Source of the DNA: Fibrobacter sp. | Lineage (GTDB): Bacteria; Fibrobacterota; Fibrobacteria; Fibrobacterales; Fibrobacteraceae | Assembly (NCBI GenBank): GCA_012523035.1 | Contig: JAAYJH010000006.1 | Location: forward strand, 1-41,085 | Length of the DNA: 41,085 nt | Direction: 5' to 3' | Shown here: positions 1-41,085 of the stretch, in pieces | Layout: every line of letters begins with the position of its first letter | How positions within the stretch are numbered: the stretch's first letter is position 1 | Program-made: the position numbers and the translations under genes | The notes under the pieces: generated by a model | Databases searched by the model: none | The model's input: the letters and a program-made list of their open reading frames with translations, nothing else | What the model was told of the DNA's origin: nothing

Positions 1-1
1 G

Positions 2-217
2 AATCTACACCTTATTTTTGATAAGAATTACAAAAGAATAAAACTAGGCCAATACCCAAAGGAAATCAAAAAGTCCACACAAATTCAAGCATTTAAAGTG
101 ATAGCAAGGACACTTCATTTCAAAACTTTAATCCTTAAGATTCACAAAGCAATTAAAAATCGCATTTTTAAGTTAAAAACTATTCAAGCGTGTAATTATA
201 TATTCATTAAAGTTTAA
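2..217 (+). CDS. C-terminal end of a probable DUF4859-like protein (partial, cut by window edge)
   Basis: Frame 2 is open from the window edge to a TAA at 215-217, giving about 71 residues. The stretch IKLGQYPKEIKK near the start resembles IKVGQYPNRSKL in the DUF4859-like domain of the next gene (GQYP at its residues 626-629), and the following hydrophobic pattern is loosely similar. I infer that this is the tail of a paralogue lying upstream, possibly degraded, because the last 35 residues are Lys/Ile-rich and lack the sorting-type tail seen in the neighbour. The similarity is short, so this could be chance reading of AT-rich DNA. Confidence 0.38.
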   Translation, partial: NLHLIFDKNYKRIKLGQYPKEIKKSTQIQAFKVIARTLHFKTLILKIHKAIKNRIFKLKTIQACNYIFIKV

Positions 218-318
218 TATTTAAGCGATTAAAACAAATTCATTAAATTTCTGTGTAAATTTTATTCCTTTTGCAGAAGATTAAAGTAATTTTTCAGATA
301 TAGAGTCATGGAGGCAAT

Positions 319-2571
319 ATGTTTGGGTTTTCTCTTAAAAATGTTCTTTGTTTCATTCTTGGGGCATTTATTTTGTCTTTTGCAGGAAAAGACATTTATT
401 TACCCCGTTTTTTTAGTCAACAAGGTATAGACTTTGAGTCTGCGAGTGCAAAATGGAGTCGCACACGCATGGACAGCACAGAAAATTGGATTATTTTGTG
501 GGAGTCAGGTTTTGGAAACGACCCATCTACCGCTCCCTCCCCTTTTAAAGTGAATATGAAACAACTCAAGGAAGTGTTAGAAAAAAGTTATGATGTAAAT
601 CTGAATACCTTAAAAATGGTAGAAAAAGGGGCTTCTAAAACAGACCAATATAAAATGATTGTCTTTTTAACATACACAGAAACATGGGCAGCCTATGGAT
701 CAGGTTATGACGATGTCATTGGAAGCTTAGAGGTCAACCCCGCTGCAGCCAATATGCCTGTGGTAGTCGCTCACGAAATTGGGCACACTTTTCAATACCA
801 GACAGGTTGTGATGTTCCTAGTGGCGGCTTTCGTTATGGTTTGGGCGAAAACGGCAAAGGTGGCAATGGATTTTGGGAGCAAGGTGCACAATGGGCCGGT
901 TTTAAGGTTTACCCCGAAGAGCAATTCAGAACACATGATTTTAACACATACATTTCAAGCAATCACTTACACATATTACACGAAACTCCTCGATACGCCA
1001 ATTACTTTATTCCAGACTACTGGGCTTATAAACAAGGCATTGACTTTATGGGAAGACTGTGGCGAGAATCTAGGCGGCCAGAAGACCCTGTTGAAGCTTA
1101 CAAAAGAATTTTTGGCCTCACTCAAAAAGAATTTAACGATGAAATTTATGAACATGCCGCTCGATTAACCACATGGGATTTGCCATCCATCTCATCTTAT
1201 GGGGCCAACTACATTCATAGGCGATCTCAGGTGAAAATGAACAAAACAAGTGACAATTTTTGGCGTATAGATGCCTCTGTCACACCTGAAAATTACGGCT
1301 ATAACAGCATAAAACTCAATGTTCCCAATGTTTCGACATTGGTTTCTGTTCAATTTCAAGGCCTTGCAGGCAGCAGTGGCTACAGGGTTAAAAACTTAGA
1401 AGATTCTGGTTGGCGTTTTGGTTTTGTAGCCCTACTCCAGAATGGAGAGAGAGTTTACAGTGACATGTCCAGTCTCGACTACAGCTCTTCTAACCCCACA
1501 GGGACTTTATCTTTTATGGTTCCAAACAACACATCTAATTTATGGCTTGTAGTTTCTGGTGCTCCTCAAAAACATGCCCATCACGAATGGGACGACAACG
1601 ACGATAACGATGAACAATTACCCTATCAAGTGAAATTTTCTAACACCAACTTACTAGGAGAAGAAAATAACATCAGCATCACCTACCACTTGAAAGTAAA
1701 CATAGAGGGAAAAGGTAGCGTAAGCCCTACCACTGGAGACTACCCAAGCACTTCTTTAACAATACAAGCACAAGCAGAGCCTGGTTACACCTTTGATTAT
1801 TGGGGAGGAGATTTAAGTGGAAAAGACCCAAATGCAACTTTAGCATTAGATCAAAACAGAGAAATCACCGCCTATTTCACTAAAATAGAAAGTCTCAGCA
1901 ACACACTCCCTTACACCATTTCCATGCCTTTAAAAAATGACTATACTCCTCAAGAATTGTCCATCGACTTAAATTATCTAAGCAGCACATTAGATTTAAG
2001 TCCAGAAGAAATAAAAGCAAACTGGGGAAAAACACTTTTATTTTATGGAATCCATCCCGACGGTAGTTACGAACAAAAATCTACAGCCATAGCTCCAGGG
2101 CATTGGTTTGATTCCTTAGGAAACATTGTAGAATATGGAGAAAATTCCTTTGTATATTCCGAAATCGACACCAATCAATTTACAATAAAAGTAGGCCAAT
2201 ATCCAAACCGTAGCAAATTAGGAGACGCCTATAAATTCAAACAGGCCCTGGTTTATAAAAAATCAGAAAAAGAAGAAATACAAATCATTTTTGACTTCGT
2301 AGTCACCATAGAAAACACCACCTCCATTGCAAAAAAAATACAATATAAAATTCCGCATCAAAAACAAAATTTTTCTACCGAAATAAAAGAAGCTTTAAGC
2401 ACAGGAAAAATACAAGTCAAAGTATATAACATATCGGGACAACAAATCTCTAAAAAACAAGTCCGTGAATGGAATGACCTAGGCATTCACAGAAGTGGGA
2501 TTTACAAAATAATTTGGATAAAAAATCATCAAATCCAATCCATTCAAACCCTCACTTACACAAGTCACTAA
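319..2571 (+). CDS. Secreted DUF6055-like zincin with InlB-type repeat, DUF4859-like domain and T9SS-like tail
   Basis: 750 residues. A signal peptide is visible (basic MFGFSLKN, then a hydrophobic core ending near residue 23), so it is exported. Residues about 45-345 resemble DUF6055 domains (WSRTRMDSTENWIILWESGFG). They hold a zinc-protease-type HEIGH at 152-156, followed by WEQGAQW about 40 residues later, which could supply a third ligand. Residues about 455-524 form one divergent InlB-type repeat (GKGSVSPTTGDYP, then AEPGYTFDYWGGDLSG). Residues about 532-666 look DUF4859-like (GQYP at 626-629). The last 60 residues (KVYNISGQQISKKQ, then SGIYKIIW) look like a type IX secretion sorting domain. 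GGAGG precedes the ATG. Protease or peptidoglycan/polysaccharide-associated activity is an inference; the substrate is unknown. A hairpin terminator follows. Confidence 0.8.
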   Translation: MFGFSLKNVLCFILGAFILSFAGKDIYLPRFFSQQGIDFESASAKWSRTRMDSTENWIILWESGFGNDPSTAPSPFKVNMKQLKEVLEKSYDVNLNTLKMVEKGASKTDQYKMIVFLTYTETWAAYGSGYDDVIGSLEVNPAAANMPVVVAHEIGHTFQYQTGCDVPSGGFRYGLGENGKGGNGFWEQGAQWAGFKVYPEEQFRTHDFNTYISSNHLHILHETPRYANYFIPDYWAYKQGIDFMGRLWRESRRPEDPVEAYKRIFGLTQKEFNDEIYEHAARLTTWDLPSISSYGANYIHRRSQVKMNKTSDNFWRIDASVTPENYGYNSIKLNVPNVSTLVSVQFQGLAGSSGYRVKNLEDSGWRFGFVALLQNGERVYSDMSSLDYSSSNPTGTLSFMVPNNTSNLWLVVSGAPQKHAHHEWDDNDDNDEQLPYQVKFSNTNLLGEENNISITYHLKVNIEGKGSVSPTTGDYPSTSLTIQAQAEPGYTFDYWGGDLSGKDPNATLALDQNREITAYFTKIESLSNTLPYTISMPLKNDYTPQELSIDLNYLSSTLDLSPEEIKANWGKTLLFYGIHPDGSYEQKSTAIAPGHWFDSLGNIVEYGENSFVYSEIDTNQFTIKVGQYPNRSKLGDAYKFKQALVYKKSEKEEIQIIFDFVVTIENTTSIAKKIQYKIPHQKQNFSTEIKEALSTGKIQVKVYNISGQQISKKQVREWNDLGIHRSGIYKIIWIKNHQIQSIQTLTYTSH

Positions 2572-2590
2572 AAAACACCCCCACCCAAAA

Positions 2591-2630
2591 AAACAATACC
2601 CTTAAACACGAGGGTATTGTTTATCTTTTT
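2591..2630 (+). terminator. Rho-independent terminator after the secreted zincin gene
   Basis: A perfect 12-bp inverted repeat (AAACAATACCCT at 2591-2602 and AGGGTATTGTTT at 2611-2622) has an 8-base loop and is followed by TATCTTTTT. It sits 20 bases after the stop codon of the 750-residue gene. Confidence 0.88.
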
Positions 2631-2809
2631 AAAAATCAAACTACTGGGAGCTATCTATTGTCATTTAGAATATAATGAAGTCTCAGAAGCGCCTGGCTCC
2701 TTTTAGCATAGATTCCTTTAAAACAAAATCTATCCAAATGTTTTTCAAAATAAAACACCATTCACTGGATTCACCCCAAAGCATCGCAATACCATTAAAG
2801 CTCTTTAAT
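2631..2809. other. Intergenic stretch between terminator and Fe-S cluster
   Basis: No coding sequence is supported in the stretch between the terminator and the DsrE-like gene (about 300 bases in all). It contains one copy of the CGCCTGGCT interspersed repeat (2676-2698) and leads into a palindromic operator candidate at 2810-2827. Confidence 0.6.
2676..2698 (+). repeat. CGCCTGGCT short interspersed repeat, copy 1 (type A)
   Basis: Reads TGAAGTCTCA then GAAGCGCCTGGCT. It matches, in either orientation, copies at 8385-8408, 9655-9678, 11467-11490 and 27209-27230. Copy 1 is intergenic, downstream of the terminator at 2591-2630. Confidence 0.65.
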
Positions 2810-2827
2810 TTTGTGCTTTAGCACAAA
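2810..2827. promoter_or_regulatory. Palindromic operator candidate TTTGTGC-TTTA-GCACAAA
   Basis: A perfect 7-bp inverted repeat with a 4-base centre ends 45 bases before the ATG at 2873. A second palindrome, TTGTGCATATGCACAA at 3319-3334, has the same half-sites and spacer and lies 47 bases before the next start. The form (about 5-6 bp half-sites, N4 centre, TTG/CAA ends) is that of CRP/FNR-family sites. A TATATTTATAAA-like -10 region follows. As an RNA hairpin it lacks a U-tract. Confidence 0.55.
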
Positions 2828-2872
2828 TAATAGATTATATTTATAAAAATTAAACTTATAAAAGGAATCTTC

Positions 2873-3228
2873 ATGAGTGTCTTGATCATTTTAAACCGCC
2901 CCCCTTATGATCAAAGTGATGTGACCTGGAATGCACTTCGCTTGGCAAAAGAACTACACCAACAAAAATCATTGGTTCGAATATTTTAATGAATAATGCT
3001 GTCGATTTAGCTAGAGAATCTTGCGTAGCCCCAGAAACATACGATCAAGATTTAAAACAAATGTTAAAAGAATTAATTCATCTAGGAATTTCTGTTGAGG
3101 TTTGCGGCTCTTGCATGGCTCGCTGTGGAATCTATAAAAATGAAGCCTATTATAAAGGTGCTCATGCCTCAACTATGAAAAAATTAGCAGAATGGATAAA
3201 CACTTCAAATAAAGTCCTTACATTTTAA
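2873..3228 (+). pseudogene. DsrE/DsrF-like sulfur-relay family protein, interrupted by a frameshift
   Basis: The first frame (2873-2989) gives 38 residues starting MSVLIILNRPPYDQSDVTW and ending LVRIF, then TAA. The second frame (ATG at 2989) gives MNNAVDLARESCVAPETYD and goes on through VCGSCMARCGI to NKVLTF. Joined, they read like one DsrE-family protein of about 117 residues (typical: LIILNDPPYG, VRVFLMGDAV, ACGTC, WVLEADKVLVF). One extra T in the TTTT run at 2984-2987 would restore VRIFLMNNAV. The stop and ATG overlap as TAATG, so split translation by reinitiation is also possible. AAAGGAA lies before the ATG. DsrE proteins carry sulfur on cysteine; here the candidates are in CGSC and MARC. 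The gene heads the Fe-S ATPase cluster. A sequencing error in the T run is a real alternative. Confidence 0.7.
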
Positions 3229-3318
3229 AACAAAAGCAATGAACTCATAAACTTTCTCTGTTTTTATCCTTTTTATAATCAAAAATCATAAAATAAGTCC
3301 TATTTATTTAAAATACTG

Positions 3319-3334
3319 TTGTGCATATGCACAA
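3319..3334. promoter_or_regulatory. Palindromic operator candidate TTGTGCATATGCACAA
   Basis: Perfect 16-base palindrome, 47 bases before the ATG at 3382. It shares TTGTGC-N4-GCACAA with 2811-2826. An AT-rich segment with TATACT/TATATT follows and may hold the -10 element. I infer a CRP/FNR-family regulator binding both sites. Confidence 0.58.
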
Positions 3335-3381
3335 AATATACTATATTAGCTATTATAAGTTCGTATTTCATAGGAGAAACT

Positions 3382-3561
3382 ATGTTTAATTTGAATCGAA
3401 ATTTCAAAAATTGTTCCTTTTTTAGGAACGCAAGGCAAGGTTGCGGAATGGCAAATGCCAGTGGTCGAGGCATGAACGCAGGCCAAGGCCGTGGAATGGC
3501 AAACACCGTTGGATCTTGCAAAAGATTTCAACAAAAAATTTTAATGAACGGGAGGGTCTAA
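3382..3561 (+). CDS. Small Gly/Met/Arg-rich protein of NifX/Mrp loci
   Basis: 59 residues. The start is set by ATAGGAGAAACT directly before ATG 3382; longer upstream extension of the frame has no such site. The middle is a run of GM-type repeats (QGCGMANASGRGMNAG, GQGRGMANTVG), with cysteines at CSFF, GCGM and SCKR. It is similar in flavour to short DUF5320-type proteins that sit beside NifX-like and MinD/Mrp-like genes in anaerobes, but I cannot assert membership. Its TAA overlaps the ATG of the next gene, so the two are translationally coupled. The role is unknown; a metal-binding or scaffold peptide is an inference. Confidence 0.6.
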   Translation: MFNLNRNFKNCSFFRNARQGCGMANASGRGMNAGQGRGMANTVGSCKRFQQKILMNGRV

Positions 3562-3926
3562 TGCCTATTATAGCCTTTCCAAGTGCTGGAAACGACGAAA
3601 ATGCCGTATTAGATTTACGATTCGGCCGAGCCAAAAACTTTGTGTTGTACAATGAAAACACAAAAACATTTTCGGTCGTTGAAAACACTCAAAATATGCA
3701 AGCCAATCAGGGGGCAGGCATCCAATCTGCTCAAAATATTCTGGACAATAATGCAAGTGTATTAATATCTGGAAATTGTGGTCCCAAAGCTTTTCGTGTT
3801 TTAAATGCAGCACAAGTTCAAATCTTTTTTGCAGAAGCTAAACCCATTATAGAACTTTTACAAGATTATCAACAAGGACTCTTAAAAAAAGCAGAATCAG
3901 CAAACACCGAAGGGCATTGGGTATGA
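3561..3926 (+). CDS. NifX/NafY-like (dinitrogenase Fe-Mo cofactor biosynthesis domain) protein
   Basis: 121 residues starting MPIIAFPSAGNDENAVLDLRFGRAKNFVLYNE. The frame is open upstream to 3441, but GGGAGG lies just before ATG 3561, and the family begins at this point. The fold signature is visible: an N-terminal strand, FGRA, then GAGIQSAQNILDNNASVLISGNCGPKAFRVL. Relatives bind Fe-S/Mo cofactors or their precursors, but the same domain is common in organisms without nitrogenase, and no nif structural gene is present here. The stop overlaps the next start (ATGA at 3923-3926), so it is coupled to the ATPase pair. Confidence 0.85.
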   Translation: MPIIAFPSAGNDENAVLDLRFGRAKNFVLYNENTKTFSVVENTQNMQANQGAGIQSAQNILDNNASVLISGNCGPKAFRVLNAAQVQIFFAEAKPIIELLQDYQQGLLKKAESANTEGHWV

Positions 3927-4780
3927 AAATAGCCATAGCCTCTGGAAAGGGAGGGACTGGGAAAACCACATTTGCCTTGGCCTTGTTTTTGGCCAATTCA
4001 GATCGCAGTGTATTTTTAGATTGTGATGTAGAAGAACCCAATGCCCATTTATTTTTGAAAGGGATAGAAAAGCAAAAAGATGTGGTACAGTTATTGATCC
4101 CCAAAGTAAACGCAGATCTTTGCAATCAATGTGGTTTGTGCGTTAAAAGCTGTCAATTTAATGCTTTGGCTATGGCAGGTAAAGCAGGAGTTTTGGTGTT
4201 TAACGAGCTATGTCATAGTTGTGGAGCTTGTACTTTGATATGCCCAACGGGTGCAATTCAAGATGTTGAAACACCAGTAGGAGAAATAAGTATCTATGAC
4301 TTAAAAGGCGGTGCAGAATTTTTATCTGGACGATTAAAAGTAGGGCATAGTGCTGCTCCAGCGGTGATCCAAGCAGTCAAAAAACACCCCAGCACGACTC
4401 CATACACACATCACATTATAGACTCTCCTCCCGGCACCTCTTGCTCTTTTGTGACATCAGTTTCTGGAGCTGACTTTGTGATTTTAGTGACCGAACCCAC
4501 TCCTTTTGGACTTCACGACCTTAAATTAGCTGTGGAGGGCGTAGAAAACTTAAAATTACCTTATGCTGTGGTGGTCAATCGTGTGAGAGAAAAAGACCAC
4601 CTGATAAAAAAATACTGTGCAGAAAAAAACATAAAAATCCTTCTCGAATTAGAAGAAGACAGACGAGTCGCCGAAATGTATTCAAAAGGAGGCACTCTAC
4701 TTGAAGTGCTTCCAGACTTAAAAGAAAAGTTGAATTTATTACTAAGTGATTTAGAAGACCAAGTAGGAGCAAACCCATGA
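3923..4780 (+). CDS. MinD/Mrp-type P-loop ATPase with inserted 2x[4Fe-4S] ferredoxin domain (first of pair)
   Basis: 285 residues. Start chosen at ATG 3923, overlapping the previous stop as ATGA; a TTG six bases upstream is less likely. A deviant Walker A SGKGGTGKTT lies at 7-16 and DCDVEEPN at 33-40. A bacterial-type ferredoxin module follows: CNQCGLCVKSC (Cys 67, 70, 73, 77) and CHSCGACTLICP (Cys 97, 100, 103, 107). Then come IIDSPPGTS and TEPTPFGLHD, typical of MinD-type ATPases. These proteins pair ATP hydrolysis with Fe-S clusters; delivery of Fe-S or metal cofactors is inferred from relatives and from the adjacent NifX-like genes. The stop overlaps the start of the second ATPase (ATGA), suggesting that the two work together, perhaps as a heterodimer. 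Confidence 0.9.
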   Translation: MKIAIASGKGGTGKTTFALALFLANSDRSVFLDCDVEEPNAHLFLKGIEKQKDVVQLLIPKVNADLCNQCGLCVKSCQFNALAMAGKAGVLVFNELCHSCGACTLICPTGAIQDVETPVGEISIYDLKGGAEFLSGRLKVGHSAAPAVIQAVKKHPSTTPYTHHIIDSPPGTSCSFVTSVSGADFVILVTEPTPFGLHDLKLAVEGVENLKLPYAVVVNRVREKDHLIKKYCAEKNIKILLELEEDRRVAEMYSKGGTLLEVLPDLKEKLNLLLSDLEDQVGANP

Positions 4781-5667
4781 AATCCAATACACCCAAAGAA
4801 CTAGTGGTGGTCAGTGGAAAAGGAGGGACAGGAAAAACCTCTATCACCGCTTCTCTTGCTAGTTTTTTTCCAAAAAAAGTGCTTGTAGATGGAGATGTAG
4901 ATGCAGCTGATTTGCATTTATTATTCAATCTAAAAAACACAAAAACTGAAGATTATTATGGGGGTTCTATAGCAGAAATCATCCAAGACAAATGCACTCA
5001 ATGCGGTATCTGTGAATCTTTGTGCCGTTTCGACGCTATTATTTTTGAAGAAAATCGATATGTGGTTCAAGAAATGTCTTGCGAGGGGTGCAAAGTTTGT
5101 GTAGATCATTGCCCAGAAAAGGCTTTTTTGTGGAAACCTGACCTCAATGGAATTTGGATGGAATCAGAAACGCTGCACGGATCACTCATTCACGCTCGAT
5201 TAACACCTGGCTCAGAAAATTCTGGTAAATTAGTCACTCATGTAAAAGAAATTGGAAAAAAACGGGCCATAGAACAAAACACACCTTTAGTGATTGTCGA
5301 TGGACCTCCTGGAATAGGGTGCCCAGCTATAGCCGCCTTAACCGGAGCGAGTGGACTTTTGATGGTCACAGAACCTACACCTTCTGGTCTTCATGACTTG
5401 ATACGAATTTTAGATTTAGCGGCACATTTTAAGCTCAAGTCTTGTGTATTATTAAATAAAGCAGACATCAACCCAAAATATGAGGCTTTAATCCAAGCAG
5501 AAATCAAAAAATTTGACGCTAGCTTCATAGGGACGCTCCCGTATTCAAAAATATTTACGGAAGCTCAATTAAAAGGTCAATCTATTGTAGAAGCCTACCC
5601 TGATTCAAAAGAAAGCATCTACTTAAAAGAAATTGCAAAGCGTGTCACCTCTTTCTTAGGGCTTTAA
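4777..5667 (+). CDS. MinD/Mrp-type P-loop ATPase with inserted 2x[4Fe-4S] ferredoxin domain (second of pair)
   Basis: 296 residues, a paralogue of the preceding gene. Walker A VSGKGGTGKT is at about 12-21 and DGDVDAADLH follows. The ferredoxin module has CTQCGICESLC and then CEGCKVCVDHCP, eight cysteines in two standard [4Fe-4S] patterns. After it come VDGPPGIGCPA and TEPTPSGLHDL. The start overlaps the first ATPase by four bases. Tandem pairs of this type next to NifX-like proteins form a recurring but poorly characterised gene set in anaerobes (from memory of family context). The target enzyme is not visible; IorAB lies 540 bases away on the other strand. Confidence 0.9.
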   Translation: MKSNTPKELVVVSGKGGTGKTSITASLASFFPKKVLVDGDVDAADLHLLFNLKNTKTEDYYGGSIAEIIQDKCTQCGICESLCRFDAIIFEENRYVVQEMSCEGCKVCVDHCPEKAFLWKPDLNGIWMESETLHGSLIHARLTPGSENSGKLVTHVKEIGKKRAIEQNTPLVIVDGPPGIGCPAIAALTGASGLLMVTEPTPSGLHDLIRILDLAAHFKLKSCVLLNKADINPKYEALIQAEIKKFDASFIGTLPYSKIFTEAQLKGQSIVEAYPDSKESIYLKEIAKRVTSFLGL

Positions 5668-5783
5668 TTTTTTATATAGGAACAATATCAAAACAAAATC
5701 AAAAACATCTTTTATATTTATCCATTGAGAGTGCTTGACTTTGTTGTTTTAGATCATTTCACATCGAAAATACAGGAGAATTT

Positions 5784-6146
5784 ATGAAATTTGCCATCCC
5801 ATTAGCCGACGGAAAACTCACCGCTCATTTTGGGCACTGCAAAAGCTTTGCTTTTATAGAAGTAAAAGACCTTAGTGCCCCCGAAATATTTCAAGTCACC
5901 GAGTGTGAACCACCCCCACATGAACCAGGTGTGCTTCCCCAGTGGCTTTATGACAACCAAATCACGCATGTGATTGCGGGTGGCATGGGCGAAAGAGCTC
6001 GTAAGCTATTAGAAGCCAAAAGCATTCATGTCGTGGTAGGGGCTCCATTAGAAAAACCCGAAGTTTTAGTGAGCAGTTTTTTACTAGGAAAACTAGAAAA
6101 AGGAGACAATCTTTGTGGTCACGATGAAAACCACATTTGTAGTTAG
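5784..6146 (+). CDS. NifX/NafY-like protein with Cys/His tail (second copy)
   Basis: 120 residues: MKFAIPLADGKLTAHFGHCKSFAFIEV, ECEPPPHEPGVLPQWL, HVIAGGMGERARKLLEAKSI, ending KGDNLCGHDENHICS. The FGHC, PPPHEPG and IAGGMG motifs are characteristic of the family. The tail CGHDENHIC could bind metal. CAGGAGAA precedes the ATG. A 116-base gap separates it from the ATPase pair, so it may have its own promoter, though the TTGTGC palindrome of the other two sites is not present here. It probably works with the ATPases in cofactor handling (inference). Confidence 0.87.
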   Translation: MKFAIPLADGKLTAHFGHCKSFAFIEVKDLSAPEIFQVTECEPPPHEPGVLPQWLYDNQITHVIAGGMGERARKLLEAKSIHVVVGAPLEKPEVLVSSFLLGKLEKGDNLCGHDENHICS

Positions 6147-6154
6147 CTCAGAGT

Positions 6155-6184
6155 CTCTGCTTTATCTGTCGTAGATAAGCAGAG
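6155..6184. terminator. Hairpin between convergent NifX-like and iorB genes
   Basis: CTCTGC-TTTATCT at 6155-6167 pairs with AGATAA-GCAGAG at 6173-6184, with one bulged T and a short loop. It lies between two converging genes, the usual place for a shared terminator, but neither strand has a clear U-tract. Confidence 0.5.
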
Positions 6185-6209
6185 CAAAAACACTCATGGG
6201 TCCAGAGTT

Positions 6210-6683
6210 TTACAATCTACTCTCTCGACCCACATTAAAAGCCACTTGATTTCCAGCATGAAACTTGGGGTCAAAAAGTTTTTCTAAAGCCTTTTGCCAG
6301 TTTTCTAAAGAAAAATCCAAATAGGTGCTAAGCTTCCCTAGCATAGCCACATTCAGAGCTTTTTCGGTAGGGAGCTTATCGATTTCAATATCTTTAGGAG
6401 TGAGCAAAATGCCTCCTTCTTTTAGAGAAATTTCATTGACAGGCACTTGATCCTCGGCAAAAACCACTAAAAAATCTGCTGTTTTATCTGGAATCATGGG
6501 ACTTTGGACTTTATCTCCATAGCGTACTTCACTAGCCACAGAACCGCCTCGCTGGCTCATCCCATGCACTTCGGCTTTTTTCACATCCAATCCTAGGTCA
6601 AACACAAGTTCTGCAAAAACATCACTAGCCTTGACTACACCTGTACCACCAATGCCTGCAAATTTTACACTAGTCACTTTCAT
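6210..6683 (-). CDS. iorB: Indolepyruvate:ferredoxin oxidoreductase beta subunit
   Basis: 157 residues; the family is usually about 180-200, so it is slightly short. It has the gamma-domain signature of 2-oxoacid:ferredoxin oxidoreductases: VKFAGIGGTGVVKASDVFAEL, then EVHGMSQRGGSVASEVRYG. With IorA it catalyses the CoA-dependent oxidative decarboxylation of aryl pyruvates, such as indolepyruvate, to acyl-CoA with ferredoxin reduction. The reaction may run in reverse for aromatic amino acid synthesis in anaerobes. Its start overlaps the iorA stop by four bases (6680-6683), so the two are co-translated. Confidence 0.9.
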   Translation of the reverse strand: MKVTSVKFAGIGGTGVVKASDVFAELVFDLGLDVKKAEVHGMSQRGGSVASEVRYGDKVQSPMIPDKTADFLVVFAEDQVPVNEISLKEGGILLTPKDIEIDKLPTEKALNVAMLGKLSTYLDFSLENWQKALEKLFDPKFHAGNQVAFNVGRESRL

Positions 6684-8305
6684 AATAAAATCCCTGAATT
6701 TTGTTTGTTTGCTTTATCCCAAGCTACAATACTTTTTATCGCTAAAACACACGGGCTTTTGGCGACAATCAAAGTGAGCTCTTCTTTTTCGAGTGCATCT
6801 TGAAGCACTGTTTTTAGTTTGTCATATTCTTTGACAGGATTGATCACAAATACATTTTCGATCCCTGCCGCCTTTGCTATTTCACCATAATCCACCTTAT
6901 AAGCTGGAGTGTGGTCTAGTTTTCTACCGGTCCCTGGATGTTCTTGCTGACCGGTCATGGCTGTAATACTATTGTCCACCACCATCACTACATGGCCTGT
7001 TTTAGGGCGGTTATAGGCCATTTCTACAAGGCCTGTGATTCCACTATGGATAAAGGTAGAGTCTCCAATAACAGAAACCACTCGTTTAGCCTCTTCTTCG
7101 GGCAGCACATGCCGAAGCCCAAGGCCCATTCCAATAGAGGCACCCATATCGATCATCATGTCCATAGCTTCAAAAGGAGGTAAAGCCGCCAAAGTATAAC
7201 AACCAATATCTCCAGCAACGATACAATTCAATTCTTTGAGGGCAGTGAAAGAATCTCGATGAGGGCAACCTGGGCAAAGGGCCGGTGGTCGTCCGCGGAC
7301 TGGAACAGGTTCTGGAGAATTATCTTTGGCTAAAATTCGTTTTACTCTATCGACTGTAAGCTCACCAAATCGATAAATAGAATCTAGTTTAGCCTCTACA
7401 GTAATGCCCATAGCCATGATATTTTCAAATAGATAAGGATCATTTTCTTCTATGACCACCACTCGCTTGACTTTAGAACAAAAATCCTTTATTAAAGTAG
7501 CGGGGAGTGGATAAGTAAAACCTAACTTTAACACGCTGGCATCTGGAGCCGCTTCTTTGACATGGTGATAAGAAATTCCAGAACAAATAACACCTAGTTC
7601 ATCTGATGCCATTTCTACTCTGTTTGGCCCTTCTTGGCTATTCCACACAGCCATTTCTTCTATTTTTGCTCGAAGCCTTTTGGCGGCGGGTTTAGCATAA
7701 CCTGGAACCATCACACGCGAGGGAATATCTCTCACAAAGCTAGGTTTTAGGGCTTCGAGGGGCTCTTCTGTAATACGAACTATAGACTTTGAGTGATTCA
7801 CTCTTGTGGTCATTCGCAAAATAACAGGTGTTTTATAGCGTTCACTAGTTTGAAAAGCTATTCTTAGCATATCGTATGCTTCTTGCGAGTTTGAGGGTTC
7901 AAACATTGGGCATACCGCCGCTTTGGCATGGTTTCGAGTGTCTTGTTCGTTTTGAGAACTGGCTTGACCTGGGTCATCGGCGACCACCCAAACCATAGCC
8001 CCTTCTACACCAGAATAAGTAGAAGTGTACAAAACATCGCTAGCCACATTCAAGCCCACATGCTTCATAGTGACCAAAGACCTTGCATTTCCAAATGCTG
8101 CACCGAGTGCCACTTCAGCTGCCACCTTTTCATTGGGGGCCCACTGTGCATAGCCACCAATATCAGAATATGTTTCTAAAATTTCAGAAGAGGGGGTCCC
8201 TGGATAACCGGTAGCTATTTGCACTTTACAGTGAAGCATAGAAAGAGATATTGCTTCGTTGCCCGATAACAATAATTTTTTAGAGTGGGGGTCAAATGCT
8301 AACAT
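6680..8305 (-). CDS. iorA: Indolepyruvate:ferredoxin oxidoreductase alpha subunit, without C-terminal ferredoxin domain
   Basis: 541 residues. The N-terminal half is the pyrimidine-binding region (LSGNEAISLSMLHCKVQIATGYPGTPSSEI). CPGCPHRDSF is at 344-353, and the thiamine diphosphate region has GDSTFIHSG and VVDNSITAMTGQQ. Well-known IorA proteins are about 600-650 residues and end in a two-cluster ferredoxin module; here the protein stops at AWDKANKQNSGILL with no such cysteines. Electrons must then pass through a separate partner. AAGGAATTTT precedes the ATG. It is divergent in direction from the Fe-S ATPase cluster next door, which contains free-standing ferredoxin-type modules. Confidence 0.9.
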   Translation of the reverse strand: MLAFDPHSKKLLLSGNEAISLSMLHCKVQIATGYPGTPSSEILETYSDIGGYAQWAPNEKVAAEVALGAAFGNARSLVTMKHVGLNVASDVLYTSTYSGVEGAMVWVVADDPGQASSQNEQDTRNHAKAAVCPMFEPSNSQEAYDMLRIAFQTSERYKTPVILRMTTRVNHSKSIVRITEEPLEALKPSFVRDIPSRVMVPGYAKPAAKRLRAKIEEMAVWNSQEGPNRVEMASDELGVICSGISYHHVKEAAPDASVLKLGFTYPLPATLIKDFCSKVKRVVVIEENDPYLFENIMAMGITVEAKLDSIYRFGELTVDRVKRILAKDNSPEPVPVRGRPPALCPGCPHRDSFTALKELNCIVAGDIGCYTLAALPPFEAMDMMIDMGASIGMGLGLRHVLPEEEAKRVVSVIGDSTFIHSGITGLVEMAYNRPKTGHVVMVVDNSITAMTGQQEHPGTGRKLDHTPAYKVDYGEIAKAAGIENVFVINPVKEYDKLKTVLQDALEKEELTLIVAKSPCVLAIKSIVAWDKANKQNSGILL

Positions 8306-8373
8306 AAAATTCCTTAATCTGGTTTAAACAGCAATTATATACAATATAAAAAAATTATGGAGGAGAGAAAACT

Positions 8374-8436
8374 ATGATTACCAAAAGCCAGGCGCTTCTG
8401 AAACTTCATCCAACAGCGAATTATTTAAAAAGGTGA
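8374..8436 (+). other. 20-codon mini-ORF with strong ribosome-binding site, spanning repeat copy 2
   Basis: GGAGGAG at 8359-8365 is spaced 8 bases from ATG 8374. The frame gives 20 residues containing SQALLKLH and ends at TGA 8434-8436, overlapping the end of glk on the other strand. The ribosome-binding site is one of the best in the window, although no known protein follows. It may be a leader peptide, a toxin-like microprotein, the remnant of a lost gene, or chance. Confidence 0.3.
8385..8408 (-). repeat. CGCCTGGCT short interspersed repeat, copy 2 (type A)
   Basis: On the plus strand it reads AAGCCAGGCGCTTCTG then AAACTTCA. It differs at one base from the copy inside the acyltransferase gene (11467-11490). 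It lies between iorA and glk, 13 bases from the glk stop codon. Confidence 0.68.
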
Positions 8437-9488
8437 AAGCCTGCGTTGGCTGCTCCATAAAGGCTAATGCTATAATCTTTAATGATATAAACGGGTGTTT
8501 TTTGAAGCAGTGGGGGTATGTTTGGATTGTTATTTTTCTCAAAATATTTCATAAACAAGGAGTCTCTTTCTAACCAACGAAGGTCTTTTTGAACAGTTCC
8601 TCCTGCTAAATACAAGCCGCCAAAAGGGAGCAACAAGGTAGAAACATCGCTGGCAAAACGAGCCAACATTTTCACAAACAACCGCATCATTTCGGCGGCG
8701 ACTGGGTCGGTATCACTCGCACGACTGATATATTTGGGGCGATCGTGCTCTGGAGTAGCTTCTATCTTTTCAAAAGCTGCATTATTGGGGATCCCTTTGG
8801 TGTGTTTCCACCATTCATAAAGATTAATAATGCCAATTCCCGACACAAAATGCTCAACAACCGGAGAGCCCCCTGATTTTTCTCGTAGATAATTCCAAAA
8901 AGAAATACTGTCTTCGTCAAAAGGAGCAAATGCAATATGACCACCCTCAGAAGACGCGGGTATATGCTCTTTTCCATCAAAAGCCAAAAAAGAAACTCCC
9001 ATTCCTGTACCTGGGCCTATGACCGCTTTGGTCGCTGGAGCTGGGTTTGGAGTGCTGCCATCTAAATGGGGTAATTTGTAAATTTGAGAAGGGTCTTCCG
9101 TGTCTAAAGTAAGGATTCCATAACTTATGGCCACAAAATCGTTGATCACAAGCACAGGGATGCCTATCGTAGTGGACAAATCATTCCCGTCGATGCTCCA
9201 TTTTAAATTGGTCATCACACAACGGTTGTTAGAAACCGGCCCCGCAGCACTAATACAGCACTGTGTTGGCTGCAAATGAGGAGAATGTTCTTTAGCTAGT
9301 TTTAAAGTTTCCGCCAAAGGTTCTGCCAAGCCCGAAAGCGAAGACGAAGACCAAACAGTTTCTAAAATAATAGTGTATTTTTCGTTTTTATACCCCACAA
9401 TTCCTAAATTGGTGTTGGTGCCGCCAATATCTCCTACCAAAATCAACTTTTCAAAGCTAGCATCGGGGTTTAACCACTTGATTTCCAT
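8421..9488 (-). CDS. glk: Glucokinase (bacterial Glk family)
   Basis: 355 residues. The phosphate-binding motif LVGDIGGTNTNLGIVG is at 17-32. VINDFVAISYG carries the catalytic Asp, followed by GPGTGMGVSF and the glucose-contacting SSEGGHIAFAPFDE. GGVYLAGG-like GGLYLAGGTVQKDL is the second ATP-site motif. It phosphorylates glucose with ATP to glucose-6-phosphate in the cytoplasm. Length is at the upper end of the family (about 320-350). GGAG sits 6 bases before the ATG. It stands alone, divergent from prmA. Confidence 0.92.
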   Translation of the reverse strand: MEIKWLNPDASFEKLILVGDIGGTNTNLGIVGYKNEKYTIILETVWSSSSLSGLAEPLAETLKLAKEHSPHLQPTQCCISAAGPVSNNRCVMTNLKWSIDGNDLSTTIGIPVLVINDFVAISYGILTLDTEDPSQIYKLPHLDGSTPNPAPATKAVIGPGTGMGVSFLAFDGKEHIPASSEGGHIAFAPFDEDSISFWNYLREKSGGSPVVEHFVSGIGIINLYEWWKHTKGIPNNAAFEKIEATPEHDRPKYISRASDTDPVAAEMMRLFVKMLARFASDVSTLLLPFGGLYLAGGTVQKDLRWLERDSLFMKYFEKNNNPNIPPLLQKTPVYIIKDYSISLYGAANAGFHLFK

Positions 9489-9654
9489 ATGAACTCCAAT
9501 ATAAATATGCCTCGATCCATCTCTAGGCTAAAACTAAACTTTATAGGCTAAATATATCTTTTTTTACAAGATAAAAGCATAAAAAATAAATTCTAATTGA
9601 CTCTTTTGAGACCTTTTGAAGGAGCTCAAAGAAATAAAATGTCGTATTATTTAT

Positions 9655-9678
9655 AAAGTCTCACACACGCCTGGCTTT
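9655..9678 (+). repeat. CGCCTGGCT short interspersed repeat, copy 3 (type B)
   Basis: AAAGTCTCACACACGCCTGG followed by CTTT, in the glk-prmA intergenic region. Its core is identical to copy 5 at 27209-27230, with CACA replacing the GAAG of type A copies. Confidence 0.68.
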
Positions 9679-9756
9679 TTGTTTATCTCATCTATGATAA
9701 GTCTAAAATTTTTATGAAAAAGCATTGTTCTTATTTTTGTTTTTTATATTTATAAT

Positions 9757-10599
9757 ATGAAAGAAAACAATTTTTGGTATAAAGTTCTAGGTGTCTGTGA
9801 AATAGAATCTTTTGAATTATGGAGCTATTCACTTTTTGAAGCTGGTGTTATGGCTATCGAAGAGCTAGAAGTTTCTTCCGAAAAACAGCATTTTTGTTTT
9901 TATACCGACTCTCTCACCGAAGCTAAACGGCTAAGAGGCTTATTTCCAGACTTAAACTTTCAAATTATAGAAGAAGAGGCAAAAGACTGGGACCAGTGGT
10001 GGAGAGACCGCACTCAACCAGTTTCTGTGAGCTCTAAACTGTGGGTTCGTCCTCCTTGGATAGACTTTGAAGCCCCTTCTAAGGATTCTGTAGTTCTAGA
10101 ATTAGAAGCCAAAACCGCATTTGGTACAGGAGAACACGAGACCACCTCTAGCACAGCGAGTCTCATGGAGTCTATTGACTTTAATGGCAAAACCGTTTTA
10201 GACATAGGCACAGGGACCGGGATTTTGGCGATGTTTGCCAAACGGCTGGGGGCAAAAACCGTTGTGGGCACCGAAATAGACCCACAAGCTGTGCCTTGTA
10301 TTGCAGAAAACTTTGAACGGAATGGCTTTGAATATAGCCAGGCAGTATTAGGCTTTTTGGATATATTTCAAGAAAATGTGCGTTTCGATGTGATACTGTG
10401 TAATATGATTCGAAGTGAGCTCTTCCCTATACGCTATGATATCGAAGATTTACTCGCTCAAGGCTCTTTTTTAGTGATTTCTGGGCAACTCAATACAGAA
10501 AAAGAATACATTCTATCTTGGTTTCAAGAAGCAGGCCTTTCTGTTCAAAAAGAACTCGAGATGGGAGAGTGGTGGAGCGTGCTCGCTCAAAAAACATAG
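9757..10599 (+). CDS. prmA: Ribosomal protein L11 methyltransferase
   Basis: 280 residues. The N-terminal substrate-recognition region holds DWDQWWRDRTQPVSV and LWVRPPW. The SAM-dependent methyltransferase core follows with AFGTGEHETTS, VLDIGTGTGILAMFAKRLGA and GTEIDPQAVPCIAEN. The usual NILA catalytic-loop motif reads CNMIRSEL here, a modest deviation. It trimethylates L11 on the ribosome. There is no Shine-Dalgarno sequence before the ATG (the leader is almost pure AT). The next gene starts 7 bases after its stop. Confidence 0.9.
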   Translation: MKENNFWYKVLGVCEIESFELWSYSLFEAGVMAIEELEVSSEKQHFCFYTDSLTEAKRLRGLFPDLNFQIIEEEAKDWDQWWRDRTQPVSVSSKLWVRPPWIDFEAPSKDSVVLELEAKTAFGTGEHETTSSTASLMESIDFNGKTVLDIGTGTGILAMFAKRLGAKTVVGTEIDPQAVPCIAENFERNGFEYSQAVLGFLDIFQENVRFDVILCNMIRSELFPIRYDIEDLLAQGSFLVISGQLNTEKEYILSWFQEAGLSVQKELEMGEWWSVLAQKT

Positions 10600-10606
10600 G
10601 GGATTT

Positions 10607-10930
10607 ATGGAAGTTTATCTACACCAATTGGCAGTTTTTTTTAGAGTCCACTTAGACTCTATTTCTATAGGGATGGTGGCTACCGTGCTTGTTATTTATG
10701 GGGCTCATATCAACTCCTATTTTCAAAAAATCACCAAAAGCCTTCCTTTTTTAGTGCGTTTTGCCTTGTTTGTTTTGCTCTGTAGTGCTGGTTATGCTCT
10801 TGTGAGTGCTTTGGCCGTTCGATACCTGGCTCTTTTTTTAAAACAACAGCCCGATTCTATGCTCTTATTGATTATTTCTCTTGCTTTTTTGGTCCTTGCT
10901 TTTTTAGCTCGAAAAGTGACAAAGATTTAA
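10607..10930 (+). CDS. DUF3392-like small membrane protein
   Basis: 107 residues with three hydrophobic segments (about 15-35, 46-68, 84-103). The pattern IDSISIGMVATVLVIYGAHIN and then KSLPFLVRFALFVLLCSAGYALV fits what I recall of DUF3392, inner-membrane proteins of unknown function. GGGGATTT precedes the ATG. It is packed between prmA and the acyltransferase in one apparent operon. Confidence 0.72.
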   Translation: MEVYLHQLAVFFRVHLDSISIGMVATVLVIYGAHINSYFQKITKSLPFLVRFALFVLLCSAGYALVSALAVRYLALFLKQQPDSMLLLIISLAFLVLAFLARKVTKI

Positions 10931-10948
10931 AGGATTTTGACTCGATCA

Positions 10949-12097
10949 ATGAAATTTTATTTTCCCGCTTTAGATGGACTTCGACTTTTAGCCTCTATTA
11001 ATATTGTTTTATTGCACCTTAGATCTTCTAATGCTTTAGTGTATGCCGAAAACTGGACTTGGCTTTCTCCAGTGATTCAAGCTCCTGCTTTTGCTGCTGG
11101 AGTCTTTTTTGTTTTGGCAGGCTTTTTATTTGCATCTAAATTTACAGACCCAAAGAGAAAAGTTTTGTGGCGGCCTTTTATGCTTTCACGGCTTTCAAAA
11201 CTTTATAGACTGCATTTTGCTATGACTTTACTTATGTTTTTGGTGCTAGCCTTTAAACTAAGTTCTTTGAATGGCTTCCCAAGTTCGTTGAACAGCCTTT
11301 TTAACGCTTTTGCTGAAGGATATGGGAAAATGCAAAATCCCATTAGGAGTCTTTTTTTGCATTTCAGTCTGCTATGGTCGGTGTTTCCCAAGCTTGGAAT
11401 GAAACTCAACGAAGCTTCTTGGGCACTCAGTTCTTTTTTTCTTTGTTATGCCCTAACTCCTTGGTTAAGCCAGGCGCTTCTAAAACTTCAACAAAAACAA
11501 ATTTGGATTCTTCTTTTTTTGGTCTTTATCCCTGGTGTTTTATGGGGGATTTTATTTGGAAATTTAGGGAATACTCCCACTTTTTTCTTTGAAAGCTATT
11601 CAGAAAAATATCGTTTTTTTCATATGTTTAGTCCAGTTCGGCTTTTTGAATATGTTTTTGGCATGCTTTTATTTAGACTTTATCAATGCGGTGCTTTTGA
11701 ATTTTTAAAGCAAAAATATTATGCTCAAATTTTTGAAGCTTTAGCGATTGCAGCTTTGTATATAAGTCTTTTCTTTTTAAACACCCCTTCTACTTCTTGG
11801 AATTATATCAACCACCATAGCCTTCCCATTTTTTTATATGGAATGCTAATCCTTTCTCTCACCACAAAACGCACTGTTTTGAGCTATCTGTTTTCTATTG
11901 GCCCTATTCGAGCGGTGGGGCGGGCCTCTTTTTATCCGTATTTAATACACCTCCCACTCATTAGCATCGCATGGAGTTTAGGCAACCTCAATACCCCCAA
12001 AGCCACCCTCTATTTTTTGATTTTCACTTATGGCATCAGCACTTTGTATTTGCAATTTAAAATTTGGAAAAAAAGAAAATTAAAAAAATCGTTTTGA
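10949..12097 (+). CDS. Acyltransferase 3 family integral membrane protein
   Basis: 382 residues with about ten membrane segments. The N-terminal family motif PALDGLRLLASINIVLLHLR carries the Arg and His typical of OafA/acyltransferase-3 proteins, which acylate sugars of surface polysaccharides or lipids. Start: ATG 10949 is preferred for the motif spacing, although AGGA at 10931-10934 is 14 bases away; a TTG at 10937 is the alternative and lies too close. A copy of the CGCCTGGCT repeat lies inside the gene at 11467-11490 (encoding SQALLKLQ). The substrate cannot be told; the surface-polysaccharide locus at 22-27 kb is a possible client. Confidence 0.8.
   Translation: MKFYFPALDGLRLLASINIVLLHLRSSNALVYAENWTWLSPVIQAPAFAAGVFFVLAGFLFASKFTDPKRKVLWRPFMLSRLSKLYRLHFAMTLLMFLVLAFKLSSLNGFPSSLNSLFNAFAEGYGKMQNPIRSLFLHFSLLWSVFPKLGMKLNEASWALSSFFLCYALTPWLSQALLKLQQKQIWILLFLVFIPGVLWGILFGNLGNTPTFFFESYSEKYRFFHMFSPVRLFEYVFGMLLFRLYQCGAFEFLKQKYYAQIFEALAIAALYISLFFLNTPSTSWNYINHHSLPIFLYGMLILSLTTKRTVLSYLFSIGPIRAVGRASFYPYLIHLPLISIAWSLGNLNTPKATLYFLIFTYGISTLYLQFKIWKKRKLKKSF
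11467..11490 (-). repeat. CGCCTGGCT short interspersed repeat, copy 4 (type A), inside a coding gene
   Basis: AAGCCAGGCGCTTCTAAAAC then TTCA, 23 of 24 bases identical to copy 2. It is in the same reading frame as SQALLKL in the mini-ORF at 8374-8436. The gene stays open through it. Confidence 0.6.
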
Positions 12098-12551
12098 TTT
12101 AATAAACTCATTGTCTCGCAAAGACTCTTTAAATTATAGCGTACATTTGCTTTCTTGCTTGCTGGTCTAATCTTTTTAAGCCATTTATCCTTTTGTTGAC
12201 TCAATTAAAAATAAACGATTTTTTTGAGTACACACTTTGAGAGCCTCATTGTAATGCGTTTCACACAATATCTTTGACACACTTTTCAGCTCCATTTCAA
12301 ACAAGATTAATCCCATGGATTCCCACAGCCGAAACCTTCGTCATGCAATGAATCTGTCGAAATAATCATAAAAATTAGAAGTATTAAGTCCAAAGTTTTT
12401 AGAAATGAATAGCTTTTTTGAGACAAGTCTTCGGCAACATATTGAAGCTAGATCTTATTTTTTAATTTTATCTTCGTTTGAATTCTAAATTTATAGAATA
12501 ATTCAAAGGCTTATATTTTTGATTTTAGTTTTAATTTTCTAAGTTTAGTTT
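12098..12551. other. Gene-free AT-rich stretch
   Basis: About 450 bases with no supported gene on either strand. It holds a small perfect inverted repeat, ATTCTAAA-TT-TATAGAAT-like, at about 12480-12497 before the PAP2 gene. Nothing else is recognised; decayed coding sequence is possible. Confidence 0.5.
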
Positions 12552-13082
12552 ATGCTCTCTAAATTTGTACAAATCGACCAACGAATTGCACTTTATTTAA
12601 AAACACACCGATTTTCTAATAAAACAAATCGGTGTTTAAAACTTTATGTTCGTTTGGGTGATGGGTATATTTGGGCTGTTTTTGCCGCTCTACTACTTTA
12701 TAAGCTGGGCTGGGAGCATTTTTTAACAGCTTTATGGCAAATTTTAATCTCTCTTGCTGTGAGTCTAGCCCTTTATTGGACCACAAAACTAAGCACCAAA
12801 AGGCAACGACCCTTTATTTTCTTTACTGATATCGAAGCCGAAGTCCCCCCTTTAGATAAATACAGCTTTCCTTCTGGGCACACTATGAATAACTTAGCGG
12901 TGGCAAGTACTATTTTTTATTTGCAACCAAGCATCGGTTGGTTTATGCTTATTCTACCCATCACTTGGGGTTTGCTTCGTGTTTATTTTGGTGTGCATTG
13001 GTTTTTTGATATTGTGATTGGTGCTCTTTTGGGGGTCTTGAGTTTTTTTATTGCACACTTTATTTGGAGTTTATTTTTATGA
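12552..13082 (+). CDS. PAP2-superfamily membrane phosphatase
   Basis: 176 residues. All three phosphatase motifs are visible: KLSTKRQRP (C1), YSFPSGHTM (C2) and RVYFGVHWFFDIVIG (C3, Arg, His and Asp present). Four to five membrane segments flank them. Such proteins dephosphorylate lipid phosphates such as undecaprenyl pyrophosphate or phosphatidic/phosphatidylglycerol phosphate in the membrane. No Shine-Dalgarno is seen before the ATG. Its stop overlaps the start of the histidine phosphatase (ATGA at 13079-13082). Confidence 0.88.
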   Translation: MLSKFVQIDQRIALYLKTHRFSNKTNRCLKLYVRLGDGYIWAVFAALLLYKLGWEHFLTALWQILISLAVSLALYWTTKLSTKRQRPFIFFTDIEAEVPPLDKYSFPSGHTMNNLAVASTIFYLQPSIGWFMLILPITWGLLRVYFGVHWFFDIVIGALLGVLSFFIAHFIWSLFL

Positions 13083-13735
13083 AGTTTTTTAATGTAGATC
13101 AGCTGATTTCTCAATTGACAAAGGCCGATACGGTCATTTTTTTGCTTAGACACGCCGAAAGACGACACATCACTCTTAGTGACCCCCATTTTGGAGCCCT
13201 TGTTGGGATCACGCCCAATGGCGAAAAGCAAGCTCAAAGTTTTGGAGCATCTTTGCCAGCAACAGGAGATGCACTCTATTTTTCTAGCCCAGTGGGTCGC
13301 TGCAAAGAAACCGCGGCCTTTATAGCCAAAGGCAGAAAAGACACTGATTTTGATAGCGTGAATAAAATTCCAGAAATAAAAGCCTTAGGGAATATGTTTG
13401 TAAAAAACATCGAATCTTATACGGACTCTTTGAAAGTCGATTTTTATAAAGAGCTTTTAAACTACTTTGATGGCAACAAGCACCCTGCATTTTACCCACT
13501 CCAAGAAACAGTCGAAAAATATTTAGAGCTTTTTTTAGAAAAATCGAAAGCAAAATGGAACTTTTTCTTGTCTCACGATGCCTGGGTGATGCCTTTTTTG
13601 GTGCATTATCTAGGAGCAAAGTTTTCAAAAGACCAATGGATGAATTTTTTAAGTGGACTAGCGATCACAAAAACAGAAGACAAGCTTGAATTTTATGCGA
13701 TTACCGGCTTAGAAAACGGCTATCTAAGCCTTTAA
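13079..13735 (+). CDS. Histidine phosphatase superfamily protein
   Basis: 218 residues from ATG 13079, chosen because it overlaps the PAP2 stop as ATGA; the upstream in-frame ATG at 13064 lies inside PAP2. The catalytic RHAE in FLLRHAERRH, then SSPVGRCKETAAFI and the second His in FLSHDAWVMPFLVHYLG, are the phosphoglycerate-mutase-like signatures. The RHG glycine is replaced by Ala, as is common in this superfamily outside the mutases. The substrate is unknown; coupling to PAP2 suggests a phosphate-ester clean-up role (inference). The 3' end overlaps the convergent lipoprotein gene by four bases. Confidence 0.82.
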   Translation: MKFFNVDQLISQLTKADTVIFLLRHAERRHITLSDPHFGALVGITPNGEKQAQSFGASLPATGDALYFSSPVGRCKETAAFIAKGRKDTDFDSVNKIPEIKALGNMFVKNIESYTDSLKVDFYKELLNYFDGNKHPAFYPLQETVEKYLELFLEKSKAKWNFFLSHDAWVMPFLVHYLGAKFSKDQWMNFLSGLAITKTEDKLEFYAITGLENGYLSL

Positions 13736-14217
13736 AACAACTTTTTGGCCTTGACTAATTGCCCACCTTTTTCGTGAAAAAGGATAAGAGAAGAGCCTTC
13801 TACAGTTTTAAGTAGTTCTGTGAATTTTTGAATAGCATCTGACTCTTCAAATCCAATCTCGTTTTTCACATTTTCTCCCATCACAAGCCCTACCATCGAC
13901 AAAGAAGAGGCGCTGCCTTTAAGGTAGTCTATAAACTCTTCTGGAGAATTGAGCACCGTAGTGGCTGTTGGAATGTCTATATCCATTGGATCTCTTTTGC
14001 TCACCAAAAACGGGAAAAAATCAGAGCGAACCACTTGTTGTGTATTCACAAACATAGTGTTGCCTACATACAATGCAATAGAATCATTTTGAATATAACG
14101 CACCTCGAGCATCACATCACAAGAAGAAGACATCTCATTGATTTGAGTTTTAGACAAACCACATGCCGATAATAAAAATGCCACAAAAATGAATAAAAGG
14201 ACCCATATTTTCTTCAT
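13732..14217 (-). CDS. Hypothetical lipoprotein
   Basis: 161 residues from MKKIW (14217); a longer ATG at 14232 is possible, but the signal peptide fits the shorter form. The hydrophobic core LLFIFVAFLLSAC ends in the lipobox LSAC, with the modified Cys near residue 18. The rest has no domain I recognise; it contains YVGNTMFVNTQQVVRSDFFPF and ends KGGQLVKAKKLF. It is predicted to be membrane-anchored in the envelope. It converges with the histidine phosphatase gene. Confidence 0.7.
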   Translation of the reverse strand: MKKIWVLLFIFVAFLLSACGLSKTQINEMSSSCDVMLEVRYIQNDSIALYVGNTMFVNTQQVVRSDFFPFLVSKRDPMDIDIPTATTVLNSPEEFIDYLKGSASSLSMVGLVMGENVKNEIGFEESDAIQKFTELLKTVEGSSLILFHEKGGQLVKAKKLF

Positions 14218-14367
14218 AAAAACTCCATTCAAAAGATATACCTTATAAAATAACCTAATAAAACTAAAAAAGGTGGAAATAAATAGAATATTTGAATTTC
14301 TATATTTCTTGAATCTTTTTATCCATTTAGTTCTTTTTCATTTATTGGCTTTGAATTCCCCTTCTGT

Positions 14368-14622
14368 ATGAGTATAAAAGGCTGGTACTCTTCAAATGAT
14401 TCTTTTTTACACTTTGTTTCGAAACTCCTAAAGTCTCTTTTAAAAGCCTTCCTTCTTTGTTCAGTTTTTCAAAATTATGGTGTTCCCATCCTGTTGATTA
14501 TTGGATTTTTTTATTATTTAGTCCTTTGTATAATTCCTTACTTTATGGGTCTATTCAAAGCCCTTTTTTATGAATTTATGATTTTACAGAAAAACATCTA
14601 TGTCAATGAATCTACTCCGTAA
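14368..14622 (+). CDS. Doubtful small membrane ORF
   Basis: 84 residues with hydrophobic stretches around FLLCSVFQNYGVPILLIIGFFYYLVLCIIPYFMGLF. There is no ribosome-binding site, no recognisable family, and it sits in a 450-base otherwise empty stretch (14218-14671). AT-rich DNA readily yields such frames, so it may not be a gene. Confidence 0.22.
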   Translation: MSIKGWYSSNDSFLHFVSKLLKSLLKAFLLCSVFQNYGVPILLIIGFFYYLVLCIIPYFMGLFKALFYEFMILQKNIYVNESTP

Positions 14623-14671
14623 AAATTATTGCATCCACCCCTTTATTCAATATGTTTTTTTGTCGTAAATT

Positions 14672-15697
14672 CTAAATTCCAAATTTTTCTGCATTTTTGC
14701 CTATGAGCCAAAATGTTAAGGCAAGTATCAAATAAAATATGGCTTCGGGAATTTTACCCCATACATATTCAACGAGCCTTGTGTATAGATTGATAAAAAA
14801 GAACACAATTCCAAAGGCCCTAGCGATGGAATCATCATATTTTATCCCTATCAAAAGAGTGATCAAAGCAGAAACTCCAAAAAAGATTGCCCACCCTAAT
14901 AAATACACCTGTTTCGTTTTCATCCATAGATCCATATCGGTGTGATTTCCATTAATAGATAGCGTCCATAAACCAAGAAAAACAAACAAGAGTTCAAACA
15001 CATAGGTGCTTTTTCGAATCTCTTTAAATGCATCTTTTTGAAAAATTGTAAATCTAACTGCAATAAGCATCAAACCAAAAAATACATAACGAAAGGGGTA
15101 ATTTAGCCCAAAAAAATACTGAGACCAATTAGAAAGATAGCCTGTGATGTATCCAAACCAAGTTGCTAATGACATTAACGAAAGCATCCAGACTAAATTA
15201 GAAGGGAATCTAATACCAATAAACCCATACACAATCGTAGCTAATAAAACGAGATGAAAAATTTGATGCTCCTTCAAGCCCATTATTGTAGCTAAAAAAC
15301 TCAAAGATGTCGCTGTAAAAAAAAACACCCAAGAAAACAATCACCTCATTACTAAATCTTTTAAAAGGATACTTTTTTTTCCTTCGAAATCCCCAGAAAT
15401 AAAACAACGCCGATAAAACAGAAAAAAATGAAAACAAAAACCATTGAGAAGAAGTGAATATGTACTCTAAAAATCGAATAAAAGCATCATTGGATATGAT
15501 TGCACCAACGGCAAAGACAAAGCATGCGATAGAAATCCAAAAAGAATATTTAGCTAACCGCTTCCAATCAAAATAACGCGGTTCTATTGAGTTTCTAAGT
15601 TTTTTTGCGTTTCATAGTCTATAAGGCCTTCATCAGTCCAGTGTTTTATCACTTGATCCACTCATTTTATTTTATATTTGCTTAGGCTCAGTTTCAT
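14672..15697 (-). pseudogene. DUF2157-like membrane protein gene broken by a stop and two homopolymer frameshifts
   Basis: Reading on the minus strand, AAAGGAGATCCT precedes ATG 15697. Codon 12 is TGA (15662-15664). The frame then gives VDQVIKHWTDEGLIDYETQK, shifts at a run of 7 A (about 15601-15607) into LRNSIEPRYFDWKRLAKYSFW and on to FWGFRRKKKYPFKRFSNEVIVFLGVFF. It shifts again at a run of 9 T (about 15317-15325) into FTATSLSFLATIMGLKEHQ, which stays open for over 200 residues to the stop at 14672. Joined, it would be a protein of about 340 residues with an N-terminal cytoplasmic helix pair and about nine membrane segments, like DUF2157 proteins. One base removed or added at each run restores the frame. 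It is either a pseudogene, a phase-variable gene, or an assembly error in homopolymers. Confidence 0.72.
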
Positions 15698-16378
15698 AGG
15701 ATCTCCTTTTGATAGTTTTTATTGACTCTTCTCCAAATTGATCTTATTTTGACTATTGGTGTAACAGGTGCATAGCCTTTCTATTTAAACTTAGTTTATT
15801 CACACTCCATTGCAAACAAATTTTTGCACAGGCTCACTTATTTCTTCTTTTTTACAAATTATAAAAAACACTTCAAAGTTTTACTATTAAATATCAAGTG
15901 TTTTAAGGTGTTTTATGCTCTCTTTGGTAAAATCCTTTCCTGTTTTATTGCTCTAAGGCCTTTTTATAAGTTTCTTTTGGTTTCTAATCTTTAAAGCTCT
16001 TTTTGCACATTTTACTGCGTTGAGAATCATCGAAGAATCCTTTTCAAATGCTTTTTTTGAGGTTTTATTTTAAATAATGCTTGTTATAGGGCATTTATTA
16101 GGGGTTTTTGAGGTTTTATTTTGAGGTTGCGTTAGGGATTGATGCAGAAATCCTTTTTTGCTTTTGTGGAACTTGAGTTTCTGTGGTACATTTTTTAAGA
16201 TGTATTTTTAACTCTAATAAAGCAAAAAAGATTGTCGCCAAAAGCCCGACCCGCCGAGGCTTCTAGTTTGTATTTTATTTAAGGCGGGGAACGCCCAAAA
16301 AAATGGACGAATAGTCAGAAGCTATAGACTTTGTAAATTTTTGAATTGCTTTTGAAATGCAATGAATGGTTTTTAGGC
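15698..16378. other. Gene-free stretch downstream of lon
   Basis: No gene is supported over about 680 bases. An 18-base direct repeat (TTTTTGAGGTTTTATTTT) occurs at 16054-16071 and 16115-16132. A GC-rich island at 16241-16297 contains CCCGCC (16250-16255) that can pair with GGCGGG (16283-16288), and GGCG-GGGAA-CGCC. It may be a structured RNA element or part of the lon 3' end, but no U-tract is placed for a minus-strand terminator. The 19 bases at 16230-16248 also occur inside iorA (6752-6770, opposite strand). Confidence 0.45.
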
Positions 16379-18757
16379 TCAGGATACCGAGTTATTTTGG
16401 TTAGAAAGCTTTTTTGTTTTGCTCTTTTTGAATAGAATGTCGATGATTTCGTCTATGTGTGTTTTTAGGTGGATTTTTAAGCCTTTTTGAGCGATACTGG
16501 GTAATTCGGCGACATCTTTTTGATTGTCTTGTGGTAAAAATACTGTCTTGACTCCGGCAGATAAGGCGGCTAAAGCTTTTTCGTTTAAGCCCCCTATGGC
16601 ATGTAACACTCCCGTGAGACTCACTTCTCCAGTAAAGGCAATTTTGGGGTCTATCACTTGTTTTGTAAAGGCCGAGAGCAAGGCTAAAGTCAATGCAATT
16701 CCAGCAGATGGTCCGTCTTTGGGAACCGCCCCTTCTGGCAAGTGAATGTGTATATCTGTTTTTTTGACCGCTGCAGGATCTATACCAAACTGCTCTAGGC
16801 GAACTCGCACCAGACTCAGAGCTATTTGTGCGGATTCTTTCATGACATCGCCCAGCTTTCCTGTCAAGAGGATATTGCCTTTGCCACTGAATAACATGCA
16901 TTCAATCATGAGTATTTCACCGCCTACACTAGTCCAAGCAAGACCTGTGATCACGCCTGGACGAGAAACGGAGGGCAAACGATTGCTAGAATAGCGAGAA
17001 ACTCCTAAGTAACTAGAGATTTGCTCATTAGTTAAAGCTGCTTCTGGGGCTTTATGAGTGACAATTTCTTTGGCCCTTTGGCGTACTATGTTGGCGATGG
17101 CTCGTTCTAATTGCCGAACGCCAGCTTCTCTTGTATACTCTTTGATGATCTGTAGTATATTTTGTTTCGAGAATTGAATGTCTTTTTTTAGTTGTACACC
17201 ACTTTGTTCGCATATTTGTGGTATTAAATGCTGCTTGGCTATTTTTTCTTTTTCGTGTTCATAATAACCCGGCAAGCGAATCATCTCTAAACGGTCATGG
17301 AGTGCTTCTGGAATGGTGTTTTCTGCATTTGCGGTGGCGATAAACAAAACTTTAGATAAATCAATACCCACTTCCATAAAATGATCGGTGAAATCTTGAT
17401 TTAACTCTGGATCCAAAACTTCTAGCATGGCACTAGCAGGGTCTCCTCTAAAATCACTCGCCATTTTGTCTATTTCATCGAGTAATATCACTGGATTCAT
17501 GCATTTGGCGCGTTTTAAGCTTTGAATTAAACGACCAGGCATGGCTCCTATATAGGTACGCCTATGCCCCCGAATCTCCGCTTCGTCACGGACTCCACCA
17601 AGAGTGATACGAACAAATTGCCTTTCCATGGCTTGAGCTATTGAAGAAACCAAGGTAGTTTTACCTACCCCTGGAGGACCTACTAAACAAAGGATGGGGG
17701 TTCTTTTTTCTGATTGAGTTAGTTTTAATACTGCTAAATGTTCTAAAATTCGGTCTTTAACCTTGTCTAATCCATAATGATTTTGGTCTAATTGCTTTTT
17801 GACTTTATTCAAACTTAACTGAGTTTTGCAAAATTGATTCCACGGCAGAGCCAAAAACCAATCAATATAATTTCGAATGACCGAATATTCTGGACTGGCT
17901 GGCTGTATCGTCTTCATTCTGGAGAGTTCTTCTTCTAATTTTTCTAAAATAGCCGGGCTAAAGTTTTTTTCTTTGATTTTTTGAGATAATATCACATATT
18001 CAGATGTATTGAGACCGTCTGAATCTCCAAGCTCTTCTTGTAATAATCGAATTTGCTCGCTGATCACCCATTCTTTTTGGGTTTTGTGCATTTTTTCTTG
18101 AACTTCGTGCTTTATTCGCTTGCTAAGTTCTTCTGCTGTTTTTATCGTCAACAAATGAAGTCGTATTTTTTCTGCAAATTCCTTGTAAGAGCCTATCTCC
18201 AAGAAAGTTTGTTTTTCTTCTAATGGAATTTTTAAAACAGACAAAATACTGTAATAAACACCCAGTGGCTTTTGCATTTGTGATAATACTTCTAAAAAAT
18301 CATCTTGGACTTCTATTGCTTCTGCATATCGACCAAATTCTTCTAAAATAGACTGAACTTCTTTTTTTTCTGTTGCAGCTCTCCTTTTTTTAAGCTGCTG
18401 TGGGCTAGTGCTCGCTTCAAAAAAAGTTTTTTTAGAGACCGATTTTATGTCAACCACAAAAAGTCCCTCTAATAACACCTTAAAATATCCATTAGGCACA
18501 GAATCAATGCTTTTTATTCGTGCAATCACGCCTGTAGAATAAAAATCATTTATATCTACTTCTTCTTTATCTTCTTTTTTTTGGAGAACCAGTACGATTA
18601 GTCCATCATTTTTAATGGCTTTGTTGGCTGCCATTACAGAAAGTCCACGGCCTACAAGGATACGCGTGGTGGTGTGCGGATATACTAAAGTATCTCTTAA
18701 AGGGATTAACGGTATTTTTTTTGCTAAATCTATTTCAAAAGGGGCTTTGGAAGTCAA
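16379..18757 (-). CDS. lon: ATP-dependent Lon protease
   Basis: 792 residues, close to the usual 780-820. It has the N-terminal substrate-binding LON domain (IPLIPLRDTLVYPHTTTRILVG), a coiled helical region, then an AAA+ module with Walker A GPPGVGKTTL at 360-369 and Walker B ILLDEIDKM. The serine protease domain has the catalytic dyad Ser684 (PKDGPSAGIAL) and Lys727 (GGLNEKALAAL), 43 residues apart as in E. coli. It degrades misfolded and regulatory proteins in the cytoplasm. It is the last gene of tig-clpP-clpX-lon, 29 bases after clpX. Confidence 0.97.
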   Translation of the reverse strand: MTSKAPFEIDLAKKIPLIPLRDTLVYPHTTTRILVGRGLSVMAANKAIKNDGLIVLVLQKKEDKEEVDINDFYSTGVIARIKSIDSVPNGYFKVLLEGLFVVDIKSVSKKTFFEASTSPQQLKKRRAATEKKEVQSILEEFGRYAEAIEVQDDFLEVLSQMQKPLGVYYSILSVLKIPLEEKQTFLEIGSYKEFAEKIRLHLLTIKTAEELSKRIKHEVQEKMHKTQKEWVISEQIRLLQEELGDSDGLNTSEYVILSQKIKEKNFSPAILEKLEEELSRMKTIQPASPEYSVIRNYIDWFLALPWNQFCKTQLSLNKVKKQLDQNHYGLDKVKDRILEHLAVLKLTQSEKRTPILCLVGPPGVGKTTLVSSIAQAMERQFVRITLGGVRDEAEIRGHRRTYIGAMPGRLIQSLKRAKCMNPVILLDEIDKMASDFRGDPASAMLEVLDPELNQDFTDHFMEVGIDLSKVLFIATANAENTIPEALHDRLEMIRLPGYYEHEKEKIAKQHLIPQICEQSGVQLKKDIQFSKQNILQIIKEYTREAGVRQLERAIANIVRQRAKEIVTHKAPEAALTNEQISSYLGVSRYSSNRLPSVSRPGVITGLAWTSVGGEILMIECMLFSGKGNILLTGKLGDVMKESAQIALSLVRVRLEQFGIDPAAVKKTDIHIHLPEGAVPKDGPSAGIALTLALLSAFTKQVIDPKIAFTGEVSLTGVLHAIGGLNEKALAALSAGVKTVFLPQDNQKDVAELPSIAQKGLKIHLKTHIDEIIDILFKKSKTKKLSNQNNSVS

Positions 18758-18786
18758 TTTATCCTCTACCTTATTTATAAAATGAG

Positions 18787-20082
18787 TTATGCAACTCTAT
18801 TTTCTTTGCTTTTATTGGTTTTCTTTTGAGCTGCGGAACTTTCAGAAACTATTATAGTGTCTGTTAGACTTTTTTGAACTATTTTTGGCGTGATGATTAA
18901 GTTTTTGATTTTTAAATCTGGCAGTTCAAACATATATTGCTGCAAAACTTTTTCTAATACTGAACGCAAGCCTCTTGCACCCGTTTTTCTTATTATTGTT
19001 TCTTCTACAATTTCTTCTAGTGCTTTTTCATCAAATTCTAATTGGACTCCATCAATTTCAAAAAGCTTTTGATACTGTTTGATCAATGCATTTTTGGGCT
19101 CTGTTAAAATTTTCAATAAAGCTTTTTGATCTAACTCTTCTAAAGCCACAGCCACAGGCAAACGACCCACTAACTCTGGAATCAATCCAAAACGAATCAA
19201 ATCATCGGGTTCTAATTTTTTGAAAAGCTCACCTAGGGCGTTTTCTTTTTTTCCCTTAATCACAGCACCAAAACCCATGCCACCCTGGTTCACTCTTTGT
19301 GCAATAATTTTATCCAAAGTTTCAAAAGCTCCGCCACATATAAACAAGATATTATGAGTTCTAATATGAACTAAACTTTGCTCGGGGTGTTTTCGTCCAC
19401 CTTTAGGAGGTACCGCTGCCACAGTCCCTTCTAAAATTTTTAAAAGGCCTTGTTGCACACCTTCTCCAGAAACATCTCTAGAAATCGAAGGGTTTGCTGT
19501 TTTTCGAGCGATTTTATCGATCTCATCTACAAAAATAATGCCTCTTTCTGCTTTGGCAACATCGTAATCTGCCGCTTGTAATAAGCGAACTAAAATGTTT
19601 TCAACATCTTCACCCACATAGCCTGCCTCAGTTAAAACTGTGGCATCGGCAATTGTGAATGGAACATCTAAAAATCTCGCTAATGTTTGAGCTAGTAAAG
19701 TTTTACCAGAACCCGTTGGGCCTACTAAAAGTAAATTGGATTTTTCTAACTGCACATCGTCTTTAGTTTTAGATTGATGCCGTTCTCGTTTATAATGATT
19801 ATAAACCGCCACAGACAAGGCCCTCTTGGCGTTATCTTGTCCTATAACAAATTCATCTAAATGAGCTTTAATTTCAGAAGGTTTAGGCAAGGCTTTTAAA
19901 GTTTTACTTTCGCTATGCTTTGTTTTTACTAAATCTTCGTTAATGATGGTATGACACATGCTCACACATTCATCACAAATTTGAACACCATTTCCAGAGA
20001 TCATTTTATTGACTTGCTCTACAGGTTTTCCACAAAAACTACAGCTGTTCTTGCGTGTGTTTATACCCTTTTTATTACTCAT
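18787..20082 (-). CDS. clpX: ClpX, ATPase subunit of the Clp protease
   Basis: 431 residues. The N-terminal zinc-binding domain has Cys14, Cys17, Cys36 and Cys39 (CSFCGK, ICDEC). Walker A GPTGSGKT is at 121-128 and Walker B is [11 protein letters not shown]. The ClpP-docking loop is probably within the FGAVIKG stretch, where the usual IGF-type tripeptide reads MGFGAVIKG. It unfolds tagged proteins and feeds them to ClpP. The gene begins 8 bases after clpP. The C-terminus is Lys/Ser-rich. Confidence 0.97.
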
Positions 20083-20090
20083 TCTTTGCT

Positions 20091-20678
20091 TTACTCTTCT
20101 TTTCTAGGATGGAAAATCTCGTCTATGAGTCCAAATGATAAAGCCTCTTCGGAACTCATATAAAAATCTCTATCAGTTTTTTCTTTGACTTCAGCTATAT
20201 CTTTACCAGTATGCTCTGCAATAATTTTAGAAAGGGTATCTCTGGTTTTTATAATCTCTTTGGCGTGTATCTGAATGTCAGAAGACTGCCCTGTAGCAGC
20301 TCCAGATGGTTGATGGAGCATAATTCGAGAATGAGGCAATGCATAGCGTTTCCCTTTGGTTCCTGCCGCTAAAAGCACTGCAGCCATAGAAATGCTATTG
20401 CCTATACAAATAGTCGCTATATTGGGGCGAATATGCTGCATGGTGTCGTATATCGCCAACCCCGAAGAAACATAACCTCCGGGGCTATTAATATAAAGAG
20501 TAATATCTTTTTCTGGGTTTTCATACTCCAAAAAAATCAATTGTGCCATAATGTTATTGGCAACCTCGTCGTTAATAGGAGTCCCTAAAAAAACAATCCG
20601 CTCTTTTAAAAGCCTTGAATAAATATCGTAAGCTCGTTCCCCACGACCAGTGTTTTCTATGACTGTTGGGATAATCAT
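20091..20678 (-). CDS. clpP: ClpP, proteolytic subunit of the Clp protease
   Basis: 195 residues. The catalytic triad is Ser97 ([14 protein letters not shown]), His122 ([10 protein letters not shown]) and Asp171 (TDRDFYMS), at the numbering of mature E. coli ClpP. The serine loop usually reads GQAASMGA/GLAASMGA; here it is GNSISMAA, with all catalytic residues kept. It forms the tetradecameric chamber used by ClpX. It lies 13 bases downstream of tig, as in most bacteria. Confidence 0.96.
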
Positions 20679-20691
20679 GGATTAACCTCTC

Positions 20692-21942
20692 TTAATTTTC
20701 TTTTTCTTTTTTAATTCCTACTATAAAATCTGCTGCGACTTCAAATCGAAGTTCCTCGCGTAAGCTTGCAATTCGTCCTGATTGACGAAAGTGTTTTTTT
20801 AAGGAGTCAAAATCTATTTGATAAGCAATCGCAAGTTCTTTTAAGCGATTATCAACCATATCTTGTGTTACTTTTAAGTTTTCCTTATTTACAATAAACT
20901 CTAATATACGGTGTTTTTTGATTTCACGAATGGCTTCGGGAGAAAGCCCTTCAATCTGCTCTTCTGTAGGTTCAAAATCTTGGTCTGTTGGATTGTTCTT
21001 TTGCAAAGTGTGCTTGATCAAACTTTTAACTCTAGAAGGAGGGACTTCAAACGGATTCAAATCAATCAATTTGTCGATAGCCTCATCTATTGCTTTATTT
21101 CGAACAGTATTCTTTTTGTTGTTATACAAACTTTCTTGAATTGACTTAGTCAACTCAGCTTCGTCTTTTAAACCAATGTTTTTGAAAAACTCTTCGTCCA
21201 TGACTGGAGCGATAATCTCTCGAACATCTGTTATTTCAACTTTAAATTGAGCTGTTTTCCCTCTGTAAATTTCATTCTTGTGGTCGTTTGGATATACAAA
21301 ATTAATTTCTTTTGTTTCACCTTTCTCAACACCCACCAAACCCTCATCAAATCCAGGAGAAGCAGATTCACCTAAAAGAGATCTGAATTCTTTTTGCTCT
21401 GGAAGTGTTTGAGTTTCACCGTCAATTATAACCTCTACATATTCACCAACAACCACATCTCCTTTAGAAGATTTTCTATCTACTGACTCGTCTTTGGACC
21501 ACATTTGAAGCATACGGTCTAATTCGTCTTTAATCTCTGCTTCTGAAATCACAATGTCTGGTACACTAATACCTAAATTATCGTAATTTTGAATTTCAAT
21601 CTCTGGATCCACCTCTACACTCACAGTAAAAGTAATATCTTGCTCTTTGTCATCTTTAAAATCATTTACTTTTAATGGGCTAACAGGCTCAATCTTTGCT
21701 TTCTTTAATTCTTCTGTCAATGTTTGATTCACCAGCTCATCGACCGTCTCTTGACGAATAGCTTCACCATATCGAGCCAACACTATATTCCTAGGCACTT
21801 GTCCTTTACGAAATCCCTTTAATTGCAACTGTTTGCGATATTGATTCACTTTTTTATCAAATGGAGCCTTTAAATCTGCTTGTGGGATGGCTATTTCTAT
21901 GGAACGCTCTACAGCGCTAATTTCTTTAATAGTTACACTCAT
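20692..21942 (-). CDS. tig: Trigger factor
   Basis: 416 residues. The N-terminal ribosome-binding domain ends with the L23-docking signature (QLKGFRKGQVPRNIVLARYG; family GFRxGKxP). A PPIase (FKBP-like) domain lies at about 160-245, containing GDVVVGEYVEV and LLGESASPGFDEGLVG. The C-terminal helical chaperone arms follow. It folds nascent chains at the ribosome exit. GGAGTT precedes the ATG. It lies 28 bases downstream of tRNA-Leu on the same strand and heads the tig-clpP-clpX-lon series. Confidence 0.95.
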   Translation of the reverse strand: MSVTIKEISAVERSIEIAIPQADLKAPFDKKVNQYRKQLQLKGFRKGQVPRNIVLARYGEAIRQETVDELVNQTLTEELKKAKIEPVSPLKVNDFKDDKEQDITFTVSVEVDPEIEIQNYDNLGISVPDIVISEAEIKDELDRMLQMWSKDESVDRKSSKGDVVVGEYVEVIIDGETQTLPEQKEFRSLLGESASPGFDEGLVGVEKGETKEINFVYPNDHKNEIYRGKTAQFKVEITDVREIIAPVMDEEFFKNIGLKDEAELTKSIQESLYNNKKNTVRNKAIDEAIDKLIDLNPFEVPPSRVKSLIKHTLQKNNPTDQDFEPTEEQIEGLSPEAIREIKKHRILEFIVNKENLKVTQDMVDNRLKELAIAYQIDFDSLKKHFRQSGRIASLREELRFEVAADFIVGIKKEKEN

Positions 21943-21970
21943 GATAACTCCAATACAGCTATAAAATTAA

Positions 21971-22051
21971 TGCGAGAGGAGGGAGTCGAACCCTCACACC
22001 GAAGGCGCCAGATTCTAAGTCTGGTGCGTCTACCAGTTCCGCCACTCTCGC
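21971..22051 (-). tRNA. tRNA-Leu (anticodon UAG)
   Basis: On the minus strand it starts GCGAGAGTGGCGGAACTGG. The acceptor stem GCGAGAG pairs with CTCTCGC and the discriminator is A. The anticodon stem CCAGA/TCTGG encloses loop CTTAGAA, giving UAG (reads CUN/CUA). A long variable arm (about CGCCTTCGGTGT) marks a class II tRNA, and the T-arm is GAGGGTTCGACTCCCTC. The CCA end is not encoded. It is upstream of tig and probably co-transcribed with it. Confidence 0.95.
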
Positions 22052-22117
22052 GATTTGATGACAAAGATACAAAAATATATACAAAAATGAAAGTATAAAG
22101 ATATATTTTATTTCATA

Positions 22118-23350
22118 ATGTCCGTATTTCAAAACATAAAAATCGGTGTTTTTCTTACCAGCGTGAATTTAATTACGCAATTTGTTGCATTTCTAGCTCA
22201 AAACTATATTGCTAAAAACTTGGGCGTATCCAATTTTGGATATTTTGGCCTATTGCAAAACGATTATTTAATTTTTTCTGCTTTAGCCGATTTTGGAATG
22301 ACTACCTTGATACTTGCTTTTTTTGCAAATAGAGCAGTCAAAGGAAAGCTTTTTGTAAATACTTTACAACTTCGATTTTCATTAAACATTTTAGCCAGTT
22401 TATTGATGCTTTCTTTCGCCTTTTTAATTCGTAAACACCACCCTATTTTTAGAGGCGAATTAATCCTTGCCATAGGAATTATTTTTCAACATTCATTTTT
22501 TGACTGGTTTTTCATCTGTGGACAATACTGGAAAAGACTCCTGATTCAAAAAATATTTCACGCTATTAGCTACACCATTATCATGGCTTATTCTTTGATT
22601 TATTTAAAACTGAATAGCGTAGAGTCTATTGCCTTAGCTATGCTTATCGCAGGCTTGCCTTCATGGCTTTATGCATTTAGATACATCTACACCCCAAAAA
22701 TATTCTTAATTTCAAAAAGGAGCTTTCGATTTTTCTTTTTAATGATCCAAGCGGCCACTCCATACGCCTTAGCTAGCTTGGCTAGTTTCGCCTTTTTGCC
22801 TGCTGGTTTATATATCATTGACTATTTTTCTAGCCCCAATATTCTTAGTGCTTACAATTACGCCAATAAAATCGTCTTGTTGGCTTCTGGATTGATGGTT
22901 CATTTTATTTCATCCAATATTATTAGCCTACATAAAAACAAAGAAGATTTCATTAGGATCAAAGATATTTTAATCTTTTCCTCTTTTATTTTATTAGTAT
23001 CTTGTCCTCTCTGGTTATTCCCTAAACAAGTCTTACAATTATTATTTTTTGCTAGCTCATGGACCAAAGAATCTTTAGAAATCAGCTCATTATTCCTTCG
23101 CTTTCTTTCTATTTCTTTACTATTTCAAGCCATGCGAGTTTCTCTTATTTCAAAATTACTTAAAGAAAAACGCATATGGAGTTATGTAAGCATGATTGGC
23201 TTTGCAGGTGTGCTTAACATTTTAATTGTATATTCTGGCACCTATTTTTTCGGGGTCCAATATACCCCTATTCTAGTTTTAACAGGTGATCTAAGCTTGT
23301 CTTTATTATTAATCTTTTACTACAAAAGAAGACAACTCTTTCACTGGTGA
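22118..23350 (+). CDS. Polysaccharide flippase (Wzx-like, MOP superfamily)
   Basis: 410 residues with about 12 hydrophobic segments. The start MSVFQNIKIGVFLTSVNLITQFVAFLAQNYIAKNLGVSNFGYFGLLQ has the family's first helix and the LGxxxFGxF-type loop. It moves lipid-linked oligosaccharide units across the inner membrane. No Shine-Dalgarno is apparent before ATG 22118. Its last 42 bases overlap the 3' end of the convergent polymerase gene, and together with Wzz and Wza it completes a Wzx/Wzy-type export set. Confidence 0.85.
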   Translation: MSVFQNIKIGVFLTSVNLITQFVAFLAQNYIAKNLGVSNFGYFGLLQNDYLIFSALADFGMTTLILAFFANRAVKGKLFVNTLQLRFSLNILASLLMLSFAFLIRKHHPIFRGELILAIGIIFQHSFFDWFFICGQYWKRLLIQKIFHAISYTIIMAYSLIYLKLNSVESIALAMLIAGLPSWLYAFRYIYTPKIFLISKRSFRFFFLMIQAATPYALASLASFAFLPAGLYIIDYFSSPNILSAYNYANKIVLLASGLMVHFISSNIISLHKNKEDFIRIKDILIFSSFILLVSCPLWLFPKQVLQLLFFASSWTKESLEISSLFLRFLSISLLFQAMRVSLISKLLKEKRIWSYVSMIGFAGVLNILIVYSGTYFFGVQYTPILVLTGDLSLSLLLIFYYKRRQLFHW

Positions 23351-24613
23351 TTTTCTTTTACAAACCGATGTAATCCAAAATATAAACAAAAACCAAAACC
23401 AATGCATTCCATTTTTATAAGCCGGGCTAAACCACCACCACGCTACAAAATAAATAAGCAGTGTATAAAACATAATCACTTTTGGGCTCAATGGATTTTG
23501 AATTTTATAAAACAAGAAATACAATAAGAAAGAAGCAAAAAATGGCAATATAAATACTCCAAAAACACCTAAATCTTTGTAAATCTCCCACAAATAACTC
23601 ACCGTATTATAGCCTTTTTCTTTCATGATACTCTCATTAAAAGGAGAATCCCAGCCATAACTACTACGAAAAGCACCCCCAACTTTAAAATATTCAAAAG
23701 GACCATGAAAAAAATCAACACCATAAGTAAAAGGGTGAAAATCTCGATCGACACTTGGATTTATCGCATAATCAAAATTCCAATAATTATTCGCAATGTA
23801 CTTATATGGCAATTCAACAGCAGTTTCAATAGCCACATTTTCTACAGAATCAGAGGCATATTGGGAGCGAATCATTCCTAATGCCATAAAAAAAGACGCC
23901 GCTATTATAATAACTAGCAAAATCAATGCAGAAGATATTTTTTTTCTTAAATAATTAGACAATATCAATAAAAAGCCAAGATTCATAAATAAAGAGGTTC
24001 TATTTGGATAAGCCATTAAATTAAGAGCAATCACCATAGGCACCATTATTCTTGCAATCAAGCGAGGTGTGAAATATGGATTAAATCTTTTAAAAATCGC
24101 TAATCCAAAACTCAAAACAACAAGTGGTCCACTTGAAAACATTATCGCAAAATACCCATAACTGATCTCTTTAGTCATCCATTTCGATGGGTTATCTGTA
24201 AAAACTAGCAGTGTACCTGCTTTTTGAATAATTCCATAAATACCAATTAAAAAAAAGATGAAAGGAATGAAACTCAACAATACATGCAAACTCCAATTAT
24301 ATTGATACTGTGCTTCTACCTTGTCGAAGCTTGGAATACTGGCTTTGCTCTTGTATAGAAGCTTTAATAAAGACGCACCCATCAGAAAAGACAGCAACGC
24401 CCCTCCCCAAAAAAGCCAAGTTTTTAGATGAAAGGGAGTCATCATTTTATCTAATTGTAAATAAGCCACTCCAAGCGATAAGGTTTGAGTAAAACAATAC
24501 ACATTTGCTGGAGAAAAAAAATCTTTTTTTAGCCACCAAGCCTGAAGCAAGCAAAAAAAAGCTATTAAAAATAAAATAAAGGATTCAGGATAATTTGAAA
24601 CCCAATAAAACAT
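23309..24613 (-). CDS. O-antigen/polysaccharide polymerase (Wzy-like)
   Basis: 434 residues from ATG 24613; an upstream in-frame ATG at 24661 lies inside wzz and is less likely, although neither start has a strong Shine-Dalgarno. It has about 11 membrane segments and a large periplasmic loop at about residues 255-340 (SQYASDSVENVAIETAVELPYKY through SSYGWDSPFNESIMKEKGYNTVSYLWEIYKDLGVFGVF), the layout of repeat-unit polymerases. Sequence identity in this family is low, so the call rests on topology and neighbours (Wzz 2 bases upstream, Wza next, Wzx convergent). Confidence 0.78.
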   Translation of the reverse strand: MFYWVSNYPESFILFLIAFFCLLQAWWLKKDFFSPANVYCFTQTLSLGVAYLQLDKMMTPFHLKTWLFWGGALLSFLMGASLLKLLYKSKASIPSFDKVEAQYQYNWSLHVLLSFIPFIFFLIGIYGIIQKAGTLLVFTDNPSKWMTKEISYGYFAIMFSSGPLVVLSFGLAIFKRFNPYFTPRLIARIMVPMVIALNLMAYPNRTSLFMNLGFLLILSNYLRKKISSALILLVIIIAASFFMALGMIRSQYASDSVENVAIETAVELPYKYIANNYWNFDYAINPSVDRDFHPFTYGVDFFHGPFEYFKVGGAFRSSYGWDSPFNESIMKEKGYNTVSYLWEIYKDLGVFGVFILPFFASFLLYFLFYKIQNPLSPKVIMFYTLLIYFVAWWWFSPAYKNGMHWFWFLFIFWITSVCKRKSPVKELSSFVVKD

Positions 24614-24615
24614 CT

Positions 24616-25812
24616 TTACACTTTTGCTCTTCTCAAAAAGACCCCAATCAATTGTGACCACTCCTTAAACAAAGCCGAGTTTTTTGTCTTTTCATTTTCT
24701 ATTAATTCCAAAAAACTACTTAGAACTAGTGCCAACAATAAACTCATTGAAAATGTAAAAATAAGTAAAATACCGCGTAATGGCGAAACTTTTTTATCAT
24801 TTTCCCAAGGAGGCTCTAAAACATGTAAATTTTTTAAAGTTTTTGCTTCTTCTATGCGAAACTCTTCACTTTGCTGTCGCAACACTTTGTACAAAAGGAC
24901 ATGTATTTTTATTTCTTCTTCGAAGCGCACATACTTCGCCACTAAATCCGGCGATTGATTTAAAGAAACAAGCCCAAGTTTTTTTTGATTCCCTTTAAGA
25001 GTTTTATTTAATGAAGCTTCTAAAGTTTGGACTTGTTTAGAAAGGTCTTCATATTTTTTTGATGATTCACCCCTTTTTAATTTTTCATAATGAAGTTGCA
25101 TACCCACTTCTTCTTTTAGCATTTGAAGTTTATTTAAATAAGTCAAAGTCCCTTCTAATTGTGCATTAGGCTCATAAAAATCATTTTCTTTTTGAAAGGC
25201 AATAAATGCATTTTGCAAGGAGTCGACATCTTTAAGTATCAAGTGGATTCGATTTTCAAAATATTCTCTTGATAAACGAGCTTGAGTGGATTTAAAATAG
25301 TTAAAAGAGGAATCTGCTTTTTCTAACAAAAAGTCCACCATTTTTTTTGCTTTTTTATAGTCTTTGTCTTTTATTGTCACTTCATACATATTTTCATTGT
25401 TAGACTCTATAGAAAAATTTTTCCTAAACTTCTTTAAAAGATCTGCATGAAACTTTCCATCAAACTCATAATGATTTTTCAAATCAAACTCTTCGATAAT
25501 TTGATTGTGAATCTCCCATGAATGCAAAATAGTCCATACTGCATCGGCATCATTATCCGACATAGAAAGCCCTAAAATAGAACTCATTGAGCCCATCCCT
25601 GCCCCCATCAATCCGCTCAATTTTCCCAAAGAATTATTAGAATTTGGTGGAGAAACAACCGCTCTAGAAGAATAAACAGGATCGATGACCCACATCACCA
25701 AAACAAAAACAATGATGGTAGGGACAAGCACAATGGCAGAAACCAATTTAAAGTGCTTTAAAGCATTATTTATGATTTTGAAAAGTAACTCTAAAAGTGA
25801 TGGGTTTTGCAT
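24616..25812 (-). CDS. Polysaccharide chain-length determinant / co-polymerase (Wzz family)
   Basis: 398 residues. It has an N-terminal membrane helix at about 20-42 (VSAIVLVPTIIVFVLVMWVI) followed by YSSRAVVSPP, a long periplasmic helical region at about 130-320 with coiled-coil character, and a second membrane helix at about 348-370 preceded by LEPPWENDKKVSPLRG, the Pro/Gly-rich signature of the family. No kinase domain is fused. It controls polymer length with the polymerase downstream. It lies 5 bases from wza. Confidence 0.87.
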   Translation of the reverse strand: MQNPSLLELLFKIINNALKHFKLVSAIVLVPTIIVFVLVMWVIDPVYSSRAVVSPPNSNNSLGKLSGLMGAGMGSMSSILGLSMSDNDADAVWTILHSWEIHNQIIEEFDLKNHYEFDGKFHADLLKKFRKNFSIESNNENMYEVTIKDKDYKKAKKMVDFLLEKADSSFNYFKSTQARLSREYFENRIHLILKDVDSLQNAFIAFQKENDFYEPNAQLEGTLTYLNKLQMLKEEVGMQLHYEKLKRGESSKKYEDLSKQVQTLEASLNKTLKGNQKKLGLVSLNQSPDLVAKYVRFEEEIKIHVLLYKVLRQQSEEFRIEEAKTLKNLHVLEPPWENDKKVSPLRGILLIFTFSMSLLLALVLSSFLELIENEKTKNSALFKEWSQLIGVFLRRAKV

Positions 25813-25817
25813 AAATT

Positions 25818-26987
25818 TTATTGAAAAGTAGTGTAAATAATAAGGGCGGTAGAAAGAATAGACAGCAAAGAAGCTACAAACATAGTAGCATCTTTAAAAG
25901 TTTCGTAACGACTTCTAGGAATCTCTATATAATCTCCCGGAAAAATAGGATCTGTAGAAACATTCAACGACACTTCCTCTTGATTTTCTCCTCGAATCAC
26001 TCTCACTTGAGACCAAGTCCCAGTTTGAAAAGTAATGCCCGAGGCAGCCAAATAATCAATAGCGTGCCATGAAGAATTATAAGGAACTTTGCCCATGCTA
26101 GCCAAAGACCCACCCACATAAACAAACAAAGGTGTGACCAAAAACTCCACCTCTACTTGAGGAGAGAGCTTTGTGTGACTCATTTCCGAAATTGAAATCA
26201 CTTTCGCAGTTTTATCGGGATAGCGAATCGTTAAAGATTGATACCCCATATTGTGCATTCGATTCATCCCCGCCTTTGTAAAATAATCTTGTATTGTCGC
26301 ATTAGAGTCATAAGGAACCCCAAGTCGTCCACCATCTGGAAGCAAAAGAGCCACTGTATTTAGCGAACTCAAAAAAGGAACAAAAATTTGGTCTCCCTGT
26401 TGCAAAAACACATCCTGCTCAAAATCCCCTTCATTATATATCTCTAAAAGATTAATCTCAAGAGTATCTGTATCACGAATCAAAAGCACCTTTTCTTTAT
26501 TTGAGTTTCCAACCAATCCCACCTGATCTAGCAACATACTCAGTCGAGTTTGGGGCTCCAAAAGCACCTGCCCCACTTTTCCAACAGCCCCCATCACCCT
26601 CACAATAAATTTTTTCATCTGAGCTAACTGAACAAAAGACTCCTCTCGCTTATACTTTTTCTCAGTCGCATTTAAAATAAGCTCTCTAGCCTCACTCAAA
26701 GTTCTCCCTGCCACCTGCACCACCCCACAATCCTCAATAGCGATAGAACCATCAGCATAAACTTGAAGCGACATCAACTCATCTTCTAACAACAAATCCA
26801 AAAAATCACCTGGCCCCAAAACATACAAAGAATCCACCACTTTTTCTAAAACAATAGGTATCTGAGTGTTCGCGGTTTTGGATGATTTGAATGATTCTAA
26901 ACCAAACTCAAAAGAATTCATTTTATTTGCATGCAAAACAATTGCATTCAAGCAAAAAAACAGAAAAAGAAATTTAATAAAACGCAT
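25818..26987 (-). CDS. Polysaccharide export protein with SLBB domains (Wza-like)
   Basis: 389 residues from ATG 26987, chosen because TTAAAGGTATT precedes it and a signal peptide (MRFIKFLFLFFCLNAIVLHA) then begins the protein. Poly-export motif LGPGDFLDLLLEDE is near residue 55, followed by two SLBB-type segments (VRVMGAVGKVGQVLLEPQTRLSMLLDQVG; LFVYVGGSLASMGKVPYNSSWHAIDYLAASG). The C-terminus has a hydrophobic segment (ATMFVASLLSILSTALIIYTTF), fitting an outer-membrane helix as in Wza. No lipobox Cys is seen after the signal peptide, unlike classical Wza. First gene of the wza-wzz-wzy series. Confidence 0.87.
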   Translation of the reverse strand: MRFIKFLFLFFCLNAIVLHANKMNSFEFGLESFKSSKTANTQIPIVLEKVVDSLYVLGPGDFLDLLLEDELMSLQVYADGSIAIEDCGVVQVAGRTLSEARELILNATEKKYKREESFVQLAQMKKFIVRVMGAVGKVGQVLLEPQTRLSMLLDQVGLVGNSNKEKVLLIRDTDTLEINLLEIYNEGDFEQDVFLQQGDQIFVPFLSSLNTVALLLPDGGRLGVPYDSNATIQDYFTKAGMNRMHNMGYQSLTIRYPDKTAKVISISEMSHTKLSPQVEVEFLVTPLFVYVGGSLASMGKVPYNSSWHAIDYLAASGITFQTGTWSQVRVIRGENQEEVSLNVSTDPIFPGDYIEIPRSRYETFKDATMFVASLLSILSTALIIYTTFQ

Positions 26988-27205
26988 AATACCTTTAACG
27001 CACCAAACAGAGAATCCAATCCTCAAATAATATAGAAAATAATCTATCCAAATCTAAAAACTAAATCATATTTTACAATTCTATGCCTATCACCTATGAT
27101 GAAAAAAAATTCTAAAACCCACTCACTCTCATAAAACAAAGCTTAGCATCCGCAAACTTTCATTCGTCACTCTAAAATCAGTAAATTAAAATTAATATTT
27201 ATTTA
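26988..27205. other. Leader region of the polysaccharide operon
   Basis: AT-rich, no gene. It should hold the minus-strand promoter for wza-wzz-wzy; I do not see a confident -35/-10 pair. Confidence 0.45.
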
Positions 27206-27208
27206 TTA

Positions 27209-27230
27209 AAGTCTCACACACGCCTGGCTA
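27209..27230 (+). repeat. CGCCTGGCT short interspersed repeat, copy 5 (type B)
   Basis: AAAGTCTCACACACGCCTGG followed by CT, the same core as copy 3. It marks the left edge of the 103-bp repeat island. Confidence 0.68.
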
Positions 27231-27239
27231 TTTTTAAGT

Positions 27240-28014
27240 GAGAAGTTGGAAGTTAAAAGTGCTCAGCGAGATGAACAGCATTTTCTGGCACAATTTTCGC
27301 ATGAATTCCCACGAGCAAAGTCCCATAACGATACATTCTTGATATACTGTTTCACCTCCCATTTCAATCACGCATCCCAGCAGATTTCTGGCACGATTCT
27401 CGCATGGATTCCCCCGAGCAAAGTCCCATAACGATACATTCTTGATATATAGTTTCACCTCCCATTTCAATCACACATCCCAGCATTTTCTGGCACGATT
27501 TTCGCGTAGATTCCCCCGAGCAAAGTCCCATAACGATACATTCTTGATATACTGTTTCACCTCTCATCTCAATCACGCATCCCAGCACATTTCTGGCACG
27601 ATTTTCGCATGGATTCCCCCGAGCAAAGCCCCATAACGATAGATTCTTGATACATAGTTTCACCGCTCATCTCAATCACACATCCCAGCACATTTCTGGC
27701 ACAATTTTCGCACAACACCGCCTTACACTTTAAGAAAGAAATTCACTTTTCACTGTTTCACCTCCCATTTCGAACACGCATCCCAGCACATTTCTGGCAC
27801 GATTTTCGCATGGATTCCCACGAGCAAAGTCCTCGCAGTGACGGAAAGGGAGAAGAAAAGGCGAGAATGTGTATTAGAGATGCTATCCGAAATGGATGCC
27901 AGAAAGAGAGGATGCGAACCAAAAAAACTCGCTTGCAAAAGCTCACAGCTTTTAACTTCCCACTTCCTACTTCTATATCGCGTAGATTCCCCCGAGCAAA
28001 GCCCTCACAATGAC
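27240..28014. repeat. Island of imperfect 103-bp tandem repeats with inverted flanks
   Basis: The word TTCTGGCAC recurs at 27283, 27386, 27488, 27591, 27694 and 27792, giving periods of 103, 102, 103, 103 and 98. Each full unit runs TTCTGGCACGATTTTCGCAT, GGATTCCCCCGAGCAAAGTC, CCATAACGATACATTCTTG, then TGTTTCACCTCCCATTTC, and ends at CATCCCAGCA. The last two units are degenerate. Outer ends carry opposed sequences: GAGAAGTTGGAAGTTAAAAG at 27240-27259 and CTTTTAACTTCCCACTTCC at 27949-27967. Two copies (27813-27843 and 27985-28014) end in CGCAGTGACG/CACAATGAC, resembling the widespread GTCATTGCGAGG-type REP-like sequence. Open frames across the array are by-products. There are no spacers, so it is not CRISPR. 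Confidence 0.85.
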
Positions 28015-28140
28015 TATACATTGAGCCTATCGAAGTGATGCTGCGTGCGGTTTAAGTGGACTCGTTTTTAGTGTTATTAAATTAAAAACAATTATTAAAA
28101 ACTAGAGGAAATCTAAAACAGAGATTTCACCCTTAAAACA

Positions 28141-28166
28141 AAAAAGTCAGTGTAGACTGACTTTTT
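28141..28166 (-). terminator. Rho-independent terminator of the ribosomal protein run
   Basis: Perfect 11-bp stem (AAAAAGTCAGT / ACTGACTTTTT) with a 4-base loop, followed on the minus strand by a T-rich tract. It lies 12 bases after the rplQ stop. Confidence 0.92.
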
Positions 28167-28177
28167 AATCTCAATTG

Positions 28178-28651
28178 TTACTCTGCTTTTTTTGCAGCGC
28201 CTTCGACCATGTCGATTGGCTTTGTATCCTCTTTAGTAACTTCTGCTTTTTTTGGTTTTTCTGCAATATCATCTTCGACCAAACCAATCAAAGCCATCTC
28301 AGCTGCATCTCCAGGACGATTAGGCCCTAGTTTCAAAACACGAGTATAACCTCCGTTTCGATTTGCATATCGAGGTCCAATCACATTGAAAAGTTCTTGA
28401 AGGACTACTGGATCTTTGACAAATTTTGCAGCTTCACGACGAGCAGAAAGATCACCTTTTTTTGCATAAGTAATCAATCGTTCCACAGAACTACGAACCA
28501 TTTTTGCTTTATGCAAAGTAGTACGAATGTATCTTTCTTTTTGCTCTTCTGCTAAACCTTTTTCTAAAATCGAAGTCGAAAGGTTGCGAAGAACTGCTCG
28601 CTTGTGCTGCGAATTTGCTCCTAATTTTTTATTCTTTACGCCATGTCTCAT
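28178..28651 (-). CDS. rplQ: 50S ribosomal protein L17
   Basis: 157 residues, longer than the 127 of E. coli because of an acidic/Lys tail of about 35 residues (EKPKKAEVTKEDTKPIDMVEG). The core MRHGVKNKKLGANSQHKRAVLRNLSTSIL and YTRVLKLGPNRPGDAAEMALI is typical. It is the last gene of the run, right before a strong terminator. Confidence 0.97.
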   Translation of the reverse strand: MRHGVKNKKLGANSQHKRAVLRNLSTSILEKGLAEEQKERYIRTTLHKAKMVRSSVERLITYAKKGDLSARREAAKFVKDPVVLQELFNVIGPRYANRNGGYTRVLKLGPNRPGDAAEMALIGLVEDDIAEKPKKAEVTKEDTKPIDMVEGAAKKAE

Positions 28652-28656
28652 GTATA

Positions 28657-29631
28657 TTAATCCTTAAAATAATCATCGACATCCATCCCGAATTGAAGCC
28701 CCATAGATGTAAGAACATCTTGTAGCTCAACTAAAGATTTTCGACCGAAATTCTTGTATTTAAGCATATCTGATTCTTTATTTCGAACAAGATCTGCAAT
28801 AGTGTGAATGGTTGCCATTCTTAAGCAGTTACTAGAACGAACAGATAACTCTAATTCATCTACACGCATGCGAAGTAAAGAAGCAATCCGCATACGCTCT
28901 TCATCTTGTTCGTTTTCTTCTGGAGATTCCAAATCCCCTTCGAAATTAATAAATACTTCCAAATGATCAACAAGAAGTTTTGCTGCATAAGCAAGAGCAT
29001 CTTCTGGATCTATAGAACCATCTGTTTCAATTCCCAATTCAAGACGATTAAAATCCGTTCTTTGCCCAACACGGGTATCGTTTATATCCATCGAAACTTT
29101 TAATACTGGATTAAAGTTTGCGTCTATAGCAATTTCACCTATGGGTGCGTCTGGATTTTTAAGCTCTTCTGCGGTCACAAAACCTCGTCCAGAAGAAACT
29201 TTCATCTCCATGCTAAGTGATGCGTTGCCAGCCAATGTTGCAATATGAACATCTGGCGTTAAAATAACAACATTAGGATTTTCTTCGATATCTGCTGCAG
29301 TAATAATACCGTCTCCAGACATATCCAAACGAAGCACTTCATCGTGATCAGATAACAACTTCACGCGAATCTGTTTTAGGTTTAAAATGATATCGGTGAC
29401 ATCTTCTTTAATGCCTTGAATAGAAGTAAATTCTTTATCTACCCCATCTATTTTTACAGAAACAATTGCCGCCCCCTGCAAAGAGGACAAAAGAGTACGG
29501 CGTAAGGCATTACCTAGAGTAATACCCCAACCTCTCTCAAGAGCTTCTATAACAAATTTTGCATAGTAGCCATTATCGGTAGCATCTACTTTTTCAAAGC
29601 TACGCGGCATCTGAAGCGATTTCCACATCAT
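28657..29631 (-). CDS. rpoA: RNA polymerase alpha subunit
   Basis: 324 residues. The N-terminal dimerisation domain has GWGITLGNALRRTLLSSLQGAA and TSIQGIKEDVTDIILNLK. An acidic linker (EGDLESPEENEQDEE) leads to the C-terminal DNA/activator-binding domain with LELSVRSSNCLRMATIHTIADLV and NFGRKSLVELQDVLTSMGL. Only 18 bases separate it from rpsK; rpsD, usually in between, is absent. Confidence 0.97.
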   Translation of the reverse strand: MMWKSLQMPRSFEKVDATDNGYYAKFVIEALERGWGITLGNALRRTLLSSLQGAAIVSVKIDGVDKEFTSIQGIKEDVTDIILNLKQIRVKLLSDHDEVLRLDMSGDGIITAADIEENPNVVILTPDVHIATLAGNASLSMEMKVSSGRGFVTAEELKNPDAPIGEIAIDANFNPVLKVSMDINDTRVGQRTDFNRLELGIETDGSIDPEDALAYAAKLLVDHLEVFINFEGDLESPEENEQDEERMRIASLLRMRVDELELSVRSSNCLRMATIHTIADLVRNKESDMLKYKNFGRKSLVELQDVLTSMGLQFGMDVDDYFKD

Positions 29632-29649
29632 TGGCGATACCTCACTTAG

Positions 29650-30081
29650 TTAAATTCTTCTTTTCTTTTTAGGACGACAACCATTGTGCGGTATGCCTGT
29701 CACATCACGAATAGATAATACATCTAGTCCAGTATTTTTAAGTGCTCGAACGGCAGATTCTCGACCACCGCCGGCACCTTTTACTCGAACATCTACCTTA
29801 CGCATACCTAGCTCTAATGCTTTACGAGCAGCAGACTCTGCAGCTAATTGAGCTGCAAAAGGAGTACTCTTTCTAGAACCCTTAAAACCAGAGTTACCAG
29901 GTGAACTCCAAGCCACCACATTACCACGAGCATCAGTGATAGAGATGATAGTATTGTTAAAAGATGCATTTACACAAGCAATACCTTGAATGTCTGCTCG
30001 TTTTTTACCTTTTTTAACTTTAATTTCTTCAGGAACAACTGTATCAGTTGTAGCTGTGTTTTCTGTTAATTCTTCAGCCAC
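29650..30081 (-). CDS. rpsK: 30S ribosomal protein S11
   Basis: 143 residues with an N-terminal extension of about 15 residues rich in Glu/Thr/Val before the [23 protein letters not shown] core. It ends [19 protein letters not shown], as the family does. It lies on the platform of the 30S subunit. Confidence 0.97.
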
Positions 30082-30092
30082 GACGGAACTCC

Positions 30093-30461
30093 TTACTTCT
30101 TCTTATTGGCCACTGTTTTCTTAGGGCCTTTTCTTGTGCGTGCGTTAGTACGAGAGCGTTGTCCACGAACAGGCAAGCCACGACGGTGTCTTAAACCACG
30201 ATAGCTTCCTATTTCTTGCAAACGCCTAATATTTAAATTCACTTCAGTGCGAAGCTGTCCTTCAACAGAATATTCATCTTCAAGGAGGTGTCGAATTTTA
30301 CCTAATTCTTCACTTGTCAGATCATCACATTTTTTTTCTTTGTCTATACCAAGCTCTGAACATAACTTGCGAGAAGTAAATAAACCAACACCATAAATGG
30401 CAGTTAGTCCATATTCTACTGTTTTATTTCTTGGTAAGTCAACACCAGCAATTCGTGCCAT
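30093..30461 (-). CDS. rpsM: 30S ribosomal protein S13
   Basis: 122 residues: [26 protein letters not shown], then [38 protein letters not shown]. The basic tail contacts tRNAs in the head of 30S. It follows rpmJ after 9 bases. Confidence 0.97.
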
Positions 30462-30470
30462 AGATAACTC

Positions 30471-30587
30471 CTATCCTTGTTTCTGCTTGTGGCGTGGGTT
30501 TTTGGAACAAATTATACGCAAAATACCTTTGCGTCTGATAATTTTACAATTTTCACATCTTGGTTTGATGGAAGCTTTGATTTTCAT
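30471..30587 (-). CDS. rpmJ: 50S ribosomal protein L36
   Basis: 38 residues: [20 protein letters not shown] then [18 protein letters not shown]. The zinc ribbon C-x2-C-x12-C-x4-H is intact, so this is the zinc-containing form. GGTAACC-type AGGTAACCT lies before the ATG. It is too short for standard ORF cut-offs but sits in its usual place between infA and rpsM. Confidence 0.95.
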
Positions 30588-30609
30588 AGGTTACCTTCTT
30601 TTTTACCTA

Positions 30610-30828
30610 TTACTTGTAACGGTAAGTAATTCGCCCTCTAGTTAAATCATAGGGGGACAACTCAACTAAAACTTTATCATCAGGTAAAATCCTGATGAAA
30701 TGTCTTCGCATTTTTCCTGAAACATGTGCAAGAATCTCGTGACCATTCTCAAGACCAACTCGAAAAGTCGCATCTCGAAGAGCCTCGAGTACCTTACCTT
30801 CGACTTGTATGCCTTCTTCTTTAGCCAT
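30610..30828 (-). CDS. infA: Translation initiation factor IF-1
   Basis: 72 residues, an S1/OB-fold protein: [57 protein letters not shown]. It binds the A site of 30S during initiation. Its ATG overlaps the secY stop by one base; the adk and map genes often found here are missing. Confidence 0.97.
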
Positions 30829-32189
30829 TAAGATACCGCCCTGCCGCGAATGCGGCCTCGTTTTAAGAAACCTTCATAATTTTTAGTATGCAATTGAGCT
30901 TCGAGTTGTCGAAGAGTGTCAAGAGCAACACCAACCACGATTAAGACCGAGGTGCCCCCAATATAGAAAGACATATTCAAAGCGTCTTTTAAATGAAGAG
31001 GACCAACACTAATCAAAGCCAAAAAGATAGATCCTGGCAATGAAATACGAGTCAAAATGTGGTCTATATACTCTGCAGTCTTTTTACCTGGGCGTATCCC
31101 TGGAATAAACCCACCAGACTTTTTAAGATTATCAGCAATATCATTTGGGTTAAATTGAATCGCTGTATAAAAGTAGGTGAAGAAAATAATCAGAGCAGCA
31201 AAAATCACGCTATAGGTAATGTGACCGGGCATAAATGCCACTGCAAAGGATTGAGCCCAGCTGAAGTTTGGAAACCACGATGCTGCCATCGCAGGCACAA
31301 ACATAATGGATGAGGCAAAAATAACGGGAATCACACCAGCAGTATTCACCTTAAAAGGTAAAAAGCTAGATTGACCCGCCATCACTTTACGCCCGACCAC
31401 TCGGCGAGGACTCTGGAGCGGAATGCGACGGTTCGCTTGTTCAACAAAAACGATGAATCCAATAATTGCAACCACTAATGCCAAGATAAATATCTCTATG
31501 GCAAGAGGCTGAATACCTTCTTTCAACATTTCTAGTTCACCAAGGATAGCTCTTGGAAGACTACCCACGATACCGGCGAAAATAATCAAAGAAATACCAT
31601 TACCAATACCACGAGAAGTAATTTGTTCTCCTAGGTACATCACAAAGATTGTCCCTGTGGTAAAAGTAAGAGTTGCTAAAAATCTAAAGCCAAGGTTCCC
31701 AGCTCCTGAAGCAAAATCATCTAACAAGACAGAAACGCCTGCTCCACTCGCTGTGGTTACCTTTAAAGAAGACAACCAAACCGACACACCCCAGCCTTGC
31801 AATGCGGCTAAAATGACGGTAAAGTATCGAGTGTATTGATTGATTTTGGCTCGACCCTCTTGACCTTCTTTTTGAAGGACTTGAATGGCTGGAATTACAG
31901 AACCCATTAGCTGAAAAATAATACTTGCTGTGATATAGGGCATAATACCCAAAGCAAAAACAGTTGCCTTTGCAAAAGCACCACCAGTAAAAGAGTCATA
32001 TAAACCAAAAAAACTGTTGTTATTTCGGAAATACTCTCCTAAAATAGAAGAATCTACCCCTGGTATTGTGATATGAGAGCCAATACGGTAAATAATTAAA
32101 ATACCTAGTGTAAAAAGAATTTTTTTACGAAGATCTTCTATCTTAAATGCATTGGCAAACGCATCAAATGCTTTTTTTAGTGCTTCCAT
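30828..32189 (-). CDS. secY: Protein translocase subunit SecY
   Basis: 453 residues with ten membrane helices, beginning [40 protein letters not shown]. The plug/pore region and [16 protein letters not shown] are typical, as are [15 protein letters not shown] and [12 protein letters not shown] in the cytoplasmic loops. It is the channel of the Sec translocon. It overlaps rplO by one base. Confidence 0.97.
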
Positions 32190-32629
32190 TAGACAATCTC
32201 GACTTTGCCACCAGCAGCTTCGATGGCAGCTTTTGCTTTCTCACTAATGCTATTTACTTTTACAGTTATCGCTTTATCTATAGTTCCAAAAGCAAGGATT
32301 TTAATAGGACTGTTTACAGATTTAACCATCCCTAAATCCACTAAAACTTTAGCGTCAAAATCTACAGCACTAGATGCAGCTAATTTTTTTAAGTTCACTA
32401 TTTGAACATCTTTAACAAATCGAGATTTAAAACCTCGTTTTGGAAGACGGCGTTGCAATGGAGTTTGTCCACCTTCAAAGCGAATTCGACCTGCTCCAGC
32501 ACTTTTTCTTGCTCCAGCACCTTTTTGACCTCGACCAGCAGTTGTTCCCCAGCCAGAGGCTGCACCTCGACCAATTCGTTTCCGTTTAGTCGTTTTTGCT
32601 TTGCCTGGATTTAGTGTATTTAATTGCAT
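32189..32629 (-). CDS. rplO: 50S ribosomal protein L15
   Basis: 146 residues: MQLNTLNPGKAKTTKRKRIGRG, GTTAGRGQKGAGARKSAG, EGGQTPLQRRLPKRGF. A late-assembly 50S protein. It starts one base after rpmD stops. Confidence 0.97.
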   Translation of the reverse strand: MQLNTLNPGKAKTTKRKRIGRGAASGWGTTAGRGQKGAGARKSAGAGRIRFEGGQTPLQRRLPKRGFKSRFVKDVQIVNLKKLAASSAVDFDAKVLVDLGMVKSVNSPIKILAFGTIDKAITVKVNSISEKAKAAIEAAGGKVEIV

Positions 32630-32630
32630 T

Positions 32631-32810
32631 TTAAATCTCCTCCACCTGGATCAAATGATTGACACGATTAATCATTCCTTGAATAGCAGGAGTCAAATTG
32701 TGTTCTCTTGTTTTGTTGACACCGGTTAATCCTAGAGCCGCTAAATTTGCCCTATGTTCGGGCAAAACGCGGATAGCACTTTTAATTTGAGTTATACGAA
32801 CTTTTTTCAT
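32631..32810 (-). CDS. rpmD: 50S ribosomal protein L30
   Basis: 59 residues from MKKVRITQIKSAIRVLPEHR. Start 32810 is chosen because TTAAGG lies 8 bases before it and the product has the usual 58-60 residue length; the longer frame from 32837 would overlap rpsE by 17 bases. It has the family pattern LGLTGVNKTREHNLTPAIQGMINRVNHLI. Confidence 0.94.
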   Translation of the reverse strand: MKKVRITQIKSAIRVLPEHRANLAALGLTGVNKTREHNLTPAIQGMINRVNHLIQVEEI

Positions 32811-32820
32811 TGCATTAGCC

Positions 32821-33303
32821 TTAAGCGTTGACGCCACGCAATGCAGCGTAGTCTTGTTTATTCTTTTGAGAAGTGAGTCCTTCGATACAAGCTTTAACTA
32901 CTGTACTAGGGTTAGAAGAACCATGCACTTTTGTAAGTATATTACGAACACCAGCAAGTTCAAGCACCGCACGAGCTGCTGCTCCTGCGATAACACCTGT
33001 ACCTGGAGCAGCAGGCATCAATAAAAGACGAGTTGCTCCAAATTTAACTTCGATATCGTGAGGAATAGTTTCATCTAATAGACTCACTTCGGTTAAATTA
33101 CGATGAGCAGCTTCGGTTCCTTTACGAATCGCTTCTGCCACTTCTTTTGCTTTTCCAAGACCGTAGCCAATCTTACCGTTTTTGTTTCCAACAACAACCA
33201 AGGCACTAAAAGAAAAGCGTCTTCCACCTTTCACTACCTTGGCACAACGGTTGATATGAACCACCCGATCTTCAAATTCTATAACTTGAGTATCTCGTTC
33301 CAA
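32821..33303 (-). CDS. rpsE: 30S ribosomal protein S5 (TTG start)
   Basis: 160 residues starting LERDTQVIEFEDRVVHINRC with a TTG codon at 33301-33303. AGAGGT sits 6 bases upstream, and rplR ends 10 bases before. The longer frame to 33399 would overlap rplR extensively and adds non-family sequence. No ATG lies in the proper place. It has the motif CAKVVKGGRRFSFSALVVVG and the usual C-terminal domain. It takes part in decoding fidelity with S4, whose gene is absent from this run. Confidence 0.93.
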   Translation of the reverse strand: MERDTQVIEFEDRVVHINRCAKVVKGGRRFSFSALVVVGNKNGKIGYGLGKAKEVAEAIRKGTEAAHRNLTEVSLLDETIPHDIEVKFGATRLLLMPAAPGTGVIAGAAARAVLELAGVRNILTKVHGSSNPSTVVKACIEGLTSQKNKQDYAALRGVNA

Positions 33304-33313
33304 AGTGTACCTC

Positions 33314-33685
33314 TTAGAATTGAATACCGTTTTCACGCACGCTTTCTGCGAGTGCTTGAACACGGCCATGATAAATGTAACCACCACGATCAAATACAAC
33401 CGTCTCTATACCTTTAGCCTTTGCTTGTTCGGCTAACAAAACTCCTAACTGCTTGCTTTGTTCAGTTTTAGTGAGTTTTCCGTGTTTAGACTGAAAATCT
33501 TTAGATGTTGTAGTCACTTGTACTAAAGATTTATTGTTTTGATCGTCTATTATTTGAGCCACCATACTAGTGAGTGAACGACGAACCGCTAAACGAGGTC
33601 GCTCCGGTGTCCCTATTACCGTTTTACGAATACGGCTTTGACGGGCTTTTCTAGATATTATTCTTTTTTTTGCAATAGCAGTCAT
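33314..33685 (-). CDS. rplR: 50S ribosomal protein L18
   Basis: 123 residues: RKARQSRIRKTVIGTPERPRLAVRRS, then VVFDRGGYIYHGRVQALAESVRENGIQF. It binds 5S rRNA. It begins 9 bases after rplF. Confidence 0.97.
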   Translation of the reverse strand: MTAIAKKRIISRKARQSRIRKTVIGTPERPRLAVRRSLTSMVAQIIDDQNNKSLVQVTTTSKDFQSKHGKLTKTEQSKQLGVLLAEQAKAKGIETVVFDRGGYIYHGRVQALAESVRENGIQF

Positions 33686-33694
33686 AATCTTACC

Positions 33695-34234
33695 TTATTT
33701 ACCTGTCTTTTTACCTTGCTTACGACGAATAATTTCGCCAGCGTATTTAATACCCTTTCCTTTATAAGGTTCTGGGCGACGATATTTACGGATTTCTGCA
33801 GCAGCTTGGCCAACTTTTTGTTTATCGATACCTTCTATAGAAATTTTCAAAGAATCGAGAGCTTTTAAAGTCACACCTTCTGGAGCTTTATAAATTACCG
33901 GGTGAGAAAATCCAAGGACAAGGTTCAAGTCTTCTCCTTTTTGCTCAACACGATAACCGACACCAACTATTTCCAATGTTTTTTGGAAACCTTTAGTGAC
34001 TCCTTCGACCATATTGTTCACTAAAGAACGAGTTGTTCCATGAATAGCACGAGAAAACTTTAAATCGTCGGGTCTTGAAAAACTAATTGCATTGTCGTTT
34101 ACACTCACTGAAATCAGATCATGAATCACTGCACTTAATTTTCCTTTTGGACCTTCTACGTGTATATTTTTACCATCGACAAGTACTTTTACATCGCTTG
34201 GGATTGTTATTAGTTCTTTTCCAATACGAGACAT
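33695..34234 (-). CDS. rplF: 50S ribosomal protein L6
   Basis: 179 residues from MSRIGKELITIPSDVKVLV; start 34234 has GAGGTAAAG upstream and matches the family, while the longer frame (34270) overlaps rpsH. It ends RRPEPYKGKGIKYAGEIIRRKQGKKTGK, a strongly conserved tail. Confidence 0.96.
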   Translation of the reverse strand: MSRIGKELITIPSDVKVLVDGKNIHVEGPKGKLSAVIHDLISVSVNDNAISFSRPDDLKFSRAIHGTTRSLVNNMVEGVTKGFQKTLEIVGVGYRVEQKGEDLNLVLGFSHPVIYKAPEGVTLKALDSLKISIEGIDKQKVGQAAAEIRKYRRPEPYKGKGIKYAGEIIRRKQGKKTGK

Positions 34235-34241
34235 CTTTACC

Positions 34242-34637
34242 TCACCAGATATATGCAACAACTTCGCCACCTAGATTCTCTTTACGAGCCTCGTGGTCTG
34301 TCATTACACCCTTAGAAGTGGAGATGATAGCATAACCAAGTCCATTACGAACGCGTGGAAGGTTGACCGCATCGACATAATGACGGAGGCCAGGGCGACT
34401 TACACGATGAATAGCTTGGATAGCTGGAGTGCCGTTTGTATAACGGAGCAACACTTTTAATATGCCTTGCTTACCGTCATCTATAACGACGAATTTTTTA
34501 ATAAAACCTTTTTCTTGCAACACTTGAGCGATTTCGCGTTTGAAGTTACTCGCAGGGATATCCACAACGGGCAATTTTGCTTTAGCAGCATTGCGAACTC
34601 GAGTGAGCATATCGGCTATAGGATCTGTCATTGCCAT
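34242..34637 (-). CDS. rpsH: 30S ribosomal protein S8
   Basis: 131 residues: MAMTDPIADMLTRVRNAAKA, ending STSKGVMTDHEARKENLGGEVVAYIW. The first ATG is kept since GGAG lies 9 bases before it. S8 represses the spc operon in E. coli; a matching mRNA site was not identified here. Confidence 0.97.
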   Translation of the reverse strand: MAMTDPIADMLTRVRNAAKAKLPVVDIPASNFKREIAQVLQEKGFIKKFVVIDDGKQGILKVLLRYTNGTPAIQAIHRVSRPGLRHYVDAVNLPRVRNGLGYAIISTSKGVMTDHEARKENLGGEVVAYIW

Positions 34638-34650
34638 CTATATACTCTCC

Positions 34651-34836
34651 TTACCAAGATGATTTAGTGATGCCAGGGATTTCGCCAGCGAGAGCCATTT
34701 CGCGAAAGCAAATACGACAAAGGCCAAAACGGCGCATATAAGCGTGTGGTCTGCCACAACACTTGCAACGATTATAACCACGAACAGTAAATTTCGGGGT
34801 TCGTTTACATTTTTCTATTAATCTTCTACTAGCCAT
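34651..34836 (-). CDS. rpsN: 30S ribosomal protein S14, zinc-binding short type
   Basis: 61 residues with two CxxC pairs (CKCC and CRIC in [23 protein letters not shown]), the C+ zinc-ribbon form of about 61 residues rather than the 100-residue form. It lies between rplE and rpsH as usual. Confidence 0.96.
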
Positions 34837-34845
34837 GGTATTACC

Positions 34846-35385
34846 TTATTTCCTGTAGGGAAGCCCAAGAGTTTCGAGAAGGGCTCGACCTTCATCATCA
34901 GTCTTAGCAGATGTTACAAAAGAAATGTCCATGCCAAGAGTCTTCGTGACTTTTTCGACATTCACTTCAACAAAAATTGTTTGATCTTTGATACCTAGAG
35001 TATAGTTACCACGACCATCAAAACCCCGGCGAGCTAGACCACGAAAGTCTCTAACACGAGGCAATGAAATATTAACAAAACGATATAGAAATTCCCACAT
35101 GATATCGCCATGAAGCGTCACTTTACAGCCAATTCCCATGCCTTCTCTTAATTTGAAGTTAGAAATAGGTTTTTTTGCTTTGGTAATCACGGCTTTTTGC
35201 CCTGCGATCAGAGACAAGGTTTCTACAGCTTCATCTAAAATTTTTCGGTTTTGTGTGGCTTCACCAACGCCCATGTTGATCACAATCTTTTCTAGGCGAG
35301 GAGCTTGCATCACATTTTTATAACCGAAACGCTCCATCAACTGAGGGACCGCTTTTTCTTTATAAAAGGTTTGCATATTAGTCAT
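34846..35385 (-). CDS. rplE: 50S ribosomal protein L5
   Basis: 179 residues: [29 protein letters not shown], then [23 protein letters not shown]. It binds 5S rRNA and contacts the P-site tRNA. It follows rplX after 10 bases. Confidence 0.97.
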
Positions 35386-35395
35386 TTATTTACCC

Positions 35396-35701
35396 TTAGA
35401 TTTCCTTTCCGGTTTTAACACTGACTCGAACGCTTGGTTTCCCTTTTTCATGGATTCGACGAGTGCGAACAGGAGTACTTCCCTCAAGAAGCATCACATT
35501 AGAAATTGCTATAGGCATTTCCTTATCAATAATACCACCAGTTTGGTTGGTTTGACTGGGCTTTTCATGACGCTTACGAACATTTACACCACTGACTGTC
35601 ACTTTTTTATTTTTTTTATCTACACTAATGACATTCCCAGTTTTACCCTTGTAAGCACCAGTGATTACTTTGACATGGTCGTCTTTTCGAATATTTAACA
35701 T
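35396..35701 (-). CDS. rplX: 50S ribosomal protein L24
   Basis: 101 residues with a KOW motif at the N-terminus (DHVKVITGAYKGKTGNVISVDKKNKKVTVSGVNV). It initiates 50S assembly. It shares one base with rplN. Confidence 0.97.
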   Translation of the reverse strand: MLNIRKDDHVKVITGAYKGKTGNVISVDKKNKKVTVSGVNVRKRHEKPSQTNQTGGIIDKEMPIAISNVMLLEGSTPVRTRRIHEKGKPSVRVSVKTGKEI

Positions 35702-36069
35702 TAAAGGACCTCTGGGGCAAGAGAAATTATTTTCATGTATTTTTTATCACGAAGCTCACGAGCAACGGGACCAAAAACGCGAGTTCCACGAGGTTCACCA
35801 TCTTTGTTGATTAGAACCACTGCATTGTCCGAAAATCGAATCAACGAACCATCTTTACGGTTGATTTCTTTTCGTGTGCGCACTATAACTGCGTCAAGGA
35901 CGGAACCTTTCTTCACCTTGCTCTGGGGTATCGTGTTTTTAACAGATACTTTAATCACATCGCCAATACTTGCATATTTACGACCTGTTCCACCCAAAAC
36001 TCGGATGCAGGCGACTTCCTTGGCACCACTATTGTCTGCCACGATTAGTCTTGTTTCTTCTTGAATCAT
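35701..36069 (-). CDS. rplN: 50S ribosomal protein L14
   Basis: 122 residues: [28 protein letters not shown], ending [19 protein letters not shown], as the family does. It forms part of the 30S-50S bridge region. Confidence 0.97.
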
Positions 36070-36090
36070 ATTCGCCTTACTCCAAAGGGA

Positions 36091-36345
36091 TTATTTTTTC
36101 TTCTCTATAATCCGCACCAAAGACCAACGCTTTGTTGCAGAAAGAGGACGGGTTTCCATGATTTCTACTACATCTCCCTCACTCGATTCATTGTTTTCAT
36201 CGTGTGCTTTGAGCTTTTTAGTGGTTGTCATGATTTTATTGTACATAGGGTGGCGTTTACGGTTTTCAACCACAACTGTAATTGTTTTGTCCATTTTAGA
36301 GGAAAAAACAATTCCTTGCCTAACCTTGCGTGAATTTCTATCCAT
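36091..36345 (-). CDS. rpsQ: 30S ribosomal protein S17
   Basis: 84 residues: [32 protein letters not shown] and [28 protein letters not shown]. An early 16S rRNA-binding protein. The 21-base gap to rplN is one of the largest in the run. Confidence 0.97.
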
Positions 36346-36554
36346 TATTGTGCTCCTGCCAGCCTAGCCTTGGCTCTTTCAGTGAGGATGGTCTTGATGC
36401 GAGCAATACTTTTACGAGTTGCACGAATCGCAGAAGGATTATCTAAACTGCCAGTTTTAGCAGTGAGACGGTAATTGAAAAGATCAAGATTTAGCTTAGA
36501 CAATGTTTCTTGAAGCTGTTCTGTTCCCATTTCTTTAAGTTCACGAGCTTTCAT
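36345..36554 (-). CDS. rpmC: 50S ribosomal protein L29
   Basis: 69 residues of two helices: [20 protein letters not shown], then [21 protein letters not shown]. It sits near the exit tunnel. It overlaps both neighbours by one base. Confidence 0.97.
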
Positions 36555-36967
36555 TAGATCTCCGAAGCCTCAACAATTTTAACTTTAAGTGGAAGTTTTT
36601 GAGCTGCTATTTCTAATGCTTCAACAGCAAGAGCTTTGTCAACTCCACCCATTTCAAATATAATACGACCAGGTAAAACAACTGCAGCCCAATATTCTAC
36701 TGCACCTTTACCTTTACCCATACGAGCTTCTGCAGGGTGCTTTGAAACTGGCTTATCTGGAAAAACTCGGATCCAAACACGACCACCGCGTTTGATTTTA
36801 CGAGTCATAGCAATACGAGCAGCTTCAATTTGACGAGCAGTTAGCCAGCAACTTTCAAGAGCTTGTAAACCAATAGTTCCAAATGCAATATAGTTACCAC
36901 TTGTTGCTTTGCCCTTCATGCGGCCTTTCATCATTTTACGATATTTTGTTTTTTTAGGACTTAGCAT
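36554..36967 (-). CDS. rplP: 50S ribosomal protein L16
   Basis: 137 residues: [20 protein letters not shown], then [37 protein letters not shown]. It organises the A-site region of 23S rRNA. It starts 2 bases after rpsC. Confidence 0.97.
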
Positions 36968-36969
36968 AA

Positions 36970-37629
36970 TTACTTCTCTCTCTTAGTGTCTGAAAAAACA
37001 TCTTTACCTATTTTTTCACCATGCATCACCCAGACTTTTACACCAATGGCCCCATACATAGTTTTGGCAGTAGCGGTGGCGTAATCAATGTCTGCACGAA
37101 GTGTGTGTAATGGTACTCGACCTTCAGCATATTTTTCTACACGAGCAATTTCTGCCCCACCTAAACGACCACCAACTTGCACCTTAATGCCTTCGACACC
37201 CAAGCGCATGGCGGTTTGTATTGCTCGTTTCATTGCTCTACGAAATGAAACTCGCTTTTCAAGTTGCCTTGCAATATTTTCTGCTACTAGTTTTGCATCG
37301 GTTTCTGGTCTTTTGACTTCATGAACACTAATGTAAATTTCTTTACCAGTTAAAAATTGAAGCTCCCCTTTTAATCGAGAAAGCTCTTCTCCTCTTTTAC
37401 CGATAACCACACCTGGGCGTGCAGTAAAAAGATTCACATTTACTTTTTTAACTGTGCGTTCGATAGCTATTTTTGAAATAGATGCGTGTTCAAATCGTTT
37501 CATCAAATAACGACGAAGAATAACATCTTCGTAAAGAAGATCTGCGAAATTGTCTTCTGCATACCATTTAGAGTGCCACCCATTTATGACACCAAGGCGA
37601 AGACCATATGGATGTGTTTTTTGACCCAT
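36970..37629 (-). CDS. rpsC: 30S ribosomal protein S3
   Basis: 219 residues: [26 protein letters not shown], a KH domain with [18 protein letters not shown], then [35 protein letters not shown]. It forms part of the mRNA entry channel. Confidence 0.97.
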
Positions 37630-37632
37630 AGT

Positions 37633-37989
37633 TTACTCCTTATCGACGCCGCTAGATACGACGATGGTCAAGTGGGAAGTTGGCTTTTCTATACGATAAG
37701 CACGGCCTTGAGAACGAGGGCGAATGCGTTTCATAATGGTAGCACCATCAGCTGAAATGCTCTTGATGACTAAATCATCAACGCTCACAGCAGCTGGAGA
37801 TTTTTGTTTGTAGTTAGCTACCGCAGATTTAAGTGCATTTTCAACTATCACAGCACCTTTCTTCTGAGTGTTTAATATGGAAAGCATAGCAAACGCTTCT
37901 TCTACTGATTTTCCGCGCATTAGGTCCACAACCTGGCGGAGTTTACGCACGCCATAACGCACATTTTTAACTTTTGCTGTTGCTTGCAT
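37633..37989 (-). CDS. rplV: 50S ribosomal protein L22
   Basis: 118 residues: [36 protein letters not shown], then MKRIRPRSQGRAYRIEKPTSHLTIVV. Its hairpin lines the exit tunnel. It overlaps rpsS by one base. Confidence 0.97.
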   Translation of the reverse strand: MQATAKVKNVRYGVRKLRQVVDLMRGKSVEEAFAMLSILNTQKKGAVIVENALKSAVANYKQKSPAAVSVDDLVIKSISADGATIMKRIRPRSQGRAYRIEKPTSHLTIVVSSGVDKE

Positions 37990-38270
37990 TATTTTCTTCC
38001 TCCGGCCTTTTCGTCTTTACGGTGACTACGGAAAGTACGCGTTGGAGCAAACTCTCCAAGTTTATGACCGACCATGTTTTCAGTAACATAGACTGGAATA
38101 AATTGCTTTCCATTGTACACAGAAAAATTTAAACCGATCATATCTGGAGTAATGGTAGAACGACGAGACCAAGTTTTTATAGCTTGTTTGCGTTCTGATT
38201 TTAACATAGCTTGAGCCTTTGTTAAGACATGAGAATCTACAAAAGCACCTTTTTTAAGGGATCTTGACAT
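37989..38270 (-). CDS. rpsS: 30S ribosomal protein S19
   Basis: 93 residues: [67 protein letters not shown]. It pairs with S13 in the 30S head. It starts 3 bases after rplB. Confidence 0.97.
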
Positions 38271-38273
38271 GAA

Positions 38274-39107
38274 TTAAGCCCTCTTCTTCTGACGACGACG
38301 CACAATGAATTGATCTGTACGCTTATTGTTACGAGTTTTAGCACCCTTGGCACTTTTGCCCCAAGGAGAACATGGATGACGACCACCAGAAGTACGCCCT
38401 TCACCACCACCAAGAGGGTGATCTACTGGGTTCATAGCCACACCTCGAACTGAGGGGCGCTTGCCAAGCCAACGACTGCGACCTGCTGAACCAGAAGTTT
38501 CATTCATGTGATCAACATTAGAAACTTGGCCTATAACAGCCAAGCATTCGCCTAATATCAAGCGAATTTCTCCACTTGGAAGACGGATTTGACAGTATTT
38601 CTCATCTTTGGCCACGAGTTCTGCGGAGGCTCCTGCAGAACGAGCAATTTGAGCTCCTTTTCCTGGCTTCAATTCTACATTATGAATAATACTGTTCAAA
38701 GGAATATTTTTAATAGGTAAGGCATTTCCAGGACGATTTGATGCTTTATCTCCTGCATTTAGAACATCACCTACTTTAATATCGTTTGGAGCTATTATAT
38801 ACTGACGACTACCGTTTTCGTATTTTACAAGTGCAATACGAGCAGTACGATTTGGATCATATTCAATGGTTTCCACTACGCATGAAGCATTTTGCTCATT
38901 TCGCTTAAAATCAATGATACGATACACTTTTTTATGCCCACCACCGCGACGACGGGAAGTGATTTCACCAGCATTGCTACGACCAGAACTACGCTTAATA
39001 CCAGTAGTTAAAGGTTTATAAGGTTTATCAGCAGTAAGTTCTTTTTTATCGCTGATTTGCTTATAACGCAAAGTCGGGGTAGTTGGCCTATAAGATTTAA
39101 GACCCAT
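38274..39107 (-). CDS. rplB: 50S ribosomal protein L2
   Basis: 277 residues: [32 protein letters not shown], then [35 protein letters not shown], which carries the conserved His close to the peptidyl-transferase centre. Length is standard. Confidence 0.98.
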
Positions 39108-39109
39108 GG

Positions 39110-39412
39110 TTAAACTCCTTCAAATTCGGCAATTTGGTGGCCAGCTTTTAAAGTGATATAGGCTTTTTTCCAATTTGCTCTTTTACCAGCAGCAACACGG
39201 ACTCGTTTAATTTTTCCACGATTGATTAAAGTGTTTATTGTATCCACTTTAACATCGAAGCGAGATTCGATCGCTCTTTTGATATCTATTTTTTTAGCAT
39301 CTTTTGCCACTTTAAAAACATATTGACGAACACCTGTTCTAGGATTGATCATGTTTCGAGTGGTGTCTTCTGTAATATGAGGTGTTATCAAAATTTGATG
39401 TATTTCTTTCAT
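39110..39412 (-). CDS. rplW: 50S ribosomal protein L23
   Basis: 100 residues: [53 protein letters not shown]. It is the docking site of trigger factor at the exit tunnel. Its start overlaps the rplD stop by four bases. Confidence 0.97.
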
Positions 39413-40032
39413 CTGGAACCTCCAGCAAGTTCACTCAAAGCTGCTTTAGAAATAACTAAATTATTTGCACGAATTAAATCATAAGTATTTACATCGTTAT
39501 GACGAGCGACGCGTACCCATGGAATATTAGCAGATGATACACCCAAGTTAGTGTCTTTTTCACTCACTATCAACAAAGCGTTTCTTTGCTCAATACCCGA
39601 TTTAAGCATAATGTCTAAGAAATCTTTTGTTTTTGGTTGCTCAAAAGCCAGAGATTCAAAAACTAAAACTTTACCTTCAAGGGCTTTTGTAGTTAAGGCA
39701 GAACGAAAAGCAATTCTTTTTACTTTTTTATTGACTTTTTCAAAGTAATTGTGTGCTTTTGGTCCATGAGCCTTATTACCTCGAACCCAAATAGGAGAAG
39801 TATTTGTACCCGCTCTTGCACGACCAGTACCTTTTTGCTTCCACGGTTTAGCACCAGTACCACTCACCTCTGAACGAGATTTGGTGTGTGCTGTTCCTTG
39901 ACGACGATTATTAAGAATCGCTTTGATATGCAAATACATACATACTTTATTCACTGCCGCATCAAAGATTTCTGGAAGATCCATTTCATTTTGAAACTCA
40001 CCATTCGCGGCATAATATTTTGCTGTTGCCAT
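39409..40032 (-). CDS. rplD: 50S ribosomal protein L4
   Basis: 207 residues. The tunnel-lining loop is seen in NNRRQGTAHTKSRSEVSGTGAKPWKQKGTGRARAGTNTSPIWVRGNKAHGP. L4 represses the S10 operon in E. coli; the leader is outside this window. It overlaps rplC by one base. Confidence 0.97.
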   Translation of the reverse strand: MATAKYYAANGEFQNEMDLPEIFDAAVNKVCMYLHIKAILNNRRQGTAHTKSRSEVSGTGAKPWKQKGTGRARAGTNTSPIWVRGNKAHGPKAHNYFEKVNKKVKRIAFRSALTTKALEGKVLVFESLAFEQPKTKDFLDIMLKSGIEQRNALLIVSEKDTNLGVSSANIPWVRVARHNDVNTYDLIRANNLVISKAALSELAGGSR

Positions 40033-40649
40033 TAGTCTTTCCTCACCACGATAACGCCGTTTTTAGGACCAGGTACAGCACCACGAACAAAAATCAAGTT
40101 TTTTTCGCCGTCCACTTTTATTACCTGCAAGTGCTTTACGGTCACCTTTTTATTACCATATTGCCCCGCCATCTTTTTGCCAGGAAACACTCGACCTGGA
40201 TAACTATTAGCGGATATACTACCTGGTTCACGCATATTATGTGTGCCATGAGAACGAGGACCACTATGGAAGTTATGGCGTTTGATTGTACCCGCAAACC
40301 CACGACCTTTAGAAATTCCAGATACATTGACTTGCTTTACATCTGCAAAGTCAGCTGCACCAAACTCTTTACCCACAGGCCAAGCATCTAAATCCACCAC
40401 ATCAAATTCCGCTAAATGCTCTCGAGGAGACACACCAGCTTTATTAAAATGGCCCATTTCTGCCTTATTGGATCGACTTTCTTTTTTTAAGCCAAAACCA
40501 ACTTGCACAGCTTTATAGCCTTCTTTATCTATTGTTTTGTGAGAAACAACTACACACGGACCGGCCTCGAGGACAGTCACAGGAACGCTTTCGCCCTGTT
40601 CCGTGAACACTTGAGTCATTCCCAACTTTTTCGCAAGAATTCCGTTCAT
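40032..40649 (-). CDS. rplC: 50S ribosomal protein L3
   Basis: 205 residues: MNGILAKKLGMTQVFTEQGESVPVTVLEAGPCVVV, then GRGFAGTIKRHNFHSGPRSHGTHNMREPGSISANSYPGRVFPGKKMAGQYG. An early 50S assembly protein. It begins 4 bases after rpsJ. Confidence 0.97.
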   Translation of the reverse strand: MNGILAKKLGMTQVFTEQGESVPVTVLEAGPCVVVSHKTIDKEGYKAVQVGFGLKKESRSNKAEMGHFNKAGVSPREHLAEFDVVDLDAWPVGKEFGAADFADVKQVNVSGISKGRGFAGTIKRHNFHSGPRSHGTHNMREPGSISANSYPGRVFPGKKMAGQYGNKKVTVKHLQVIKVDGEKNLIFVRGAVPGPKNGVIVVRKD

Positions 40650-40653
40650 TGTA

Positions 40654-40962
40654 TTAAACCTTGATATCGACTTCGACGCCCGCGGGCAAATCTAGTTTCA
40701 TTAGAGAATCAACTGTTTGCGGAGTTGCTTCCAAAATATCAATCAACCTTTTGTGTGTACGAGACTCAAATTGTTCTCGAGAGGTTTTGTTGACATGAGG
40801 AGAACGAAGGACCGTATATTTTTGAATCTTTGTTGGAAGAGGGATGGGTCCCGCTATGCGAGCCCCAGTATTTTTTGCTGTATTCACTATGTCTTGAGCT
40901 GATCGATCTATCATACGATGATCAAAAGATTTTAAGCGAATACGAATGCGTTCTGTTTCCAT
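40654..40962 (-). CDS. rpsJ: 30S ribosomal protein S10
   Basis: 102 residues: [45 protein letters not shown], ending [13 protein letters not shown]. It also takes part in Nus-factor antitermination. It lies 14 bases downstream of tuf. Confidence 0.97.
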
Positions 40963-40976
40963 TTATATATACTCTC

Positions 40977-41085
40977 TTAATTAAGAATTTCTGTTACGGA
41001 ACCAGCACCAACAGTTCGTCCACCTTCACGGATAGCAAAGCGGAGTTGCTTGTCCATGGCGATAGGAGCGATGAGCTCTACAGTA
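40977..41085 (-). CDS. tuf: Elongation factor Tu, C-terminal end (partial)
   Basis: About 36 codons are in the window and end at TAA 40977-40979: [20 protein letters not shown] then [14 protein letters not shown]. This is the end of EF-Tu domain 3, which in E. coli reads [34 protein letters not shown]. The rest lies beyond the right edge. The tuf-rpsJ junction joins the str and S10 operons, as in many bacteria. Confidence 0.95.

Follow-up and report, generated by a model that had tools for sequence, protein, structure and literature searches.

The window analysed here, a stretch of 41,085 nucleotides from Fibrobacter sp., contains on its forward strand a compact cluster composed of a broken DsrE-like gene, a Gly/Met-rich peptide of 59 aa (3382..3561), a NifX-like protein named NifXa (3561..3926), two ATPases named ATP1 (3923..4780) and ATP2 (4777..5667), and a second NifX-like protein named NifXb (5784..6146). 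The Gly/Met-rich ORF (3382–3561) and NifXa (3561–3926) have TAATG at 3559–3563 in common, ATGA at 3923–3926 is shared by NifXa and ATP1, and ATGA at 4777–4780 by ATP1 and ATP2, all as an earlier note on this DNA had reported; NifXb (5784–6146) lies approximately 116 bp apart from the overlapping block. This gene order is repeated in relatives far above chance, and the genes remain linked there, so the proposal of one unit is not refuted by unlinking.

The DsrE-like gene was formerly read as one intact ORF, but it is actually divided between two frames. The N-terminal fragment (2873..2989, forward strand) encodes 38 aa before a stop, and the C-terminal part (2989..3228, forward strand) encodes 79 aa in the other frame and matches PF02635 (1.5e-10). 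The frame break was located by alignment with a relative (L033), which has ...SIFLMNDAVDLAR at the place where the window has ...RIF-stop and then MNNAVDLAR. Because the relative reads through where the window stops, one base is probably missing in the T run near 2985, and the gene thus appears to be split by a one-base deletion. It is the only broken gene in the cluster, and it occurs at only 3 of 105 loci of this kind; its rarity and its break here indicate that the core of the system does not include a sulfur relay. In its wider form the earlier description stands: paired Fe–S ATPases and NifX-like proteins make up a compact metal–sulfur unit that has neither a nitrogenase nor a known client. 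The Gly/Met-rich peptide has no Pfam match itself and occupies the position of DUF5320 proteins; the peptides at the equivalent place in two other genomes have a weak (0.01, G059) and a clear (9.7e-9, G057) DUF5320 match.

ATP1 and ATP2 are MinD-fold ATPases of the Orp3/Orp4 type, each with, in this order, a deviant Walker A (SGKGGTGKT), a pair of CxxCxxCxxxC ferredoxin motifs and a switch II, which agrees with the 2x[4Fe-4S] ferredoxin previously placed between Walker A and the switch region. The ferredoxin motifs of ATP1 (C67–C107, 4121..4243) have cysteines invariant in 22 sequences, and those of ATP2 (C73–C112, 4993..5112) have cysteines invariant in 14 sequences. The switch II of ATP1, DSPPGTSC (D167–C174, 4421..4444), and that of ATP2, DGPPGIGC (D175–C182, 5299..5322), both end in an invariant cysteine, found at D+7 in 32 of 32 sequences, a spacing equal to that of NifH. 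The putative correspondence to the NifH cysteine rests on this spacing, as profile alignment (hhalign) of ATP1 and ATP2 with NifH covered P-loop or C-terminal parts only. The two proteins resemble MinD, Mrp/NBP35 (ApbC and Cfd1), HypB and NifH/BchL in fold and deviant Walker A, but they differ from all of these by the ferredoxin between Walker A and switch II and by the occurrence of two paralogues always together.

Both ATPases were found together in 100 of 105 loci from many phyla, with a median gap of -4 bp (the typical 4 bp overlap) and four natural fusions, and the phylogeny resolved ATP1 and ATP2 into one separate clade each. The question whether the copies always travel as a pair is answered by these data, which show that the pair is ancient and hardly ever separated across many phyla, an archaeon among them. 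The AlphaFold model of one natural ATP1–ATP2 fusion (L129) had a pTM of 0.55 and a poor second half, and the heterodimer interface from this model was therefore dropped.

A MinD-like pair could also act at the pole or membrane to place a division or segregation factor, with its Fe–S clusters conferring oxygen or redox sensitivity. ORP proteins have been proposed to act in division (PMC4672049; PMC4641369), MrpORP is polar, and amphipathic helices like those of MinD have been attributed to the C-termini of Orp3 and Orp4 (PMC6345978). The window ATPases find their best fold match in MinD, and ATP2 ends in an amphipathic stretch, but no clear amphipathic end was seen in the window ATP1, and the MinD fold is common to NifH, HypB and Cfd1. 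The conserved neighbours, moreover, handle metal and sulfur (NifX-type, DUF5320, Mrp, NifU and CGGC), with division genes not among them, and the positioning role is considered improbable.

The presence of two NifX-like proteins was borne out by PF02579 matches of 7.6e-19 for NifXa and 2.8e-16 for NifXb, which are the only PF02579 genes in the genome. NifXa is ORP/Orp8-like and matches the ORP structure 2WFB (1.4e-12, residues 4–106). NifXb aligns to positions 265–364 of the MrpORP family NF041136 (1.8e-33), the C-terminal (Di-Nase) domain, and possesses the HFGHC motif and a terminal CGH of the family's C-x-H form; it has no fused P-loop domain, however, and scores 116 bits against a family cut-off of 450. 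The same domain occurs in the stand-alone PF02579 structures TM1290 (1RDU), MTH1175 (1EO1) and TM1816 (1O13/1T3V), with matches of 5e-13 to 7e-9, but these entries have no assigned function, 1O13 being named only a 'probable NifB protein'. The fused form of MrpORP is absent from the genome, where the C-terminal half is encoded alone in the cluster and an Mrp of 364 aa without the Di-Nase domain lies on another contig (C114), so that the operon appears to be a variant in which MrpORP is split, with the NifX-type half inside and Mrp elsewhere. Other genomes often have the split form as well; the fused MrpORP was above cut-off in 10 of 41 pair-carrying genomes, and others carry adjacent split halves.

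The PF02579 name and the lack of a nitrogenase might suggest leftover nitrogenase-cofactor genes without function. The NifX-specific model TIGR02663, however, gave 21.5 bits against a cut-off of 112, and the genome contains neither NifX at the curated cut-off nor nitrogenase-type NifDK or NifEN, its one PF00148 match being weak (E=6e-4). The pair, the cysteines and the operators described below are kept across phyla, and only the DsrE gene is broken; such a remnant is extremely improbable and already refuted in practice by this conservation.

Desulfovibrio has been known to possess the orp system since 2011. The cluster is almost certainly the Fibrobacterota version of this "orange protein" (ORP) system, a cluster type already known from anaerobes, and the combination is thus not undescribed, as the earlier note had supposed. 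The published system comprises Orp3 and Orp4, each of which has two [4Fe-4S] motifs, together with Orp8 and MrpORP, and MrpORP passes Fe–S to apo-Orp3-Orp4-Orp8 (PMC6345978). The orp set of D. vulgaris Hildenborough (Orp3, Orp4, Orp5, Orp8 and Orp9) shares with the present cluster the paired MinD-type ATPases with two [4Fe-4S] motifs each, a stand-alone NifX-like ORP and an Mrp-type Di-Nase domain. ATP1 and ATP2 would correspond to Orp3 and Orp4, as judged by the described motifs, NifXa to ORP/Orp8 (2WFB), and NifXb to the C-terminal domain of MrpORP/Orp9. No further candidate for the small Fe–S protein Orp5 was seen among the genes of the cluster. The present cluster differs from that of D. 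vulgaris in its split MrpORP with an unlinked Mrp, its Gly/Met peptide and its broken DsrE-like gene.

A survey of the tandem ATPases was carried out at 105 loci, and the neighbours within 5 kb were recorded at 48 loci: NifX-type proteins at 45, DUF5320 at 30, Mrp at 19, metallo-hydrolase at 18 and NifU at 12, with no recurrent metalloenzyme. IorAB (6210–8305) had been named as the nearest metalloenzyme. It is weak in this role because it lies on the strand opposite to the cluster and Pfam matches no 4Fe-4S domain in the window IorA; as a client it was rejected, IorA occurring in 2 of 105 loci only (the window and L062). Family-by-family searches of the genome found no nitrogenase, [FeFe] hydrogenase, [NiFe] hydrogenase or MoaA; therefore none of these is the obligate client, molybdopterin enzymes cannot be either, and none of these pathways is present to own the pair.

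These results bear on a dedicated maturation system, the idea of the earlier note, in which a cofactor is built and inserted into one metalloenzyme encoded elsewhere, as in nif or hyp. In its favour, the Mrp, NifU and NifX-type families all handle cofactors, and the fold matches of the pair include the maturation ATPases HypB and Cfd1. Such a role is nevertheless thought unlikely, since no enzyme recurs near the cluster, the above enzymes are missing from the genome, and no other convincing target of the operator was seen in it.

Desulfovibrio orp operons use sigma-54. The present genome encodes RpoN, but no -24/-12 site was found upstream of the cluster genes, nor is there an adjacent enhancer-binding gene, and sigma-54 control was rejected; the window has 29 degenerate sigma-54 matches, six of them inside a 103-bp tandem repeat. 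DUF134-type palindromes are found instead: TTGTGCTTTAGCACAA (2811..2826), the proposed operator 1, 46 bp 5' of the DsrE-like start codon, and TTGTGCATATGCACAA (3319..3334), the proposed operator 2, 47 bp 5' of the Gly/Met peptide start codon. Perfect TTGTGC-N4-GCACAA occurs twice in the whole genome, both times upstream of the cluster, against 0.09 expected, and the operator 2 site recurs in relatives. In several phyla, 25 of 26 sites of the wider palindrome TTWTGNNCATATGNNCAWAA lie in front of a DUF134, DUF5320 or NifX gene belonging to a cluster of this type; control patterns gave 0–2 sites. The single DUF134 gene of the genome, outside the cluster on contig C55 (6087–6431), has a degenerate copy of the palindrome. 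Sites with up to three mismatches to the operator were mostly intragenic in the genome, with no client-like regulon. The repeat GAAGTYTCANANRCGCCTGGCT, located before both operator-bearing units, also occurs elsewhere in the window and was set aside as not specific.

The distribution of the palindrome across such clusters, together with the degenerate copy at the DUF134 gene, makes DUF134 the likely dedicated regulator, and this helix-turn-helix protein probably sets transcription through TTWTGNNCATATGNNCAWAA-like palindromes before the cluster and its own gene. The new part of the present work is this conserved DNA switch site, which points to DUF134 as an uncharacterised regulator; among the papers listed by the literature search, none was a functional study of DUF134/UPF0251/COG1342 or DUF5320. 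The chances are about even for the broader proposal that DUF134 (PF02001) proteins are dedicated regulators of orp-type clusters in several phyla, acting on TTWTGNNCATATGNNCAWAA and here in trans from a separate gene with a metallo-hydrolase partner, and that what the complex makes or handles is a metal–sulfide cluster serving as end product, with no single client.

Orp8-type proteins hold an S2MoS2CuS2MoS2 cluster in Desulfovibrio. ATP1 and ATP2, both of the MinD/NifH fold, would associate as an obligate heterodimer. Each of the two would contribute a 2x[4Fe-4S] ferredoxin arm, and the invariant cysteine next to its switch II would lie at the expected nucleotide-dependent interface. Mrp with NifXb would load the Fe–S clusters of both ATPases, and ATP binding and hydrolysis would then power the transfer of electrons or of a cluster to NifXa, which may hold a metal–sulfide cluster as Orp8-type proteins do. 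These three steps, taken together, are put forward tentatively. A metal–sulfide cluster that the system assembles, stores or delivers would itself be the product, with no single dedicated enzyme to be matured, and DUF134 would govern its transcription. The gene identities, pairing, split Mrp and operator distribution come from sequence; complex formation, Mrp-to-Orp Fe–S transfer and the Mo-Cu cluster are borrowed from the Desulfovibrio work; the heterodimer, the direction of transfer, the product role of the complex and DUF134 binding are what we infer. As a whole, an orp-type operon with a split MrpORP working in this way is the best explanation and a reasonably probable one.

The survey thus describes an ancient ATPase pair of wide phylum range and takes nitrogenase, [FeFe] and [NiFe] hydrogenases and molybdopterin enzymes off the list of obligate clients of the orp system. 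The regulator–operator pair provides the DUF134 family with a first concrete, testable function. By means of the operator, members of the regulon can be sought in one genome after another, which offers a direct way to find the inducing signal and any enzyme that acts as a partner.

The block at 2873-6146 lies on contig C120 (the window) of a 2.2 Mb draft genome that is 99.6% complete. It comprises, in order, a DsrE-like gene in two pieces (2873-2989 and 2989-3228), a Gly/Met-rich peptide of 59 aa (3382-3561), NifXa (3561-3926), the ATPases ATP1 (3923-4780) and ATP2 (4777-5667), and NifXb (5784-6146), with the gene overlaps correctly described in the earlier note. The DsrE-like gene listed there is present, but a one-base deletion near 2985 disrupts it; the missing base falls in a T run (2985-2989), and a relative (G059, locus L033) has the intact form. 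The break may be a real pseudogene or a consensus/sequencing error.

The orange protein (orp) system of Desulfovibrio vulgaris includes Orp3 and Orp4, which are MinD-like with two [4Fe-4S] ferredoxin motifs apiece, Orp5, the NifX-domain protein Orp8, whose family binds S2MoS2CuS2MoS2, and Orp9 (MrpORP), in which an Mrp P-loop domain is joined to a Di-Nase domain of the NifX type (PMC6345978; PMC4672049). It is under sigma-54 control (PMC3897727; PMC4641369), and MrpORP transfers Fe–S to an Orp3-Orp4-Orp8 complex in vitro (PMC6345978). NifXa matches the ORP structure 2WFB (1.4e-12). The match of NifXb is to the MrpORP model, in its C-terminal domain (1.8e-33), and NifXb retains HFGHC and a terminal C-x-H. 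ATP1 is predicted to adopt a MinD fold (AlphaFold, pLDDT 92) with the ferredoxin between Walker A and switch II, and Foldseek matches of the model include MinD, Cfd1, HypB, BchL, and NifH. The Mrp of this genome (364 aa) is encoded on another contig, C114, and lacks a NifX domain, since PF02579 occurs in the genome only at the two window genes. Judged from these matches, the cluster is very probably orp-type with MrpORP split into NifXb and an unlinked Mrp, whereas Desulfovibrio has both domains in one protein; what had been proposed as an incompletely described system thus corresponds to a published one. Of 41 genomes tested that carry ATP1 and ATP2, 10 have a fused MrpORP scoring above the family cut-off, and several others (e.g., G169, G176, G178, G183, G196, and G199) have the split halves next to each other.

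ATP1 is present in 24 of 168 genomes of the phylum. Across 105 loci including the window, drawn from the phylum and a GTDB scan (best 80 of more than 539 relatives), both ATPases occur in 100 with a median gap of -4 bp; the remaining five all sit at a contig end or no more than 4 kb from one. In a tree of 57 + 57 sequences, each ATPase forms one clade (SH-aLRT 100), which argues for a single ancient duplication inherited as a pair. Four loci carry both in one fused open frame: L052 (7422-9248), L053 (9703-11535), L129 (7065-8912), and L056, cut by a contig end; the first three, as single chains, are attractive for structural work. The eight ferredoxin cysteines are common to both ATPases, and a Cys seven residues past the switch II Asp is invariant in 32/32 aligned ATP1 and ATP2 sequences. 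NifH has the same Asp-to-Cys spacing (YDVLGDVVC), which suggests structural equivalence; the profile alignment with NifH did not cover this region. ATP2 residue 39 (4891-4893) lies in VDGDVDAAD, where relatives show D-C-DVDAAD or D-A-DVDAAD and ATP1 has an invariant Cys (C34).

The perfect palindrome TTGTGC-N4-GCACAA occurs twice in the entire genome against ~0.09 expected from base composition, at 2811-2826 and 3319-3334, 46 bp before the DsrE-like and 47 bp before the Gly/Met peptide start codons. Relatives also have the palindrome, flanked by a DUF134 gene on one side and a NifXa or DUF5320 gene on the other. The single DUF134 gene of this genome is on contig C55, downstream of a degenerate copy, GCGTGTATATGCACAA, and is followed by a metallo-beta-lactamase-fold hydrolase gene, the two spanning 6087-7248 of locus L173; in G057, G146, and G149, the same gene pair adjoins NifXa or the DUF5320 gene next to it. 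GNGCATATGCNC with ≤1 mismatch precedes 13/20 DUF134 genes, compared with 0.04 expected from shuffles and 1/197 upstream regions of other cluster genes, and TTWTGNNCATATGNNCAWAA has 26 sites in 1.44 Mb, of which 25 lie close to where a cluster gene begins, against 0 to 2 for each of four control patterns; both patterns were derived from part of the sequences scanned, for which the contrast is optimistic, and some loci are close relatives. The arms vary by lineage, yet self-complementarity is mostly kept (GGGC/GCCC, GGAC/GTCC, GAAC/GTTC), which is the pattern that a bound operator should show. The palindrome therefore appears to be a new regulatory element of the cluster, and DUF134, with its sigma-70 region-4-like helix-turn-helix, would bind it. 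A limited literature search found no functional paper on DUF134 (UPF0251/COG1342), and one may exist.

Two other repeats were seen. The mostly intergenic GAAGTYTCANANRCGCCTGGCT (six window matches with ≤3 mismatches, 0.46 expected) occurs at 2680-2698, 8386-8404, 9658-9676, 11468-11486, and 27211-27229, and at 5773-5791 of L173; a 103-bp unit in ~5.4 tandem copies (27282-27832) adjoins a ribosomal protein gene block.

The proposed neighborhood survey, covering 5 kb on both sides of 48 loci, revealed ATP2 (47), NifX-type (45), DUF5320 (30), Mrp (19), metallo-hydrolase (18), NifU (12), DUF134 (7), and radical SAM-like (7) genes, and no recurrent enzyme; most family names were Pfam-checked, the radical SAM, PPOX, NADH-oxidase-like, and DUF1847 labels excepted. 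DsrE occurs in 3/105 loci and IorA, part of the nearest metalloenzyme named in the earlier note, in only 2/105. IorAB itself (6210-8305) has an IorA that lacks a ferredoxin domain match and whose model match ends prematurely (537 of 595), and an IorB matching chiefly the N-terminal half of its models. As the earlier note held for the window, no nitrogenase scored above threshold in the whole genome, nor were FeFe hydrogenase, NiFe hydrogenase, or MoaA found there, leaving none of the suspected parent pathways; G057, G059, and G146, relatives with both ATPases, gave no nitrogenase or FeFe matches. These results weaken the idea of one client and favor a self-contained metal–sulfide system over it, with an unlinked client encoded elsewhere a possibility. 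A MinD-like positioning role is a further, less likely reading, to which the amphipathic stretch ending ATP2 would lend itself. In the favored metal–sulfide system, ATP1 and ATP2 would form a heterodimer driving ATP-dependent transfer to NifXa, and the metal–sulfide cluster would itself be the end product.
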